Of a DNA stretch of 64,000 nucleotides, positions 1-64,000 are shown one piece after another. Both the position numbers and the translations under genes were made by a program. Each line of letters opens with the position of its first letter. The first letter of the stretch is position 1. Location: contig NZ_JACHOU010000004.1 in assembly GCF_014206975.1 (NCBI RefSeq), positions 248,001 through 312,000 on the forward strand, in the 5' to 3' direction. The notes below the pieces were generated by a model that saw only the letters and a list, made by a program, of their open reading frames with translations, had not been told where the DNA came from and did no database searches. Source of the DNA: Aminobacter aganoensis. Its GTDB lineage: Bacteria > Pseudomonadota > Alphaproteobacteria > Rhizobiales > Rhizobiaceae.

Positions 1-1
1 C

Positions 2-190
2 TTCGACAGCCATCCGCGCATGTTCGTCGACCAGTTGTCTAGCGGTGGCACGATGATCGCGCCGATCGGCCCGGAAGAGGGCGAACAGGTGCTGTGCAAG
101 CTGACCAAGATCGGAAGCCGATTCGAGCGTGAGGACCTGGGCGTCGTTCGGCTGCAGCCCCTGGCACGCGGCGTCGCTGCCGTCATCTAG
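2..190 (+). CDS. pcm: Protein-L-isoaspartate O-methyltransferase, C-terminal end (partial)
   Basis: The left window edge cuts this gene; only the last 62 codons and a TAG stop are present. The residues include a LSSGGTMIAPIG stretch followed by a short beta-hairpin-like tail, as in the end of the SAM-dependent Pcm fold, where a Gly-rich turn follows a conserved DQL. Pcm repairs isoaspartyl residues in aged proteins. The next gene is an NlpD-like lipoprotein; the order pcm-nlpD is common in proteobacteria and supports the call. The catalytic and SAM-binding region lies outside the window. Confidence 0.75.
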   Translation, partial: FDSHPRMFVDQLSSGGTMIAPIGPEEGEQVLCKLTKIGSRFEREDLGVVRLQPLARGVAAVI

Positions 191-197
191 GCCTGAA

Positions 198-220
198 GGT
201 CAGGCCGTGCCGGCCTGACC
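198..220 (+). terminator. Strong hairpin after pcm
   Basis: A perfect 10-bp stem (GGTCAGGCCG with its complement) closes on a 3-base loop 8 bases after the pcm stop. No T-run follows, so it may be a 3'-end stabiliser or a Rho-dependent end rather than a classical intrinsic terminator. Confidence 0.4.
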
Positions 221-285
221 TGAGCCCGGCACGTTTGGGCCAATCCCCGCAAAACCTCCCTGCGCCTGTCAGAATGGCACCCGCC

Positions 286-303
286 CAGCCCAGAGCTGGG
301 CTG
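286..303. other. Short perfect inverted repeat upstream of nlpD
   Basis: CAGCCCAG and its exact complement are separated by two bases, in the pcm-nlpD gap. It could be part of the pcm transcript end or a regulatory site for nlpD; nothing in the sequence decides. The rest of the gap (221-418) is AT-richer near 330-380 and probably holds the nlpD promoter. Confidence 0.3.
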
Positions 304-418
304 CTGTCGCCATGTGGTTGGCGAAGCTTTTGATTTATTTGATCCCCTTAACTGACCGGTAACATTAACGCGCTTTAATCAAGCCTAGTTGGTATCGGGT
401 AAAGCGCGGGTCAGTGCG

Positions 419-1696
419 ATGCGTTTCAGTATTTTGAAGGCGAATAAACGCTCTATGGTGCGCGGCGGCGCCGTTCTGCTGGTTGCCGGCATGGCGGCGG
501 GCTGCAGTTCCGGAGTGTCTCGATTCGGCGGCGGTGGCGTCGACGACATCTTTACGGCATCGACGCCCAACCAGCGCTCGATCATCAGCCAGCAACAGCA
601 GCCGCAGCCCTATCCAGGCGAGACGCAGGCAGCACCGCTCGCGGCCAGCAATTCAGGCTCCGTGAGCCGCGGCAGCCTGCAGCCGGTGTCTTCGCAGTCC
701 TTGCCGGCTCCCGCGCCAGCTCCGGTCAACGCAGCCCAGGCACCCGCCCTGGCGCCGGCCGTCGATCGCACGACGACGGCAACCGTTGCCCAGGCTCCCG
801 CTCAGCCCACGCAGGACAACGTGCTCAAGCTGCCTGGCAAGAAGCCGCTTCCGGCAAACCAGCAGCCGCTGTCCACGGACAAGGTTGCCGTGCTGCCGCA
901 GCAGCCCAAGGCTAAGGCAGGCGGTGCGCTTGCCCAGATCGACTCCTCGGCCGACAAGAATGCCAAGCCTGCCGGCGCAGGCGGCAGCTACAAGGTTGCC
1001 GAAGGCGATACGCTCAACCGCATCGCCAACAAGCTTGGCGTTACCACGGCAGCGCTCAAGCAGGCCAACGGCTTGCAGGATGGCCGCATCCGCATCGGCC
1101 AGTCGCTGAAGGTGCCCGGTGCCGCCGGCGCGACCGTTGCCAAGGCAGTACCTGCCGCCGTCGATCCGGTGGTGACCAGCACTTCTGCTCCGGCAAAGCC
1201 CGCTGTCGCGGCGGCAAAGCCGGCCGCCGAGGCGCCGACGGTTGCCGCCTACACGCCGCCGAAGAAGGACAAGCTGGTGCAGCAGGCCGAAGAATCGGCC
1301 GAGGCAGCGCCCAACGCCACCGGCATCGACCGCATGCGCTGGCCAGTGCGTGGCCGGGTCGTTGCCAGCTACGGCAAGGGCGGCGGCAAATCGAATGACG
1401 GCATCGACATCTCGGTGCCGGAAGGCACTCCGGTCAAGGCGGCCGAAAACGGCGTCGTCATCTATGCCGGCGACGGCCTCAAGGAATTCGGCAACACCGT
1501 ACTGGTGCGCCACGAGAACGGACTCGTGACCGTCTATGGCCATGCCAGCGAACTGAAGGTGCAGCGCGGCCAGAAGGTGAAGCGCGGCGATGAGATCGCG
1601 CTGTCTGGCATGAGCGGTTCGACCGATGCGCCGAAGCTCCACTTCGAAGTGCGCAAGAACTCGACGCCTGTCGATCCGAGCGGCTTCCTCGAATAG
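419..1696 (+). CDS. nlpD: NlpD/DipM-like lipoprotein with LysM and degenerate M23 domain
   Basis: A 425-residue lipoprotein. The N-terminus has a hydrophobic signal and a lipobox ending VAGMAAGC at about residue 29. A Pro/Ala/Gln-rich linker follows, then one LysM peptidoglycan-binding domain (about residues 188-236) and a C-terminal LytM/M23 domain (about 305-425). The M23 fold is recognisable (GIDISVPEG, VYGHASEL, LHFEVR), but the first zinc-ligand His is replaced: the sequence reads NDGID where active enzymes have HxGxD. That suggests an activator of amidases in cell separation, like E. coli NlpD/EnvC or Caulobacter DipM, rather than an endopeptidase. ATG at 419 is preferred because it puts the signal peptide at the N-terminus; an in-frame TTG at 389 is the alternative. 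Confidence 0.88.
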   Translation: MRFSILKANKRSMVRGGAVLLVAGMAAGCSSGVSRFGGGGVDDIFTASTPNQRSIISQQQQPQPYPGETQAAPLAASNSGSVSRGSLQPVSSQSLPAPAPAPVNAAQAPALAPAVDRTTTATVAQAPAQPTQDNVLKLPGKKPLPANQQPLSTDKVAVLPQQPKAKAGGALAQIDSSADKNAKPAGAGGSYKVAEGDTLNRIANKLGVTTAALKQANGLQDGRIRIGQSLKVPGAAGATVAKAVPAAVDPVVTSTSAPAKPAVAAAKPAAEAPTVAAYTPPKKDKLVQQAEESAEAAPNATGIDRMRWPVRGRVVASYGKGGGKSNDGIDISVPEGTPVKAAENGVVIYAGDGLKEFGNTVLVRHENGLVTVYGHASELKVQRGQKVKRGDEIALSGMSGSTDAPKLHFEVRKNSTPVDPSGFLE

Positions 1697-1730
1697 CGGG
1701 TGCCCTGACCTCCAATTTGCCCGCCAGCTT

Positions 1731-1759
1731 CGCCCGTCCCGACCAGGGGCGGGCGTTTT
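1731..1759 (+). terminator. Intrinsic terminator after nlpD
   Basis: A 10-bp GC-rich stem (CGCCCGTCCC paired with GGGGCGGGCG, one G-T wobble) with loop GACCA is followed by TTTT. It lies between nlpD and the convergent ATPase gene. Confidence 0.75.
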
Positions 1760-1774
1760 CGTTGGCAGGCGGGA

Positions 1775-2647
1775 TCAGTCCTTCAGCGGCTTGCCCAGCC
1801 GACCGGCGAGATCCTGGATGAACTGCCAGGCGACGCGGCCCGAGCGGCTGCCGCGGGTCGTTGCCCATTCGAGCGCCTCGGCGCGTAGGGTCTCGGGGTC
1901 GCCTTCGAAGCCATGGTAGCGGGCATAACCGTTGACCATGTCGAGATACTCGTCCTGCGAGCATTTGTGGAATCCGAGCCACAGGCCGAAGCGATCCGAC
2001 AGCGACACCTTTTCCTCGACGGCTTCGGACGGATTGATCGCCGTCGAGCGCTCGTTGTCGATCATGTCGCGCGGCAGGAGATGCCTGCGATTCGACGTTG
2101 CATAGAAGATGACATTGCCCGGCCGGCCCTCGACGCCGCCTTCGAGCGCTGCCTTGAGCGACTTGTAGGAGGTGTCGTCATGGTCGAACGACAGGTCGTC
2201 GCAGAACAGGATGAAACGATAGGGGGCTGCCTTGAGCAGGTTCATCAGCTTCGGCAGCGTGTCGATGTCCTCGCGGTGGATTTCGATCAGCTTGAGCGGG
2301 GCGAGGCTCTTGCCCGAGGCGTTGATGCTGGCGTGCGCCGCCTTGACCAGCGATGACTTGCCCATGCCGCGCGCGCCCCACAGCAGCACGTTGTTGGCGG
2401 GCAGGCCGGTGGCGAAGCGCTCGGTGTTGTCGACAAGGATGTCGCGCACACGGTCGACGCCCTTGATCAGGCCGATGTCAACGCGGTTGACGCGATTGAC
2501 CGGTTCGAGATAGCCGGGATCGGCAGCCCAGACGAAACAATCGGCGGTGTCGATGTCCGTTTCCGGAGCGGCGGGCGGCGCCAACATCGCCACCGCGGCA
2601 ATCAGACGGTCGAGTTTGTCGTTGAGTGTTTCGATCGCCTTTTCCAT
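1775..2647 (-). CDS. DUF815-family AAA-type ATPase
   Basis: A 290-residue P-loop ATPase of the DUF815 family. Walker A is GARGMGKSSL (about residues 91-100) and Walker B is FILFCDDLSF (about 145-154). The N-terminus is a short helical stretch followed by a linker. The molecular role of this family is not firmly established; it resembles DnaA/IstB-type AAA proteins. ATG at 2647 is chosen over an in-frame TTG two codons upstream. The gene is convergent with nlpD and divergent from yajC. Confidence 0.85.
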   Translation of the reverse strand: MEKAIETLNDKLDRLIAAVAMLAPPAAPETDIDTADCFVWAADPGYLEPVNRVNRVDIGLIKGVDRVRDILVDNTERFATGLPANNVLLWGARGMGKSSLVKAAHASINASGKSLAPLKLIEIHREDIDTLPKLMNLLKAAPYRFILFCDDLSFDHDDTSYKSLKAALEGGVEGRPGNVIFYATSNRRHLLPRDMIDNERSTAINPSEAVEEKVSLSDRFGLWLGFHKCSQDEYLDMVNGYARYHGFEGDPETLRAEALEWATTRGSRSGRVAWQFIQDLAGRLGKPLKD

Positions 2648-2741
2648 GACCAATCCTGTCCATCTCTACATTTCAGCAATGCGCGACGCTGTAACACGCT
2701 CAAATTGCGCGGAAAAGCGCCGCGGCTTGGGCCAAGCGCAG

Positions 2742-2769
2742 TTGCATTGGTCGCTTTAGCGACTATATT
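2742..2769 (+). promoter_or_regulatory. Candidate housekeeping promoter of yajC-secDF
   Basis: TTGCAT, 16 bases, then TATATT, about 60 bases before the yajC start. The boxes are moderate matches to the sigma-70 consensus and the location fits; there is no other evidence. Confidence 0.4.
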
Positions 2770-2828
2770 CCGCGCACATTTGCGGGGTCCCGGTGTGCGG
2801 TATCCCGATACTTTCTCAGGAGACATTC

Positions 2829-3167
2829 ATGTTCGTCACGCCGGCATACGCACAGGCCACCGGGGGAACGCCCGACGTTCTCGTTAGCATTCTGCCGTTT
2901 GTGCTGATCTTCGTGATCATGTATTTTCTTATCATCCGCCCGCAGCGCACCCAGCTCAAGAAGCGTGGCGAGATGCTGTCCGCGATCCGCCGCGGCGACA
3001 CGGTTGTCACGGGTGGCGGTTTCGTCGGCAAGGTGACCAAGGTCATCGACGACAATGAACTCGAGGTCGATCTGGGCAACGGCCTCAAGGTGACGGCGCT
3101 GCGTGCGACCATCTCCGACGTTCGGGTCAAGGGCGAGCCGATCGCCAACCAGAACGCCAAGAAATAA
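2829..3167 (+). CDS. yajC: Preprotein translocase subunit YajC
   Basis: A 112-residue single-pass inner-membrane protein and accessory subunit of the SecDF-YajC complex that helps SecYEG export. A transmembrane helix covers about residues 20-41 (VSILPFVLIFVIMYFLIIRP), followed by the family signature RPQ and a small cytoplasmic beta domain (GDTVVTGGGFVGKV). The start is ATG at 2829, with AGGAG about 7 bases upstream; an in-frame upstream ATG has no ribosome site. secDF follows after 51 bases, so they are likely one operon. Confidence 0.95.
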   Translation: MFVTPAYAQATGGTPDVLVSILPFVLIFVIMYFLIIRPQRTQLKKRGEMLSAIRRGDTVVTGGGFVGKVTKVIDDNELEVDLGNGLKVTALRATISDVRVKGEPIANQNAKK

Positions 3168-3218
3168 CCGTATTCGAGGCGGAACGCACCGCTTTCACGC
3201 CTTAACGGACGAGGCCAT

Positions 3219-5780
3219 ATGCTCTATTTTTCGCGCTGGAAGACGATCTCGATCTGGGCCGTCGTGCTCCTCGGGGTAATCTTCACCATCCCGAACATGC
3301 TGACCCAGTCTCAGCTCGATTCCCTTCCGGGATGGTTTCCCAAGCGCGCGCTGACGCTTGGCCTCGACCTTCAGGGCGGTTCGCACATGCTGCTCGCCAT
3401 CGACAGGCAGGACCTGATCGATGAGCGGCTGCAGACGACCCGCGACGATATCCGCACCATGCTGCGCGATGCCAAGATCGGCTATACCGGCCTGACCGGC
3501 ACGGGCAAGACGGTCCAGGTGCGCATCACCGACACCAACGAGCTTGAAGCGGCCAAGACCGCGCTTGCCACCCTGGTTGCGCCGGTATCGTCGAGCATGT
3601 TCGGCGCCGGCTCGGTGACCGAACTTGCGCTCGAAGAGCCGGAACCCGGCCTGTTGCGCTATACTCTGACTGATGCCGGCATCGAATATCGCGTCTCCAA
3701 CGCCGTCACGCAGTCGATCGAGGTCGTTGGCCGCCGCGTCAACGAACTCGGCACCACCGAGCCGATCATCCAGCGTGCCGGCGCAGACCGCATCCTTGTC
3801 CAGGTGCCGGGCCTGCAGGACCCGACCCGCCTCAAGGAAATCCTCGGCAAGACCGCCAAGCTCACCTTCCAGATGGTCGACCAGTCGATGTCGCCGCAGG
3901 AGGCCCTGCAGGGCCGTCCGCCGGCAGGTTCGACGGTGATGTATTCGCAGGACGACCCGCCCACTCCCTACCTGATCGAGAACCGTGTCATCGTCTCCGG
4001 CGAAAACCTCGTCGATGCACAGGCGACGTTCGATCAGCGCACCAGCGAGGCTGTCGTCTCGTTCCGCTTCGACGGCAAGGGCGCCTCGCGCTTCGGCCAG
4101 GCAACCCAGCAGGGTGTCGGCCGCCTGTTCGCCATCATCCTCGACAACCAGGTGATCTCGGCCCCGCGGATCAACGAGCCGATCCTCGGCGGATCGGGCC
4201 AGATTTCCGGCAGTTTCACGGCTGAAAGCGCCAACGATCTTGCCGTGCTGCTGCGTGCCGGTGCGCTGCCCGCCGACCTGACGATTGTCGAAGAGCGTAC
4301 CGTCGGCCCGAGCCTTGGTGCCGACTCGATCTCGGCCGGCAAGTTTGCCTCGGTCATCGCTGGTACACTCGTCGTTGGCTTCATGCTGGTGGCCTATGGC
4401 ACGCTCGGCATCATCGCCAACATCGCACTTGCCGCCAACGTGGCGCTGATCATCGCAATCCTGTCCATCCTCGGCGCAACGCTGACGATGCCCGGTATTG
4501 CCGGTATCGTCCTGACCGTCGGCATGGCGGTGGACTCCAACGTCATCATCTACGAACGCGTGCGTGAAGAACGACAATTGGGTCGATCTCTGGTGCAATC
4601 GCTCGATTCAGGCTTTGCGCGAGCGCTGGCGACGATCGTCGACGCCAACTTCACCACCTTCATCGCCGCGCTGATCCTGTTCTATCTCGGCTCGGGTCCG
4701 GTGCGCGGCTTCGCCGTCACGCTGGCGATCGGCATCGTGACGACGGTCTTCACCGCCTTCACCCTGACCCGCTGGCTGGTCTCGATCTGGCTGCGCCGGG
4801 TAAAGCCCAAGGAACTGCCGAAGGGCCTCGTGCGCTTCGTTCCGGACAACACCAAATATTCGTTCATGTCCTTGCGCCGCTATGCCTTCACGCTTTCGGC
4901 GCTGGCATCGCTGGCAGCGATGACCCTGTTCTTCACCATGGAGATGAACTACGGCATCGACTTCCGAGGTGGCACCAGCATCGAGGTGCAGTCCAAGAGC
5001 GGCACGGCCAGTTCGTCCGAGGTTCGCGCGAGGCTGAGCGAACTCAACATCGGTGACGTCCAGGTCCAGGAATTCGGCTCCGAAAGTACCTTGCTGATCC
5101 GCGTCGAGGGCCAGAAGGCCGGCGACAATGCCGAACAGAGCGTGGTCGAGAAGGTGCGCGGCGAACTTGCCAGCGACTACGAGTTCCGCCGCGTGGAATC
5201 GGTCGGGCCGACGGTGTCGAGCGAACTCGCCTGGTCGGGTACGATCGGCGTGGTGACCGCGATGCTGGCAATGCTGATCTACATCTGGTTCCGCTTCGAA
5301 TGGCAGTTCGGCATGGGCGCCATCCTGGCCACCATCCACGACGTGACCATGATGATCGGACTCTATGTGGTGACCGGCATCGAGTTCAACCTGACCAGTA
5401 TCGCAGCGATCCTGACAATTGTCGGTTATTCGATCAACGACACTGTCGTGGTTTACGACCGCGTGCGCGAAAACCTGCGAAAATACAAGAAGATGCCGAT
5501 CGAGCAATTGCTCGACCTGTCGATGAACCAGACGCTTTCGCGTACGGTGCTCACCGGCGTGACCACGCTGCTGGCCCTGATTTCGCTCTACCTGTTCGGT
5601 GGCGAGGTCATCCGCTCGTTCACGCTGGCGATGATCTTCGGCATCGTCGTCGGTACCTACTCGTCGATCTTCGTCGCTGGTCCGCTGCTCATCCTGTTCA
5701 AGCTGCGGCCCGACAGTGTCGAGGCGGACGACAAGGACAAGCCGGCGGTGCCGGCGGGCGCCCAGCCGACCAAGTCGTAA
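3219..5780 (+). CDS. secDF: Fused protein-export translocase SecDF
   Basis: An 853-residue fusion of SecD and SecF, the RND-like proton-driven subunits that pull exported proteins across the membrane. The SecD half starts with a transmembrane helix and the GLDLQGGSHML motif (about residues 47-58), has the large periplasmic P1 region, then five membrane helices. The SecF half begins near residue 560, with YGIDFRGGTS at about 575, and ends with its own helix bundle. The fused form, rather than separate secD and secF, is common in Rhizobiales. It lies downstream of yajC and 6 bases before the next gene, which indicates one transcript. Confidence 0.97.
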   Translation: MLYFSRWKTISIWAVVLLGVIFTIPNMLTQSQLDSLPGWFPKRALTLGLDLQGGSHMLLAIDRQDLIDERLQTTRDDIRTMLRDAKIGYTGLTGTGKTVQVRITDTNELEAAKTALATLVAPVSSSMFGAGSVTELALEEPEPGLLRYTLTDAGIEYRVSNAVTQSIEVVGRRVNELGTTEPIIQRAGADRILVQVPGLQDPTRLKEILGKTAKLTFQMVDQSMSPQEALQGRPPAGSTVMYSQDDPPTPYLIENRVIVSGENLVDAQATFDQRTSEAVVSFRFDGKGASRFGQATQQGVGRLFAIILDNQVISAPRINEPILGGSGQISGSFTAESANDLAVLLRAGALPADLTIVEERTVGPSLGADSISAGKFASVIAGTLVVGFMLVAYGTLGIIANIALAANVALIIAILSILGATLTMPGIAGIVLTVGMAVDSNVIIYERVREERQLGRSLVQSLDSGFARALATIVDANFTTFIAALILFYLGSGPVRGFAVTLAIGIVTTVFTAFTLTRWLVSIWLRRVKPKELPKGLVRFVPDNTKYSFMSLRRYAFTLSALASLAAMTLFFTMEMNYGIDFRGGTSIEVQSKSGTASSSEVRARLSELNIGDVQVQEFGSESTLLIRVEGQKAGDNAEQSVVEKVRGELASDYEFRRVESVGPTVSSELAWSGTIGVVTAMLAMLIYIWFRFEWQFGMGAILATIHDVTMMIGLYVVTGIEFNLTSIAAILTIVGYSINDTVVVYDRVRENLRKYKKMPIEQLLDLSMNQTLSRTVLTGVTTLLALISLYLFGGEVIRSFTLAMIFGIVVGTYSSIFVAGPLLILFKLRPDSVEADDKDKPAVPAGAQPTKS

Positions 5781-5786
5781 CGGGCC

Positions 5787-6173
5787 ATGGCTGGACTGAT
5801 CATCCGCGAGGCGCATTTTCCCGGGCGAGCACCCGTCGACGCTTATGGCGACGGCGGGTTCCGCTTTGCGGACATGTCCCATCGCGGATCGATCCTGTGC
5901 CTGCCGTCCGGCATCTACGGCTGGCAGCCGGCTGATCCGCTGGCGCTGACGCCGGCGGACTTCGACAAGCTCCTGGCGGAAGCCGCCGACGTGGAAATCT
6001 TGCTCGTTGGCATGGGCAAGGAATTGCGCCGCTTGCCCGAGGCCCTCAGGGCGGCCCTCAAGGCAGCGAAGATCTCCGCCGATCCGATGTCGACGGGTGC
6101 TGCGGTGCGTACCTACAACGTGCTGCTCGCCGAAGACCGCGCCGTGGCTGCTGCCTTCATCGCTGTCGACTGA
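5787..6173 (+). CDS. Mth938/DUF498-family protein, NDUFAF3-like
   Basis: A 128-residue protein of the Mth938/DUF498 family, homologous to the mitochondrial complex I assembly factor NDUFAF3. Visible features are the GFRFADMSHRGSILCLP core, the VEILLVGMGKE strand-turn and the final STGAAVRTYNVLLAEDR segment, which matches the family's conserved end. It starts 6 bases after secDF, so the two are co-transcribed and possibly translationally coupled. The next gene, one base after its stop, resembles another complex I assembly factor. A role in membrane or respiratory-complex assembly is inferred from homology and context; no enzymatic residues are evident. Confidence 0.85.
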   Translation: MAGLIIREAHFPGRAPVDAYGDGGFRFADMSHRGSILCLPSGIYGWQPADPLALTPADFDKLLAEAADVEILLVGMGKELRRLPEALRAALKAAKISADPMSTGAAVRTYNVLLAEDRAVAAAFIAVD

Positions 6174-6174
6174 C

Positions 6175-7005
6175 GTGGCTAGGGCGAACTACGCGACGGG
6201 GTCTCTGTTGGACGCGGTGCGCGTTGCCGACCGCGACCGGTATCTCTCCGTACTCTACGCACCCGAGCAAAAGCGACAGGCGCTGCTGGCGCTTTACGCC
6301 TTCAACGCCGAGATTGCGGCCATCCGCGACCGCGTCAGCGAGCCGATGCCGGGCGAGATCAGGCTGCAATGGTGGCGCGACGTCATCGCCTCGGGCAGCG
6401 GCGAGGCGGGTGCGGGCCATCCTGTTGCCGGCGCCCTGATGGCGGCGATCGCAACCCATCGGCTGCCGATTTCCGCCTTCGACAACTATCTCGAAGCCCG
6501 CATCTTCGACCTCTATGACGATCCGATGCCATCGCGCACCGATCTGGAGGGCTATTGCGGCGAGACGGCCTCGGCGATGATCCAACTCGCCGCTCTGGTT
6601 CTCGATGCCGACGAGGCGCCCAAACATGCCGAACTGGCCGGCCACGCCGGTTGCGCGCAGGCGATCACCGGGCTGTTGCGGCTGTTGCCGGTCCACAGCG
6701 CCCGCGGCCAATGTTATGTGCCGCGCGACATCCTGGCGGCTGCCGGCACGACGTCGGAAGAGTTCGTCGCCGGCGGCAAGGCGCCGTCGTCGAGGCATGC
6801 CGTCCAGGCGATGACCGCGCTCGCGCGTGAACATCTCCGCGCCTTCGAACGCGGCGCCAAATCCTTGCCGGCCAGCTTGCGCCCGGCCTTCCTGCCGCTG
6901 TCGCTGACAGGCGCCTATCTCGACCGGCTGGAACGCGGCAAGGACGGCATGTCTTCGCTGCGCAAGCATCTGCTGATGCTGAAAGCGGCGTCGCGCGGCT
7001 GGTAG
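6175..7005 (+). CDS. Squalene/phytoene-synthase-fold protein, NDUFAF6-like
   Basis: 276 residues with a trans-isoprenyl-diphosphate-synthase (squalene/phytoene synthase) fold. The first Asp-rich motif of true synthases (DDxxD) is replaced by an NAEIAAIRDRVSE stretch, and the second region reads ARGQCYVPRD without the usual DxxxD. This pattern matches NDUFAF6, the mitochondrial complex I assembly factor, better than hopanoid or carotenoid enzymes. The start is GTG at 6175, one base after the previous stop. Automatic pipelines tend to call this family phytoene synthase; the lost metal-binding Asp residues make catalysis doubtful. Confidence 0.8.
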   Translation: MARANYATGSLLDAVRVADRDRYLSVLYAPEQKRQALLALYAFNAEIAAIRDRVSEPMPGEIRLQWWRDVIASGSGEAGAGHPVAGALMAAIATHRLPISAFDNYLEARIFDLYDDPMPSRTDLEGYCGETASAMIQLAALVLDADEAPKHAELAGHAGCAQAITGLLRLLPVHSARGQCYVPRDILAAAGTTSEEFVAGGKAPSSRHAVQAMTALAREHLRAFERGAKSLPASLRPAFLPLSLTGAYLDRLERGKDGMSSLRKHLLMLKAASRGW

Positions 7006-7013
7006 CAGGGAAC

Positions 7014-7535
7014 TCAGGCGGCTCCGTCGTGGTCTTCGCGTCGGGTGAAGAACAGGAAGCGGTCGAGACCACGGGAGTTCACGTAGGAACGCACGTCACG
7101 GTGCAGCCGTCGGGCAACGCTTGCCGAAGCGGTGTTGTCCGTGGCGACGATCGAGCCGATCTCCATTTCGTCCCGGGCGGCGAAACCATAGGCCATCGCG
7201 GCGCGGGCGGCTTCGAGCGCGATGCCGAGGCCGCGCCAGGCGGGAGCGACATGGTAGCCGATCTCGAGGATGCGAACGCCGCCCGCGTCCTGCCAGGTCG
7301 GGCCGCAATCGCCGACCAGTGCGCCGCTCGCCTTGTCGACGATCGCCCACAGCCCGAAACCATCCTGGCGGTAGCGATCCCGGTTTCTGCCAATCCATTC
7401 GATGGCGGCGTCATCGGATGTCATCTCGGGGTAGAACCGGCGCGCATAGTCGTCGGCAAAGACGGCCAGGATGGCCGCCCGATCGCCAGGCACCATCTCC
7501 CTCAAGATCAGGCGCTTGGTCTCAGGGGGAACCAT
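7014..7535 (-). CDS. GNAT-family N-acetyltransferase (RimJ/RimL type)
   Basis: A 173-residue acetyltransferase. It begins with the RimJ-type ETKRLILREMVPGD strand, has the acetyl-CoA-binding segment around WRGLGIALEAARAA, and ends with a conserved aromatic hydrophobic strand (RFLFF). The substrate is unknown; relatives acetylate ribosomal-protein N-termini or small amines. The gene lies 14 bases after trmFO on the same strand, so it is probably co-transcribed. The start is the ATG at 7535. Confidence 0.85.
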   Translation of the reverse strand: MVPPETKRLILREMVPGDRAAILAVFADDYARRFYPEMTSDDAAIEWIGRNRDRYRQDGFGLWAIVDKASGALVGDCGPTWQDAGGVRILEIGYHVAPAWRGLGIALEAARAAMAYGFAARDEMEIGSIVATDNTASASVARRLHRDVRSYVNSRGLDRFLFFTRREDHDGAA

Positions 7536-7549
7536 TTTCTTGCCCCGTA

Positions 7550-8959
7550 TTATTCCGCCGCTTGCGCTGCTTCGGCAAGGCCGAGCCAGACGCGGCAGTC
7601 GACCAGCGCGCGGGCCGTCATCGCCTTCTTCTTGGCAACGGTCTTTTCCTTGCCGCGCAGGCGCTTGCCTTCGACCTTGGGTGCTTCCATCACTGGGAAC
7701 AGCCCGAAATTGACGTTCATCGGCTGGAACGAGCGCTTGCCCGGTTCGTCGTCCGAGACGATATGGCCGCCGGTGATGTGGTTGAGCAGCGCGCCGAAGG
7801 CCGTGGTGGCAGGCGGCGCCGACATTGGCTGGCCGAGGCGTTCGGCAGCGGCGAAGCGCCCGGCAAGCAGGCCGATGGCGGCGCTTTCGACATAACCCTC
7901 GCAGCCGGTGATCTGGCCGGCAAAACGCAACCCCGCTCGCGACTTGAGCTGCAGCGTTGGATCGAGCAGCGTCGGCGAATTGAGGTAGGTGTTGCGATGC
8001 AGGCCGCCGAGGCGGGCGAATTCGGCGTTTTCCAGCCCCGGGATCATCCGCAGCACGTTGACCTGCTCGCCATGCTTCAGCTTGGTCTGGAAGCCGACCA
8101 TGTTGTAGAGCGTGCCCAGTGCGTTGTCCTGCCGCAACTGGACGACGGCATAGGCCTTGACCGTCGGGTTGTGGGCGTTGGTCAGCCCCATCGGCTTCAT
8201 CGGCCCGTGGCGCAAGGTCTCCCGGCCACGCTCGGCCATGATCTCGATCGGCAGGCAGCCGTCGAAATAGGGCGTGCCTTCCCATTCCTTGAACTCGGTT
8301 TTCTGGCCGTCGAGCAGTGCCTGGACGAAGGCCTCGTACTGTTCCTTGTCCATCGGGCAGTTGATGTAGTCCTTGCCGGTTCCACCGGGGCCGACCTTGT
8401 CGTAGCGCGACTGGAACCAGCAGACATTCATGTCGATGCTGTCGAAATGGATGATCGGCGCGATGGCGTCGAAGAAGGCGAGTGCGTCGGCGCCGGTGCT
8501 TGCGGCGATTGCATCGGCGAGCGACGGGGCGGTCAGCGGGCCGGTGGCGATGATCGCCTGATCCCAGTCGGCGGGCGGCAGGCCGGTGACCTCCTCGCGC
8601 GCGATGGTGATCAGCGGATGGGCTTCGAGCCGGGCGGTGACGGCGTTGGAAAAGCCGTCGCGGTCGACGGCCAGCGCGCCGCCGGCGGGAACCTGGTTGG
8701 CGTCGCCCGCGCTCATGATCAGCGAGCCGGCAAGCCGCATCTCCGCATGCAGCAGTCCGACCGCGTTGGTCTCGGCGTCGTCCGAACGGAAGGAATTGGA
8801 ACAGACCAGTTCGGCCAGGCCTTCGGTCTTGTGCGCGTCGGTGCCGCGAACGGGGCGCATTTCATGCAGGATCACCGGCACGCCGGCCGAGGCCGCCTGC
8901 CATGCTGCTTCCGATCCGGCGAGGCCGCCGCCGATGATGTGGATGGGTTTTGTGCTCAT
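7550..8959 (-). CDS. trmFO: Methylenetetrahydrofolate-tRNA-(uracil-5-)-methyltransferase TrmFO
   Basis: A 469-residue FAD- and folate-dependent enzyme that makes 5-methyluridine at position 54 of tRNA. The N-terminal dinucleotide-binding motif is [13 protein letters not shown] (about residues 7-19). Typical internal segments are present, such as [17 protein letters not shown] and the C-terminal [19 protein letters not shown]. Length is normal for the family. ATG at 8959 is chosen because the Rossmann motif follows directly. Confidence 0.96.
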
Positions 8960-9053
8960 GGTGGCGGGAATAGTCCCTTGGCCCGCCGAATGCAACGATT
9001 GCACCGGCTGATACGGGGTTGCGGCTGCCACGGGACAACTTCTAAGATGCCGC

Positions 9054-9659
9054 ATGATGCGGCTTTCAATCTCTCATCTGTTCCTGGCGGGCCTGGTATC
9101 GATCTCGACCGTCGGCGCCGACCCCAGGCCGAGCCATGCAGCGCCGGGCACGAAGCGCATCGACATCTGCCATGGCTATGGCTGCGCCTTTCGTTCGCGC
9201 CTCGACCTCGGGCCGGGCGACGCGAAGCGGTTCGCCTCCATTCTGGCCGCGGGCCGGTCCTCGCCGAAAGCCGAGCGTGCGGCGATCGCACAGGCCGTTG
9301 CGTATTTCGAGAAGCGGGCGCAGCAGGTGACCGGGGTACGTGACGCACCCCAGTCGAAATTCGGCGCTTCGAAGATCAAGGGCCAGATGGATTGCGTCGA
9401 CGAATCGACCAACACCGACGCGCTGCTGCGCTATCTCGGCGGGCGTGGCCTGCTCAGGCACCACAAGGTCGAAGCGAAGACCTCGCGCGGCTTCCTGCTC
9501 GATGGCCGGTACCCGCACTGGACAGCCGTTGTCCGCGCACCCGACGGCGTGAAGTGGGTGGTTGATTCCTGGTATGCCCCGATGGGCGGCGCGCCAGACA
9601 TCATCCCGCTCAGCGACTGGAAGCAGCGCGGCGTGCTCGAAAGCGGCGCGCTGAACTAG
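9054..9659 (+). CDS. Secreted protein with possible transglutaminase-like Cys-His-Asp triad
   Basis: 201 residues with an N-terminal signal peptide (hydrophobic core [14 protein letters not shown]). I do not recognise a named family. After cleavage it has two close cysteines (C39, C44) and later QMDCVDES (C114), PHWTAVV (H155) and KWVVDSWY (D171). Cys, then His before a beta strand, then Asp before an aromatic residue is the order of the triad in transglutaminase-like cysteine proteases. A periplasmic peptidase or transglutaminase-fold role is only inferred. Either of two adjacent ATGs (9054, 9057) may be the start. Confidence 0.7.
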
Positions 9660-9713
9660 AGCAGGCCTCGACACGGGCTGGAGCGGGATGCTTTGACAGG
9701 CCCAAAAACAACA

Positions 9714-9820
9714 ACACCCGCCGGGGGAGGAGATCCGGCGGGTGTCGTTTTTGGTGGTCAGCCTTCTGGGAGGAGGAAGCTGACCTATTCGCCTTTGCCG
9801 GGGAGGAGGTCGGCGCGGGC
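9714..9820 (-). ncRNA. Hairpin triplet C (distal, with terminator-like end)
   Basis: Three hairpins at 9791-9820, 9756-9785 and 9714-9745. The last has a perfect 11-bp stem and, on the minus strand, is followed by TGTTGTTTTT, so it can act as the intrinsic terminator of the whole transcript. Its loop has one mismatch to the motif. Confidence 0.8.
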
Positions 9821-9866
9821 AGAATTCTTTTCGCCAGTTCAAAGAGGGCGAAGCTCTCGGGTAACA

Positions 9867-9974
9867 ACACCTGCCGGGGGAGGAGGATCCGGCAGGTGTC
9901 GTTTTTGGTGGTCAGCCTTCTGGGAGGAGGAAGCTGACCTATTCGCCTTTGCCGGGGAGGAGGTCGGCGCAGGC
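9867..9974 (-). ncRNA. Hairpin triplet B (middle)
   Basis: Three hairpins at 9945-9974, 9910-9939 and 9867-9899. All three loops contain an exact CCTCCTCCC on the minus strand. It is nearly identical to triplet C, including the spacer that carries AGAATTCTTTTCGCC, so B and C look like a recent tandem duplication. Confidence 0.8.
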
Positions 9975-10022
9975 AGAATTCTTTTCGCCAGTTCAAAGAG
10001 GGCGAAACTCTCTGGGGTAACG

Positions 10023-10130
10023 ACACCCGCCCGGGGAGGAGGTCGGGCGGGTGTGTTAGGGTGGTCAGCTTATCGGGAGGAAGAAGCTGACCGGATCCGT
10101 CATGGCCGGGGAGGAGGTCGGCGTTGACGG
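10023..10130 (-). ncRNA. Hairpin triplet A (promoter-proximal)
   Basis: Three hairpins: 10097-10130 (CCGTCA/TGACGG stem, 2x2 internal loop, GCCG/CGGC), 10063-10092 (9-bp GGTCAGCTT/AAGCTGACC stem, variant loop GGGAGGAAG on the plus strand) and 10023-10054 (ACACCCGCCC/GGGCGGGTGT stem). This triplet begins 11 bases after the stop of the second DUF1127 gene and is the most diverged of the three. Confidence 0.8.
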
Positions 10131-10140
10131 AAAGCTTGAA

Positions 10141-10281
10141 TTAGATTGCGCGGCGGGCGATCGACTGGATCTCGCCACGATTGATGCCGAGATCGGCAAG
10201 CTGGCGGTTCGACAGACGGCCAAGCTCGTTCACCGTCTCGCGATAAGCGCGCCAGTTACGGTAAGTGCGGAGCAAGTTCAT
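10141..10281 (-). CDS. DUF1127 small protein (second copy)
   Basis: A 46-residue basic protein starting MNLLRTYRNWRAYRETV and ending ARRAI, with the DUF1127 core LxRLSNRQLADLGI. It is too short for most gene finders. It is a clear paralogue of the 46-residue gene just upstream, differing mainly in the last third. DUF1127 proteins of this size, such as CcaF1 of Rhodobacter sphaeroides, bind RNA and influence sRNA maturation. The hairpin array starts 11 bases downstream on the same strand. The Shine-Dalgarno is weak (AAGAGAAC). Confidence 0.88.
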   Translation of the reverse strand: MNLLRTYRNWRAYRETVNELGRLSNRQLADLGINRGEIQSIARRAI

Positions 10282-10309
10282 TTTAGTTCTCTTTTCGGTT
10301 CGGACAGGT

Positions 10310-10324
10310 GGGTCCAGTGGACCC
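10310..10324 (-). other. Hairpin between the two DUF1127 genes
   Basis: GGGTCCA, one base, then its exact complement TGGACCC, in the 51-base gap between the DUF1127 genes. No T-run follows, so it is more likely an mRNA processing or stability element than a terminator. Confidence 0.5.
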
Positions 10325-10332
10325 GGTTTCGG

Positions 10333-10473
10333 TTAGATGGCTTTACGCGCGACGAAGTGGATGTCGCTGCGGGTGATGCCGAGGTCGGTCAGTTCACGGT
10401 TCGACAGGCGGCTCAACTCGGAGACAGTGTCACGGTAGCGGCGCCAGTTGCGGTAGTTGCGGATCAGGTTCAT
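10333..10473 (-). CDS. DUF1127 small protein (first copy)
   Basis: A 46-residue basic protein beginning MNLIRNYRNWRRYRDTV and ending ARKAI, with the core LSRLSNRELTDLGITRSDI typical of DUF1127. ATG at 10473 is chosen because it gives the same length and start as the paralogue downstream; the frame stays open further upstream, but that part does not match the family. It is the first gene behind an RpoH-like promoter and heads the transcript into the hairpin array. An RNA-binding role is inferred from the family. Confidence 0.9.
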   Translation of the reverse strand: MNLIRNYRNWRRYRDTVSELSRLSNRELTDLGITRSDIHFVARKAI

Positions 10474-10518
10474 CTTCGTTTTCCGTTCGTCTTCATTTCT
10501 CTTCTGTGTACGGGGCGT

Positions 10519-10547
10519 AGATAGGATGGCCTTGCTCAAAATTGAAG
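10519..10547 (-). promoter_or_regulatory. RpoH-type (heat-shock sigma) promoter of the DUF1127-hairpin locus
   Basis: On the minus strand: CTTCAA (10547-10542), a 16-base spacer, then CCTATCT (10525-10519). The alphaproteobacterial RpoH consensus is CTTGAA-N15-17-CCTATNT, so there is a single mismatch. The -10 lies about 45 bases before the first DUF1127 start. Confidence 0.65.
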
Positions 10548-10693
10548 CGCTATGCTCGCATGGCAGCAATGCGTTTTGTGCATTGCAGCATTAATGGACA
10601 TTAAGGCTTCGGTCATGATTGTGACCGAATCGGAAATTCGCCATGAGGACAACGGCTTGGCCGTGACAGGCAGCCGTCAGGGGGACGCGATTT

Positions 10694-11797
10694 ATGGCGA
10701 GCTACGCCACCAAGGTGAAGAGCGACATCGGCCGCTGGGTCGAAATCGGGCTGCTGGACCGGGCAACCGCGGACGCGCTTGTTCGTGACGTCGAGGACAA
10801 TGAGCGCAGGGGCCTGAATTTCGGTTCGATCCTCGCGATCATGGCGGCGCTGCTGTTTGCTGCTGCCATTCTCATTCTCGTCGCCGCCAATTGGGAAGCC
10901 ATCCCGCGCATTGCCCGCGTCGGCGCGCTGTTTGCCGTCATCTTCATCGGCTATGTCGGCGGCGCCTTGCTCAAGCAGCGTGGCCAAGGTGGTTTCGGCG
11001 AAGCGCTGTGGCTGGTCGCGGCCGCGGCTTTCGGCGGTTCGATCGCGCTGATCGGGCAGATGTATCACTTCGCCGGCGATGAAAGCGCGGCCGTCGTCAC
11101 CTGGTGCATCGGCACCGCGATTGCCGCCGCGGCGCTGCGCTCCAACGCCCTGACCGTGGCCGCCGTTGGCATCGCCGATGCGTGGCTGGTGCTGAAGGGG
11201 TTCGATATCTTCCGCCGCACGGAGTTTCCGCATCTCTTCATTGTGTTCCTGGCGGTGTTCTGGGCGCTGTCGTTCTGGACGCAGAGCCGCGCTGCCCGGC
11301 ATCTGATCGCCCTGTCTGTCATTCTATATGCAGTGCTGCTCGGCTTTAATCACGAGTCGCTGGAGGTTGGAGTGGTGCTTGCACTGGTCTCGGCGGTGCT
11401 TCTCGCCGTTGCTGCCCTGGCCCCGGATGCCGTGGAACGCATCGTCCAACTCGGCGGACGGCTGCCTTTGCATGCATTGATCGGCTTTATTTCCGGCATC
11501 GGCATGGTGCAGGTCGACCAGGTCGAGAACGGCGGCTTTGTCATTGCGGCCGCGGTTGCACTGGCGGTCATCGCAGCGGTCATCGTCTTCCTTGGCCGCG
11601 AGAGCCGCGGCTTGCGCTGGATTGCCTATCTCGGCTTCGCCTTCGAACTGGCCATCGTCTATCTCGTCACTGTCGGTTCGATGCTGGGCACGGCCGGCTT
11701 CTTCTTCGCAGCCGCAATAATCCTGGCAGGGCTCGCTTATGCGATCATCCGCATCGAACGGCGGATGAGGCCCGAGCCGGTCCGAGGAGCAGCATGA
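10694..11797 (+). CDS. DUF2157 multi-spanning membrane protein
   Basis: A 367-residue protein of the DUF2157 family. The first 45 residues are soluble, with a WVEIGLLDRATADALV helix, and the rest is a series of about ten hydrophobic helices. Function is unknown. Its stop overlaps the start of the next gene by four bases (ATGA). DUF2157 and GDYXXLXY proteins are commonly paired, so the two may act as one membrane unit. It is divergent from the DUF1127 locus across a 220-base gap. Confidence 0.85.
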   Translation: MASYATKVKSDIGRWVEIGLLDRATADALVRDVEDNERRGLNFGSILAIMAALLFAAAILILVAANWEAIPRIARVGALFAVIFIGYVGGALLKQRGQGGFGEALWLVAAAAFGGSIALIGQMYHFAGDESAAVVTWCIGTAIAAAALRSNALTVAAVGIADAWLVLKGFDIFRRTEFPHLFIVFLAVFWALSFWTQSRAARHLIALSVILYAVLLGFNHESLEVGVVLALVSAVLLAVAALAPDAVERIVQLGGRLPLHALIGFISGIGMVQVDQVENGGFVIAAAVALAVIAAVIVFLGRESRGLRWIAYLGFAFELAIVYLVTVGSMLGTAGFFFAAAIILAGLAYAIIRIERRMRPEPVRGAA

Positions 11798-12402
11798 TGT
11801 CCCGCTACAAGCTCGTCATTGCCGCAATTGTGCTGGCGCTCGCGCAAATCGGTTTTCTCGGCTGGATGATCGCAGGCCGCGCGGCGATCCTGCGCGACGG
11901 CAAGGAAGTGCTGCTCAAGGTCGAGCCCGTCGACCCGCGCGACCTGTTGCGCGGCGATTACGTCCGGCTCGGCTACGACATCTCGCGCATAGAGGTGGAG
12001 AAGATCGCCAACCTGCCCCAGGGCGAGCAGGCGTCGGTCGAAGGACCGATCGTCGTTCGCCTGAAGAAGGATACGGACGGTTATTGGCGCGCAACCTCCG
12101 CCTCGCTCGGCACCGACTCGACGGTTGCGGCTGCCGACGAAGTCGACATCCGTGGCGAAGTGACTGATGGCTGGAGCCTGACCCCGGGCTCGACTGTCCG
12201 TGTCGATTACGGCATCGAACGCTTTTATGTGCCGGAAGGCGAGGGCCTGGCGATCGAGGAGGAGATGCGCAAGCGCAACTCCGGCTCTGAACCCGAATTG
12301 CGCAGCTTCGGCATCAAGGTCGCCGTTGCCAGCGACGGCACCGGCCAGATCAAGGCATTGATGGACGGCGACACCATGCTGTTCGAGGAGCCGCTGTACT
12401 GA
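11794..12402 (+). CDS. GDYXXLXY-domain protein
   Basis: 202 residues: an N-terminal membrane anchor (LVIAAIVLALAQIGFLGWMI) followed by a periplasmic domain with the naming motif RGDYVRLGYDI at about residue 52. A second conserved part near the end contains YGIERFYVPEGEG. Function is unknown. It overlaps the DUF2157 gene by four bases, implying translational coupling. Confidence 0.88.
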   Translation: MMSRYKLVIAAIVLALAQIGFLGWMIAGRAAILRDGKEVLLKVEPVDPRDLLRGDYVRLGYDISRIEVEKIANLPQGEQASVEGPIVVRLKKDTDGYWRATSASLGTDSTVAAADEVDIRGEVTDGWSLTPGSTVRVDYGIERFYVPEGEGLAIEEEMRKRNSGSEPELRSFGIKVAVASDGTGQIKALMDGDTMLFEEPLY

Positions 12403-12453
12403 GCCGTCAGATGCGTGGCCGGGCGGTTGGTGGCAGGGCGGGCTGGGAGACTG

Positions 12454-12538
12454 TGGTGCGGATGATAGGAGTCGAACCTACACGCCTCTCGGCACTGGAA
12501 CCTAAATCCAGGGCGTCTACCAGTTCCGCCACATCCGC
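12454..12538 (-). tRNA. tRNA-Leu (anticodon UAG)
   Basis: An 85-nt tRNA with encoded CCA. Acceptor GCGGATG pairs with CATCCGC; the anticodon stem CTGGA/TCCAG closes the loop TTTAGGT (anticodon TAG, reading CUA/CUG); a short class II variable arm and the GTTCGAC T-loop are present. Confidence 0.95.
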
Positions 12539-12880
12539 ATGCGAACGCCAATCCCATGCTGCCATCATTCTGTCAATCTCGGAGCGGAAATGACCTCGGC
12601 CGGGAGAAACCGCGAAGATAGTTGAAAATTCGGCCCGCCTGTGACAAAAGGCCTGTCGAGTAAGATGGGACGCAAGTATCCGTCTCTGCAGGATGCGATA
12701 AGAAGTCGGAAAAACAACAGCTTATCGTAATCTTCGGACGACGGCGGAACAAACGGACCGCATATGGCGGACCTGGATGCCGATTTGCGAACTTGAAGCC
12801 ATCCCCGGCAAACGAATTCCGGCAGGCTGAACGGCAGGACGCCGTCTGAGCCGCGCCATACGTAAAACAAAGGTTTGATG
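12539..12880 (+). other. 340-base gap before tig
   Basis: I see no gene here. It should hold the tig promoter and 5' leader, but no box pair is convincing. A weak AAAGG lies just before the tig start. Confidence 0.3.
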
Positions 12881-14341
12881 ATGCAGGTCACCGAAACGCT
12901 CAACTCCGGCCTCAAGCGCGAGATCAAGGTCTCGGTTCCTGCCGGCGACATGGAAGCCCGCCTCGAGAAGCGGCTTTCGGCCGCCAAGGACAAGGTCCGC
13001 ATCAACGGCTTCCGTCCGGGCAAGGTGCCGATGCAGCACATCCGCAAGATGTACGGCAAGTCCTTCATGGCCGAAGTCGTCAACGAGATCCTGACCGACT
13101 CGACCCGCACGATCATCGCCGAGCGCGGTGAAAAGGCTGCGATGCAGCCCGACGTCGTGATGACCGAGGACGAGAAGGAAGCCGAGAAGATCCTGGCCGG
13201 CGGTGTCGATTTCGAATTCTCGCTGAGCTACGAAGTCATCCCGGCGATCGAGATCAAGGATTTCACTGACATCAAGGTGTCGCGCCCGGTCTACGACGTT
13301 CCGGAAAGCGAGATCGACGAGCAGGTCAACCGCGTTGCCGAGTCGGCGCGTTCCTATGAGCCGAAGACCGGCAAGGCCGCCGAAGGCGACCGCGTCACCA
13401 TCGACTATGTCGGCAAGATCGACGGCGTTGCCTTCGACGGCGGCACGGGCGGCGACCAGCCGCTGGTGCTCGGTTCCAAGGAATTCATCCCCGGCTTCGA
13501 AGACCAGCTGATCGGCGCCAAGGCCGGCGACGAGAAGCTCGTCACCGTGACCTTCCCGGAAAACTACCAGGCCGCTCATCTCGCCGGCAAGGAAGCGACC
13601 TTCGACGTCACCGTCAAGGAGATCGCTGCCCCCGGCAAGCTCGAGGTCAATGACGAGACCGCCAAGAACCTCGGCCTGGAATCGCTCGAGAAGCTGCGCG
13701 ACATCGTTCGCGGCCAGATCGAGAACCAGTTCGGCGCCATGACGCGCCAGAAGGTCAAGCGCCAGCTGCTCGACCAGCTCGACGGCGCCTACCAGTTCGA
13801 GGCACCCTCGAAGCTCGTCGAAGCCGAATTCGGCAATATCTGGAGCCAGGTGACCCGCGACCTCGAGATCGCCGGCCGCACCTTCGCCGACGAAGAGACG
13901 ACTGAAGAAGAGGCCCGCGCCGAGTACCAGCGCCTGGCCGAGCGCCGGGTGCGCCTTGGTCTGGTTCTCGCCGAGATCGGCGAAAAGGCCGGCGTGACGG
14001 TCAACGACGAAGAGCTGCAGCGCGGCCTGTTCGACACCGTTCGCCGCTACCCGGCCAGCCAGCAGCAGGAAGTGTTCGACTTCTACCGCAACAACCCGTC
14101 GGCGCTGGTCAACCTGCGGGCGCCGCTGTTCGAGGAAAAGGTCGTCGATCACCTGCTGTCGCAGGTCTCCGTCACCGACAAGAAGGTGAGCAAGGAAGAA
14201 CTGCTCGCCGACGACGAGGACGAGGGTTCGGAAAAGCCGGCGAAGAAGGCTGCGGCCAAGAAGGCTGACAAGGCCGAGGGCGAAGAGCCCAAGAAGAAGG
14301 CCGCTCCGAAGAAGAAGGCCAAGGAAGCCGACGCCGAGTAA
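12881..14341 (+). CDS. tig: Trigger factor (ribosome-associated chaperone)
   Basis: A 486-residue trigger factor. The N-terminal ribosome-binding domain carries the signature GFRPGKVP (about residue 45); an FKBP-type peptidyl-prolyl isomerase domain follows (about 155-240, with [14 protein letters not shown]), then the helical chaperone domain. The C-terminal 40 residues form a Lys/Ala/Glu-rich tail, usual in rhizobial homologues. Three candidate starts in a row (TTG, ATG, ATG); the last, giving [10 protein letters not shown], matches family N-termini best. Confidence 0.96.
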
Positions 14342-14368
14342 GGCGACGCTCCTCAGAAGAAGCGAAAG

Positions 14369-14398
14369 GGCCGCTGGAGAAATCCGGCGGCCTTTTTT
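14369..14398 (+). terminator. Intrinsic terminator of tig
   Basis: A 9-bp stem GGCCGCTGG/CCGGCGGCC with loop AGAAAT, followed by six T residues. Confidence 0.9.
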
Positions 14399-14437
14399 GT
14401 TTCATGCCGTCGCGGGCGCTGCGGCCGCAATCATGAG

Positions 14438-15190
14438 CTAGATCAGCAACAGCCCCTTCATGCTGGCAAGGCCGTTCTTGCCGATGATGATGTGGTCATG
14501 CACCGCGATGCCCAGTGGCTTGGCCGTATCGATGATGGTCCTGGTCATGTCGATGTCGGCGCGCGATGGCGTCGGGTCGCCGGATGGATGATTGTGGACG
14601 AGGATGATCGCGGTTGCCGACAGCTCCAGCGCGCGCTTGATGACTTCGCGCGGATAGACGGGCGTGTGGTCGACGGTGCCGGTCTGCTGCACCTCGTCGG
14701 CGATCAGGACGTTTTTCTTGTCGAGGAACAGGATGCGGAACTGCTCGCGCGCTTCGAAGGCCATCGACGCCCTGCAATAGTCGAGCACCTGGTTCCACGA
14801 CGACAGCACTTCGCGGCGGCTGATCTCGCCGCGGGCCAGGCGCCTTGCCGCAGCCGCGACGATCTTGAGGTCGAGCGCGACCGATGGCCCGATGCCTTTG
14901 ACCTCCTGCAGCAGGTGGGCTGGAGCGCCTAAAACTTCGGCAAGCGTGCCGAAGCGGGCGAGCAGGGCCTTGGCCACCGGCTTGGTATCCGAGCGCGGGA
15001 TAAGCCTGAACAGAAGCAGTTCGAGCAGTTCGTAGTCGGCAAGCGTTTCTCCGCCCGCGGTCGAAAACCGCTCGCGCAGCCTGTCGCGATGGCCGAGATA
15101 GTGGGGCTTTTCCTGTGTGGCGGCGCGCTTGATCGTCGGCAACGGCCGCTCGCCGAAGAAACCGCGCTCGTCGTGCTCGTCGCTCGCCAT
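14438..15190 (-). CDS. radC: RadC-family JAB/MPN-domain protein
   Basis: A 250-residue RadC (DUF2466) protein. The N-terminal half has a helix-hairpin-helix-like segment ([17 protein letters not shown]); the C-terminal half is a JAMM/MPN domain with the metal-binding pattern [14 protein letters not shown] at about residues 198-211. Despite the name, a direct role in DNA repair is not established. The neighbour upstream on the same strand is map, 36 bases away. Confidence 0.93.
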
Positions 15191-15226
15191 GCCGCCCCCG
15201 CCGGAATGAAGCCGGCGAAAGCGATA

Positions 15227-16054
15227 TTATGCGGGCAGGCCCGGCCGGTCGAGCCCCTTGGGCGACAGCGTGAAGATCTCGCAGCCGTCGGCCGTCACGC
15301 CGATGGTGTGCTCGTATTGTGCAGACAGGGAGCGGTCGCGGGTGACCGCCGTCCAGCCGTCGTTCAGCACCTTCACGTGCGGCCGGCCGAGATTGATCAT
15401 CGGCTCGATGGTGAAGATCATGCCTTGCCGCATCTCGACGCCTTCGTTGACGTTGCCATAGTGCAGGATGTTTGGCGCATCATGGAAGAGGGCACCCACG
15501 CCATGGCCGCAGAAGTCGCGCACGACGGAGCAGCGCTCGGCCTCGGCATATGTCTGGATGGCGGCGCCGATGGCACCGGTGCGCGCGCCCGGCCGCACCG
15601 CGGCAATGCCGCGCATCAGGCACTCATGCGTGACTTCGAGCAGGCGCTCGGCAGCGCGCTTGACGGTGCCCACCGGGTACATGCGGCTCGAGTCGCCGTG
15701 CCAGCCATCGAGGATGTAGGTCACGTCGATGTTGACGATGTCGCCATCCTTGAGTGGCTTGTTGTCGGGAATGCCGTGGCAGACGACATGGTTGATCGAG
15801 GTGCAGCTTGACTTGGTGTAGCCGCGATAGTTGAGCGTGGCGGGCATTGCGCCGTGGTCCATGCCGAACTCGAAGACGAAGCGGTCGATTGCATCGGTGG
15901 TGACGCCGGGCGCCACGCGGTCGACCAGTTCGTCGAGGCATCGGGCAGTGAGCGCACAGGCCTTGCGCATGCCTTCGAAGGCGTCCGCGCCGTAGAGGCG
16001 GATCTGGCCTGTGTTCCTGAGGGGCGCCGTGGCGGCGTCGAGATAGCTGACCAT
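15227..16054 (-). CDS. map: Type I methionine aminopeptidase
   Basis: A 275-residue MetAP that removes N-terminal Met from nascent proteins. Metal ligands are visible in VNIDVTYILDGWHGDSSRMY (two Asp), GHGVG (His), FTIEPMI (Glu) and YEHTIGV (Glu). ATG at 16054 gives MVSYLD and the usual length; the reading frame extends further upstream without family similarity. Confidence 0.96.
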   Translation of the reverse strand: MVSYLDAATAPLRNTGQIRLYGADAFEGMRKACALTARCLDELVDRVAPGVTTDAIDRFVFEFGMDHGAMPATLNYRGYTKSSCTSINHVVCHGIPDNKPLKDGDIVNIDVTYILDGWHGDSSRMYPVGTVKRAAERLLEVTHECLMRGIAAVRPGARTGAIGAAIQTYAEAERCSVVRDFCGHGVGALFHDAPNILHYGNVNEGVEMRQGMIFTIEPMINLGRPHVKVLNDGWTAVTRDRSLSAQYEHTIGVTADGCEIFTLSPKGLDRPGLPA

Positions 16055-16198
16055 TGACCTCTGCCGGACTATGTCTGGGGCTGCCCGCAGCGGGGGTGCG
16101 AGCCATTGCCGCAGATTTGGCACCGGATGCGTTTGGTTTCAACCCGCAAAGCCCAAACCGCTGCGATATGCGTCGTTTCGGCAGCGAAAATTGCCTTG

Positions 16199-16945
16199 TC
16201 AGCCCGGTATGGCCGTCTTTCCCGGCCGCGCCAGTTGCTGCCTGGGCCGTGGCGCGCCTGGATCGGCTGGCCGCAAATTCTCGCCGTGGACCCAGCCCTT
16301 GCGCCCGGAGGCAGAGACGAGCGTCCATTTGCCGTCGCGGGCAAAGACGCGGACGCTTTCGCCCTGCTTCAGGCTGGAGGTGACGGGCGCCGACATGTTG
16401 GGGCGCCGGCGCAGATAGACCGTCGTGCTGGTGTAAAGTACGTTGAGCTGGGGTGCTGCCTCTGCCTTTGGTTTGGCCGCTACGGATTTCGCGGTCGCCG
16501 CGGAGGCGGTCCTGGGGCGTGGCATGGGCGTCGGTGCCCGCGAGATGGAGCCGGTCTTGATGTCGGCGGGTGGCCGCAGGGCGGAGTCGGATTGCGGCGT
16601 CGGCAGCCGCGTACTGGGCTTGGTGCCAGATCGTTCGACTTTCGATGCCTGGGCGCTGGCCAGCTTTTGCTGACTCGTCTTGGGCGGGTTTTTCGCTTCG
16701 CGCCGTGGGACCTCTGCTTTTGGCCGCACGACGTTGGCATCGGACTGGGGACCGACATTCGCTTTGGGCCGGACGGCAGCGGCTTCCCTAGGAGGTGTGG
16801 AAGGGTTTTTGGGGCGGCTCGCTGCCCTTGCCGGACGGTCGTCGACCCGCGCCTTGCTGGGCATGTCCTGGGTCATCGCCCAGCCGCCCGCTGCAAGCGC
16901 TCCAAGCACCAGCCATCTCAGTTTCGGAAGCGCGAATCCACCCAT
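16199..16945 (-). CDS. SH3-domain protein with proline/lysine-rich linker
   Basis: 248 residues. An N-terminal hydrophobic segment (WLVLGALAAGGWAM) is a signal anchor, followed by about 140 residues of low-complexity Pro/Ala/Lys/Arg sequence, then a bacterial SH3-like domain (about 165-225: VYLRRRPNMSAPV, GKWTLVSASGRKGWVH). Such domains bind the cell wall or peptides; the linker suggests reach across the periplasm. No catalytic domain is present. Confidence 0.8.
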   Translation of the reverse strand: MGGFALPKLRWLVLGALAAGGWAMTQDMPSKARVDDRPARAASRPKNPSTPPREAAAVRPKANVGPQSDANVVRPKAEVPRREAKNPPKTSQQKLASAQASKVERSGTKPSTRLPTPQSDSALRPPADIKTGSISRAPTPMPRPRTASAATAKSVAAKPKAEAAPQLNVLYTSTTVYLRRRPNMSAPVTSSLKQGESVRVFARDGKWTLVSASGRKGWVHGENLRPADPGAPRPRQQLARPGKTAIPG

Positions 16946-17018
16946 GCGCCGAGTCTGGACCCGAGAGCTTAAAACCGCGTTGACGCGCCTGTTGCGCCAG
17001 ATGCGTAGGGCAGGCGGG

Positions 17019-17243
17019 TCAGGCCTTTTTCAGGAACTCGGTCTTCAGCACCAGTCCCTTCACCTGCTTGGTATTGCATTCGACCTCGCCGGAGTTCCCA
17101 TTGAGGCGGATGTTCTTGACCAGCGTGCCGCGCTTGATGGTCTCCGAGGTTCCCTTGACCTTCAGATCCTTGATCAGGGTCACGGAGTCGCCGTCGTTGA
17201 GCTGCGAGCCGTTGCTGTCTTTCACGATGACGTCGTCGGACAT
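17019..17243 (-). CDS. PhnA/YjdM-domain protein lacking the zinc ribbon
   Basis: 74 residues matching the C-terminal domain of YjdM (annotated as alkylphosphonate utilisation protein PhnA): VIVKDSNGSQLNDGDSVTLI, DLKVKGTS, KTEFLKKA. The four-cysteine zinc ribbon at the N-terminus of E. coli YjdM is absent. There is no phosphonate gene nearby, and the family's role in phosphonate use is unproven. A GGAAG ribosome site lies 9 bases before the ATG. Confidence 0.85.
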   Translation of the reverse strand: MSDDVIVKDSNGSQLNDGDSVTLIKDLKVKGTSETIKRGTLVKNIRLNGNSGEVECNTKQVKGLVLKTEFLKKA

Positions 17244-17342
17244 GATTCTTCCTTCCGCTGCCGGGTAATGTTGCAGTCGGATTAGGGCCTTGGGCGAGGC
17301 GCGTAAAGTGCCTGGGGAGCCACCTCGCCGTTCGAGACCGGG

Positions 17343-18068
17343 TCACGCCGCCCCGACGATTTCGAGCTGTTCTTCCAGGAGCCGTAGGGTCGTCTGGTAC
17401 TGGTTGACCAGCTGCTCTTTCGCCAATTCGACATTGCCGTCGATGGTCGCCTCCATGATCAGGCGATGTTCTTCGTTGGAATCCCGGCGCGGGGTCGTCG
17501 CGATGATCATCGAGATGTACCTGTAGCGCTCGGCATGATCCATCATCTCGTTGCAGTAGTTGATCAGCAGCGAGGAGCCGCAGGCCGCAATCAGCGCGTT
17601 GTGGAAGGCGCGATGCTTGATTTCCCATTCCGAATTGTCGCCGCCTTCTTCGGGCAGCCGGACCTTGGTGCGCGACAGGCGATGATAGGTGAGGATGACA
17701 TTGTCTTCCCACGCCTGCGTCCGGTTGGCGATGGATTCCTCAAGCGCCTTCGCTTCAAGCCAGCAGCGCGTCTTGACCAGTTCGCGCAGGCTGTCGAGCG
17801 ACAGCTGCGGCACCGAGAAACCGCGTTGCTCGTGGCGATCGACGAGGCGTTCTGACGACAGCCGGTTGAGCGCCTCGCGAACCGGATTGGTGCCGGCGGA
17901 ATAGCGTGCCGCGACCTGGTCGATCTGCAGCTTCTGGCCGGGTTTGAGCTCACCCTTGAGGATGTCCCGGCGCAGGTGCTGGTAGACGAAGGTCGCCGTC
18001 GTCACCTTTTCGGCACGGCTTCCTTCGCCAGCTTTCGACTCGGCTAGAGCCTGATCGACCAGTGTCAT
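17343..18068 (-). CDS. GntR-family transcriptional regulator (FCD domain)
   Basis: A 241-residue regulator: N-terminal winged helix (YQHLRRDILKGELKPGQKLQ...NPVREALNRLSSERLV) and a C-terminal all-helical FCD ligand domain (from about residue 95) with conserved HRAFHNALIAACGS metal/ligand-binding His. It lies directly downstream of the ABC permease on the same strand, 25 bases apart, so it is probably part of and regulates the transporter operon. Typical ligands are small organic acids. Confidence 0.9.
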   Translation of the reverse strand: MTLVDQALAESKAGEGSRAEKVTTATFVYQHLRRDILKGELKPGQKLQIDQVAARYSAGTNPVREALNRLSSERLVDRHEQRGFSVPQLSLDSLRELVKTRCWLEAKALEESIANRTQAWEDNVILTYHRLSRTKVRLPEEGGDNSEWEIKHRAFHNALIAACGSSLLINYCNEMMDHAERYRYISMIIATTPRRDSNEEHRLIMEATIDGNVELAKEQLVNQYQTTLRLLEEQLEIVGAA

Positions 18069-18093
18069 GCGTTGCCCAATCTATCGCCAAGCC

Positions 18094-18948
18094 TCACGTG
18101 CCGATGCCGCCGCTCACGCTCGATTTGTGCCAGAAAACCAGCTTCTTCTCCAGCCACACCACCGACCAAAACAGGGTCAGTCCCAGGAGGCTGAGGAAAA
18201 TGATCAGCGAAAACACCCTTGGCGTGTTGAGCTGGGACGAGGCGACGCGGATGAGTTCGCCAAAGCCCTTGCCGCCGCCGAGAAACTCGCCGGTGATGGC
18301 GCCGGCCATGACGCCGACGGCCGCGATCTTCAGCCCGGTGAATATCTGCGGCAGGCCCAGCGGCAGTTTCATCTTGAACAGCGTCTGGAAGCGGCTGGCA
18401 CCCATGGTCTTGAACAGCATGCGCGCGTTTTCGTCGGCCACATAGAGCCCGGCTGCCGTTCCGACCACGATCGGGAACGTTGCGATGAATGCGGCAAGCG
18501 CCACTTTCGAGGCAATGCCGAAGCCGAGCCAGGCAAGAAACAGCGGCGCGAAGGCAACCTTGGGCATGGTGTCGATGGCGACGAGGTAGGGCAGCACCGC
18601 ACGCTCGCCGAACGTCGTCTCGCCGACAAGAATACCGAGCAGGAAGCCGATCGTGATGGCAATGGCGAAACCGAAGATCACCTCCTTGATGGTAATCCAC
18701 AGCGCCGTCAGCATGTAGCCGCCGGTGAACAGGTTCTTGCCGACGAAGGCGATGTCGGCACCGGTTTCCCATGGGCCTGGAAGGATGATCGGAGAGACGA
18801 CCCCGATCGCATAGATCAACTGCCACAGGGCGACGAAGCCGACCAGCAGTCCGCCCATGGCGATCGAACGGGGAATCCGGTCCATGAAGGAGACATGCTC
18901 GCTCCAGATTGTTTCCGGGCGCTGATCCGTGTTGTCGATTACGGTCAT
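18094..18948 (-). CDS. ABC transporter permease (SsuC/TauC type)
   Basis: A 284-residue BPD-type permease with about six membrane helices and the EAA loop (MGASRFQTLFKMKLPLGLPQIFTGLK) that contacts the ATPase. Its ATG overlaps the ATPase stop as TAATG, so the two are translationally coupled. With the neighbouring ATPase and binding protein it forms a nitrate/sulfonate/taurine/pyrimidine-precursor-type importer. Confidence 0.92.
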   Translation of the reverse strand: MTVIDNTDQRPETIWSEHVSFMDRIPRSIAMGGLLVGFVALWQLIYAIGVVSPIILPGPWETGADIAFVGKNLFTGGYMLTALWITIKEVIFGFAIAITIGFLLGILVGETTFGERAVLPYLVAIDTMPKVAFAPLFLAWLGFGIASKVALAAFIATFPIVVGTAAGLYVADENARMLFKTMGASRFQTLFKMKLPLGLPQIFTGLKIAAVGVMAGAITGEFLGGGKGFGELIRVASSQLNTPRVFSLIIFLSLLGLTLFWSVVWLEKKLVFWHKSSVSGGIGT

Positions 18949-19760
18949 TACAGGAATGCTCCCTTGTCGAGCCGAGCGCGAATGCGGCGCACATACTCGC
19001 CAAATTTCGGATCGGTCATCATGTCGAGCGTTCTTGGCCGCGGCAGGTCGATGTTGATGGCCTCGACGAAGTTGCCGGGCCGTGGCGACATGACATAGAC
19101 GGTGTCGGACAGGATCACCGCTTCTGGAATGGAGTGGGTGACCAGGAACGCGGTGGCGTTGCGTTCCATGCAGATGCGCTGCAACTCCATGTTCATGAAG
19201 TCGCGCGACAGTTCGTCGAGCGCGCTGAACGGCTCGTCGAGCAGCAGCACTGCAGGCTTGGTGATCAGCATCCGGCAGATCGCCGCGCGCTGTGCCATGC
19301 CGCCGGACAGTTCGTTGGGCCGCACGGAATCGAAGCCCTTCAGCCCGACCAGATCGAGCAGGGCCCGCGCCTCGTCGTGCATGGCCCGCGCTGCCTTCTT
19401 GCCGTCGCGGATCTCGATCGGCAGGACGATGTTTTCGAGCGTCGTGCGCCACGGAAACAATGTCGCCTGCTGGAACATCATGCCGATGTCCCGGCGCGTG
19501 CCGGTGACCGGCGTGCCCTCGAGATAGACGCTACCCTCGGTTGGCGGCAACACGCCGGCCATGATCTTGAGCAGCGTGGACTTGCCGCAGCCGGAGGGGC
19601 CGATGACCGAGGAAAAGCTCCCCTCGGTCAAGGTCAGGTCGACCCGGTCGAGCGCGTGGATCGAGCGCCGCGCATAGCTTTTGGCGACGCCCCTGAGCTC
19701 GTATACGGGCCGGCCTGCCAGGCCGGCCCCATCGAATGCGGATCGCTGAAGTGCGTTCAT
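18948..19760 (-). CDS. ABC transporter ATP-binding protein (SsuB/TauB type)
   Basis: A 270-residue ATPase with Walker A GPSGCGKSTLL, Q-loop FQQATLFPW, signature LSGGMAQRAAI and Walker B VLLLDEPFSALD. The PWRT after the Q-loop is typical of the SsuB/TauB branch. It overlaps the binding-protein gene by four bases and the permease by one. Confidence 0.94.
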   Translation of the reverse strand: MNALQRSAFDGAGLAGRPVYELRGVAKSYARRSIHALDRVDLTLTEGSFSSVIGPSGCGKSTLLKIMAGVLPPTEGSVYLEGTPVTGTRRDIGMMFQQATLFPWRTTLENIVLPIEIRDGKKAARAMHDEARALLDLVGLKGFDSVRPNELSGGMAQRAAICRMLITKPAVLLLDEPFSALDELSRDFMNMELQRICMERNATAFLVTHSIPEAVILSDTVYVMSPRPGNFVEAINIDLPRPRTLDMMTDPKFGEYVRRIRARLDKGAFL

Positions 19761-20782
19761 TCGTTCCAGGCTTTCACGAACTCGTTCGTGTAGGCTGCGT
19801 TCAGGTCGTCCAGGGGCTTGGACAGGGCGCCCGTCGCCACCTGGCTTTCATGCCACATCTTCCAGTGCTCCGGCGGCTGGTAGCCGTAGCCGGTGGAGAC
19901 GTCGAGCGGCGTGACGCGATCCTGGATGGCGGTCAGAAGGGCTGCCGCAAACTTCGGATCCTCGGCTTCCTGCGGATTGCCGACTGCGGCATGGGCGAGC
20001 ACGGCGTCCTTGTTGGCGGGATCCAGGCCGAACTTGGTTGCCTTGACCAGCGCCTTGCCGAAGCCTTCGATGACCTTTGGATTGCCGTCGAGATAGCTGC
20101 GCGTCACGGCCCAGCCATTGCCGAAGAAGGAGAGGAATTCCTCAGGCGTTATCTCGCGCAACGGGATGCCGCGTGCGCCGATGATCGCCGCGTCGCTGAC
20201 GGCCGCCGCATAGGATTCGACCTCGTTGTTCAGGAACGCCGCAGCCGCAGTGCCGCCGTCGCCGACGGCGAGGAACTTGTAGTCATTGCCTTCTGCCAGG
20301 CCGGACTTGGAAAGGATGGCGCGGCTGAAGCCGACTTCGGCGCCATCGGCCGTGCCGACGCCGACCGTCGTGCCCTTGAGGTCGGTGGGCGTCTTGATCG
20401 CAGAGTCCTCTTTGACGACGAGACCGAAGATGGACTTCGGGAACTGGTTGTAGATGAAGACGACATCTTCGCCGCGGGCGCGCGCGCCGAGCAGCGGGCC
20501 GGGGCCCGGGTTGCCGATCTGCGCCTGTCCGGCCGCCATCGACTGAAGCACCGAAGCCGAGCCGTTCACCGCCTCCACGGTGACGTCGAGGCCCTGCTCC
20601 TTGAAGTAGCCCTCTCCGATGGCGACGTGCAGCGGAAAATTATTGATGGCCGAGGGATTGGGCACGACGATCGTGACCTTAGTCTCCTGGGCATACGCGC
20701 TTCCGGTTGCGCCGGCGATCGAGGCGAAAACCAAAGTCAGCGCCACCCTGGCGCTGCGGTGTAGTTCCGGACCCATTTTCAT
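19757..20782 (-). CDS. ABC transporter substrate-binding protein (SsuA/NMT1-like)
   Basis: 341 residues with a cleavable signal peptide ending SAYAQ. The mature part resembles NMT1/SsuA/TauA-type binding proteins (IVVPNPSAINNFPLHVAIGEGYFKEQGLDV, LKGTTVGVGTADGAEV). It is first in the ABC operon, with a strong GGGAGG ribosome site. The substrate is unknown; the divergent hydrolase genes point to an aromatic-derived or dicarboxylic compound. Confidence 0.9.
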   Translation of the reverse strand: MKMGPELHRSARVALTLVFASIAGATGSAYAQETKVTIVVPNPSAINNFPLHVAIGEGYFKEQGLDVTVEAVNGSASVLQSMAAGQAQIGNPGPGPLLGARARGEDVVFIYNQFPKSIFGLVVKEDSAIKTPTDLKGTTVGVGTADGAEVGFSRAILSKSGLAEGNDYKFLAVGDGGTAAAAFLNNEVESYAAAVSDAAIIGARGIPLREITPEEFLSFFGNGWAVTRSYLDGNPKVIEGFGKALVKATKFGLDPANKDAVLAHAAVGNPQEAEDPKFAAALLTAIQDRVTPLDVSTGYGYQPPEHWKMWHESQVATGALSKPLDDLNAAYTNEFVKAWNE

Positions 20783-21157
20783 AAGCTGTTCCTCCCGTGG
20801 CGGCTGCGCAGATTTGTTCCGTCAACAACGCCTTCAAACAATCTACATTTTTCGCAATAGCTGTCAAAAACATATTGCTATGATGCGCTGACGCGCGCGA
20901 AAGCCGCGAGGTGGGCGAGCTTTTGTTTGACGCGCGAGAGGCGCTCCCGGGTCCGTTATGTAGAAAAATGTCTCATTTTGAGGGGATTGCCGCCGGATTC
21001 CACCAGATACGCGGAATGTGTCCGCAATGGCATCGTCTGGCGCTGGCCCGAATTTTGAATGCATGAAAATTCAGATGGAAAAAAATCATACATTTTTTGC
21101 TGCGTGAGATACGTTTGTGTGCTCTATGTCAGATCGTTCAAACAGGGAGGAGCCAAC
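20783..21157. promoter_or_regulatory. Divergent promoter region with three ACATTTTT elements
   Basis: This AT-rich 375-base gap separates the leftward ABC operon from the rightward hydrolase operon. ACATTTTT occurs at 20845-20852 and 21090-21097, and inverted at 20964-20971. No box pair is clearly a promoter. The repeats are candidate sites for one of the two GntR regulators. Confidence 0.4.
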
Positions 21158-21850
21158 ATGGCCAATGGGTACGTAGTCGAGGCGCCGCAGCAGGTATCGC
21201 TGCCGGTCGTGGGCAAGGCGGAGCGGTTTCCGGTTCGTCGCATCTATTGCGTCGGGCGCAACTACGTTGCCCACGTGCGCGAGATGGGCGGCAACGAGGA
21301 TCGCGATCCGCCGATTTTCTTCCAGAAACCGACTGACGCGATCGTCCAGGATGGAGCGACGATCCACTACGCCACCATGACCAAGGACTTCCATCATGAG
21401 ATGGAACTGGCGGTCGTGTTGAAGTCGGGCGGCTACAACATCGCCGAGTCCGACGCACTCGATCATGTCTACGGCTATTGCGTCAGTCTGGACATGACGC
21501 GGCGCGACATCCAGGGCAGCGGCAGGCCGTGGGAGATCGCCAAGTCGTTCGACCAGTCGTGCCCCTGCGGCCCGATCACGCCGGTCGAAAAGGTCGGTCA
21601 CGTGTCGTCGGGCAACATCAAGCTCACCGTCAATGGCGAGGCAAGGCAGGATTCCGACATCAGCCTGCTGATCTGGAAGGTTCCGGAAATCATCGCCAAC
21701 CTGTCGACCTATTTCGAACTGCACGCCGGCGACGTTATCCTGACCGGCACGCCCCATGGCGTCGGCCCGGTCGGCCCCGGCGACGAACTGGTCGGCACCA
21801 TTGCCGGGCTCGAGCCGCTGACGATCCGCATCGGCACGGTTGCGGCTTAG
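21158..21850 (+). CDS. FAH-family hydrolase, fumarylpyruvate-hydrolase-like
   Basis: 230 residues of the fumarylacetoacetate hydrolase fold. Metal-binding and catalytic segments are visible: VGRNYVAHVREMG, FHHEMELAVVL (Glu ligands) and GYCVSLDMTRRDIQ (Asp). The pattern RPWEIAKSFDQSCPCGPI is closest to fumarylpyruvate hydrolase (NagK-type) of the gentisate pathway, which yields fumarate and pyruvate. The start is ATG at 21158 with GGGAGG 11 bases upstream. The RraA-like gene follows after 23 bases. The exact substrate is inferred. Confidence 0.85.
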   Translation: MANGYVVEAPQQVSLPVVGKAERFPVRRIYCVGRNYVAHVREMGGNEDRDPPIFFQKPTDAIVQDGATIHYATMTKDFHHEMELAVVLKSGGYNIAESDALDHVYGYCVSLDMTRRDIQGSGRPWEIAKSFDQSCPCGPITPVEKVGHVSSGNIKLTVNGEARQDSDISLLIWKVPEIIANLSTYFELHAGDVILTGTPHGVGPVGPGDELVGTIAGLEPLTIRIGTVAA

Positions 21851-21873
21851 AAAACCTGACGAGGGGCGCGAAC

Positions 21874-22527
21874 ATGGATGCTGATTTCGAACGGCCCGTT
21901 CCAGCCCTCCTGGAAGAACTCGCCACATTTTCGTCGGCGACGATCCACGAGGCGAACGGGCAGCGCGGTGCGGTGTCCGGCGCTCTGAAACCGCTCGATC
22001 CGGCAATGCGCGTCTGTGGCTCCGCCCTGACCGTGCATTGCCCGGCCGGCGACAACCTGATGATCCACGCTGCCATCGCCGTGGCGCGTCCCGGCGATGT
22101 GCTGGTCGTGGATCACCAGGGTGCGCTCGACGATGGTCCTTTCGGCGACCTGCTTGCAGAGGCATGCTTCGCCAGGGGCATCCGTGGCCTGGTCATCGAC
22201 GGCTGCGTCCGCGATGCCACGACCATCAGGCAGATGAATTTCCCGGTATTTGCGCGAGGCCTGTGCATCAAGGGCACGACCAAAAATCGCCTGGGCAGCA
22301 TCGGCCGGCCGATCAGCCTTGCCGGAGAGCAAGTGGGGCCGGGAGACGCCATCCTGGGCGACGAGGATGGCGTCGTTGTCGTGCGCCGGGCGGACATCGC
22401 CGGCGCGATTTCTGCTGCCCGCGACCGCGAGGCCAAGGAAGCGACACTGCGCGATGCGATCCGGAACGGCGCCTGCACGCTCGATCTTCTCGATCTCAGG
22501 AAGCGGTTACAGGCGGCCAAACCCTAA
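21874..22527 (+). CDS. RraA/HMG-aldolase-family protein
   Basis: 217 residues of the RraA fold, shared by RNase E inhibitor RraA and class II HMG/CHA pyruvate aldolases. The aldolase-type signature G-D-L-L-A...RG..GLVIDGCVRD (DLLAEACFARGIRGLVIDG) includes the Arg and Asp used for pyruvate and metal binding in 4-carboxy-4-hydroxy-2-oxoadipate aldolases. Position next to FAH hydrolases favours a catabolic aldolase or oxaloacetate decarboxylase over an RNase E regulator. Confidence 0.82.
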   Translation: MDADFERPVPALLEELATFSSATIHEANGQRGAVSGALKPLDPAMRVCGSALTVHCPAGDNLMIHAAIAVARPGDVLVVDHQGALDDGPFGDLLAEACFARGIRGLVIDGCVRDATTIRQMNFPVFARGLCIKGTTKNRLGSIGRPISLAGEQVGPGDAILGDEDGVVVVRRADIAGAISAARDREAKEATLRDAIRNGACTLDLLDLRKRLQAAKP

Positions 22528-22697
22528 CCGGCGGCGCGGCTTCAAGCAGGTTCCGTAGCGCGGTGCGCAACAAGCGCGGCGACGCGGCTGATCGCGTCAT
22601 CACCACCAGATCCCTGACTTCTCTGCGTCGCACGACAACGGTTGCCGTTGGCACTTTGAAGCTGCGGGCTCGTGCCGGCTCAATTTGAGAAGGTACG

Positions 22698-22728
22698 AGA
22701 GCCGCCTCGCGCGGCAAGGCGGCTCTCA
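22698..22728. terminator. Hairpin between convergent RraA-like and FAH genes
   Basis: A perfect 11-bp stem GAGAGCCGCCT/AGGCGGCTCTC with a 9-base loop lies between two convergent stops. No long T-run on either side; it probably serves both transcripts. Confidence 0.6.
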
Positions 22729-22738
22729 TCGGTACAGT

Positions 22739-23650
22739 CTAGACGGCGACGACCGGGCAACGCAGGCGCCCGATGCCATCGACGCCTGCTTCGACGACAT
22801 CGCCTGGCCACAGCCATTCCTTGGGCGTGCGACCCGCGCCAACGCCTTCCGGGGTGCCGGTGGCGATGATGTCGCCGGGCTCGAGCGCGATGCCCTGGCT
22901 GATGTCCGAGATCAGGTAGGGCACCTTGAACAGCATGTGCTGCGTGTTCGACTTCTGCTTGGTCACGCCGTTGACGGTGAGCCAAAGGTCGAGGGCGTGT
23001 GGGTTGGCGATCTCGTCGGCGGTGACGATGCACGGGCCGAACGGGGCGTAGGTATCCTGGCCCTTGGAGACGATCCATTGGCCGGCGCGGCGGCAGTCGC
23101 GGGCCGACACGTCGATCATGACGCTGTAGCCGAAGACGTGCCCAAGCGCGTCTTCTTCCGACACGCGCTTGGCGCGCTGGCCGATGACCACGGCGAGTTC
23201 GACTTCCCAGTCGAGTTGCTGGGTGAGCTTGGCGTTGTGCTCGATGGCGTCGCCGGGGCCGCAGACCGTGGTCGGCGGCTTGGAGAAGATGACCGGCTCG
23301 TTCGGCAGATTTGCCGCGTTTTCGAGCATGTGGGCCGACTCGGTGATGTGCTCGACATAGTTCAGGCCGATGCCGAAGATGTTCTTGCGCGGCCGCGGGA
23401 TCGGTGCCAGCAGCTTGACGTTGGCAGCGTAGAAGACCGTGCCGACCGGCCAGTCATCGGTCGAATCCTCGATGATCTTGCGCGCCGTATCGAGCGCCGC
23501 CGGCCCGAGATCGATGAATTCCAGCATGTCGCTTGGCAGTTCCAGGTCGTAATAGGCCGCGAGCGCCTGCAGGTCGACGACCAGGTCGTTGACCAGCGCG
23601 CCGAGACGCGCCGCCGCAGTGACGCTGCTGCGATAGGTAACCAAACGCAT
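22739..23650 (-). CDS. FAH-family hydrolase (2-keto-4-pentenoate hydratase/OHED-hydratase type)
   Basis: A 303-residue FAH-fold protein with a typical N-terminal extension (MRLVTYRS, RLGALVNDLVVDL) and core motifs GIGLNYVEHITES, DWEVELAVVIG, VFGYSVMIDVSARD and GTPEGVGAGRTP. Related enzymes hydrolyse C-C bonds of aromatic breakdown products. ATG at 23650 has AGAGGTG upstream. It is divergent from the GntR gene at 23819, which likely controls it. Confidence 0.86.
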   Translation of the reverse strand: MRLVTYRSSVTAAARLGALVNDLVVDLQALAAYYDLELPSDMLEFIDLGPAALDTARKIIEDSTDDWPVGTVFYAANVKLLAPIPRPRKNIFGIGLNYVEHITESAHMLENAANLPNEPVIFSKPPTTVCGPGDAIEHNAKLTQQLDWEVELAVVIGQRAKRVSEEDALGHVFGYSVMIDVSARDCRRAGQWIVSKGQDTYAPFGPCIVTADEIANPHALDLWLTVNGVTKQKSNTQHMLFKVPYLISDISQGIALEPGDIIATGTPEGVGAGRTPKEWLWPGDVVEAGVDGIGRLRCPVVAV

Positions 23651-23754
23651 GTTTTCACCTCTGTCTGATGGTGACGAGGCGACCGCCGATGCTGGCGCCT
23701 CCGTCCCGATTTCGTTCGTCCGCAACTTAGATGGCCATCAGCCGGCGTCAACAG

Positions 23755-23795
23755 ATTTTATAAAATATTGTACATTGCATAAAATATTTGAGCCG
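23755..23795. promoter_or_regulatory. AT-rich operator/promoter region with palindromes
   Basis: Contains a perfect 12-bp palindrome ATTTTATAAAAT (23755-23766), TGTACA (23769-23774) and a repeated TAAAATATT. It sits between the FAH gene and the divergent GntR gene, a usual place for an FCD-type GntR operator, and is strikingly AT-rich for this genome. Confidence 0.5.
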
Positions 23796-23818
23796 GTAGA
23801 TTGTGACCGGGTCGCCAT

Positions 23819-24595
23819 TTGCATCGCCATTCGAGACAGAGCCCAGTGCCCGAGCCAGAGTTCGCCGAATCCGAAGGGTCGCTTGCCGACCGCGCCTACC
23901 GGCTGATCCGCGACGACATTCTCAATGGCGTTTTCCCGGCCGGCGAGCCGCTGCGTCTTGCTGTGCTACGCGACCGTTATGGCCTCAGCTTTTCTCCCTT
24001 GCGCGAGGCGCTGACGCGCCTGAGCAGCGACCGGCTCGCCGAACTGGCTTCACTGCGTGGATTTCGCGTCGCGGGCGTGTCGCTGGACGAGATGTGGGAT
24101 GTGATCGGCATCCGCATCCTGGTCGAATCGGAGGCATTGCGGCGGGCCGTCAGCCTGGGCACCGACGACTGGGAGGCGCGGGTGGTCGCCTCCTTTCATG
24201 CCTTTGGCAAGGCCGTTGCCAGGCACGAATTGCAGGCGCCGCAAGCCGAGGGCACCTTCGACCAGGCCCTGGAGGATCGGCATCAGGGATTCCACCACGC
24301 GCTGATCTCGGCATGTGGCTCGCCGGCACTGCTCGACATCGCAGCGCAGCTCTACACCAGGACGGAGCGGTATCGCCGGCCGGTGCTGTCGGACGAGTTG
24401 CGCGCACGCCCGCGCAACCTGCTGGAAGAGCACTCGGCGCTCATGAAGGCTGCCTTGCAGCGGGACGGCGAGGGCGCGGTCCGGCTCCTTGCCGAACACT
24501 ATCGCCGCACGGGAGAGCTTATCGAGGCCGGGCTGAAGAACGCCTCGACCGGCGCCGGCGCGGGCAAGACAACCAGGCGCCGCGCCGTGAAATAG
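23819..24595 (+). CDS. GntR-family transcriptional regulator (FCD domain)
   Basis: Up to 258 residues; winged helix (AYRLIRDDILNGVFPAGEPLRL...SPLREALTRLSSDRL) then FCD domain with the HQGFHHALISACGSPALL His motif. The start is unsure: TTG at 23819 or GTG at 23846, neither with a clear ribosome site. The C-terminus is basic and low-complexity (TTRRRAVK). It probably regulates the divergent FAH hydrolase gene and perhaps the operon at 21.1 kb. Confidence 0.85.
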   Translation: MHRHSRQSPVPEPEFAESEGSLADRAYRLIRDDILNGVFPAGEPLRLAVLRDRYGLSFSPLREALTRLSSDRLAELASLRGFRVAGVSLDEMWDVIGIRILVESEALRRAVSLGTDDWEARVVASFHAFGKAVARHELQAPQAEGTFDQALEDRHQGFHHALISACGSPALLDIAAQLYTRTERYRRPVLSDELRARPRNLLEEHSALMKAALQRDGEGAVRLLAEHYRRTGELIEAGLKNASTGAGAGKTTRRRAVK

Positions 24596-24631
24596 AACAC
24601 TGCTGCGCTGGTGGCTCGGCCACCGGTCCGG

Positions 24632-24799
24632 TCATGGCTTGGGTGTTGCGCTCTCCGCGGCGTCGCACGAGGGCTGGCCTTTGAAGTCCCGCGCCAGACA
24701 CCCGTACGTGTCGAAGGTCTGGCCTGTTTGCCTTGCGGCTTTTGCCATGCCGCATGAGGACAGGGCCAGGCAGGCAAGGAGGACGATCGTGGCTTTCAT
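24632..24799 (-). CDS. Small lipoprotein
   Basis: 55 residues: signal MKATIVLLACLALSSC with a good lipobox (LSSC, Cys at residue 16), then a short polar mature part with two further Cys (YGC, PSC) that could form a disulfide. No known family recognised. No clear ribosome site precedes the ATG at 24799, so expression is uncertain. Confidence 0.5.
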   Translation of the reverse strand: MKATIVLLACLALSSCGMAKAARQTGQTFDTYGCLARDFKGQPSCDAAESATPKP

Positions 24800-25119
24800 G
24801 GCAGGCACCAGTTCGCGCATTTCACTTGCAGATATCGCTCCGGCGTATTCGTGGGAGCTCCATAGTGGAGCTTGAGACTGTATGCGCAAGCGCCTTTAGA
24901 GCCTAGCGGCTGTTGAAGCAGTCACCCGAAATGTTCATCCCGCTAACTCCACGAAGGCAAAAGTCGGATGTGAGCGTCGCAAGATGGAGCGGTGAGGCAA
25001 CGCTCCTGGAGCACTTCACGCATCCTTAACCATGCCCTGAAGACGCGGTGGATGGGGCTTAATCGCGCCAAATGGGGCGGCTACCGACGGCAGTGAAACA
25101 GCCGACTCAGGATTGCCCC

Positions 25120-25296
25120 ATGGATGACGAACGGAAAATCACCTCCGACCGGTGGGGACCAGTAAAGTGCTTGGCAAATGTCGCGCTGCTCTTTGCGCCC
25201 ATTGCCATCAGCCTGGGTGTGTTGGTGGCGCTGTCCGCCAACGGTGACCGGGACCTGGATCCCGTTGTCACCAGCACGATCCAGCAGAGGTACTGA
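25120..25296 (+). CDS. Small single-pass membrane protein, hypothetical
   Basis: 58 residues, MDDERKITSDRWGPVKC followed by one hydrophobic helix (VALLFAPIAISLGVLVALSA) and a short polar tail. Unknown family. Composition is plausible for a real protein, but the ribosome site is weak. The 320 bases before it (24800-25119) hold nothing I can name. Confidence 0.4.
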   Translation: MDDERKITSDRWGPVKCLANVALLFAPIAISLGVLVALSANGDRDLDPVVTSTIQQRY

Positions 25297-25333
25297 CGCG
25301 CTCGCTTCGACGTCGATCATGGGCGCATCGCTG

Positions 25334-25359
25334 GCACTCGACGCAACAGCGTCGAGTGC
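25334..25359. terminator. Strong hairpin between convergent genes
   Basis: A perfect 11-bp stem GCACTCGACGC/GCGTCGAGTGC with loop AACA. No T-run; probably a bidirectional transcript end. Confidence 0.5.
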
Positions 25360-25400
25360 TTCCGGATTGCTTTCGGTGTCTGTGGAATGACCAGGCCTGT

Positions 25401-25419
25401 CACTACGGGCGCCGTAGTG
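25401..25419 (-). terminator. Hairpin after the amidohydrolase gene
   Basis: A perfect 8-bp stem CACTACGG/CCGTAGTG with loop GCG, 14 bases past the stop of the leftward amidohydrolase gene. No T-run. Confidence 0.4.
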
Positions 25420-25432
25420 GCAGCAGAGCCGA

Positions 25433-26761
25433 CTAGCCTAGGCTGCGCTTGCGGAGCGCATGGGCCTTGCTGCGGAAGTTGGCCCTGATTTCCGCCTCGT
25501 CGATGCCGGCGACGAGGCGGTTCTCCATCAGCAGGCGCCCGGCGACGATGGTATGCAGCACGTCATCGGCACGGCTCGAATAGACCAGTGCCGCTGCGGT
25601 GTCATAGACCGGCTGCGTGTGCGCCTTGTCGAGGTCGACGACGATGACATCGGCGGCCATGCCGGGGGCAAGCTTGCCGGTCTCGGGCCGGTTCATCGCC
25701 TTGGCGCCCTCGGAGGTTGCCATTTCCAGGATTTCGGTCGTCTTCAGGAATTCCGGGTCGGCTGTCTTGTCCTTGTGGATGAGGCCGGCGAACTTCATTT
25801 CCTGGAACATGTCGAGGGTGTTGTGGCTGGCTGGCCCGTCTGTGGCCAGGCCGACCGTGACGCCGTGCTCGCGCACGCATTTGAGCGGCAGCGTACCGGA
25901 AGTCACCTTGGCGTTGCAGCACGGGCAATGGGCGATCTTCGTCTTGGTCGCCGCCAGTATCTTCACATCATCTTCGTCGAGCTGCGTGCAGTGGGCGGCG
26001 GTCACATCGGACTTCAGGAACTCGAGCGAATGAAGCCACCGTACCGCCGATGTGCCGTAGGTTTCGGCGACATAGACCGTCTCCTGGGGCGCTTCGGCGA
26101 GGTGAATGTGGATCGGCACATTGTGCGCGTCGGCGACCTCGCGCGACAGGCGGAACATTTCCGGCCCGCAGGAATATGTGGCATGCGGCGACAGTCCGAC
26201 ATGCAGCAATCCGTTTTGCGATTTGTGGTGCTTGGCGACGAGATCGCCGAAGCTGTGCAGCGTCTTCCACGACCAGTCGGTGATCGATGCATAGACGCCG
26301 CGGTCGGCAAAGCCGTAGCCAAGGGTGGAGCGAAGTGGGATTTTCTTGAGCGCCTCGATCTGCGGCTCCACCGCATAGGCATCGAAATGCTCGTTAAAGG
26401 AAGTGACGCCCGACTTCACCATTTCGACGAGACCGTTCAGGCTCGCCCAGTACAGCGTCTCGGGATCGAAATTGCGTTTGAGCTGCCACATGGTGGAGAG
26501 CCATTCGAACAGCCTGACGTCCTCCAGGAGACCGCGCAGGAGCAGGTTCGAGGCAATATGCGTGTGGCTGTCGCAGAATCCCGGCATGACCACGCAGTTG
26601 GAGGCGTCGATGACCTTTGCAGCGCCGCTGACGTCGATGGTTTCCTGCGGGCCGACGGCCAGGATCTTGCCGCCGGCGATGGTGATCGCTCCGCGCTCGA
26701 TCGGCACAGTGCCGCCCATGGGCATCACGGTGCCGTTGATGATGGCGATATCGATGGTCAT
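25433..26761 (-). CDS. Amidohydrolase of the SAH/MTA/guanine deaminase clade
   Basis: A 442-residue metal-dependent aminohydrolase. The metal and catalytic residues typical of the clade are visible: DSHTH (about residues 64-68), the HLAE His-Glu pair, AAHCTQLDEDD and the catalytic Asp in GLATDGPASHNTLDM. Relatives deaminate S-adenosylhomocysteine, methylthioadenosine, guanine or other purine derivatives and triazines. It is the last gene of an operon with a nucleoside-type importer, so a purine nucleoside or base is the likely substrate. Confidence 0.88.
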   Translation of the reverse strand: MTIDIAIINGTVMPMGGTVPIERGAITIAGGKILAVGPQETIDVSGAAKVIDASNCVVMPGFCDSHTHIASNLLLRGLLEDVRLFEWLSTMWQLKRNFDPETLYWASLNGLVEMVKSGVTSFNEHFDAYAVEPQIEALKKIPLRSTLGYGFADRGVYASITDWSWKTLHSFGDLVAKHHKSQNGLLHVGLSPHATYSCGPEMFRLSREVADAHNVPIHIHLAEAPQETVYVAETYGTSAVRWLHSLEFLKSDVTAAHCTQLDEDDVKILAATKTKIAHCPCCNAKVTSGTLPLKCVREHGVTVGLATDGPASHNTLDMFQEMKFAGLIHKDKTADPEFLKTTEILEMATSEGAKAMNRPETGKLAPGMAADVIVVDLDKAHTQPVYDTAAALVYSSRADDVLHTIVAGRLLMENRLVAGIDEAEIRANFRSKAHALRKRSLG

Positions 26762-26815
26762 GCGTATCCTCCTACGCGATCCGTTACGGGATCCGGTTTT
26801 CAGAATTTCAGATGT

Positions 26816-27751
26816 TCAGCGCACATCGCGGAAATAGGGTAGGCCGAGCGCTGCAGGCGCCGCCGGCAACTGCCTCATGCGACGCAGGACGATGACGGGA
26901 ACGATGATGAAGCACAGTGTCCCGAGATAGGGCAGCATGCCGAGAAGGGCAGGGGCGACCGGCCAGTTGCGTGCCTGCCCGACATAGCCAAGTGCCGTGA
27001 TCAACCCGAACAGCAGCGCCGCCATCACCACATTCATCGGCCTGTAGCGGGCAAAGATGACCAGCGCGACGGCGATCCAGCCGCGTCCGGCGACAATCCC
27101 GTCCGACCATGATGGGACAAAGGCAAGTGTGAGATACGCGCCGGCCCCCGCCGCCAGCGCCGCACCCAGGGACACGTACCAGAAGCGCATCGCCAGGACC
27201 GGTATGCCGGCCGCGTCGGCAGCACCCGGGTTCTCTCCGACCGCGCGCATGTTGAGGCCGTGGCGTGTCTTGAACATCAGGTAGTGTATGGCGACCGGCA
27301 GGATGATGAAGGTCAGGTAGACGAGGATGTTCTGGGAGAAGAAGGCCGGTCCAAGAATGGGAATGTCGCTCAGATAGGGCACGATCACCGGCTGGAAGGT
27401 CGCCTTGGCCGGCATTCCGGAAAACGCCCTGCCGACGGTGGCGGCAAGTCCCGTCCCCATCAGCGTCAGGGCGAGGCCGCACAGGACCTGGTTGGCGCGG
27501 AAGAGCACCGTCGCCATGGCAAACACCATGCCGAAGCAAAGCCCGACCAAGAGTGCTGCGGCAAAGCCGACCGACGGGTTCGGCACGCTGATGGTGACGG
27601 CGATTGCCGTCACCGCGCCGAGTGCCATCAGGCCCTCGACGCCCAGATTGACCACCCCGACGCGCTGGCAGATGACCTCGCCCAGTGCTGCCAGTGCCAG
27701 GACGCCTCCGGCAAGCACGGCGGTCGTCAGCAACCCGGTTATGATATCCAT
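26816..27751 (-). CDS. Nucleoside-type ABC transporter permease (YufQ-like)
   Basis: A 311-residue permease of the branched-chain/BMP type with eight or nine membrane helices and the conserved VVNLGVEGLMALGAV segment. With the next gene it forms the membrane pair of a BmpA/YufNOPQ-type importer. 54 bases separate it from the amidohydrolase start. Confidence 0.92.
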   Translation of the reverse strand: MDIITGLLTTAVLAGGVLALAALGEVICQRVGVVNLGVEGLMALGAVTAIAVTISVPNPSVGFAAALLVGLCFGMVFAMATVLFRANQVLCGLALTLMGTGLAATVGRAFSGMPAKATFQPVIVPYLSDIPILGPAFFSQNILVYLTFIILPVAIHYLMFKTRHGLNMRAVGENPGAADAAGIPVLAMRFWYVSLGAALAAGAGAYLTLAFVPSWSDGIVAGRGWIAVALVIFARYRPMNVVMAALLFGLITALGYVGQARNWPVAPALLGMLPYLGTLCFIIVPVIVLRRMRQLPAAPAALGLPYFRDVR

Positions 27752-27760
27752 GGCGGCATC

Positions 27761-28813
27761 CTATGCGGTGGCTCGATCGGCGCGGACGAGGCGATAATGC
27801 GCAAACTCGTCGCCGATGGCGGTGAACAGCAACACCAGGCCGGTCAGCGCCACGATCGCGCTGGTGGTAAGTCCCTGCGTTTGCAGGATGATGCCGGCGT
27901 TGAGGATGAAGGCCATCAGTGCCGCGGCGGCAAAGACGCCAAGACACGAGGTGCGTGCCAGCACCGCAACGATGATGCCGAGATAGCCGAAATTGTTGGA
28001 GATGCCGCCCTGCAGCCGGTGCACCGTGCCGGCCACTTCCAGCATTCCGGCAACGCCCGCGACTGCGCCCGACAACAGCATCACCGCGATGATGCGCCGC
28101 CGCACGGGGATGCCGGCATAGAGCGCATTTTCGGGATTGGCGCCGCTGATCCGCACCTCGTAACCCCAGCGGGTGAAGGACAGCACCGCCGCCGCCAGAA
28201 CCGTCAGCACCACCGCAATGGCAAAGCCCCAGTGAACCATGCCCCAGAGTTCGGGCATCTCGTAGCGAATGCGCGGCGTGGAGCCGAGCGTTCCAGCACC
28301 CCGGTCGCGCCATGGTCCGGTGGCGAAATAGTAGACGAGCAGGGTCGCCACGAAATTCAGCAGCAGCGTGGTAATGAGTTCGTTGACGCCGACAAAGGCA
28401 CGGGCAAGCGTCGGGATGGTGATCCATGCCATGCCGCCGGCGACGCCCGCCAGGAACATCGCCGGCAGCATCAGCCAGGCCGGGCCTTCGACAAAAAGGC
28501 CGATCGCGGCGGCTGCCAGCGCACCTGCATAGAACTGGCCTTCGGCACCGATGTTCCACAACCCGATGCGCCGGGTGATCATGACCGCAAGCCCGGTCAG
28601 GATGAGCGGTGTCGCCAGAAGGCCGAGATCCTCCAGCCCGAAGCTCGAGCCGAATGTCGACTTCATGACCTGGTTGCCGAGGGCGAACGGGTTGAGCCCG
28701 GAGACGGCGACAACGAGGCCGCCGACGACGAGGGCAAGCAGGATCGCCACGGCGCGGACCGCAAGAGCAACGGAAGGCTTCGGCGAAGGAAAGCGCTGCA
28801 GACGCCAGGACAT
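27761..28813 (-). CDS. Nucleoside-type ABC transporter permease (YufP-like)
   Basis: A 350-residue permease with about nine helices and the family stretch RIGLWNIGAEGQFYAGALAA. Its ATG at 28813 overlaps the ATPase stop (TGATG); a GTG one codon earlier is also possible. It lies 9 bases before the second permease. Confidence 0.92.
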   Translation of the reverse strand: MSWRLQRFPSPKPSVALAVRAVAILLALVVGGLVVAVSGLNPFALGNQVMKSTFGSSFGLEDLGLLATPLILTGLAVMITRRIGLWNIGAEGQFYAGALAAAAIGLFVEGPAWLMLPAMFLAGVAGGMAWITIPTLARAFVGVNELITTLLLNFVATLLVYYFATGPWRDRGAGTLGSTPRIRYEMPELWGMVHWGFAIAVVLTVLAAAVLSFTRWGYEVRISGANPENALYAGIPVRRRIIAVMLLSGAVAGVAGMLEVAGTVHRLQGGISNNFGYLGIIVAVLARTSCLGVFAAAALMAFILNAGIILQTQGLTTSAIVALTGLVLLFTAIGDEFAHYRLVRADRATA

Positions 28814-30414
28814 CACGACCTCGCGCCGCTGGTTGCGGGCGCAGCCGCCGTCTGCCCGCCCATCAGGAGACCTATGGTCTCCATATCGGCGCTTTCGGCA
28901 TCAAAAACTGACATGATCCGGCCTTCGTAGAGAACCGCGATGCGGTCCGAGAGACTGAGCAATTCTTCGAGGTCTTCCGAAATCAGGACGACGGCCACGC
29001 CCTGGTTTCGAAGTTCGACGAAATAGCGAAGCATGGTGTTGATGGCGCCGATATCCAGGCCACGGCTTGGGTAGGCAGCGACCAGGACTTTCCGCGCGAT
29101 GCGGATTTCGCGCCGGGCGACGAGGCGCTGCTGGTTGCCACCCGAGAGGTTCCGCACCGGCATGCCGAAATCGGGAATCGCCACCTCGGCGTCCGCGGCG
29201 ATGGTCCGCGCCAGCCGGTTGGCGGCCCGCGGGTCGAAGAACGGACCGCGCGAGACCGCATCGGTCTTGTATTCCCGGATCACCACATTGTCGTCGATCG
29301 AGAGCGAAGGTGCCAAGCCGCTACGCAAGCGGTCCTCCGGGATGTGGCCGATGCCGAATGCTGCGAAGGCTGCCGCGTCCTGGTGGCTTACCGCCTTTCC
29401 ACCGACCAGGATTTCGCCGGAAACAAGCGGCCGGATGCCGGTGATGACCTGGCTCAGTTCACGCTGGCCATTGCCCGCAACACCTGCAATGCCCAGTATT
29501 TCACCGGCCCGGATGGCGAGATCGATGTTCCGGAGCGCTGGCAGGCCGCGCTGGTCGTCGGCGCAGACATTCCTGAGTTCCAGGACCGTGGGGCGGGCAT
29601 CGTTCCCCGGTTCTGCCGACCGGTCGCGGTAGTTGCCCAGCACGATTTCGCGCCCGACCATCAGTCCGGCGAGCATGCGGTGGTCGCAGTCTTTCGTCTC
29701 GTGCGTCGCCACCTTGCGGCCGCCGCGAAGAACCGTCACCCGGTCTGAAATCTCCAGGACTTCATGAAGCTTGTGGCTGATGAAGATGACGGCGTTGCCG
29801 GATTTGCGGAAGGCGTCGAGCGCCTTGAACAGTTCCCGTGCCTCGGATGGCGTCAGCACGGCTGTCGGCTCGTCGAGGATCAGGACGCGCGCGTCCCGCG
29901 CCAGCACGCGCAGGATCTCGACGCGCTGCTGCTCGCCGGCCGACAGCGCGTGGATGCGGGCGTCCGGTCTGACGGCAAGATTGAACTTTTCTGCGATCGC
30001 GGCCGTTCTCGCTTCCAGTTGCCTGGCCGACGCCAGCCGTGGCGTTTCCCCCCATCCGAGATGGATATTTTCGGCGACGGTAAAGGCTTGGACCAGCTTG
30101 AAGTGCTGGTGAACCATGCCGATGCCTGCCGCGATAGCATCAAGGGGAGAACCGAAACGAACGGGCTTTCCATCGATGGCGATCTCCCCGGCATCGGCCT
30201 GGTAGATGCCGGTCAGGATGTTCATCAAGGTCGACTTGCCGGCGCCGTTCTCACCCAGAAGCGCGTGAATCTCGCCGGCACGGATGTCGAGGTCGACATC
30301 CGCATTGGCGATGACGCCTGGAAAATGTTTGGCGATCCCGCGCAGCGACACGAGCGAGTGTGCCGTGCCGCCGTTGACGGGGCGAAGTCTCGGATCTGGC
30401 ATTGCAGCGTCCAT
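28813..30414 (-). CDS. Nucleoside-type ABC transporter ATP-binding protein (YufO-like, two domains)
   Basis: 533 residues carrying two nucleotide-binding domains. Domain 1: Walker A GENGAGKSTLM, signature LSAGEQQRVEI, Walker B VLILDEPTAVLTP. Domain 2 is the usual degenerate copy: GVAGNGQREL for Walker A, signature LSGGNQQRLVA, and VAAYPSRGLDIGA for Walker B. ATG at 30414 is used; a second ATG four codons later is possible. Confidence 0.93.
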   Translation of the reverse strand: MDAAMPDPRLRPVNGGTAHSLVSLRGIAKHFPGVIANADVDLDIRAGEIHALLGENGAGKSTLMNILTGIYQADAGEIAIDGKPVRFGSPLDAIAAGIGMVHQHFKLVQAFTVAENIHLGWGETPRLASARQLEARTAAIAEKFNLAVRPDARIHALSAGEQQRVEILRVLARDARVLILDEPTAVLTPSEARELFKALDAFRKSGNAVIFISHKLHEVLEISDRVTVLRGGRKVATHETKDCDHRMLAGLMVGREIVLGNYRDRSAEPGNDARPTVLELRNVCADDQRGLPALRNIDLAIRAGEILGIAGVAGNGQRELSQVITGIRPLVSGEILVGGKAVSHQDAAAFAAFGIGHIPEDRLRSGLAPSLSIDDNVVIREYKTDAVSRGPFFDPRAANRLARTIAADAEVAIPDFGMPVRNLSGGNQQRLVARREIRIARKVLVAAYPSRGLDIGAINTMLRYFVELRNQGVAVVLISEDLEELLSLSDRIAVLYEGRIMSVFDAESADMETIGLLMGGQTAAAPATSGARS

Positions 30415-30431
30415 CGAACGAGGGGATCGGT

Positions 30432-31547
30432 TTACGTGCTGAGCCCGGACACGCCCTCCACCGACCAGTCCCAGTTGTAGAGCGCGACTTCGTCGAGCGT
30501 TTCGCCCGCCTTTACCCGCACGGCCCCGGTCGTGTCCTTGATCTCGCCCGTGAACGGGCTCCAGCCGCCGATGATCTTCTCGCGCACGGCGTCGGCCTTG
30601 GCCGCTACCTCGGCCGGAACCGTCTCGCCCCAGGCATCGCGGTCGATGCCGCCGCCTAGGGGAAGCAGCGTCTGGCCGCCGCCCGACCACGTGCCTTCGA
30701 GCCGTTTTCGGACCTGGTCGACATAGAACGCCGTCCAGTCCGGGATAATTGAGCTGACATAGGCGTTCTTGCCGTAGCGGCGCATGTCGGAGCTCCACAT
30801 CGCAGCCCGCACGCCGCGCTGTTCGGCGACCTGCAGATAGGAGGCCTCGTTCATCACGCCAAACAGGAAATCGCAGCCATTGTCGATCAGCGCGCTTGCG
30901 GCCTGGTTGGCGCCTTGCGGATCGAACCACGAGTTGATGCTGATGACCTGCAGGGTGGCCGATGGATTGACCGAGCGTGCGCCCATCATGAACGCATTGC
31001 TCGACGAGATCGCCATCGGCACCGGGAAGGACGCGATGAAGCCGAGCTTGCCGGATTTGCTGAGCAGGCCGGCTGCCACGCCGAGCACGTAGGTTGGATG
31101 CCAATGGGCGGCGTAGTACCAGCCGAGATTGTCGGCGACCCGGCGCCCGTCGGCTTCCAGGAAGGCAACTTCCGGCGAGCGCTCCACAACCGACGCGAAG
31201 AAATCGCCATAGTTCGAGGTGGAAAACACCATCTGGGCGCCTTCCTGCACGAACTGGCGGAAAGTCCGGCTTGCGTCGGCGGAGAACGGAATGCTCTCGA
31301 CCACCAGTGTCTTGGCCTTCGGGAAGGCTGCCTGGATCGCCTTGGCTCCTTCATTTTGCTTGGTGTTCCAGCCTTCGTCCGAGACCGGCCCCGTCAGGCC
31401 GAACGCGATGATCGCATCCTCTTCCTTGATAGCCGCGAGCGGTGCCGCGCCAGCCTTGCCGACCCAGCCCGGCATGATGAGGGACGAAGAAGCGGCGGCC
31501 GACAGAGCCAGGAACCGGCGACGAGAAAAGCTGTACTGAAAGTTCAT
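30432..31547 (-). CDS. BMP-family substrate-binding protein (PnrA/BmpA type, Tat-exported)
   Basis: 371 residues. The N-terminus has a twin-arginine-like signal (FSRRRFLALSAAASSS), unusual for a binding protein but seen in this branch. The mature part follows the BMP fold (GLTGPVSDEGWNTKQNEGAKAI, FVQEGAQMVFSTSNYGD). BMP proteins bind nucleosides. It is first in the operon and divergent from the LysR gene. Confidence 0.9.
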   Translation of the reverse strand: MNFQYSFSRRRFLALSAAASSSLIMPGWVGKAGAAPLAAIKEEDAIIAFGLTGPVSDEGWNTKQNEGAKAIQAAFPKAKTLVVESIPFSADASRTFRQFVQEGAQMVFSTSNYGDFFASVVERSPEVAFLEADGRRVADNLGWYYAAHWHPTYVLGVAAGLLSKSGKLGFIASFPVPMAISSSNAFMMGARSVNPSATLQVISINSWFDPQGANQAASALIDNGCDFLFGVMNEASYLQVAEQRGVRAAMWSSDMRRYGKNAYVSSIIPDWTAFYVDQVRKRLEGTWSGGGQTLLPLGGGIDRDAWGETVPAEVAAKADAVREKIIGGWSPFTGEIKDTTGAVRVKAGETLDEVALYNWDWSVEGVSGLST

Positions 31548-31657
31548 TGAATTCCCCCCGAAATCGAGCAGAAGGCTAGTTTTTCAAACCCCTCATTGAC
31601 CAGCGAATATTTGCGTCAGTAGTGTATCAAAAAACTGTACAGTCGCAGGTGTCGCGA

Positions 31658-32578
31658 ATGCCGTTGATTACGCAAGGCGCGAAGGCGCTGGAAATGGTCG
31701 CCCGTTTTGGGTCGATCCGTAAGGCAGCGGAGCAGATGAATGCGACACCCTCGGCGGTCAATCGCCAGATACTCAATCTCGAGCTCGAATATGGGCAGCC
31801 GCTTTTCGAGCGCCTGCCACGCGGAATGCGGCCCACGGAGGCCGGTCGCATCCTGGTGGGCCAGGTCAGAAAGTTGCAGCAGGAAGTCACCGCGACCGAT
31901 GCTGAAATGGAAGGCTTGCGTCCCTCGTGCGGCAGCACGGTGAGCATCGGAATCATGGAGTGCCTGTCGACGGGGTTCCTGCCGAAGGCGTTTCGCATGC
32001 TTCAGGCCCAGCATCCCGGAGCCAGCCTGCGCGCTTATGTCGACGGCACCAACATCATACTCGACAAGGTCAAGTCCGGCTCCATAGATCTGGCGATCGC
32101 ATTCAATACGCCTCAGGATATCGGGCTGAACATCGTCAAGACGGCCCATCTGAGCCTTGGAATAGTCGCGCACCCGTCGCACAGACTGATGCAACGGAAA
32201 TCCGTCGATATAGAAGACATACTGAGCGAGAATTTTCTATCGACCGACGACAGCCTGACCATAGGGCCCATGGCCGACCTGCTTATCCAGAGATTGAGAT
32301 CCCCGATCCACAAGATCGCCGTGTCGAACTCGATCGCTCTCCTGAAGGCGATCGTTCAGGAAGGACTGGGAATAAGCATCCTGACCCTGATCGATGTCTA
32401 CGAGGAGGTCAGGGACGGAAAACTGGGCTTCGTGCCGCTCTCCGGTCACCGAATGTCGGTGGCGTTGTCTCTCTGTTCCCGCGACGTGAACGCCCTGACG
32501 GACACCGGCAAGGCCATCGCTGCAATCATCGCCAGTTCACTGGATGAGGTCCAGGCGCTGTCGCTCAACAGCGCTTGA
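31658..32578 (+). CDS. LysR-family transcriptional regulator
   Basis: A 306-residue LTTR: N-terminal helix-turn-helix (VARFGSIRKAAEQMNATPSAVNRQILNLE) and a two-lobed effector domain. The position and the S-A-V-N-R-Q recognition helix are normal. ATG at 31658 has AGGTG 8 bases upstream; a GTG at 31622 would add 12 residues before the usual start. It is divergent from the nucleoside-importer operon across about 110 bases and likely regulates it. Confidence 0.9.
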   Translation: MPLITQGAKALEMVARFGSIRKAAEQMNATPSAVNRQILNLELEYGQPLFERLPRGMRPTEAGRILVGQVRKLQQEVTATDAEMEGLRPSCGSTVSIGIMECLSTGFLPKAFRMLQAQHPGASLRAYVDGTNIILDKVKSGSIDLAIAFNTPQDIGLNIVKTAHLSLGIVAHPSHRLMQRKSVDIEDILSENFLSTDDSLTIGPMADLLIQRLRSPIHKIAVSNSIALLKAIVQEGLGISILTLIDVYEEVRDGKLGFVPLSGHRMSVALSLCSRDVNALTDTGKAIAAIIASSLDEVQALSLNSA

Positions 32579-32591
32579 ACCGCACGTTCAA

Positions 32592-32963
32592 CTACTCAAC
32601 GATTTTCCAGTAGGAGTCCTTGCGAGCCACCTGTCCATTGCGAAATGTATAGAAGTCACAGCCTTGGACCTCTATTGCCGTGCCCTCTCGCGTGGTCCCG
32701 GTGAGGGTCCATTTTGAGATGCCGGTATCGGCCGTCGCATCCACGAAATGCTCCACATTGCCGTAGTGGACGTCGGGCAGGCCTTCAAAGCGTGTTCCCA
32801 GCGCTTGACGTACGTTTTGCTTGCCCTCGAAACGGGAACCCCAGCGCTCACTTCCCCTTGGCATCTCAAGGATGCAATCGTCGGAAAAGAACTCCATGAT
32901 GCGGTCAAGATCGTGCGCGTTGAAGGCCTCGGATAGTCCCGTCAGTGTCGACCGAATGTCCAT
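32592..32963 (-). CDS. SnoaL/NTF2-like protein
   Basis: A 123-residue nuclear-transport-factor-2-like fold (FNAHDLDRIMEFFSDDCILEMP, FTFRNGQVARKDSYWKIVE). Such proteins are small cyclases, isomerases or ligand binders; no specific catalytic set can be named. It lies 87 bases downstream of the SDR gene and may share its stress promoter. Confidence 0.85.
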   Translation of the reverse strand: MDIRSTLTGLSEAFNAHDLDRIMEFFSDDCILEMPRGSERWGSRFEGKQNVRQALGTRFEGLPDVHYGNVEHFVDATADTGISKWTLTGTTREGTAIEVQGCDFYTFRNGQVARKDSYWKIVE

Positions 32964-33050
32964 CTTCCGTCTCCGTCAATTGGGAATGTGCGTGCAAGCA
33001 GGGCCGGTCGGGCGGAAGCCGGGCGCGCGCCGCCTGGCCGGCGCGACTTG

Positions 33051-34010
33051 TCAGTAGCCGCCGATGATCGGCAGGATCTCGCCGGTGATGTAACTGGAAC
33101 AGTGGGATGAGGCGAGGAACACATAGGCCGGAGCGATTTCCTCGGGCTGCGCCGGCCGCCTCATTGGCGTCTTCGCACCAAATGTCGAGACGTCCGCGGG
33201 TTCCTTGTCGGAAGGGTTGAGCGGCGTCCAGACCGGACCGGGGGCGATGGCGTTTACCCGGATCCCCTGGTCGACCAGGCTGGCGGCAAGCGCCCGGGTG
33301 AAGGCATGGATGCCGCCCTTGGTCATCGAATAGTCGACAAGTTCCTTGCTGCCGCTGATGCCCGTGACCGAGCCGGTGTTGATGATGGCCGACCCCGGCT
33401 GCATGTGTTCGATCGCGGCCTGGCTCATGTGGAAATAGCCATACAGGTTGGTCTTCAGCGTCGTATCGAAATGCTCTTCGGTCAGGTCGGCGAAGTCGGT
33501 CGAGTGGACCTGGAAGGCGGCGTTGTTGACTAGGATGTCGAGGCGACCGAATGCCTTCATCGTCGCCGCGACCAGCTTGCGCGAGACCTCCCTCTCGGCG
33601 ACGTTGCCGGGCAATAATATGCATTTCCGGCCCTCGGCCTCGACCGCCTCGCGGGTGCGTTCGGCGTCCCGCTGTTCGCTCAGGTAGCCGATGGCGATGT
33701 CGGCGCCTTCGCGCGCAAACAGGACCGCCACTGACCGGCCGATGCCGGAGTCGCCGCCGGTGATCAGCGCGACCTTGCCGGATAGCTTGTCAGAACCCTT
33801 GTAGTAGGGCGCATCGTAAAGTGGGGCGGGTTCGACCAGTGCCTCCTCGCCGGGCTTAGGCAGGTGCTGTTTGGGAAACGGAGGCGTGGGGTAGGGCCTA
33901 GCGCCGGCCTGCATCGCGCTCTTTTTGCCCCCCTTGTTTTCCTGGCGGTCGTCCTTTTCCACTTTTCGCTGGATCGATCGCTGCTTCTTCGCTTCTGCCT
34001 GCGGGGACAT
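33051..34010 (-). CDS. SDR-family oxidoreductase (general stress type, YghA-like)
   Basis: A 319-residue short-chain dehydrogenase. A charged 75-residue N-terminal tail (KKQRSIQRKVEKDDRQ, then a Pro-rich part) precedes the Rossmann core, as in YghA and Bacillus GsiB-region homologues. NAD(P) motif TGGDSGIGRSVAV, NNA motif and catalytic YSMTK are intact. An exact EcfG-type promoter lies 32 bases upstream, so it is probably a general-stress gene. The substrate is unknown. Confidence 0.92.
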   Translation of the reverse strand: MSPQAEAKKQRSIQRKVEKDDRQENKGGKKSAMQAGARPYPTPPFPKQHLPKPGEEALVEPAPLYDAPYYKGSDKLSGKVALITGGDSGIGRSVAVLFAREGADIAIGYLSEQRDAERTREAVEAEGRKCILLPGNVAEREVSRKLVAATMKAFGRLDILVNNAAFQVHSTDFADLTEEHFDTTLKTNLYGYFHMSQAAIEHMQPGSAIINTGSVTGISGSKELVDYSMTKGGIHAFTRALAASLVDQGIRVNAIAPGPVWTPLNPSDKEPADVSTFGAKTPMRRPAQPEEIAPAYVFLASSHCSSYITGEILPIIGGY

Positions 34011-34041
34011 GCTGGTACCTCCGATACTGTTCCAATCTGCA

Positions 34042-34066
34042 AACGCCTGGTCGAGTGGACAGTTCC
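34042..34066 (-). promoter_or_regulatory. EcfG (general stress sigma) promoter of the SDR gene
   Basis: On the minus strand GGAAC (34066-34062), exactly 16 bases, CGTT (34045-34042): a perfect match to the alphaproteobacterial EcfG consensus, correctly placed before the SDR start at 34010. Confidence 0.8.
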
Positions 34067-34091
34067 GACACGGCGAGCCCGATTACCGGCG

Positions 34092-34619
34092 CTAGCTCTC
34101 CGCCTTGAACGACTTGGCCAGCGCCACAAGCTTGGCCCTGTCGCGGCCGTGCCGCCGCACCAGCGCCTCGGCTTGCAGGGGAGACACATCGGTGGTCTCC
34201 GCGAGATGCCTCACCAGTTCGTCGTCGGTCGGCAGGTGCAGAGGGGTCTCCAGCTCGCCGGTGGCGATGTCATGCCTCGTGGCGGTGGCCGCGATACTGG
34301 CAAGTTCGGGATTGAAAGCGCCGTGGTTCGCAAGCGCAGCGAGGCTCGCCTCCGGTTCCAGGTATGCCCACATGAAGTCCTGGCCGGTTTCCGTGGATAC
34401 GGCCCAGAAATGGGCGACGCCCCAGCCCTCCCGATGAACCGTCCTGTTGAGTGCGGTCAGGTGCTCGAAATTGATATCCTTGAAAGGGATGTAGAACACG
34501 TCGGGTTCGTCATCCACGCAGATCGCTTTCGCCTCCGTCGAGGATGCGATGACGAGATCCGAGAACATGACCGTCACTGTTCCGGTGAACGCAGAGATGC
34601 GTGAATGGTCCGATGCCAT
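34092..34619 (-). CDS. DUF427 protein with C-terminal extension
   Basis: 175 residues. The first 115 match DUF427 (TGTVTVMFSDLVIASSTEA, VFYIPFKDINFEHL, HFWAVSTETGQDFMWAYLEPE), a small beta-rich domain of unknown function. The last 50 residues form a separate helical segment (DDELVRHLAETTDVSPLQAEALVRRHG) resembling the DUF3606-type helix pair. A shorter paralogue lies at 35714-36103. It is in a leftward operon behind DUF1236 and the 24-residue peptide gene. Confidence 0.78.
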   Translation of the reverse strand: MASDHSRISAFTGTVTVMFSDLVIASSTEAKAICVDDEPDVFYIPFKDINFEHLTALNRTVHREGWGVAHFWAVSTETGQDFMWAYLEPEASLAALANHGAFNPELASIAATATRHDIATGELETPLHLPTDDELVRHLAETTDVSPLQAEALVRRHGRDRAKLVALAKSFKAES

Positions 34620-34718
34620 GATTGCCTCCCTTGGATGCCCAGCAACATATGATCTCGCGCGCCTGGCGTTCTTGTCGACCCGGCAGGCGGTACGTTGGAA
34701 AGCCTGCCCGAAGCACGG

Positions 34719-34793
34719 CTACCGCAACCCAAAGAACGACAGTATCGCGAGCACGATTACGACCAGCCCGACCAGGTAAATGATGTTGTTCAT
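34719..34793 (-). CDS. 24-residue membrane peptide
   Basis: A tiny gene with an excellent ribosome site (AGGAG 6 bases before ATG at 34793). It encodes a 24-residue peptide starting MNNIIYLVGLVV, almost entirely one hydrophobic helix, ending SFFGLR. I recall near-identical unannotated peptides in other rhizobia, which would make it a conserved small membrane protein; that needs a search. It lies between the DUF1236 and DUF427 genes in the EcfG-type operon. Confidence 0.75.
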   Translation of the reverse strand: MNNIIYLVGLVVIVLAILSFFGLR

Positions 34794-34840
34794 TGTCTTC
34801 TCCTGAGGTGAAAGTGGATCGGCCCGTCCCGAAGGGGGCG

Positions 34841-35140
34841 CTAGTCGAGGACGTAGACGATCTCGCGGGTGCCCGGATCGACAAGCACCGTGCGACCACC
34901 AACCACTACATACTGGTATGTCACGTCAGGCACCTCGACGGCGTGGAGTTCGACTGTATCGGGCAGCTTGTTGCCGATGTTGATCTCCAGTCCCGGCAGG
35001 TCGACCGAGGCCATCGGTTGCGTTTTGACATACTCCCTGATCAGGGTTTGCTGCTCCGGCTGGATGACGATCGTTTGAGCGCTTGCAAGGCCCGCTGACA
35101 ACGCAAGCGCGGCAAAGGCAGTACACAGCTTCAGTTTCAT
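34841..35140 (-). CDS. DUF1236 periplasmic protein
   Basis: 99 residues with a signal peptide ending GLASAQ, then one DUF1236 unit (TLIREYVKTQP, VVVGGRTVLVDPGTREIVYVLD). The family is common and multi-copy in rhizobia; its function is unknown. An exact EcfG promoter lies 57 bases upstream, so it is first in a stress operon. Confidence 0.88.
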   Translation of the reverse strand: MKLKLCTAFAALALSAGLASAQTIVIQPEQQTLIREYVKTQPMASVDLPGLEINIGNKLPDTVELHAVEVPDVTYQYVVVGGRTVLVDPGTREIVYVLD

Positions 35141-35196
35141 GTTCTTTTCCCTTGGTGGGTGGAATTGGTTTCGAAAGGATCGAAACCTCTTTTCAC

Positions 35197-35221
35197 AACG
35201 TCGCGTTCGGGATCAGGTTCC
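35197..35221 (-). promoter_or_regulatory. EcfG promoter of the DUF1236 operon
   Basis: On the minus strand GGAAC (35221-35217), exactly 16 bases, CGTT (35200-35197): a perfect consensus match 57 bases before the DUF1236 start. Confidence 0.8.
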
Positions 35222-35389
35222 CTGGCAGCAAGATCGGGCTGGGACGGCTGCGTTGCTGCCACTCGATCATGAGTGCGTGCGTCGAGCCGCATGGAGTCTC
35301 GGCCAGCCATCTGGGCAAAAAGCAAGTGATTTCGCGTATTCCGCCATCGCTTCGGTCGACTGCAACAGCCCGCAGTTGGCCGCCGCGCG

Positions 35390-35650
35390 TCAGAATGCCG
35401 TGGGGTTAGCCTTGGCCGCACGCGACCTCAGCAGGTGGTCGTGCAACACGTTGATTTCAGCCACACCGAATTGAAGCCCCGACTGCGAGACGATGCTCAC
35501 CGAGCCGCTCTGCTTTCCGATCGGAATGCAGGCGACGTATCGGATCGCCTGGGAGAGGTGGCTGAAGAACAGGCCGGGTGTGAACCGGTCTTCATAGACA
35601 GTCGCCGGCTCGTCGAGATCGACATCATGCCCGGACAGTTTCATCGTCAT
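35390..35650 (-). CDS. Hypothetical protein, 86 residues
   Basis: I do not recognise the family. The sequence is soluble, with a SQAIRYVACIPIG strand and a helical end. AAGG precedes the ATG at 35650. It lies 63 bases downstream of DUF427 copy B on the same strand and probably shares its transcript. The gap 35222-35389 holds nothing I can name. Confidence 0.5.
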   Translation of the reverse strand: MTMKLSGHDVDLDEPATVYEDRFTPGLFFSHLSQAIRYVACIPIGKQSGSVSIVSQSGLQFGVAEINVLHDHLLRSRAAKANPTAF

Positions 35651-35713
35651 GGCCTTCCGGTGTTCGGGCCGGTCCGCCTGGGTGGGAGGACGGCCCGCGC
35701 AATTCTGTTCTGG

Positions 35714-36103
35714 TCATTCGGCAATGTCGTGTGCGCGCAACTGGTCGTCGGCCGGCGTTGCCTCGATGCGCGCTTTTCTTGGATTGAAGGCGGCATGCCG
35801 TTCAAGAATCGCGTCCGATTGCTCGGGCGCTTCGTATGACCACATGAAATTGTCGGCAGCCTCGCCCACGGCATTCACGCTCCAGTAGGTCGCGATCCCC
35901 AGATGCTCATGATCTGCAACCGTCGCCCGTGTCAGGAAGTCGAAATAGACATCCTCGAAGGGGAGGAAATAGACCGGATCCTTGCCCGGGATGCTCAAGA
36001 GCTTGGCATTCTTCGACGATCCAATGATCGCGTCGGAAAAGCTGACCGTCACTGTTCCGATGAAGGGCGTGATCGTGGTGGGGTCGCGTTGCGGTTCATA
36101 CAT
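35714..36103 (-). CDS. DUF427 protein (short paralogue)
   Basis: 129 residues of DUF427 (FIGTVTVSFSDAIIGSSKNA, VYFLPFEDVYFDFL, TYWSVNAVGEAADNFMWSYEAPE). It lacks the C-terminal helical extension of the copy at 34092-34619. Keeping two diverged paralogues 1.5 kb apart suggests distinct roles in the same stress response. Function unknown. Confidence 0.8.
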   Translation of the reverse strand: MYEPQRDPTTITPFIGTVTVSFSDAIIGSSKNAKLLSIPGKDPVYFLPFEDVYFDFLTRATVADHEHLGIATYWSVNAVGEAADNFMWSYEAPEQSDAILERHAAFNPRKARIEATPADDQLRAHDIAE

Positions 36104-36250
36104 CGTTGTTGCTCCTCCCGAAGGGCGCTGCGGACCGGGCGGGTGAGATGCTCGTCTGCCTATTCGTTGGCCAGGAAGAGAAACCGGGAAAAAGACTTCC
36201 TGTTCATCGGCGCCGCCATGCCCGGTTGACGCAGTCCGCAGCTTCTATCG

Positions 36251-36275
36251 AACGTATGGAAATGCAAAAGGTTCA
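36251..36275 (-). promoter_or_regulatory. EcfG-like site upstream of DUF427 copy B
   Basis: On the minus strand TGAAC, 16 bases, CGTT: one mismatch in the -35 box. It is about 150 bases before the DUF427-B start, so either a long leader exists or the match is chance. The rest of 36104-36446 shows no gene. Confidence 0.35.
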
Positions 36276-36446
36276 GCAGAACTTGTCGCGTTGCACCCGC
36301 TGCCCATTTTTGCGGATCGAGCGCCGTCGCAACTTGCCCGGGCCAGACTGGTCTGGCGCCGCTCATCCTCCAGCAACGTGGCATCCCAAAGCGCGGGTCG
36401 TGTTGCTGGTCGATGCGAGCGTTGCTTTCGCTTCGCCAGGAATGGG

Positions 36447-36674
36447 TCATAGCGAGGCGGCACCCTTGCGTATCCGTCTGGCGCCCAGCGCCATGCGAGC
36501 GCATCGCAAGTCGGCCTGCCAGCCATCGTCGGGGTTCATCGCGCTTTCGGATGCGGCACGTTGCAGGGCTCGAGCCTCGTCTTCGAAGTGACGCAGCCTT
36601 TGGATCTTGATCTCGTCCGACGCCATGGGATCTTCAAGAATGCTTCGCACCAGCTTCTCGCACCGGCTGTCCAT
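36447..36674 (-). CDS. Hypothetical protein, 75 residues
   Basis: Small, charged and mostly helical (MDSRCEKLVRSILEDP, QRLRHFEDEARALQRA). No family recognised. ATG at 36674 is chosen; an ATG nine codons earlier is possible. Codon use looks like a real gene, but evidence is limited to that. Confidence 0.45.
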   Translation of the reverse strand: MDSRCEKLVRSILEDPMASDEIKIQRLRHFEDEARALQRAASESAMNPDDGWQADLRCARMALGARRIRKGAASL

Positions 36675-36842
36675 CGTTGCACCTGTCCGTTCGTTTTCCA
36701 CGAGAGATAGAATGACGGGCCAGCCGCAATGGTTCCGATCCTGTTCTTTGGGGGACGCAAGGTTTCTTGCAACTCATCGGGGTGTTGGCCGTTGTCCTGC
36801 CATTGGGCTGCGGAGGCTGGGCTCCAACCTTGGAGAAGACGC

Positions 36843-37025
36843 ATGGGCGAGATCGTGGAATTTGCCGCCAACCATGTCTTCGTGAAGCACCACGGTGATG
36901 GCTGGATCGTTCGCGTTCTCGAAAACGGAGGACGAACCGACTATCGGTTCGAACGGCTGTCCTGGGCCGAGAAGTTCGCCAGAAATGAACGCTTCCGCCT
37001 GCGTGAATGTGCACGCTTGCTTTGA
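36843..37025 (+). CDS. Hypothetical protein, 60 residues
   Basis: A small protein (MGEIVEFAANHVFVKHHGDG...) rich in charged and aromatic residues, with GGAG 10 bases before the ATG. No family recognised. It is convergent with the HAD-ATPase fusion gene. Confidence 0.5.
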   Translation: MGEIVEFAANHVFVKHHGDGWIVRVLENGGRTDYRFERLSWAEKFARNERFRLRECARLL

Positions 37026-37053
37026 TGGGCATCGATCTGGCGTAGGTCGAGGT

Positions 37054-38754
37054 TCACGCCTCTACCGTGTACCGGCGCCGCACTGCTTCCGAAATCGCCG
37101 CTCTGCTGGCCTTCGGGTCCAGCGATTGGTTGCGTTCTATCGCCGAAGCCTCCTTGGCCAGCTTCTTGTCCTTGACCTTGTCTCGAAACCAATCGGAATA
37201 GTCGCCGGCACGGCGGTGATGTTCCCAGGTGGGATCGTCGACCCCATCGGCTATCTGCAGGAAAATCATCAGGTTCTGGGCTTTCAGGTTGAGCGCGCCC
37301 TCTGCTCCCTTGAAATAGAAGCTGCTGTCGCCGAGGTCGCCTTCCGCATATTTGCGCTTGTGCCGTTTTTTCTCCTGCCTGGGCGGATCGACTGAAATCG
37401 CCTGCGGCGGTTGGCCTGCCGCTCGCTTCCAGAAGTTCACTTGCTTGTTGGAAGGTGGCGACACGCCTGCGGGAGCTTGGTCATCGACGGCTTCGCAGAA
37501 GGACGCAAGCACCTGGTCGGCCTCAGGGCCGAGCGCGATGACCGTCTCGACGGTCTCAAGGAGATCTGTCGAGACCAGGTCTGGGTGTACCGTTATCAGG
37601 ATGGTCGCCGGAAGTTCCTTGGGCAGCGAAAATGAGGCGCCGACACGCGCGGCGGGCAGGAGGTGATGCGCTTCGTCGATGACCAGCCAATGCGGCCGGC
37701 CGGTGCGGGCCCGCAGCGCCGCGAGTTCGGGCAACAGCTTGGCAAAATATTGCGGCCTGTCGTCGGTCTTCAGCCCGAGCATGTTCACGGCGATGTTGTT
37801 CGACGGTTTCGCCAGCAGGTGCAGAATTTCCCGAACGCTTGGCGGGGTGTCAGCGTCGCCGACGACGGCGACATCCTGGAGTTGCTCATAGTCTCCTTCC
37901 GGGTCGAGGATGCAGAACTGGAAGCCCTTCTCGACGAAACGCTCGGTGAGCATGGTCGCAAGCGTCGATTTGCCTATCCCCGAATTACCGGCGATCAGGA
38001 TCCCGCCGCCGGATGGCGAGATGTCGACGTCTGACCCGGAGCCGGTGACGCCCAGCTTGACGAACTGGCGGCTGCTTTGCATGAGCTCGGCATCATTGGC
38101 CGTGAGCTGGCCCACCAGTTCGCTGACCCCTTCGCCACGCTGGCCGGACGTCACCCTGTCGGCTGTTTCCTTGACGGATGGCAGGGCATTCGCCACGGCG
38201 ACGCCGTAACCCGCGGCGCGCAGGAACGCATGGTCGTTTTCCGCATCGCCGATCGCTACGACATTGTGCGGCGAAAGCTCCAGTTCTTCCAACGCCGCCG
38301 CCAGCCCGGTTGCCTTGTTGATGCCGCTTGGCAGCACCATGACGGCGCCCTTGTTGAAGATGATCTCCAACTCGAGGCCCAGCCTGCGGATTTCATCCAG
38401 GACGATCGTTTCGTTGGGAACCAGCGTCGCGACGATAGAATCCCCGACATAGAGTGGGCTCACGCCGCGCGATCTCAGGCGCTCGACAAATTCTTGCGGT
38501 GGAGCGGGGGCCAAAAGCCGCTTTTTTTTCGTCCCGGGCGTGTAGAGCAGTGCCCCGTTCTCGGCGACGATCCTGTCGAAGACATCGTGCTCGGGGAACA
38601 CCCGTTCCAGGTCGGGCAGTTCGCGTCCGGTCACGAGGATCAGCTTGCGCCCGGTTTTCTTGAAATCTTCCAATGCCTTGAAGGTGGCGCCTGATACCAG
38701 GCCGTGCTCGGCAAGGGTCTCGTCATAGTCGGTTGCCAGGGCAAGTACATACAT
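37054..38754 (-). CDS. HAD-IIB phosphatase fused to a HerA-like ATPase
   Basis: 566 residues with two domains. Residues 1-230 are a Cof/SPP-like HAD phosphatase: ATDYDETLA (nucleophile Asp), LVTGR, a Lys in GINKATGL and GDAENDHAFL. Residues about 245-450 are a P-loop ATPase of the HerA/DUF87 type: GNSGIGKSTL (about 262-271) and WLVIDEAHHLLP (about 355-366). A charged, Lys-rich C-terminal region follows. I know no established function for this combination. Its neighbours (GT4, glucosidase, GT20) suggest a link to sugar-phosphate or osmolyte metabolism. ATG at 38754 puts the HAD motif at the N-terminus. Confidence 0.85.
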   Translation of the reverse strand: MYVLALATDYDETLAEHGLVSGATFKALEDFKKTGRKLILVTGRELPDLERVFPEHDVFDRIVAENGALLYTPGTKKKRLLAPAPPQEFVERLRSRGVSPLYVGDSIVATLVPNETIVLDEIRRLGLELEIIFNKGAVMVLPSGINKATGLAAALEELELSPHNVVAIGDAENDHAFLRAAGYGVAVANALPSVKETADRVTSGQRGEGVSELVGQLTANDAELMQSSRQFVKLGVTGSGSDVDISPSGGGILIAGNSGIGKSTLATMLTERFVEKGFQFCILDPEGDYEQLQDVAVVGDADTPPSVREILHLLAKPSNNIAVNMLGLKTDDRPQYFAKLLPELAALRARTGRPHWLVIDEAHHLLPAARVGASFSLPKELPATILITVHPDLVSTDLLETVETVIALGPEADQVLASFCEAVDDQAPAGVSPPSNKQVNFWKRAAGQPPQAISVDPPRQEKKRHKRKYAEGDLGDSSFYFKGAEGALNLKAQNLMIFLQIADGVDDPTWEHHRRAGDYSDWFRDKVKDKKLAKEASAIERNQSLDPKASRAAISEAVRRRYTVEA

Positions 38755-38864
38755 TATCGGTTCTCCGCTCCAGACCTCAATCTGCTCGGCGGATGATCGT
38801 TCCACCGTCGGGCGGGAACCCTGCGAACCGAGCTGTCCATTCGAGCACGGTGAGCGCAGTCAGG

Positions 38865-38889
38865 GGAACCATTGGCCGGTTGCGCGGTT
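38865..38889 (+). promoter_or_regulatory. EcfG-like promoter of the glycosyltransferase operon
   Basis: GGAAC (38865-38869), 16 bases, GGTT (38886-38889): one mismatch to CGTT, with the GTT core kept. The GT4 start follows at 38921. Confidence 0.6.
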
Positions 38890-38920
38890 CACCCCTGGGA
38901 CGACCATCAGGAACCACGGC

Positions 38921-39964
38921 ATGAAGATCGCGCACATCGCGCCGCTCTACGAAAGCGTACCCCCACGGCTCTACGGCGGAACGGAAAGGATAATTGCTTA
39001 TCTGGTCGACGGCCTGGTGGAGCGCGGGCATCAGGTGACACTATTTGCCAGCGCCGATGCTGTGACCAGGGCAGACCTCGTTCCCGTTCGCCACCAAGCA
39101 CTCAGGCTCGATGCCAATCCGCTGACTTCGCCGACAGCCGCGCATTTGTCGATGTTGCATCAGGTAAGGCAGCAAGCAGATCAGTTCGACCTGCTTCATT
39201 TCCATCTCAGCCATTTTGTCCACTTCCCGTTCTTTGAGGATTTTCCCGAGCGAACGGTGACGACACCACACGGCCGCCTCGACTATGCCGACCTTCCGGA
39301 CGCCTATCGAAGGTGGCCCCATTTCCCGATGATCTCCATCTCGGACCGACAGCGACAGCCCTTGAAAGAAGCAAACTGGATTGCCACGGTTCAGCATGGC
39401 CTGCCGCTCGACCTTCATCGTCCTGTCGAGCGGGATCCCCTCGGCTATCTTGCCTTTCTCGGTCGTCTGTCGCGCGACAAGCGGCCGGACCGGGCCATTG
39501 AAATTGCCCGTCGCAGCGGACTGAAACTGAAGATCGCGGCAAAGATCGGGGACGACGATCGGACATACTTCCATGAAACGATCGCGCCGATGATCGACGG
39601 CCGGCAGATCGAGTACATCGGAGAGATCGGAGAGAGCGACAAGGCCGAATTCCTGGGCAATGCCGCAGCCTTGCTGTTTCCAATCGACTGGCCCGAGCCG
39701 TTCGGCCTGGTCGTCATCGAAGCCATGGCATTCGGCACGCCGGTGATTGCCTGGGACAATGGCGCGATGCCTGAAATCATTGACCAGGGGGTTACGGGCT
39801 ACATCGTGCGGTCGATCGACGAGGCGGTCGCTGCCGTTGTGCGTTTGCCTGAACTCGACCGAAGAACCGTTCGGCAGACCTTCGAAGCCAGGTTCTCGGC
39901 CGACCGCATGGTGCGCGAGTACGAGGCGGCCTATGTCCAGCTGATGGACGGGTTGGCGCGCTGA
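38921..39964 (+). CDS. Glycosyltransferase family 4 protein
   Basis: A 347-residue GT-B glycosyltransferase. The N-terminal GGTERIIAYLVDGLVERGHQVTLFAS and C-terminal PEPFGLVVIEAMAFGTPVIA (the E-x7-E motif of retaining GT4 enzymes) are clear. Acceptor unknown; this branch is often found with amylo-1,6-glucosidases and GT20 enzymes, suggesting alpha-glucan or compatible-solute synthesis. The glucosidase gene follows after 47 bases. Confidence 0.9.
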   Translation: MKIAHIAPLYESVPPRLYGGTERIIAYLVDGLVERGHQVTLFASADAVTRADLVPVRHQALRLDANPLTSPTAAHLSMLHQVRQQADQFDLLHFHLSHFVHFPFFEDFPERTVTTPHGRLDYADLPDAYRRWPHFPMISISDRQRQPLKEANWIATVQHGLPLDLHRPVERDPLGYLAFLGRLSRDKRPDRAIEIARRSGLKLKIAAKIGDDDRTYFHETIAPMIDGRQIEYIGEIGESDKAEFLGNAAALLFPIDWPEPFGLVVIEAMAFGTPVIAWDNGAMPEIIDQGVTGYIVRSIDEAVAAVVRLPELDRRTVRQTFEARFSADRMVREYEAAYVQLMDGLAR

Positions 39965-40011
39965 GATATGGACGCCTCGCAGCGCGTCCGAGACAAGGAG
40001 GGAGCAGGCAT

Positions 40012-42180
40012 TTGGCCAAGCTCGACGAACGTCATCTCGATCCAGCCGTTGCCCTGGCAATGCTCGGCGACGCAGCTCCACGCAATCCACATCGCCAGTT
40101 TGCGTTGAAACACAGCGATTGCTTCATCGTGACTGATGACTACGGCGACATACGAGGCCGCGGGGATGGGCTTTTCCGGGACGATACCCGCGTACTCTCG
40201 CTGTTTCGGCTGTTGATCGGCGACACGGAGCCATCGCTGCTGGGCGCCTCTCTCAGCCAGGACAACATCATCTTCACTGCAAATCTGACCAATTTGCCGC
40301 TGACGCCCGATGGCGGCGCGCCAACGCCACAAGGTGTGATCCACATCGAAAGGTCGCGGCTTTTGTGGGACGACAGGATGTACGAGCGCATCCGCCTGTC
40401 CAACTACAGCGCGCACGATGTCGAGCTACCCCTTTCCGTGCGTTTCGAGGCGGATTTTCGGGACATGTTCGAGGTCCGCGGTTCGACGCGCAGCAAGCGC
40501 GGCCGGGCCTTCGACATCGAGATCGAGGCCGACCATGTCAAAATGCGCTACGAGGGACTGGACCGGCTCGAACGGCAATCGACGATTTCTTTTTCCATTC
40601 ACCCGTCTGCGCTGGCCGCCGACCGCGCCGACTTTCGGTTGGACCTGCAGCGTCGCGACAGCCTTTCGCTCTTCATTGAAGTCGGGGGCGATCACGGGGG
40701 GACGCCGAGCCGCGAGCGGCATAGGGCAGCCGCTGCCAAGGCGCGCTGGCAAATGCGGGCCAAGCGGCGTCATGGCGCCAATGTCCATAGTTCCGGCCGT
40801 GTGTTCAACGATTGGCTGTCGCGCGCCCGCGCGGATATCGCGCTGCTCACCACCGACCTTCCGACGGGACCCTATCCTTATGCCGGCATTCCCTGGTTCT
40901 CTACCGCGTTCGGGCGCGACGGGGTGATCTCGGCCTTGCAGATGCTGTGGCTCAATCCCGGTCTTGCCCGCGGCGTGCTGTCGTTTCTCGCCCAGCACCA
41001 GGCGACCGAGACGTCGATGTTCAGCGATTCACAGCCCGGCAAGATCATGCATGAGACGCGCAAGGGTGAAATGGCGGTGCTGCGTGAACTGCCATTCGGC
41101 AGGTATTACGGTGGTGTCGATACCACGCCGCTCTACATCTATCTTGCCACCGCATATGCCAAGCGCACCGGCGATCTTTCGTTCATCGACCTGCTGTGGC
41201 CCTCGCTCAATGAGGCCGCGGCCTGGATGGAAAACGCAAGCCGGCAAGACCCATGCGGGTTCGTGAGTTATGCGCGTGCGGCCGAGACGGGCCTTGCCAA
41301 TCAGGGATGGAAAGACAGCTTCGACGCGGTTTTTCACGCTGATGGCCGCATTCCGAAGGGCCCGATCGCCTTGGTCGAGGTCCAGGGCTATGCCTATGCG
41401 GCTTATGCGGGATTGGCCGACCTTGCGGCCCTGAAGGGCGAAGACGCGAAGGCTGCCCACTGGCAGGCTTGCGCTGAAAGCATGCGCATTTCGGTCGAAC
41501 GCCATTTCTGGATGGAGGATCGAAACTTCTACGCCCTGGCGATCGACGGCGAGGGACAGCCGTGCCAGGTGCGCGCATCGAATGCGGGCCATCTCCTTTA
41601 CGTCGGCCTGCCTTCGCCCGCGCGGGCGCAGTTGATCACCGACCAGTTGCTGAGTGCTGCCTTTCACACCGGCTGGGGTGTCAGGACGCTGCCGGATGAC
41701 GAGTTGCCCTTCAATCCGATGTCCTACCACAACGGGTCGATCTGGCCGCACGACACGGCCATCTGCGCGGCAGGCCTGGCGCGCTACGGCGCCCGGGACA
41801 GCGTCGTTCGCCTCATGAGCGGGACGTTCGAGGCTGCCGTTCATTTCAACATGCGCCTGCCGGAACTGTTCTGCGGCTTCACCCGGTCGCCCAGCGAGGC
41901 GCCTGTGGCGTATCCCGTCGCTTGCCTGCCGCAGGCCTGGTCATCGGGATCGGTGTTCATGCTCATCCAGGCCAGCCTGGGTCTTGAGATCGACGGCTTC
42001 GCTTCCGAAATCCACGTCACGCGTCCGCGCCTCCCCATCGGCATCGACCAGGTCTCCATCCGCCGCCTGAGCGTTGGCAATGTCGCGGTGGACCTCCATT
42101 TCCAGCGGGTCGGGGATCGCATCGTGGCCTATCTCGATCCGCGCCACGAGGGACTGGCGCCGCTGATCGTGCGTTCCTGA
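40012..42180 (+). CDS. Amylo-alpha-1,6-glucosidase family protein
   Basis: A 722-residue protein with an N-terminal beta-sandwich (FIVTDDYGDIRGRGDGLFRDDTRVLS) and a C-terminal (alpha/alpha)6 barrel containing PWFSTAFGRDGVISALQM and NPMSYHNGSIWPHD, both typical of bacterial glycogen-debranching-like glucosidases. It would release alpha-1,6-linked glucose or trim an oligosaccharide. TTG at 40012 with AAGGAGGGAG upstream is used. Probably co-transcribed with the GT4 gene. Confidence 0.9.
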   Translation: MAKLDERHLDPAVALAMLGDAAPRNPHRQFALKHSDCFIVTDDYGDIRGRGDGLFRDDTRVLSLFRLLIGDTEPSLLGASLSQDNIIFTANLTNLPLTPDGGAPTPQGVIHIERSRLLWDDRMYERIRLSNYSAHDVELPLSVRFEADFRDMFEVRGSTRSKRGRAFDIEIEADHVKMRYEGLDRLERQSTISFSIHPSALAADRADFRLDLQRRDSLSLFIEVGGDHGGTPSRERHRAAAAKARWQMRAKRRHGANVHSSGRVFNDWLSRARADIALLTTDLPTGPYPYAGIPWFSTAFGRDGVISALQMLWLNPGLARGVLSFLAQHQATETSMFSDSQPGKIMHETRKGEMAVLRELPFGRYYGGVDTTPLYIYLATAYAKRTGDLSFIDLLWPSLNEAAAWMENASRQDPCGFVSYARAAETGLANQGWKDSFDAVFHADGRIPKGPIALVEVQGYAYAAYAGLADLAALKGEDAKAAHWQACAESMRISVERHFWMEDRNFYALAIDGEGQPCQVRASNAGHLLYVGLPSPARAQLITDQLLSAAFHTGWGVRTLPDDELPFNPMSYHNGSIWPHDTAICAAGLARYGARDSVVRLMSGTFEAAVHFNMRLPELFCGFTRSPSEAPVAYPVACLPQAWSSGSVFMLIQASLGLEIDGFASEIHVTRPRLPIGIDQVSIRRLSVGNVAVDLHFQRVGDRIVAYLDPRHEGLAPLIVRS

Positions 42181-42194
42181 TTGCATCGATTTTC

Positions 42195-42219
42195 GGAACC
42201 CATTCACCGCAAGGGAGTT
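42195..42219 (+). promoter_or_regulatory. EcfG-like promoter of the GT20 gene
   Basis: GGAAC (42195-42199), 16 bases, AGTT (42216-42219): one mismatch in the -10 box. Transcription would begin near 42226, giving a leader of about 50 bases before the ATG at 42274. Confidence 0.5.
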
Positions 42220-42273
42220 CGAACATGCAGGGTCGCGAAAGACTTGCGACCGGGAAAGCAGGCAATCCCCCTC

Positions 42274-44085
42274 ATGGCAATTGAGAATTTTTCTTCCGAA
42301 CTCGACATTGGCCTCTGGGCCGTGGTGGCCCTAAGTCTGTTGTTGTCGATCGCGGCTGCCTGCCTCGCGGCAGCCGCCATGCGCCGAGGGCGTCTTGCCG
42401 GCAGTCCGCCTGTTGCCGAACAGCCCGGCTATTCCACGGAGATGCCCAAGCAGATCCTTCCCGAGTTCGAGCAGAACAACCGGGTGGCCGACAGTCCGCT
42501 GGCCAGTTGGACGCCCGAAGCGATGCGCCTTGTCATCGACAAGGAGCTTCCCGACGCCCAGATCATCCTTGTTTCCAATCGCGAGCCCTACATCCACAAT
42601 CTCACCGACGGCAAGATTGACCTCGTCGTGCCGGCCAGCGGGTTGGTATCGGCCCTGGAGCCGGTCATGCGCGCCTGCGCGGGAACGTGGATTGCGCACG
42701 GCGGCGGTACGGCCGATCGCATGGTGGTCGATAGCGACGACCGGATTCGAGTGCCGCCCGACAAGCCTGCCTACACGCTGAGCCGGGTATGGCTGAGCGA
42801 GGAGGAGCAGCAGGGCTACTATCTCGGGTTCGCCAATGACGGCCTTTGGCCGCTCTGCCACATCGTCTTTACACGCCCGGTGTTCCGGGAGTCGGACTGG
42901 GAGCAGTACAAGGCGGTCAATCAGAAGTTTGCCGACCGCGTGTGCGAAGAAGCGCGCCGGCCCGACCCGATCGTGCTGATCCAGGATTATCATTTCGCGC
43001 TGCTTCCTCGGATGGTGAGGCAGCGGCTGCCCGACGCCACGATCATTACCTTCTGGCATATTCCATGGCCGAACTCGGAAGTGTTCAGCATCTGCCCATG
43101 GAAGGAGGAAATCCTGGACGGGTTGCTCGGCAGCTCGATCGTCGGCTTTCACATCCAGTTCCATTGCAACAACTTCATCGAAAGCATCGACCGCTTTCTG
43201 GAAAGCCGGATCGAACGCGAGCACTCCGCAATATCGTTCGGCGGACAGACCACGTTGGTTCATCCGTATCCGATCTCTATCGATTGGCCGCCGTCGGTGC
43301 TGGAAAGCCAGCCGCCAGTTGCCGAATGCCGCGACAAGATCTTCGACTTCCTCGGCTTGCCCGAGCAGATGCGGCTGTTGGTCGGGGTCGAGCGCATGGA
43401 CTACACCAAGGGCATCATCGACCGGTTCCTGGCATTGGAACAGATGTTTGAGCGGCATCCGGAATGGATAGGCAAGCTGGTGTTCCTGCAGATCGCCGCT
43501 CCCAGCAGGGGCGTGCTTCCCGCATATGGGCAACTGCATCGCGAGTGCCTGGATTTCGTCGAGGATTTCAACCGCCGCTTCGGCAATGAGAGCTATTCCC
43601 CCATCATCCTGATGGATCAGCATCACAACCAGGGCGACATCTATACCGTCTATCGCGCTGCCGATGTCTGCGTGGTGAGCAGCCTTCACGACGGCATGAA
43701 CCTCGTTGCCAAGGAGTTCGTGGCAGCCCGCGACGATGAACAGGGCGCGCTGATCCTGAGCACCTTTGCCGGCGCTTCCCGGGAGTTGCTCGATGCGCTG
43801 ATCGTCAATCCTTACGACCCCACGGCCATGGGCGAGGCGATCTATCGCGCCGTCTCCATGCCGGTGCAGGAGCAGACAGCCCGCATGATACGCATGCGTG
43901 AGGTCGTCAGCTCCAACAATGTCTATCGATGGGCGGGCACCATGCTCCAGGATGCCGCGCGCATTCGAAAGCGCAGCAGGGTGGCGGACACGGTCGCAGA
44001 GGCCAAGCCGGAAAGACGGCTCGCGCGTACGATGGCCCAGATGTTCAGCCGTCGCAGGCAGCCCACCATGCACCGAACAGGATGA
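42274..44085 (+). CDS. otsA: GT20 family glycosyltransferase, OtsA-like, with N-terminal membrane anchor
   Basis: 603 residues, against about 470 for E. coli OtsA. A membrane helix ([23 protein letters not shown], about residues 14-36) and a linker precede the GT20 domain, which begins near residue 85. GT20 motifs are present: [39 protein letters not shown] and [20 protein letters not shown] replaces the usual HDYHL. The likely product is trehalose-6-phosphate, but glucosylglycerol-phosphate synthases share the fold, so the acceptor is not certain. No otsB is visible. The start is the ATG preceding the anchor. Confidence 0.85.
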
Positions 44086-44098
44086 GGCGGGCAGGGGC

Positions 44099-45115
44099 TT
44101 GGCAGGCGTTTCCTCAAGCCGTGCGCGTCTGCGCTATGTCAACGACGAGGAGCCCGGTATCTCCCGGCGCCGGGCCGGCAAGGGCTTCTCGTATAGATCT
44201 GCCGACGGCCGCGTCACGGGTCCGGACGAGCTGGAGCGGATTCGCGGCCTGGCCGTCCCACCGGCGTGGACCGAAGTGTGGATCTGCCCAGATAGCCTGG
44301 GCCATATCCAGGCAACAGGTCGTGACCAGCGCGGGCGCAAGCAGTATCGCTATCACCCGCGCTGGACAGAACGCCGCGACGAGGCAAAGTTCTCGAGCCT
44401 CGGCGAATTTGCCCGGGCACTTCCCCGGCTGAGGCGCAAGGTGAATGCGGACCTGGGCAAGCGAAGCCTGTCCCGGCAAAAGGTTGTCGCCGCAATCGTC
44501 TGGCTCCTGGACAACACCATGATCCGCGTCGGCAGCGCTCGATATGCGCGCGAAAACGGCAGTTTCGGCTTGACCACCTTGCGCGGCCGTCATGTCGACA
44601 TCAGCGGCTCGACCCTGCGCTTTGCCTTCAAGGGCAAGTCCGGCAAGGAATGGCGGTTGCAGCTTGTCGACCGCCGCATGGCAGCACTGGTCCGGCGCAT
44701 ACAGGAATTGCCCGGGCAGCACCTCTTCCAATACATTGATGACGATGGCGAACGATCGCGTGTGACGTCCGACGACGTGAACGACTACATCCGCGAGGCG
44801 TGCGGTCCAGATTTCAGTTCCAAGGATTTCAGGACCTGGGGTGGAACTGTGCGCGCGCTGGCGCTGTTCAAGGATCTCGAGCGTCCGGATGGTCTGCCCG
44901 CCAGGCGACGCCTGTGCAATCAGGTGATCGATGAAGTCGCAAACAGGCTCGGCAACACCCGCGCAGTTTGCCGGAAGGGCTACATTCACCCCGAGGTTCT
45001 GAAGCGGTGGTTCGATGGCCGGATCGGCAAGCAAGCACATGGGGGTCGAAGAGCGCGCAGTGCGTGGCTGGATCTCGACGAGGCCAGAGCACTCGCTTGG
45101 CTTTCAGCCTTGTAG
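44099..45115 (+). CDS. DNA topoisomerase IB (poxvirus/bacterial type)
   Basis: A 338-residue type IB topoisomerase that relaxes supercoils through a 3'-phosphotyrosine. The N-terminal LRYVNDEEPGISRRRAGKGFSYR is characteristic; the catalytic domain has MIRVGSARYARENGSFGLTTL, the Arg/His region SSKDFRTWGGTVRAL and the nucleophile Tyr in GYIHPEVL. The start is probably TTG at 44099, 13 bases after otsA; no ATG lies in a suitable place. Often carried in rhizobial stress regions. Confidence 0.92.
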   Translation: MAGVSSSRARLRYVNDEEPGISRRRAGKGFSYRSADGRVTGPDELERIRGLAVPPAWTEVWICPDSLGHIQATGRDQRGRKQYRYHPRWTERRDEAKFSSLGEFARALPRLRRKVNADLGKRSLSRQKVVAAIVWLLDNTMIRVGSARYARENGSFGLTTLRGRHVDISGSTLRFAFKGKSGKEWRLQLVDRRMAALVRRIQELPGQHLFQYIDDDGERSRVTSDDVNDYIREACGPDFSSKDFRTWGGTVRALALFKDLERPDGLPARRRLCNQVIDEVANRLGNTRAVCRKGYIHPEVLKRWFDGRIGKQAHGGRRARSAWLDLDEARALAWLSAL

Positions 45116-45221
45116 TCGCTTGGAAGCCGGCGAGGGGAAGGACAGGGGAACTGAGTGATGCACACGTGTTCGACCGCTATCGCGGGGTAGGCATGTGCAG
45201 CTGCTAAGTGGTTGGAAAACC

Positions 45222-45296
45222 TGGTACGCCCAAGGGGAATCGAACCCCTGTTACCGCCGTGAAAGGGCGGTGTCCTAACCGCTAGACGATGGGCGC
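45222..45296 (-). tRNA. tRNA-Glu (anticodon UUC)
   Basis: 75 nt with encoded CCA. Anticodon stem CCGCC/GGCGG closes CTTTCAC (anticodon TTC); GTTCGAT T-loop; acceptor GCGCCCA pairs with TGGGCGT with one G-T pair. Its 3' end faces the stress-gene block. Confidence 0.95.
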
Positions 45297-45375
45297 GCTC
45301 AGGTGAGGCGGTGTATAGTTGGCTTGTTCGCGACAGGCAACCCGTCTTTTTGCTGCGCCGCGAAATTTTTTTGGC

Positions 45376-46554
45376 TTATCCACGGCGGCGGCCGCAACGC
45401 CAGTTCCACTCGCGTTCCGGACCGACGTCGATGTGCACGGAATTGGTGTGGCAATAGGTGCCGACGCCACCGCGACCGGGCATCGCCCGCAGGAAGGTGG
45501 CCAGTTCCCATTTGCCGACACCCGGAATCTGGATGTCGGCGGCAGCGCAATACATGTGCTGCGAGTTCTTGGCGCCGCGCGCCCGGCGATTACGCTCAGC
45601 GTTGCGATAGCCCGACGTCACGATCATCTTCTTGCCGTAGTGCTGCTCGGCGGCCTTGAGGATGCGCACCAGCGACGGCTTCAGGCAGCCGACATCGACG
45701 CTTTCGGTCTGCTTGAGCAGGCCGTTGGGGGCGAGTCGTGCCATGCCGGCGGCGGACGCCACCTCCAGGCCGGGATCCTCGTCCTCGTGCAGGTCGACGT
45801 CGCTGTCGTCGTCGATGCCCGACTTGCGCTTGATCTCGAAAAGGTCGGTCTGGCGAACGCCGGGCAGCGCCCAGTTCGAATCGCCGCCGCCACCGAGCGA
45901 AGCCAGTTCGACCGGCTTGGCGTCCGACTTTGCCGAGGCAAGCGTGATGATCGGCTTGGCCTTGGCTTCGGCTGCATGTGTCGCCGGCGCTTCAGCTGCC
46001 TTTTCGATCAGGGGCTTTGCTTTTTGCGCGGCGGGCGCGGCCTTGGCCGGCGAAGAGCCGAAGAGCGAGGCAAGGAAGCCCTTCTTCTTCGGCTGCTCGG
46101 CCTGCTGTGGCGCAGGACCATTGGTCAGGTAGAAGCCGGTGTCTTGTTGCGCCGGCTGTTTGGCTGCCTGGGCCTCGGCAGTTTGAACCGGCTGCTGTTC
46201 CTCGATCGCGGGCGCTGCGGCTGCCGCTACGGGCGCCTGCGCCGCTTCCTCGCTGGCAATGGCTGCTTCGGCAGGCGTTTCGCCGCCCGGCTTGGCAAGG
46301 GGAACATAACCGACCTGGTCGGGCAGGGCGGCGTTGCCCTCGGCGTTCATGGCAAGATTGGCGGTGGGAGCACCGGGCGTCGCGACCGTATCGGCGCCTG
46401 TGGCCTGGCCGGTCGCGTCAGCGGTCAGCGCGGGGTTTGCGAGTTCGAGGTTGGGCTCGCCGGTCGAGGAGCAGGATACGGCCAGCAGCGAAACCAGTAC
46501 GGTCAGCGCAACGCCGCATCGCCGGTCTGCGAATCGCAGTCGTCCTGACCTCAA
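45376..46554 (-). CDS. Lipoprotein with D-Ala-D-Ala carboxypeptidase-type (M15A) domain
   Basis: 392 residues. Lipobox LLAVSC at about residue 28, then a 240-residue Ala/Pro/Gln-rich low-complexity linker, then an M15A (YcbK-like/DUF882) domain: VTSGYRNAERN, the zinc site SQHMYCAAADI and VHIDVG near the end. It is a likely cell-wall peptidase at the inner face of the outer membrane. The gene starts a leftward unit just past tRNA-Glu. Confidence 0.88.
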   Translation of the reverse strand: MRSGRLRFADRRCGVALTVLVSLLAVSCSSTGEPNLELANPALTADATGQATGADTVATPGAPTANLAMNAEGNAALPDQVGYVPLAKPGGETPAEAAIASEEAAQAPVAAAAAPAIEEQQPVQTAEAQAAKQPAQQDTGFYLTNGPAPQQAEQPKKKGFLASLFGSSPAKAAPAAQKAKPLIEKAAEAPATHAAEAKAKPIITLASAKSDAKPVELASLGGGGDSNWALPGVRQTDLFEIKRKSGIDDDSDVDLHEDEDPGLEVASAAGMARLAPNGLLKQTESVDVGCLKPSLVRILKAAEQHYGKKMIVTSGYRNAERNRRARGAKNSQHMYCAAADIQIPGVGKWELATFLRAMPGRGGVGTYCHTNSVHIDVGPEREWNWRCGRRRG

Positions 46555-46770
46555 GCTGGTCCCCTCTCATGCACTGCAGGCCAAAGATTACGTCTTGGCG
46601 ATCAAAATCGTATGTTTACGCAACCACGTTTCTGAACAAGAAACGGCACCCGATCATCGGCAATGATCTCCCCACGGTCGGGCTAGGCGCCAATTAAGGC
46701 GAGATCATGATGGGCGCCACGTTCTCGCCCCCTTTGTTAAGGGCGTCAACTCACCACACATTACAGCAGG

Positions 46771-48600
46771 TTACACGCGGACCTTGACATAGCTGCCGGG
46801 GGCATCTTCCAGCACCCTGCCGTTGATACCGGGCTTGCGGGCGTCGACGCGTGTATCGTCCTTGGCCTCGATCCAGCGGTGCCAGTGCGGCCACCACGAC
46901 CCGGCGGTCTCGGTGGCGCCCTTCAGCCAGGTGTCGAAGTCGCCGGTTGGCTTGCCGCTCGACCAGAATTGATACTTTCCCGCGGCCGGCGGATTGACCA
47001 CGCCGGCGATATGGCCCGACCCGCCGACGACATAATCGACATCGCCACCGAAATACTGGCAGCCGAGGAACACCGAGCGGGCAGGCGCGATATGATCCTC
47101 GCGGGCGGCGAGGTTGTAGACGGGAATGGTGATGTCGGCGAGCGAGATGGTTCGGCCGGCAAGCTCCATCCGGCCTTGCGACAGGTTGTTCTCGAGATAG
47201 CAGTTGCGCAGGTAGAAGGAATGGTTTGCGGCCGCCATGCGCGTCGAATCGGCGTTCCAGTAGAGCAGGTCGAACGGCAGCGGGTCCTTGCCGCGCATGT
47301 AGTTGTTGATGACGTAGGGCCAGATCAGGTCGCCAGAACGCAGCATGTTGAAGGCGGTCGCCATCTTGGTGCCGTCGAGATAGCCGCGATCCTTCATCGC
47401 CCGCTCGAGGGCGGCGATCTGGTCTTCGTCGACGAAGACCTTGAGGTCGCCGGCATAGGTGAAATCGACCTGGGTGGTGAAGAAGGTGACCGAGCGGATG
47501 CGGTGGTCGCCTTCCTGCGCCAGCAGTGCCAGCGCCGCAGCCAGCAGCGTGCCGCCGACGCAATAGCCGATGGTGTTGACCTCGCGCTCGCCGGTTGCCT
47601 GCTCGACCGTGTCGAGGCCGTATTGCAGGCCTTCGCGGATGTAGGCCTCCCAGTCCTTCAGCCCGTGGCGCTGGTCCGGATTGATCCAGGAGATGACGAA
47701 GACGGTGTGACCCTGCTCGACCGCCCAGCGGATGAAGGATTTCTGCGGGTTGAGGTCGAGGATGTAGAACTTGTTGATCCACGGCGGGCAGATCAGCAGC
47801 GGACGCTTCAGCACCTTGTCGGTTGTCGGAGCGTATTGGATGATTTCGGCGACGTCGCTGCGACCGACCACCTTGCCAGGCGTGGTGGCGATGTTCTTGC
47901 CGATCTCGAAGCCTGAATAGTCGGCCTGCCTGAGCTTGAGGTCGCCCTTGCCGGCAACGATGTCCTCGGCGAACATCTTCATGCCGCGCACCAGGTTTTC
48001 GCCGTTGCTGGCAACGGTTTCGCGGAACAGCTCCGGATTGGTCAGGATGAAATTCGACGGCGAGATCGCGTTGGCGACCTGCTTCACGTAAAATCCGGCC
48101 TTGTGGCGGGTGTGCTCGTCGAGGCCGTCGGCGTGGTCGACAAGGTCGCCGGCCCAGCGAGCGGTCACCAGATAGGCCTGCTTGAGGAAGTCGAAGAATG
48201 CATTGCGGCCCCATTCGGGGTCGAGGAAGCGTTTGTCGGTGCGCTCAGGCTTGACCGTATCCTCGACCTCGTCGCCGCCCATGCGCTGGACCGTCTTGCT
48301 CCAGACGTCGAGATAGCCGGAAAACAGCCTGGTCTGCGCTTCGAGCGCGCGTTGGGGGTCGGACAGCCAGTATTCGGTGAGCTTGGAGAAGGTCTTGAAC
48401 ATGTCGGTCATCGGCTCGGCGACGGTGTCGCGCACCTCGCCTTTTTCGCGCGGTTCGGCCCAGGCCGATGCGGCCTTGCCGGCCTGCTCGATCATGCGGG
48501 CCATGTTGAGTGCGAAGCGCTCGGGATCTTTGACGAGGTATTGCTCGACGGAGGAGGGGGAATCGCCACTCGGCTTGTCCGAATCGTCTACCTTCGCCAT
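46771..48600 (-). CDS. phaC: Class I poly(3-hydroxyalkanoate) synthase PhaC
   Basis: A 609-residue PHA synthase that polymerises 3-hydroxyacyl-CoA into storage granules. The alpha/beta-hydrolase core has the lipase-like box GYCVGG with the nucleophile Cys, and the conserved WINPDQRH, GGSGHIAGV (catalytic His) and ADxTxPVYN-like segments. The N-terminal domain is the usual length for class I. ATG at 48600 has GGAGG about 13 bases upstream; an ATG 13 codons earlier has none. Confidence 0.96.
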   Translation of the reverse strand: MAKVDDSDKPSGDSPSSVEQYLVKDPERFALNMARMIEQAGKAASAWAEPREKGEVRDTVAEPMTDMFKTFSKLTEYWLSDPQRALEAQTRLFSGYLDVWSKTVQRMGGDEVEDTVKPERTDKRFLDPEWGRNAFFDFLKQAYLVTARWAGDLVDHADGLDEHTRHKAGFYVKQVANAISPSNFILTNPELFRETVASNGENLVRGMKMFAEDIVAGKGDLKLRQADYSGFEIGKNIATTPGKVVGRSDVAEIIQYAPTTDKVLKRPLLICPPWINKFYILDLNPQKSFIRWAVEQGHTVFVISWINPDQRHGLKDWEAYIREGLQYGLDTVEQATGEREVNTIGYCVGGTLLAAALALLAQEGDHRIRSVTFFTTQVDFTYAGDLKVFVDEDQIAALERAMKDRGYLDGTKMATAFNMLRSGDLIWPYVINNYMRGKDPLPFDLLYWNADSTRMAAANHSFYLRNCYLENNLSQGRMELAGRTISLADITIPVYNLAAREDHIAPARSVFLGCQYFGGDVDYVVGGSGHIAGVVNPPAAGKYQFWSSGKPTGDFDTWLKGATETAGSWWPHWHRWIEAKDDTRVDARKPGINGRVLEDAPGSYVKVRV

Positions 48601-48699
48601 GGTTCTTGCAGGTCCTCCCAAAGCGCCCATTGTTGACATACTATCATGCGACGTCTTACCGGGTCCAACGCGCTCTACCGCGCCTGTCGGGGAAACTTT

Positions 48700-49089
48700 A
48701 TGACACATCGTGTTGGTCGGTATATTTTTTTCTGCGCCCGCCTGGTCGTATGGGCGGGATTGCTGGCGGTGCCCGTGGTCGCCAGCGGCTGCTCCAGCAC
48801 GACGAGCGCTGACAGTGGCACCGCCCTTGCAGGCGGCCGCGGCGCACAGGACACCGGCACCTATCCCAACCTCAACATCCGCCCGACGGCTGCCGCCCCC
48901 CAGTTCACCGAAGAGCAGAAGGCGGCCAAGCTCGCCGAACTTCACGCTGCGCAACGGCGGCAGGGCGCCAAGGCCGGTGCCGGTGGAAGCAGTTCGGTGG
49001 CGATGACCACGCTTGCCCGCAAGCATGGCGACGACACGCTGAAGGCCATCGAAGGCAAGTGCGAGCCTATCGACCCCGCCTGCAATTGA
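48700..49089 (+). CDS. Small lipoprotein, hypothetical
   Basis: 129 residues; signal sequence WAGLLAVPVVASGC with a lipobox Cys at about 31, then a Ser/Thr-rich part and a helical segment (FTEEQKAAKLAELHAAQRRQG). It ends KCEPIDPACN with two Cys. Function unknown. ATG at 48700 gives the natural signal peptide. It is divergent from phaC and 50 bases before alaC. Confidence 0.75.
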   Translation: MTHRVGRYIFFCARLVVWAGLLAVPVVASGCSSTTSADSGTALAGGRGAQDTGTYPNLNIRPTAAAPQFTEEQKAAKLAELHAAQRRQGAKAGAGGSSSVAMTTLARKHGDDTLKAIEGKCEPIDPACN

Positions 49090-49138
49090 GTGTATATCGC
49101 GCACGCATCGCGCAGCCCCCGTTTACCTGAGAAGCGAC

Positions 49139-50356
49139 ATGGAAGAATTTCACAAGGTCCGCCGCCTTCCGCCCTACGTCTTCGAGCAGGTCAACCGGCT
49201 GAAGGCCAGCGCCCGATCGCGCGGCGCCGATATCATCGACCTTGGCATGGGCAATCCCGACCTTCCGACGCCTGCCGCGATTGTCGACAAGCTCTGTGAA
49301 GTGGTCCGCGACCCGCGCACCCATCGTTATTCGTCGTCGCGCGGCATTCCCGGCCTGCGCCGCGCCCAGGCAAACTATTATGCCCGCCGCTTCGGCGTGA
49401 AGCTCAATCCGGACACCCAGGTCGTGGCCACGCTCGGCTCCAAGGAAGGCTTCGCCAACATGGCGCAGGCGATCACCGCGCCCGGCGACGTGGTGCTGTG
49501 CCCCGATCCGACCTATCCGATCCACGCCTTCGGCTTCATCATGTCGGGCGGCGTCATCCGCTCGCTGCAGGCGAAGCCCGATGACGGCTTCATTCCCGCG
49601 CTCGAGCGTGGCGTGCGCCACTCGATCCCCAAGCCGCTGGCGCTGATCCTCAACTACCCGTCCAATCCGACGGCCTTCGTCGCTTCGCTCGATTTCTACA
49701 AGGACGTCGTCGCTTTCGCGAAGAAGCACGACATCATCATCCTGTCGGACCTCGCTTATTCCGAGATCTATTTCGACGGCAATCCGCCACCTTCGGTGCT
49801 TGAGGTGCCGGGCGCGATCGACGTCACCGTCGAGTTCACCTCGATGTCAAAGACGTTCTCGATGCCTGGCTGGCGCATGGGCTTTGCCGTCGGCAACGAA
49901 AGGCTGATCGCAGCGCTGACGCGCGTGAAGTCCTATCTCGATTATGGTGCGTTCACGCCCATCCAGGTGGCGGCGACCGCGGCCCTGAATGGCGACGGCA
50001 CCGACATTGCCGAAGTGCGCGAGGTCTATCACAAGCGCCGCGACGTCATGGTCGACTCCTTCGCTCGCGCCGGCTGGGAAATCCCGGCGCCGGCGGCGAC
50101 GATGTTTGCCTGGGCGCCGATCCCGGAGCAGTTCAAGCATCTTGGTTCGCTCGAGTTCTCGAAGCTGCTCATCGAGCACGCCGACGTGGCCGTGGCGCCG
50201 GGCGTTGGCTTTGGCGAGCACGGCGACGACTATGTGCGCCTTGCGCTTGTCGAGAACGAGCACCGCATCCGCCAGGCGGCACGAAGCATCAAGCGCTTCC
50301 TGCAAACCACCGCCAAACATCCCAACAACGTGGTTCCGCTCGCAGCCCATCGCTGA
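49139..50356 (+). CDS. alaC: Aminotransferase, AlaC-like (class I/II, PLP-dependent)
   Basis: 405 residues, very close to E. coli AlaC (RLPPYVFEQVNRLKASAR, MGNPDLPTP, SSRGIPGLRRA). The PLP-binding Lys lies in SMSKTFSMPGWRMGF and the phosphate-binding Arg follows. AlaC makes alanine from pyruvate and glutamate; pipelines also call this LL-diaminopimelate or aspartate aminotransferase. It lies 53 bases before hom, so an amino-acid biosynthesis operon is likely. Confidence 0.88.
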   Translation: MEEFHKVRRLPPYVFEQVNRLKASARSRGADIIDLGMGNPDLPTPAAIVDKLCEVVRDPRTHRYSSSRGIPGLRRAQANYYARRFGVKLNPDTQVVATLGSKEGFANMAQAITAPGDVVLCPDPTYPIHAFGFIMSGGVIRSLQAKPDDGFIPALERGVRHSIPKPLALILNYPSNPTAFVASLDFYKDVVAFAKKHDIIILSDLAYSEIYFDGNPPPSVLEVPGAIDVTVEFTSMSKTFSMPGWRMGFAVGNERLIAALTRVKSYLDYGAFTPIQVAATAALNGDGTDIAEVREVYHKRRDVMVDSFARAGWEIPAPAATMFAWAPIPEQFKHLGSLEFSKLLIEHADVAVAPGVGFGEHGDDYVRLALVENEHRIRQAARSIKRFLQTTAKHPNNVVPLAAHR

Positions 50357-50409
50357 GCGGCGTCACGAACACATTCCCAGAACTACTGAAGTAAGAGGCG
50401 CCGTCGACC

Positions 50410-51723
50410 ATGGCTGAAGCATTGCGTATTGGAATTGCCGGTCTCGGCACGGTCGGTGCTTCGGTGGCGCGAGTGCTGCGCGACAAGTCGGCGGAGCTCA
50501 CCCGCCAGTGCGGCCGTGAAATCGTCGTGACCGCCGTTTCCGCGCGTGATCGCTCGCGCGACCGCGGCGTCGACCTCGGTGGCGCCAAATGGTTCGACGA
50601 CCCGATCGAACTGGCCGAGAAGGCCGACATCGACGTCTTCGTCGAACTGATCGGCGGCGACGAAGGTGCCGCGCGTTCCTGCGTCTCTGCAGCGCTCGAT
50701 GCCGGCCGTCATGTCGTCACCGCCAACAAGGCGCTGCTGGCAAAACATGGCGTGGCACTTGCCGAAGTGGCCGAGAAGAAGGGCGTCCTGCTCAATTACG
50801 AGGCCGCGGTGGCCGGCGGCATCCCGGTCATCAAGACGATGCGCGAGGCGATGGCCGGCAATAGTGTCAATCGCGTGTTCGGCATTCTCAACGGTACCTG
50901 CAATTACATCCTGACTCGCATGGAAGCGGAAGGCCTGACCTTCGAGGCCTGCCTCAAGGACGCACAGCGCCTCGGCTATGCCGAAGCTGACCCGACCTTC
51001 GACATCGAGGGCAACGACACGGCGCACAAGCTGGCGATCCTGACCAGCCTTGCCTTCGGAACGCGCATCGCCTCCGACGACATCTATCTCGAAGGCATCT
51101 CGAACATCACCCAGGCAGACATCCGTGCCGCTGGCGAGCTCGGCTACCGCATCAAGCTGCTTGGCGTTGCCCAGCGCACCGAAAGCGGCATCGAGCAGCG
51201 CGTCCACCCGACGATGGTGCCGACGGCGTCCGTCATCGCCCAGGTTCATGGCGTGACCAACGCGGTTGCCATCGAGACCGACATCCTCGGCGAACTGCTG
51301 CTGTCCGGACCCGGCGCCGGCGGCAATGCCACGGCTTCTGCGGTGGTCGGTGACATCGCCGACATCGCCAAGAGCCGTCCCGGCTTCCAGCACGGCCCGG
51401 TCTTCGGCCGCCCGGCGAAGGAACTGCGACCCTACAAGAAGGCGCAGATGCGCAGCCACGCCGGCGGTTATTTCATCCGCCTGACCGTGCATGATCGTAC
51501 CGGCGTGTTCGCGGCGATCGCCAAGCGCATGGCCGACAACGACATCTCGCTGGAATCGATCGTCCAGCACGCCAACGGTTCCGATGGTGCTACGCAGAAG
51601 ACCGTCATCCTGGTGACGCACGAGACCACCGAGGCTGCCGTGCGCAAGGCTGTCGACGGCGTGACCAAGGACGGTCACCTGACCGACAAGCCGCAGGTCA
51701 TTCGCATCGAGCGCGCCGGCTGA
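50410..51723 (+). CDS. hom: Homoserine dehydrogenase
   Basis: A 437-residue NAD(P)-dependent enzyme that reduces aspartate semialdehyde to homoserine for Thr and Met synthesis. GIAGLGTVGASVARVL (Rossmann), TANKALLAKHG, the AAVAGGIPVIKTMREAMAGN active region and a C-terminal ACT domain (from about 350: VHDRTGVFAAIAKRMAD) are visible. Confidence 0.96.
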   Translation: MAEALRIGIAGLGTVGASVARVLRDKSAELTRQCGREIVVTAVSARDRSRDRGVDLGGAKWFDDPIELAEKADIDVFVELIGGDEGAARSCVSAALDAGRHVVTANKALLAKHGVALAEVAEKKGVLLNYEAAVAGGIPVIKTMREAMAGNSVNRVFGILNGTCNYILTRMEAEGLTFEACLKDAQRLGYAEADPTFDIEGNDTAHKLAILTSLAFGTRIASDDIYLEGISNITQADIRAAGELGYRIKLLGVAQRTESGIEQRVHPTMVPTASVIAQVHGVTNAVAIETDILGELLLSGPGAGGNATASAVVGDIADIAKSRPGFQHGPVFGRPAKELRPYKKAQMRSHAGGYFIRLTVHDRTGVFAAIAKRMADNDISLESIVQHANGSDGATQKTVILVTHETTEAAVRKAVDGVTKDGHLTDKPQVIRIERAG

Positions 51724-51738
51724 GGCTGGCGCTCCGGG

Positions 51739-51760
51739 CGAGGGCGGAATTGCGCCCTCG
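51739..51760 (+). terminator. Hairpin after hom
   Basis: Perfect 8-bp stem CGAGGGCG/CGCCCTCG with loop GAATTG, 15 bases after the stop; no T-run follows. Confidence 0.5.
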
Positions 51761-51913
51761 GTCGGGCAGTCAAGCCTTAGATGCCTTTCAATCGATTGAT
51801 ATTGTTTCGCTTTCGATAAAGCGGGCAACAGGTCTTGCCGTTGTCACAAGGGTTTGACAATAAGGGCCGGCCCGGTTCGGGCGCTCCGAATTCATCGACT
51901 TCAGGACCCTGAT

Positions 51914-52888
51914 ATGGCGAAAAGCGTTGTTGCCGGCCTCGACCGGATTCTCACCATGGAACTCGTGCGCGTCACCGAGCGCGCGGCTGTCGCTGCCGCA
52001 CGGCTGCGCGGACGCGGCGACGAGAAGGCCGCCGACCAGGTGGCTGTCGACGCCATGCGCCAGGAACTGAACCGCCTCGCCATCGATGGCACCGTCGTCA
52101 TCGGCGAAGGCGAGCGCGACGAGGCACCAATGCTGTATATCGGCGAGGAAGTCGGCGCGGGCGGTCCCGAGGTCGACATCGCGCTCGACCCGCTCGAAGG
52201 CACCACCATCTGCGCCAAGAACCTGCCCAATGCGCTGGCCGTCATCGCCATTGCCGAAAAGGGCAGCCTGCTGTTTGCCCCTGACGTCTACATGGACAAG
52301 ATCGCCGTCGGCCCGGGCTACCCCGATGGCGTCATCGACATCGATGCCTCGCCGGCAGAGAACATCGCCAGCGTCGCCAAGGCCAAGGGCGTGCCGGTCG
52401 AAGAAGTCACCGCCTGCATCCTTGATCGTCCGCGCCATGCCAAGCTGATCGAAGCCGTGCGCGCGACCGGTGCCGCCATTCGCCTGATCGGCGACGGCGA
52501 CGTGGCCGGCGTCATCCACACCACCGATCCGGATGAAACCGGCATCGACATCTATCTCGGCACCGGCGGCGCGCCGGAGGGTGTGCTGGCGGCAGCGGCG
52601 CTGCGCTGCACCGGTGGCCAGATGCAAGGCCGCCTGCTGCTCGACAGCGCCGACAAGGTCGCTCGCGCGGCAACCATGGGCATCACTGACCCCAACAAGG
52701 TCTATCGCATCGAGGAAATGGCGCGCGGCGACGTGCTGTTTGCTGCGACCGGTGTCACTGACGGCAACATGCTTGCCGGCGTGAAGTTCGGACGCGACTC
52801 GATCACCACGCACACCATCGTGCTGCGTTCGTCATCCAAGACCGTCCGTGAAATCAAGGCGCGCCATCAGGATCTCGAAAAATTCTGA
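51914..52888 (+). CDS. glpX: Class II fructose-1,6-bisphosphatase
   Basis: A 324-residue GlpX, the Mn-dependent gluconeogenic phosphatase. Metal and substrate motifs GEGERDEAPMLYIGEE and DPLEGTT are intact, with DSADKVARAA and SSKTVREIKA later. ATG at 51914 matches family N-termini (MAKSVVAGLDR); the frame extends 20 codons upstream without support. Confidence 0.95.
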   Translation: MAKSVVAGLDRILTMELVRVTERAAVAAARLRGRGDEKAADQVAVDAMRQELNRLAIDGTVVIGEGERDEAPMLYIGEEVGAGGPEVDIALDPLEGTTICAKNLPNALAVIAIAEKGSLLFAPDVYMDKIAVGPGYPDGVIDIDASPAENIASVAKAKGVPVEEVTACILDRPRHAKLIEAVRATGAAIRLIGDGDVAGVIHTTDPDETGIDIYLGTGGAPEGVLAAAALRCTGGQMQGRLLLDSADKVARAATMGITDPNKVYRIEEMARGDVLFAATGVTDGNMLAGVKFGRDSITTHTIVLRSSSKTVREIKARHQDLEKF

Positions 52889-52944
52889 TTACGCGCTTGT
52901 CGCGGTCGCCTATGGTCGATCCGAAGCGGGTGGACCTCCTTTGA

Positions 52945-54735
52945 ATGGCGATTGAAAAGCGTAATTTCCTCGGCGTACGGCGTTCGGCCACCGGTGTTTC
53001 ATGGGAACACCGGCTGACCGAACGCCAGGACATGCTGGCGCTTGCCATCGCCCAGGGCCATGGCGTGCCCGACATCGTCGCGCGCGTGCTGGCCGGGCGC
53101 GGCGTCCTGCCGGAGGATGCCGAGCGCTTCCTCGATCCGACCATCCGCGACCTGCTGCCGGACCCGGCAACGTTGACCGACATGCACAAGGCCGCCAGCC
53201 GCATCGCCGATGCGGTGCAGCGCGGCGAGCGTGTCGCCATCTTCGGCGATTACGACGTCGATGGTGCCAGTTCGTCGGCGCTAATGAAGCGGTTTCTCGG
53301 CCACTTCGGCGTCGAGGCCGAAATCTACATCCCTGACCGCGTCTTCGAAGGCTACGGCCCCAATCCCGATGCGATGCGTGAACTGATCGGCCGCGGCGCC
53401 CGCCTGATCGTCACGGTGGACTGCGGCACCAACAGCGCGGCATCGATCGACGCGGCCAACGAGGCCGGCGCCGATGTCGTCGTGCTCGACCACCACCAGG
53501 TCGGCGGCCCGCTGCCCAATGCCGCTGCAGTGGTCAATCCCAACCGCGACGACGATCTTTCGGGCCAGGGCCATCTCTGTGCCGCCGGGGTGACTTTCCT
53601 GACGTTGGTGCAGACCGCCAAGGTGTTGCGCGAGCGACTGCCGGACGCCCCGCGCCCCGACCTGCTCAAGCTGCTCGATCTGGTGGCGCTCGCGACCGTG
53701 GCCGACGTGGTGCCGCTGACCGGCGTCAACAGGGCCTTCGTCGTCAAGGGCCTGCAGGCGATGCGCCAGCAGAACAATCCCGGGCTGACCGCGCTCGCCC
53801 GCGTCGCCCGCATCGGCGAACCGCTGAACACGTTCCATCTGTCGTTCCTGCTCGGACCGCGTATCAATGCCGGCGGGCGCATCGGTGATGCCGCGCTCGG
53901 CAGCAAGCTGCTGGCGACCGACGATCCGGTCGAGGCCGGCACGATCGCCGAAACGCTCGATCGCCTGAACCAGGAGCGGCAGGCGATGGAGACGATCATG
54001 CTGGCCGAGGCACGGGCCGAGGCCGATGCGGAGATCGGCGCCGGGCCGGGGCCGGCGGTGCTGGTGACGGCCAACACCACCTGGCATCCGGGCATCGTCG
54101 GCTTGCTGGCATCGCGGCTCAAGGACCATGCCCGACGGCCGGCTTTCGCCATTGCCTTCAACGGCAACGGCCTTGGCACCGGTTCGGGGCGTTCCGTTTC
54201 AGGTTTCGACCTGGGTCGCCTGGTGCGCGAGGCCGTCGAGGCCGGCTTGCTGGTCAAGGGTGGCGGCCATGCCATGGCGGCCGGCATCACCGTCGAGCGC
54301 GCCAAGCTCGGCGAATTGCGTGCCTTCTTCGAGACGCGAGCGGCAGCAGACGTGTTCCGCCTGCAGGACGAGGAAAGCCTGCTGGTTGACGGTGCGCTGG
54401 CCGCCGAAGGCGCGACTCTGGCGCTTGTCGAGTCGTTGGAAAAGGCCGGCCCGTTCGGCCAGGGGCACGTGGCTCCGACATTCGTTTTGCCGCGGCACAA
54501 GCTGGCCGATGTCCGGGTGATCGGCACGGGCCATGTGCGGATCGACTTGCGCTCGGAGAGCGGCGGCCGCATCCAGGGCATCTCGTTCCGCTCCGCCGAG
54601 GCGCCGCTCGGCGAGTTCCTGTTGAGGAACACCGGTCGCACCGTCCATGTCGCCGGGTCGCTGTCGGTCAATCACTGGAACGGCAACCGGACAGTACAGT
54701 TGCGCGTCATCGACGCGTCGCTTGCCGGGCCTTAG
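52945..54735 (+). CDS. recJ: Single-stranded-DNA-specific exonuclease RecJ
   Basis: A 596-residue 5'-3' exonuclease of the DHH phosphoesterase family, used in recombination and mismatch repair. Motifs FGDYDVDGASSSALM, VTVDCGTNS and VVLDHHQVG, then the DHHA1 motif GGRIGDAALG and GGGHAMAAGITV, are all present. The C-terminal OB-fold follows. The end overlaps the convergent patatin gene by four bases. Confidence 0.96.
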   Translation: MAIEKRNFLGVRRSATGVSWEHRLTERQDMLALAIAQGHGVPDIVARVLAGRGVLPEDAERFLDPTIRDLLPDPATLTDMHKAASRIADAVQRGERVAIFGDYDVDGASSSALMKRFLGHFGVEAEIYIPDRVFEGYGPNPDAMRELIGRGARLIVTVDCGTNSAASIDAANEAGADVVVLDHHQVGGPLPNAAAVVNPNRDDDLSGQGHLCAAGVTFLTLVQTAKVLRERLPDAPRPDLLKLLDLVALATVADVVPLTGVNRAFVVKGLQAMRQQNNPGLTALARVARIGEPLNTFHLSFLLGPRINAGGRIGDAALGSKLLATDDPVEAGTIAETLDRLNQERQAMETIMLAEARAEADAEIGAGPGPAVLVTANTTWHPGIVGLLASRLKDHARRPAFAIAFNGNGLGTGSGRSVSGFDLGRLVREAVEAGLLVKGGGHAMAAGITVERAKLGELRAFFETRAAADVFRLQDEESLLVDGALAAEGATLALVESLEKAGPFGQGHVAPTFVLPRHKLADVRVIGTGHVRIDLRSESGGRIQGISFRSAEAPLGEFLLRNTGRTVHVAGSLSVNHWNGNRTVQLRVIDASLAGP

Positions 54736-55703
54736 CCGAGAACGGCCTGCAGTCGGACGATCTCTTCCATCTGCGCCTTTGTGGCCTCGTAGCCGAGGCG
54801 GATCGCTTCGTCGGCGCGATGGAACTCCGACAGGCCGATGTGGCCAAGCTTGGGCTGCAGCGACAGGTCGGGCGGGTCGCCGGCCAGGCGCGCCCGCGAA
54901 ATGCGGTCCTGGATGATGTTGAAGGCCTCGACCATCACCCCGGTAATGCCCAGCCGCGATTCACGCGCGCTGCGATTGGCGTCGAACTGGTCGGCCGGCT
55001 TGGCGTCGCGTTCGACCATCAGTTCGCCGGCACTGTGCTTGATGACGGCCGCACGGCCGAACAGGTCGTAGTGCAGGTTGACGGCCACCACCAGCGGCTG
55101 CTCGTTGGCGCGGCAGACCGAGACCGGCACCGGATTGACCAGCGCGCCATCGACAAGGACGCGGCCGTTGCAGGTTACGGGTTCGAAGACTCCGGGCAGG
55201 GCATAGGAGGCCCGCATCGCTTTGATCAGCGAACCGCTCGACAGCCAGATCTCATGGCCGGTGCGGATTTCAGCGGCAACGCAGACAAACGGCTTCGGCA
55301 GGTCCTCGAAGGTCAGGCCGGACATGTGCTGCTGCATGCGCGAATCCAGCTTCATGCCGCCGAACAGGCCGTTGCCGACGATCTGCAGGTCGAACAGGCC
55401 GAAGATGCGGCGCTTGGTCAGGCTGCGGGCGAATTCCTCGAGTTGGTCGAGCTTGCCCGCGAGGTAGCAGCCGCCGACGAGTGCGCCGATCGAGGTGCCG
55501 GCGATCATGTTGATCCGAATGCCGGCTTCATCGAGCGCGCGCAGCACGCCGATATGTGCCCAGCCGCGCGCGGCACCGCCGCCGAGAGCGAGGGAGATTC
55601 CGGTTTCCTTGGCTATCTGTGGACCGTCGGCGCCCGTACCCGAGGAAAAGCCGTTGGCTTCCCGGACGTTCTGACGCGCGTGGAATGACGCCCATTCGAG
55701 CAT
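54732..55703 (-). CDS. Patatin-like phospholipase (RssA-like)
   Basis: A 323-residue patatin-fold serine hydrolase. Oxyanion motif GGGAARGWAHIGVL, nucleophile elbow GTSIG and the dyad Asp in LVDGALVNPVPV are intact, so activity is expected. Lipid acyl hydrolysis is the family role; physiology is unknown. ATG at 55703 has AAGGGAG upstream. Confidence 0.9.
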   Translation of the reverse strand: MLEWASFHARQNVREANGFSSGTGADGPQIAKETGISLALGGGAARGWAHIGVLRALDEAGIRINMIAGTSIGALVGGCYLAGKLDQLEEFARSLTKRRIFGLFDLQIVGNGLFGGMKLDSRMQQHMSGLTFEDLPKPFVCVAAEIRTGHEIWLSSGSLIKAMRASYALPGVFEPVTCNGRVLVDGALVNPVPVSVCRANEQPLVVAVNLHYDLFGRAAVIKHSAGELMVERDAKPADQFDANRSARESRLGITGVMVEAFNIIQDRISRARLAGDPPDLSLQPKLGHIGLSEFHRADEAIRLGYEATKAQMEEIVRLQAVLG

Positions 55704-55787
55704 CACGATCTCCCTTGTCCCGAAACCAGAGTACACCGGACACGTATTAAAATCGTGAATCTTTGTGTCGCGGGACCGGAAGCCGGT

Positions 55788-56246
55788 TCACGATTTCTTG
55801 CGATAGGTCTCGTCTGTATCGAACAGGGGAACGCTGCCGTCCGCGCTGAGCGTCGCGAAGCCGTCCTTTTGCCCCACCGTCCGATAGAAACAGGAACGCC
55901 TGCCGGTGTGACAGGTTGCGTCGTGGCCGGTAACTTTTACACGCAGCCAGACCGCGTCCTGGTCGCAGTCGGTCCGCATCTCCACGATGTTCTGGAAATT
56001 CCCTGAGGTCTCGCCCTTCTTCCAGAGCGAGCCGCGCGACCGCGACCAGTAATGCGCGATGCCGGTTTCGATCGACAGCGCCAACGCCTCGGCATTCATA
56101 TGCGCCACCATCAGCAGCATGCCGTCAGAGGCATCGGTGACGACCGCGGTGACCAGCCCGTTCGCGTCGAAGCGCGGCGTGAACGCCTCGCCCTCTTCGA
56201 GCGCACGCTTGTCGTTTGTAGCTTCGGAGAATTTCAGAGCGGACAT
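55788..56246 (-). CDS. hisI: Phosphoribosyl-AMP cyclohydrolase
   Basis: 152 residues of the single-domain HisI, third step of histidine synthesis. The metal-binding [12 protein letters not shown] (three Asp) and [11 protein letters not shown] motifs are present. No HisE domain is fused. It is 37 bases after folE on the same strand. Confidence 0.95.
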
Positions 56247-56283
56247 CGCCGGATCCTGGGTTTCGGGAACCGGCGAGGGGAGA

Positions 56284-56919
56284 TTAGAGCCCGCCGGCTC
56301 GTATCATGGTGACAAACCGGACCTGTTCTTCGGGGGTGTCCCGGAAAACGCCGGTGAAGGTGGAGGTCAGGGTCGACGACCCTTGCTTGCGGATGCCGCG
56401 CATGGCCATGCACATGTGCTCGGCCTCGATCATCACGGCGACGCCGCGCGGATTTAGCACGTCCTGGATGACACCGGCAATCTGCGCCGTCATCGCTTCC
56501 TGGGTCTGCAGCCGGTGGGCGAAGATGTCGACGACACGTGCGATCTTGGACAGGCCGACAACCTTGCCGTCCGGCAGGTAGCCGACATGGGCCTTGCCGA
56601 TGATCGGCACCATGTGGTGTTCGCAATGCGAATGGAACTTGATGTCGCGAACGATGACGAGGTCGTCATATCCGGCCACTTCCTCGAAGGTGCGGCCGAG
56701 CTCTTCGGCCGGGCACATGTCGTAGCCGTTGAACATCTCGCGGAAAGCCTTGGTCACGCGCTTAGGCGTGTCGATCAGGCCTTCGCGCGCGGGATTGTCG
56801 CCCGTCCAGCGCAAAAGAACACTCACTGCAGCCTCGACCTCGGCCTCGGTCGGCCGGTCGGTTGCAGGCTTTTCCATATAGGCTGATTGCGGCATCAGCT
56901 TCTTGGCAACGGCATCCAT
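56284..56919 (-). CDS. folE: GTP cyclohydrolase I
   Basis: A 211-residue type IA enzyme, the first step in tetrahydrofolate synthesis. Zinc-binding Cys and His in [11 protein letters not shown] and the substrate loop [20 protein letters not shown] are intact. Length and fold are standard. Confidence 0.96.
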
Positions 56920-57070
56920 CTCAGGCGTCTCCAGTAGTCCCTGTCTGAGCAGGGACGAGTTGAACGGACACAGCCACTTCAGGGACCACCGATTGAGTGC
57001 CGTACCTAAAGCTGCTCATTTCCACCCATCCTCCCGATGTCAGTCCTGTTGCCTTGCCGGGAGGCGAGCG

Positions 57071-57090
57071 CCACCATTATATATAGGTGG
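57071..57090. promoter_or_regulatory. Inverted repeat with AT-rich core between folE and the NifU-like gene
   Basis: CCACC, ATTATATATA, GGTGG: 5-bp arms around an AT-rich centre, in the divergent promoter region. The core could be the -10 for the NifU-like gene, with the arms as an operator. Confidence 0.4.
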
Positions 57091-57156
57091 AGACGACGAT
57101 TGAAAGATGCGACAGCGACAAGAGTTGCTCATAACACGCACTCAGAGTGAAAAAAG

Positions 57157-57597
57157 TTGATCGACGACATCTACAACACGAAAATTCTTGGCTTTGCCGG
57201 CAACATCGGCCGGCTCGGGCGCCTCGATCACCCTGATGCGTCTGCCACTGCGCATTCCAAGCTGTGCGGCTCGACAGTCACCATCGATCTCAAGATGGAG
57301 GACGGCGTCGTCACCGACTTCGCCCATGAAGTGAAGGCCTGTGCGCTGGGCCAGGCGTCGTCGTCGATCATGGCCGAGCACGTCGTCGGCGCCAGCGCCG
57401 TCGAGCTTCGCGCCGTGCGCGAGGCCATGCTGCGCATGCTCAAGGAAGGCGGCACGCCGCCCGAAGGCCGCTTCGATGACCTCAAATATCTGGAGCCGGT
57501 GCGCGACTACAGGGCGCGCCATGCCTCGACCATGCTGACCTTCGATGCCGTGGTCGATGCGATCGGCCAGATCGAGCGCAAGCAGGCCGCGGCCTAA
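57157..57597 (+). CDS. IscU/NifU-like iron-sulfur scaffold-family protein
   Basis: 146 residues of the IscU/NifU-N fold: HSKLCGSTVTIDLK (Cys37) and EVKACALGQASSSIMAEH (Cys62). The third scaffold Cys, normally near the end, is missing; the segment reads YRARHASTMLTF. It may be a carrier or modulator rather than a full [2Fe-2S] scaffold. TTG start at 57157. Its stop overlaps the convergent LysR gene by four bases. Confidence 0.85.
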   Translation: MIDDIYNTKILGFAGNIGRLGRLDHPDASATAHSKLCGSTVTIDLKMEDGVVTDFAHEVKACALGQASSSIMAEHVVGASAVELRAVREAMLRMLKEGGTPPEGRFDDLKYLEPVRDYRARHASTMLTFDAVVDAIGQIERKQAAA

Positions 57598-58514
57598 AGG
57601 TCCTCCAGGAGGCGCAGGCTTTCGGCGAATTCGGCCCTGATCCAGTCGGCGAAGGCTGTCGCTGGTTCCGACAGCTTGTGCAGGTTCTTGGCCACCAGCC
57701 AGTAGCCGCCGCACACGACGTTTGCCTCGAACGGCTTGACCAGCGTTCCCGCCTCAAGTTCCTCGCGCACCAGCAAGAGGTCGCCAAGGGCCACGCCGTG
57801 GCCCAGCATCGCCGCCTGTTTCGACAAGGCGGCGTCGGCCAGGAGCGGTCCTCGTTCCGGGACCGGCGCTTCAATGGCGCCGGCGGCTTCGAACCAGCGG
57901 GCCCACCCCTGGCGGTTTTCTTCATGCAGCAGCGTATAGCGGCGCAGATCGGCCGGACACTCCAGCGGCGGACCGGACGCCAGCAGCGTCGGCGACAGCA
58001 CCGGCGAATCGGTGACCGGCCCCAGCAGCTCCGCCTCGCAGCGCGGCCATGACGTGTTGTGCGCGCTGAAACGCAAGGCGAGTTCAGCCTGGCCGCTGCG
58101 GAAGTCGATCAGCCGTGGATCGACATCGAGCGCGATGTCGATATCGGACCGCAATTCGCGGAACCTGTTGAGCCTCGGCACCAGCCAGCTGGCGGCCAAT
58201 GCCGGTTCGACGCTGACGCTGACCACTGAAAGCAACGGTCTGGTCGCCAGCTCGGCAAGCCGCTGGTCGATGTCGTCGAAACTCTTGATGAGCTGCTGCA
58301 GCAGGTTCTGGCCCGGCTCGGTCAACTCGACGCGGCGGTGATAGCGCACGAAGAGCGGCTGCTGCAGAAATGTTTCCAGTTCGCGTATCTGGCGGCTGAT
58401 GGCGGCCTGGGTGACAAACAGCTCTTCCGCCGCGCGGCTGAAGCTCAGGTGCCGTCCGGCTGCCTCGAAGCTTCTCAATGCTGTCAGCGGCAACCTCCCG
58501 CGCTTCATTCGCAT
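57594..58514 (-). CDS. LysR-family transcriptional regulator (GcvA-like)
   Basis: 306 residues. The N-terminus LPLTALRSFEAAGRHLSFSRAAEELFVTQAAISRQIRELE is characteristic of GcvA-type LTTRs; the effector domain follows with a C-terminal helical end. Targets are unknown. The adjacent rightward gene is a small open frame with a good ribosome site, which might be its target. Confidence 0.92.
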   Translation of the reverse strand: MRMKRGRLPLTALRSFEAAGRHLSFSRAAEELFVTQAAISRQIRELETFLQQPLFVRYHRRVELTEPGQNLLQQLIKSFDDIDQRLAELATRPLLSVVSVSVEPALAASWLVPRLNRFRELRSDIDIALDVDPRLIDFRSGQAELALRFSAHNTSWPRCEAELLGPVTDSPVLSPTLLASGPPLECPADLRRYTLLHEENRQGWARWFEAAGAIEAPVPERGPLLADAALSKQAAMLGHGVALGDLLLVREELEAGTLVKPFEANVVCGGYWLVAKNLHKLSEPATAFADWIRAEFAESLRLLEDL

Positions 58515-58601
58515 AATCTCAAGTTATCCATGGTGGACGTTATACTCGTTTGAAGGAAACGACCAGAGGCGGTCAAATCCTCCCATCAAGGAGGCCAGAC
58601 C

Positions 58602-58766
58602 ATGCCGACGCTCTTCAACGCCTATGCGGAAACGTTCCGCATCGCGACTTTCCAGGCCGACCATTCCCCTCGCTTCACAGGACGCTGCGGCGCCGCTCGG
58701 CAGCAGCTCGACGTCCCGCAGCATCGGTGCCCCCACCGACCGGCGAAACGCAGCTGGCTTGCGTGA
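58602..58766 (+). CDS. Possible small protein, 54 residues
   Basis: Starts at an ATG preceded by an excellent AAGGAGG, 7 bases away, and encodes MPTLFNAYAETFRIA followed by a basic Pro/Arg/Cys-rich tail. The tail looks like out-of-frame high-GC sequence, so the gene may be frameshifted or truncated after about 20 residues. Family not recognised. Confidence 0.35.
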   Translation: MPTLFNAYAETFRIATFQADHSPRFTGRCGAARQQLDVPQHRCPHRPAKRSWLA

Positions 58767-58813
58767 CACGGCGCCGCAACTGGGCGGTCCTATGCGCCGG
58801 ACATTGCGTCTGC

Positions 58814-59239
58814 ATGTCGGAATTGACATCTATGGCGGATGGACAACCCGGAGCGATGCAGGCGGTGAGCGGCGGCCACGACCATAGCCATGCCAAACTG
58901 GCGGCACGGGGCCGCAATTGGCCCGGTCCCTGGCGCAAGACGCCGGGGCGTGTGTTCGGCACGACCCTGGTACGGCTCTATCAGCTGACACTTTCGGGTT
59001 TCATCGGCAATTCGTGCCGGCACCTGCCGACCTGCTCGGAATACGCGCACGAGGCGATTGCCCGCCATGGCCTGTGGGCCGGCGGCTGGATGGGTCTTTT
59101 CAGGGTGTCGCGCTGCGGGCCGTGGGGCACGCACGGCATCGACCGCGTGCCGGAGGAACTGGCGCCACGCTATCGCTGGTTCACGGCCTGGCGGTATCGA
59201 GAGGTCGGTCGAGTCGGTCGAACGTGCGACCGTGGATAG
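58814..59239 (+). CDS. yidD: Membrane protein insertion efficiency factor YidD
   Basis: Up to 141 residues with the YidD core: LVRLYQLTLSGFIGNSCRHLPTCSEYAHEAIARHG and GGWMGLFRVSRCGPWG in shorter, clear segments. YidD aids insertion of proteins by YidC. An N-terminal extension of about 45 residues is longer than usual, so a start at 58832 or 58856 may be correct. Confidence 0.88.
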   Translation: MSELTSMADGQPGAMQAVSGGHDHSHAKLAARGRNWPGPWRKTPGRVFGTTLVRLYQLTLSGFIGNSCRHLPTCSEYAHEAIARHGLWAGGWMGLFRVSRCGPWGTHGIDRVPEELAPRYRWFTAWRYREVGRVGRTCDRG

Positions 59240-59402
59240 AACGATGCGGGCTGTATTATCCCGCCAGCCGAGCAATCGTTAAAATTTCACTCATTATTTG
59301 TTAGCGAAATGTAAGCATTCTGCGCCTGCCTGGTCCCAGGCCCAAGGTTCCATTTCAGCTGCACCCGCTTTTCCGAAAGCGATTTTTGTTCGAGAGGGCT
59401 TG

Positions 59403-60599
59403 ATGCAGGCTTTGCGTGCAGCGCGGGGTGTCCGCACTTTTTTTGGTGCTCTGTTCGCGGTCGCCGTCGTCATGCTGGGCACCGGTGCGACGATGGCCGA
59501 AACCTCTTGGGTCGTGCTCGATGCGGACCGTGGTGTGGTTTTGGCGGAGCAAGGCGGCAGCCGTATCCAGCCGCCTGCCTCACTGGCCAAGATGATGACG
59601 CTCTACATAACGTTCGAGGCGATCCGTGATGGCCGGCTGCGGTGGGATGATCGGATCGTGATGTCCCGCCATGCTTCCATGAAAATTCCCACCAAGTTAT
59701 GGGTGAAGCCCGGCGACACGATCAGCGTGCGTGAAGCAGTGGACGGCATGATCGTTGTCTCCGCCAACGATGCAGCCGCCGCCATAGGCGAGCGTCTGGC
59801 CGGATCGGAAGCTGCCTTCGGTCGTTTGATGACGCGACAGGGCAGGCGGCTCGGGATGAAGCACACCGTCTTTACCAACCCGTCCGGGCTGACTGACGGG
59901 CTCAGGCAGACGACGACGGCACGAGACATGGCTGTGCTCGGTCTGGCGCTTCAGCGAGAATTTCCCAAGGAATATCGTCTGTTCTCGCAACCATCCCTTG
60001 TATTTCGCGGAAAGCGTCGCAAGGGCCACAACAACCTCATGTACCGACATGACGGCGTGGACGGGATCAAGACGGGATATACCAGTGTGGCAGGCTACAA
60101 CATCGCGAGTTCCGCCACGTTAAATGGCCACCGCCTCATCGGCGTGGTGCTCGGCGGCAAGACGGCGCGCAAGCGCGACGAGCAGATGGCGGCGCTGTTG
60201 ACGCGCTTCAGCCGGCAGAAGGGCGTCACCGCCCCCACGCCTTTGGTGGCGCTTGCGGTGCCTGTTCCTACCCCACGACCGCCGATGGAAGTTGCCATGG
60301 ATGATTCCATGATCGAACAGGGTGATGGCGGCTTCCCCGCGTCTGCACTGACGGGATGGCACATTCAGATCGCTGCCTTGCCGGGCCAGGAGGCTGCTCG
60401 GGCATTGCTGGACAAGGTCACGAAATCTGTCCGCTCCGTTCATGCCGGTGCTTCAGCGCAGATCGAGCCGACAATTCGCAACGGCAAGACACTCTATCGG
60501 GCACGTTTCGAAGGTTTTGACGATGAGGCCACAGCGAAGCGGGCATGCGCTGTGATTCAGCGCAAGAGACTTGACTGCATTGCCGCGGAATCGCCCTGA
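59403..60599 (+). CDS. D-alanyl-D-alanine carboxypeptidase (S11) with SPOR domain
   Basis: 398 residues. After a signal peptide (VVMLGTGATMA) the S11 penicillin-binding domain has SLAK (Ser60-Lys63), SAN (120-122) and KTG (223-225). A Pro-rich linker joins it to a C-terminal SPOR domain (about 318-398, GWHIQIAALPG...TLYRARFEGF) that binds denuded peptidoglycan at division sites. The DacA/DacF group with SPOR is typical of Rhizobiales. ATG at 59403 precedes the signal peptide. Confidence 0.93.
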   Translation: MQALRAARGVRTFFGALFAVAVVMLGTGATMAETSWVVLDADRGVVLAEQGGSRIQPPASLAKMMTLYITFEAIRDGRLRWDDRIVMSRHASMKIPTKLWVKPGDTISVREAVDGMIVVSANDAAAAIGERLAGSEAAFGRLMTRQGRRLGMKHTVFTNPSGLTDGLRQTTTARDMAVLGLALQREFPKEYRLFSQPSLVFRGKRRKGHNNLMYRHDGVDGIKTGYTSVAGYNIASSATLNGHRLIGVVLGGKTARKRDEQMAALLTRFSRQKGVTAPTPLVALAVPVPTPRPPMEVAMDDSMIEQGDGGFPASALTGWHIQIAALPGQEAARALLDKVTKSVRSVHAGASAQIEPTIRNGKTLYRARFEGFDDEATAKRACAVIQRKRLDCIAAESP

Positions 60600-60630
60600 G
60601 CATAGGGCCGTGCAATTGGGAACATCACAC

Positions 60631-61470
60631 GTGTCCTTTGCGATCCGTCATCTTGCCCTAGGCGCAACCACACTTCTTGCCTTGCTGGTTTTGATGCCTG
60701 CGTCCTCTGCGACCGAACTGGTCGTCCCGAGACCGATTCTCGAATGCACCCTCATCGTCGATGCGGGCAGCGGTGCCGTGTTGCGTCGCGACGGCACCTG
60801 CGACCGCCGGGTAAGCCCGGCATCCACGTTCAAGGTGCCGCTGGCGCTGATGGGGTACGATGCCGGCATTCTCGCCGATGCGCATTCGCCACGCTGGGAC
60901 TACCGGCCCGAGTTCGATGCGGTGAAGCGCGACCACAAGGCGGTCGACCCGACGATATGGGAGAGGGACTCGGTCCTGTGGTTCTCCCGCGAGATGACGC
61001 GCAAGCTCGGCAGCAAGCGGTTTGCCGGCTATGTCGCTGGCTTCGCCTATGGCAACGGCGACATCTCGGGCAATCCCGGCAAGAAGGATGGGCTTACGCA
61101 TAGCTGGCTGAGTTCCTCGTTGAAGATCTCGCCCGATGAGCAGGTCGGCTTCATCCGTCGCATCCTCGAGCGCAGCCTGCCGGTTTCAACGCGCTCCATC
61201 GATCTCACGATGGCCGTGTTGCCGCCTTTCCAGGCGGGCGACTGGCAGGTCAAGGGCAAGACCGGTACCGGCTGGCTGACTGGCAAGTCGGGCAAGATCG
61301 ACCGCAGCAGGCCCCTCGGCTGGTTTGTCGGCTGGGCCGAGAAGGGTGGCCGCCGCATCGTCTTCGCCAGGCTTTTCGTCAATGATGGCAAGAGCCCGGT
61401 GTTCCTCGGCCCCAAGGTGCGCGACAGTTTCCTGGCAAGTCTTCCCGAGTTGGTGGAGCCGGCCGACTAA
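60631..61470 (+). CDS. Class D beta-lactamase (OXA-type)
   Basis: 279 residues: signal peptide ending ASSATE, then an OXA-type serine beta-lactamase. Ser65-x-x-Lys68 (STFK), YGN (140-142) and KTG (210-212) are intact. The mid motif SxV reads SVL, a conservative change. GTG at 60631 with GGGA upstream is preferred; other starts extend into the upstream gene. It sits 31 bases after the SPOR carboxypeptidase, so it may be expressed with it. Hydrolytic range cannot be told from sequence. Confidence 0.9.
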   Translation: MSFAIRHLALGATTLLALLVLMPASSATELVVPRPILECTLIVDAGSGAVLRRDGTCDRRVSPASTFKVPLALMGYDAGILADAHSPRWDYRPEFDAVKRDHKAVDPTIWERDSVLWFSREMTRKLGSKRFAGYVAGFAYGNGDISGNPGKKDGLTHSWLSSSLKISPDEQVGFIRRILERSLPVSTRSIDLTMAVLPPFQAGDWQVKGKTGTGWLTGKSGKIDRSRPLGWFVGWAEKGGRRIVFARLFVNDGKSPVFLGPKVRDSFLASLPELVEPAD

Positions 61471-61618
61471 CGCGCCGTCATAGTTGCGGGGCGCGGCAGG
61501 GCAGTGCTGCCCGGCTTTACGACAGCCCATTCTCCCCCTAAAAGGTCGCTCGTTGCCGGACGCATCCGGTGTTTTTGCCCACCCGCGCTCGTTTGCGGGA
61601 CTGGATAGGAGAAGAGCT

Positions 61619-63595
61619 TTGTCGAATTCCGTTTCCCTGACATTTCCCGATGGTTCCGTTCGCGAATACGACGCGGCGCTGACCGGTGCTGGCCTGGCCG
61701 AGTCGATCTCGAAGTCGCTTGCCAAGAAAGCCGTGGCCTATGCCATCGACGGCACCGTGCGCGACCTGTCCGACCCGCTCGGCAAGTCCGGCAAGGTCGA
61801 GATCGTCACCCGCGATGATCCGCGCGCGCTGGAACTGATACGTCACGACGCGGCCCACGTGCTCGCCGAAGCGGTGCAGGAATTGTGGCCTGGGACCCAG
61901 GTGACCATCGGCCCCGTCATCGACAACGGCTTCTATTATGACTTCGCTCGCAACGAGCCTTTCACGCCCGAGGATTTCCCGGCGATCGAAAAGAAGATGC
62001 GCGAGATCATCGGCCGCAACAAGCCTTTCACCAAGCAGGTCTGGTCGCGCGACAAGGCCAAGCAGGTGTTCCGCGACAAGGGCGAGGCCTACAAGCTCGA
62101 GCTGATCGATGCGATCCCCGAGGACCAGAACCTCAATATCTACGCCCAGGGCGACTGGTTCGACCTCTGCCGGGGGCCGCATATGGCTTCGACCGGCCAG
62201 ATCGGCAGCGCCTTCAAGCTGATGAAGGTTGCCGGTGCCTATTGGCGCGGCGACAGCAACAACCCGATGCTGACGCGCATCTACGGTACTGCCTGGGCCG
62301 ACCAGGCCCAACTCGACGGCTACATCCACATGTTGGAAGAGGCCGAGAAGCGTGACCATCGCCGCCTCGGCCGCGAGATGGACCTGTTCCATTTCCAGGA
62401 AGAGGGGCCTGGCGTCGTGTTCTGGCACGCCAAGGGCTGGAAGATGTTCCAGAACCTCGTCAGCTACATGCGCCGCAGGCTGGACACGCAAGGCTATCAG
62501 GAGGTCAACGCTCCGCAGGTGCTCGACAAGAGCCTGTGGGAGACGTCCGGTCACTGGGGCTGGTATCGCGACGCAATGTTCAAGGTCACCGTTGCCGGCG
62601 ACGACACCGACGACGACCGCGTCTTCGCGCTCAAGCCGATGAACTGTCCGGGCCACGTGCAGATCTTCAAGCATGGCTTGAAGTCGTACCGTGATCTGCC
62701 GGTAAAGCTTGCCGAATTCGGCAACGTTCATCGCTACGAACCGTCCGGTGCACTGCACGGGCTTATGCGCGTGCGCGGCTTTACCCAGGACGATGCGCAC
62801 ATCTTCTGCACCGAAGAGCAACTCGCGGCAGAATGCCTGCGCATCAACGACCTGATCCTGACGACCTATGCCGACTTCGGCTTCGACGAGATTTCGGTGA
62901 AGCTGTCGACCAGGCCCGACAAGCGCGTCGGTTCGGATGAGGCCTGGGACCACGCTGAAGAGATCATGAGCAATGTGCTCAAGACCATCGAGGCGCAGTC
63001 GGGTGGCAAGATCAAGACGTCGATCAATCCGGGCGAGGGCGCGTTCTACGGTCCCAAGTTCGAATATGTGCTGAAGGATGCCATCGGCCGCGAATGGCAG
63101 TGCGGCACGACCCAGGTCGACTTCAACCTGCCGGAGCGTTTCGGCGCCTTCTACATCGGCTCGGACTCCGAGAAGAAGCAGCCGGTCATGATCCATCGCG
63201 CCATCTGCGGCTCGATGGAGCGCTTCCTCGGCATCCTGATCGAGAACTATTCGGGCCATTTCCCGCTGTGGTTCGCGCCGCAGCAGGTGGTGGTGGCGAC
63301 GATCACGTCGGATGCCGACGACTATGCCCGCGAGGTGGTGGCGAAGCTCAAGGCTGCCGGCCTTTCGGCCGAGGCTGACCTGCGCAACGAGAAGATCAAC
63401 TACAAGGTCCGCGAGCATTCGCTGGCCAAGGTTCCGGTCATTCTCGTCTGCGGCAAGCGCGAGGCAGAAGAGGCAAGCGTCAATGTCCGCCGCCTCGGTT
63501 CGCGCGACCAGCAGTCGATGGGCCTCGACGATGCGATCGCCGCCCTGCGCGACGAAGCGACGACACCGGACCGCCGTCGCGCAGCACAGGGTTGA
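61619..63595 (+). CDS. thrS: Threonyl-tRNA synthetase
   Basis: A 658-residue class II synthetase: TGS domain (1-63), editing domain with [12 protein letters not shown], catalytic core ([40 protein letters not shown], zinc-binding Cys and His) and anticodon-binding domain. The start is TTG at 61619 with AGGAG about 7 bases upstream; the frame continues upstream without similarity. Confidence 0.96.
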
Positions 63596-63617
63596 GCGGC
63601 CAAATGGATGTAAAAAA

Positions 63618-63645
63618 GGGGCGGCATCAATGCCGCCCCTTTTTT
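63618..63645. terminator. Bidirectional intrinsic terminator after thrS
   Basis: Perfect 10-bp stem GGGGCGGCAT/ATGCCGCCCC with a run of six A before and six T after it. It can end both thrS and the leftward gene entering from the right. Confidence 0.93.
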
Positions 63646-63685
63646 GTCTGGGTTCAAGAAAATTTGGATGGCGTCACTACGCCCG

Positions 63686-64000
63686 TCAGTCGGCGCCTTC
63701 ATTGGGGTCGATTGCCGCCGCTTCGGAGGCGATGACCTCGACGTCCTGGTTGCGGCCGGCAACGACGGTAAAGTCGCGCTGGTAGATGCGGTCGCGGTTC
63801 TTGGCGATGATGGTGTAGTCGCCCTCCGACAGGACCATCGAGGCAAAAGCGCCGACAGCCTCGCGCAACGGGTCGCCGGATTCGGTCAGCACCGACCATG
63901 ACGTGTCGGCGATGGCTTCGCCGCCGGCTTCGCGCACAAGCTTGAACGTCAGGTCGGCAGCGCGATGTTCGACCGTTGCCTCGGTCAGCTTGCCTGCCTC
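63686..64000 (-). CDS. C-terminal end of a large protein (partial)
   Basis: The gene runs off the right edge; 104 codons and the TGA stop are visible. The sequence has a beta-sandwich or PEGA-like repeat character (ADTSWSVLTESGDPLREAVGA, LSEGDYTIIAKNRDRIYQRDF), a pattern I associate with long repeat-bearing VWA-domain proteins of rhizobia. The N-terminal part is outside the window, so the family is not certain. Confidence 0.6.
   Translation of the reverse strand, partial: EAGKLTEATVEHRAADLTFKLVREAGGEAIADTSWSVLTESGDPLREAVGAFASMVLSEGDYTIIAKNRDRIYQRDFTVVAGRNQDVEVIASEAAAIDPNEGAD

Follow-up and report, generated by a model that had tools for sequence, protein, structure and literature searches.

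A CIN1-type locus in the genus Aminobacter with two DUF1127 genes, three tandem ar14 RNAs and a predicted LsrB-type promoter site

Small DUF1127 genes followed by hairpins with anti-Shine-Dalgarno (anti-SD) loops are known from Rhodobacter sphaeroides, and a locus with two such genes and nine such hairpins in Aminobacter aganoensis raises the question of what kind of system it is and how it is controlled. A preliminary description of the 64-kb stretch of DNA analysed here (the window) read the locus as an expanded, RpoH-controlled version of the Rhodobacter system. We asked what the array is, how common the arrangement is among relatives, which regulator its promoter points to and how the RNA might act.

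Anatomy and family of the array

The locus occupies the minus strand. Behind a promoter region come two DUF1127 genes of 46 codons each and then a hairpin array of 0.4 kb that ends near 9704. The locus is flanked by two plus-strand ORFs, one convergent (9054-9659) and one divergent (10694-11797). DUF1127 gene 1 lies at 10333-10473 and gene 2 at 10141-10281, both on the minus strand. The two ORFs match PF06568 with 61.5 and 61.8 bits (Pfam gathering cut-off 23.3), in agreement with the tandem 46-residue DUF1127 genes of the preliminary description.

Matches to CCTCCTCCC with zero or one mismatch occur nine times at 9725-10117 on the minus strand, inside predicted loops. The loop motif CCUCCUCCC is exact in seven hairpins and carries one mismatch in two (TCTCCTCCC at 9725-9733 and CTTCCTCCC at 10075-10083). 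On both strands of the window together there are seven exact copies, every one of them inside the array stretch, and when one mismatch is allowed the motif is not in excess across the window as a whole (22 matches versus 19.9 expected). Thus, the exceptional feature of the motif is its clustering, not its window-wide count. The 436-nt array folds with a predicted energy of -201.3 kcal/mol, compared with -131.0 +/- 5.8 kcal/mol for 100 dinucleotide shuffles (z = -12.2), and the mean unpaired probability of the nine motifs in the modelled whole transcript is 0.80-1.00. Motif search, fold and open loops thereby uphold the nine motif-loop hairpins first reported.

Comparison with Rfam revealed that the array is three ar14 (RF02344) sRNAs in tandem, all on the minus strand and all above the gathering score of 58.8 bits: copy 1 at 10018-10136 (75.4 bits; hairpins at 10096-10131, 10063-10092 and 10018-10058 in the fold), copy 2 at 9862-9981 (73.8 bits) and copy 3 at 9709-9827 (73.1 bits). 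Sequence comparison indicates that copies 2 and 3 are near-identical and copy 1 is clearly diverged, so the "three near-identical triplets" of the preliminary description hold for two of the three. The fold also contains two hairpins, free of the motif and absent from the preliminary description, that sit between the triplets. The first (TTTCGCC..GGCGAAA, 9983-10007) is followed by the A/T-rich linker AAAAGAATT at 9977-9985, and the second (TTCGCC..GGCGAA, 9830-9852) by the same linker at 9823-9831. The last hairpin (9714-9745) and the T-rich tail TGTTGTTTTT form a terminator-like end of the array (9704-9745, minus strand).

The ar14 family comprises NfeR1 (Smr14C2) and the "cuckoo" RNAs, and a 2011 study described relatives that have two, three and four hairpins (PMC3927594). 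The Aminobacter locus shares with ar14/NfeR1 the three hairpins per unit, the CCUCCUCCC loops, the variable stems and a TGCA-N6-GCAT promoter box; it differs in having three tandem units behind two DUF1127 genes, and the genome also has a solo copy. CIN1 has been defined as a DUF1127 gene with cuckoo RNAs (Reinkensmeier and Giegerich 2015, cited in PMC10253847). CIN1 and the window both have a short DUF1127 gene immediately before tandem CCUCCUCCC hairpins on the same strand, and we found no class-level distinction between them, as two DUF1127 genes and two or three triplets are common in the relatives fetched. Given these likenesses, the array and its DUF1127 genes are a member of the known CIN1 locus type, in the genus Aminobacter.

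The ccaF1-CcsR1-4 locus of R. sphaeroides likewise has a small DUF1127 gene co-oriented with anti-SD hairpins and an end terminator. It encodes one 71-aa DUF1127 protein and four sRNAs behind an RpoH promoter (PMC10253847, PMC12501420), whereas in Aminobacter there are two proteins of 46 aa and three units of three hairpins each, and the promoter region has an LsrB-type site. On the strength of the three ar14 matches, the co-oriented DUF1127 genes and the CIN1 arrangement, we agree with the earlier assignment of both loci to the same general type.

Elsewhere in the window, Rfam families are represented by an Atu_At1 (RF02496) sRNA (36132-36241 minus, 100 bits) and a THF-II riboswitch (RF02977; 56929-56967 minus, 59.7 bits).

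Occurrence and conservation among relatives

A search with DUF1127 gene 2 gave 263 relatives, of which the best 80 supplied the loci compared with the window; a DUF1127 gene is present in this sample by choice. Two DUF1127 genes, recognized with our own pattern, are found in 79 of the 80 fetched loci, and motifs occur downstream in all 80; the exception (L086) has one recognized DUF1127 gene and six motifs. With the window included, exact motifs number six in 51 of 81 loci and nine in 13, and fewer than five in seven, some of which are cut by contig ends. The window's own genome contains seven ar14 matches at E <= 0.001, five of them above the family cut-off, and five DUF1127 (PF06568) matches. 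All ten genus genomes searched (own included) have ar14, and in each of the ten the scanned locus combines the two DUF1127 genes with a motif cluster. All ten also contain solo ar14 copies, upstream of which our own pattern detects no DUF1127 gene.

In the family as a whole, 116 of the 121 genomes searched have an ar14 match, which is above the cut-off in 108. Thirteen tandem ar14 loci from other family members were picked by eye among the matches listed. Five of these have a DUF1127 gene upstream together with the promoter box (one box with a mismatch), and three of the five, under other genus labels (L183, L185 and L195), have two DUF1127 genes and nine exact motifs. No DUF1127 gene was found upstream of the other eight with our own pattern. 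Another layout in the family (L186-L193) has ar14 copies a few hundred bases apart, with LysR-type boxes near or between the copies in several cases and DUF1127 between or after them in some. We therefore rejected the idea that the locus is expanded relative to known systems: the relatives fetched commonly pair two DUF1127 genes with two or three triplets of the ar14 type, and arrays of nine motifs are also seen under other genus labels. The window locus is typical rather than expanded, and two of its loops are imperfect.

Triplets were called by the motif with at most one mismatch, and loop conservation among them is thus partly by choice. At least one triplet was found in 77 of the 81 loci and two or more in 71; the four loci with no triplet (L072, L077, L079 and L095) do not enter the stem, tail and SD counts. 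For the stem analysis, arms were anchored on the motif in 165 triplets from the 77 loci. Mean stems over distinct arm pairs are 7.5, 10.5 and 13.9 pairs for hairpins 1-3, and swapping 3' arms between loci reduces them to 5.5, 8.4 and 12.2 pairs. Standard pairs make up 79.9%, 87.8% and 82.2% of cells at the register, versus 31-41%, 31-67% and 42-47% in slid registers. By the share of paired cells, the ar14 stems vary in sequence yet stay paired in all three hairpins, and the check on pairing in relatives proposed in the preliminary description favours the hairpins. The loop is exact in 164, 159 and 156 of the 165 triplets, figures that partly reflect the one-mismatch calling rule.

Changes on both sides of a pair are less uniform. 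They occur at 9 of 9, 10 of 10 and 5 of 11 pairs in hairpins 1, 2 and 3, compared with 4-7 in the slid controls for hairpin 1, 5, 5 and 9 for hairpin 2 and 5, 5 and 5 for hairpin 3, and related sequences inflate such counts. Hairpin 3 has the fewest distinct arm pairs among the three. By this count hairpin 1 is supported, hairpin 2 barely and hairpin 3 not. In loci with two copies, TCGCCAGGGTCG forms the arm of the first hairpin in 47 of 54 first copies, and 46 of 54 second copies have TCGTCAAAGCCG there. Because these arms are copy-specific, we rejected recent homogenization of the repeats as a general rule.

A run of at least four T after the third hairpin is found in 59 of 76 last triplets, 3 of 72 first triplets and none of 17 middle triplets. 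Inner third hairpins were therefore rejected as terminators. A terminator consensus scan returned no minus-strand site; the scan accepts loops of up to 8 nt, and that of the last hairpin has 10 nt. On the plus strand the same scan lists the 9714-9745 hairpin as a terminator, and in that orientation it could serve the convergent ORF at 9054-9659.

The spacers between triplets, in the window and its relatives, share the core TTCGCC..GCGA (66 of 88); a purine stretch followed by TT ends 85 of the 88, and AAAG[AG][AG]ATT ends 59. A hairpin of at least 6 bp is present in 84 of 88 spacers, near the chance level of 76% of shuffles. Thus, it is the conserved core that argues for a spacer hairpin, and core and linker are the better signs. 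The plain reading of these features is one long transcript with a single terminator and linkers that could be cut, perhaps by RNase E in analogy to ccaF1-CcsR (PMC10253847).

The promoter and its candidate regulator

Upstream of DUF1127 gene 1, the window contains the box TGCA-N6-GCAT (TGCACAAAACGCAT, 10569-10582 minus), the form bound by LsrB in the NfeR1 promoter of Sinorhizobium meliloti at -72 to -60 (PMC10746234). Overlapping it is GCAT-N3-TG-N3-T (GCATTGCTGCCAT, 10560-10572 minus), an exact match to the LsrB/VtlR consensus, which lies at -61 to -49 in the S. meliloti promoter PabcR1 (PMC8844928). With a start guessed near 10512, the window elements fall at about -70 to -57 and -60 to -48, respectively. 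This LsrB-type site, absent from the preliminary description, belongs to the most strongly conserved part of the aligned upstream regions (80 loci), which lies above the -35 element. In 79 of the 81 loci, counting the window, both patterns match exactly, and the remaining two (L077 and L079) have one mismatch in the GCAT half. A stricter pattern matched 73 of the 81 loci, and the distance from the element to the -35 is 21 nt in all of these. About 28-45 bp upstream of the box we spotted by eye a palindrome, CGGTCA-N6-TGACCG (10610-10627 minus).

The core promoter is less easily assigned. The window has CTTCAA, with no CTTG, as its -35 element (10542-10547 minus) and CCTATCT as its -10 element (10519-10525 minus), 16 nt further on. 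Between 9600 and 10750, a plain sigma-70 scan turned up nothing promoter-like. Published rhizobial RpoH forms are CTTGAA-N15-16-CCTATAT and, for RpoH2, CTTGCC-N15-16-CCTATCT (PMC4843759), so the -10 element and spacing of the window fit and the -35 element does not. Of the 79 loci scored, 69 have CTTTTA and seven have CTTCAA at the -35, and CTTG occurs in none; the -10 is CCTATTT in 35 and CCTATCT in 33.

Alternatively, the locus may be an RpoH operon responding to heat or oxidative stress, like ccaF1-CcsR, with no role for LsrB. The -10 element with its 16-nt spacing matches the RpoH2 form and is near that of RpoH1, and the ccaF1-CcsR1-4 promoter is itself an RpoHI/RpoHII promoter (PMC10253847). 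Against this stand the lack of CTTG in all 79 scored loci and the conservation of the upstream LysR-type site, which is higher than that of any other element; a solo ar14 promoter has a similar site. We consider this alternative unlikely. Of the "RpoH-like promoter" in the preliminary description, the -10 element and spacing stand and the -35 does not, and heat control through RpoH is correspondingly weakened. RpoH may nevertheless contribute, since 68 of the 79 loci have CCTATTT or CCTATCT as their -10. Judged on sequence, LsrB-type control probably ranks ahead of RpoH at the window promoter, with LsrB binding as a prediction.

The genome encodes a candidate for the regulator. A 298-aa LysR gene follows the only trxB of the genome above the family cut-off, and its product matches PDB 9HH1, the structure of LsrB, with E 1.8e-141 (next PDB match 3e-34). 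We identify it as the trxB-linked LsrB orthologue of this genome. An ar15/AbcR-type sRNA (L155, 6522-6637 minus) lies about 0.8 kb downstream of it, a neighbourhood that recalls vtlR-abcR2 of Brucella (PMC12595884); the exact box was not found in the region upstream of this ar15. Brucella VtlR activates three DUF1127 genes (BAB1_0914, BAB2_0512 and BAB2_0574) as well as abcR2 (PMC12595884), and in Agrobacterium VtlR binds the promoter of the small-protein gene atu1667 and activates the gene (PMC7486931). The latter is a DUF1127 gene, given that it is the stated orthologue of BAB1_0914. The Aminobacter genes resemble these in being small-protein genes with a related consensus and, as predicted for Aminobacter, LysR-type control; the passages that describe the Brucella and Agrobacterium genes mention no hairpins behind them.

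An extended 14-base LsrB-type pattern has three exact matches in the 5.76-Mb own genome: the window promoter, the promoter of a solo ar14 (contig 15) and a site on contig 4 that has no motifs nearby. Five more sites match with one mismatch, making eight versus two for the reversed pattern; surroundings were read for five of the eight, including two of the five mismatched. The own solo ar14 (L001) has a similar promoter, in which the box carries one mismatch. One of the mismatched LsrB-like sites (L166, contig 15 near 2715) precedes a 55-aa basic DUF1127-like ORF that is absent among the PF06568 matches of the genome. Another such site (L167) in the own genome precedes the ORF of an MFS-like transporter. 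When one mismatch is allowed, its pattern occurs at least once in each of the ten genus genomes (L172-L182), compared with no match for the reversed-pattern control.

Proposed action of the RNA and alternatives

Given these analyses, we favour, with fair confidence, an LsrB-activated operon of the CIN1 type with a terminator at its end, processing in the spacers and anti-SD silencing of target mRNAs. LsrB, a redox- and nutrient-related LysR regulator, would bind about 50-70 bp upstream of the start and activate transcription. Polymerase would then pass the two genes and all inner hairpins without stopping until the last hairpin and its T run, a step suggested by sequence and conservation. Cuts in the conserved A/U-rich linkers may release three-hairpin sRNAs, perhaps through RNase E with DUF1127 helping, as for CcaF1-CcsR. 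By homology with NfeR1, the unpaired CCUCCUCCC loops would pair with GGAGG-like start sites of target mRNAs and block translation. S. meliloti NfeR1 silences ntrB and two transporter mRNAs via redundant anti-SD loops at translation starts (PMC10746234; also reviewed in PMC7143759), and the sequestration of GGAGG sites predicted in the preliminary description agrees with that work. Perfect 9-nt complements near an ATG are hardly in excess in the own genome (four, versus two for the reversed-pattern control).

It is also conceivable, though improbable, that the loops slow all translation, with no defined targets, as a bulk SD sponge or as competitors of the 16S tail. There are nine loops per transcript, all predicted to be open, and the four perfect sites near an ATG (control two) suggest that specificity by long pairing is low. 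However, a sponge would need very high RNA levels, and the NfeR1 motifs silence particular mRNAs, those of ntrB and transporter genes (PMC10746234).

A further alternative would make the DUF1127 proteins the active products, with the hairpins serving chiefly as a 3' region for protection or processing of their mRNA. In its favour, the proteins show very high conservation. Members of the DUF1127 family may bind RNA, as CcaF1 does, or partner proteins such as PhoR and SsrA; those of Agrobacterium act on PhoR, and CcaF1 can replace them in pstS control (PMC12501420). By analogy, the Aminobacter proteins may act on proteins such as PhoR and SsrA instead of RNA. A DUF1127 gene of S. meliloti is under attenuation control through an upstream ORF (PMC12218461). 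We nevertheless regard a 3'-region role as quite unlikely, as the stems vary while remaining paired around a fixed loop and all ten genus genomes have the solo ar14 copies that our pattern finds without DUF1127 upstream.

We also compared the SD sequences at the start sites of the DUF1127 genes in these operons. An SD core of at most 3 nt precedes 75 of 76 gene 1 starts and all 77 gene 2 starts, compared with 15 of 40 control genes; a core of at least 4 nt is found at 1 of 76, 0 of 77 and 25 of 40, respectively. The control is one Mesorhizobium plasmid stretch with 41 annotated CDS, of which one of 96 bp was left out. Weak SD sequences could spare the DUF1127 genes from their own loops, but the counts give only a hint, the starts being related by descent and the control coming from one stretch. 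A weak SD or none is also seen at three of five DUF1127 genes with no array behind them. For this reason we give very little credence to a self-exempting brake. In that reading, redox stress would act through LsrB to produce a polycistronic RNA whose anti-SD loops, up to nine in number, lower initiation at strong SD sites, while the linked DUF1127 genes, with SD cores mostly of 3 nt or less, stay translated and help mature the RNA.

For the favoured LsrB-activated operon, we expect from the sequence that the array would supply several anti-SD sRNA units under LsrB control. A link between LsrB and CIN1 was not found in the literature searched, and it may be in print, the 2015 cuckoo and 2021 CcaF1 papers lying outside the search. 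The locus ties the control of DUF1127 genes and NfeR1/AbcR sRNAs by LsrB/VtlR to the pairing of DUF1127 with anti-SD RNAs in CIN1. If this is true, the same protein-RNA module would be under RpoH control in Rhodobacter and under LsrB control in Aminobacter and Mesorhizobium, and the latter two would be convenient for testing the action of DUF1127 proteins on their own sRNAs.
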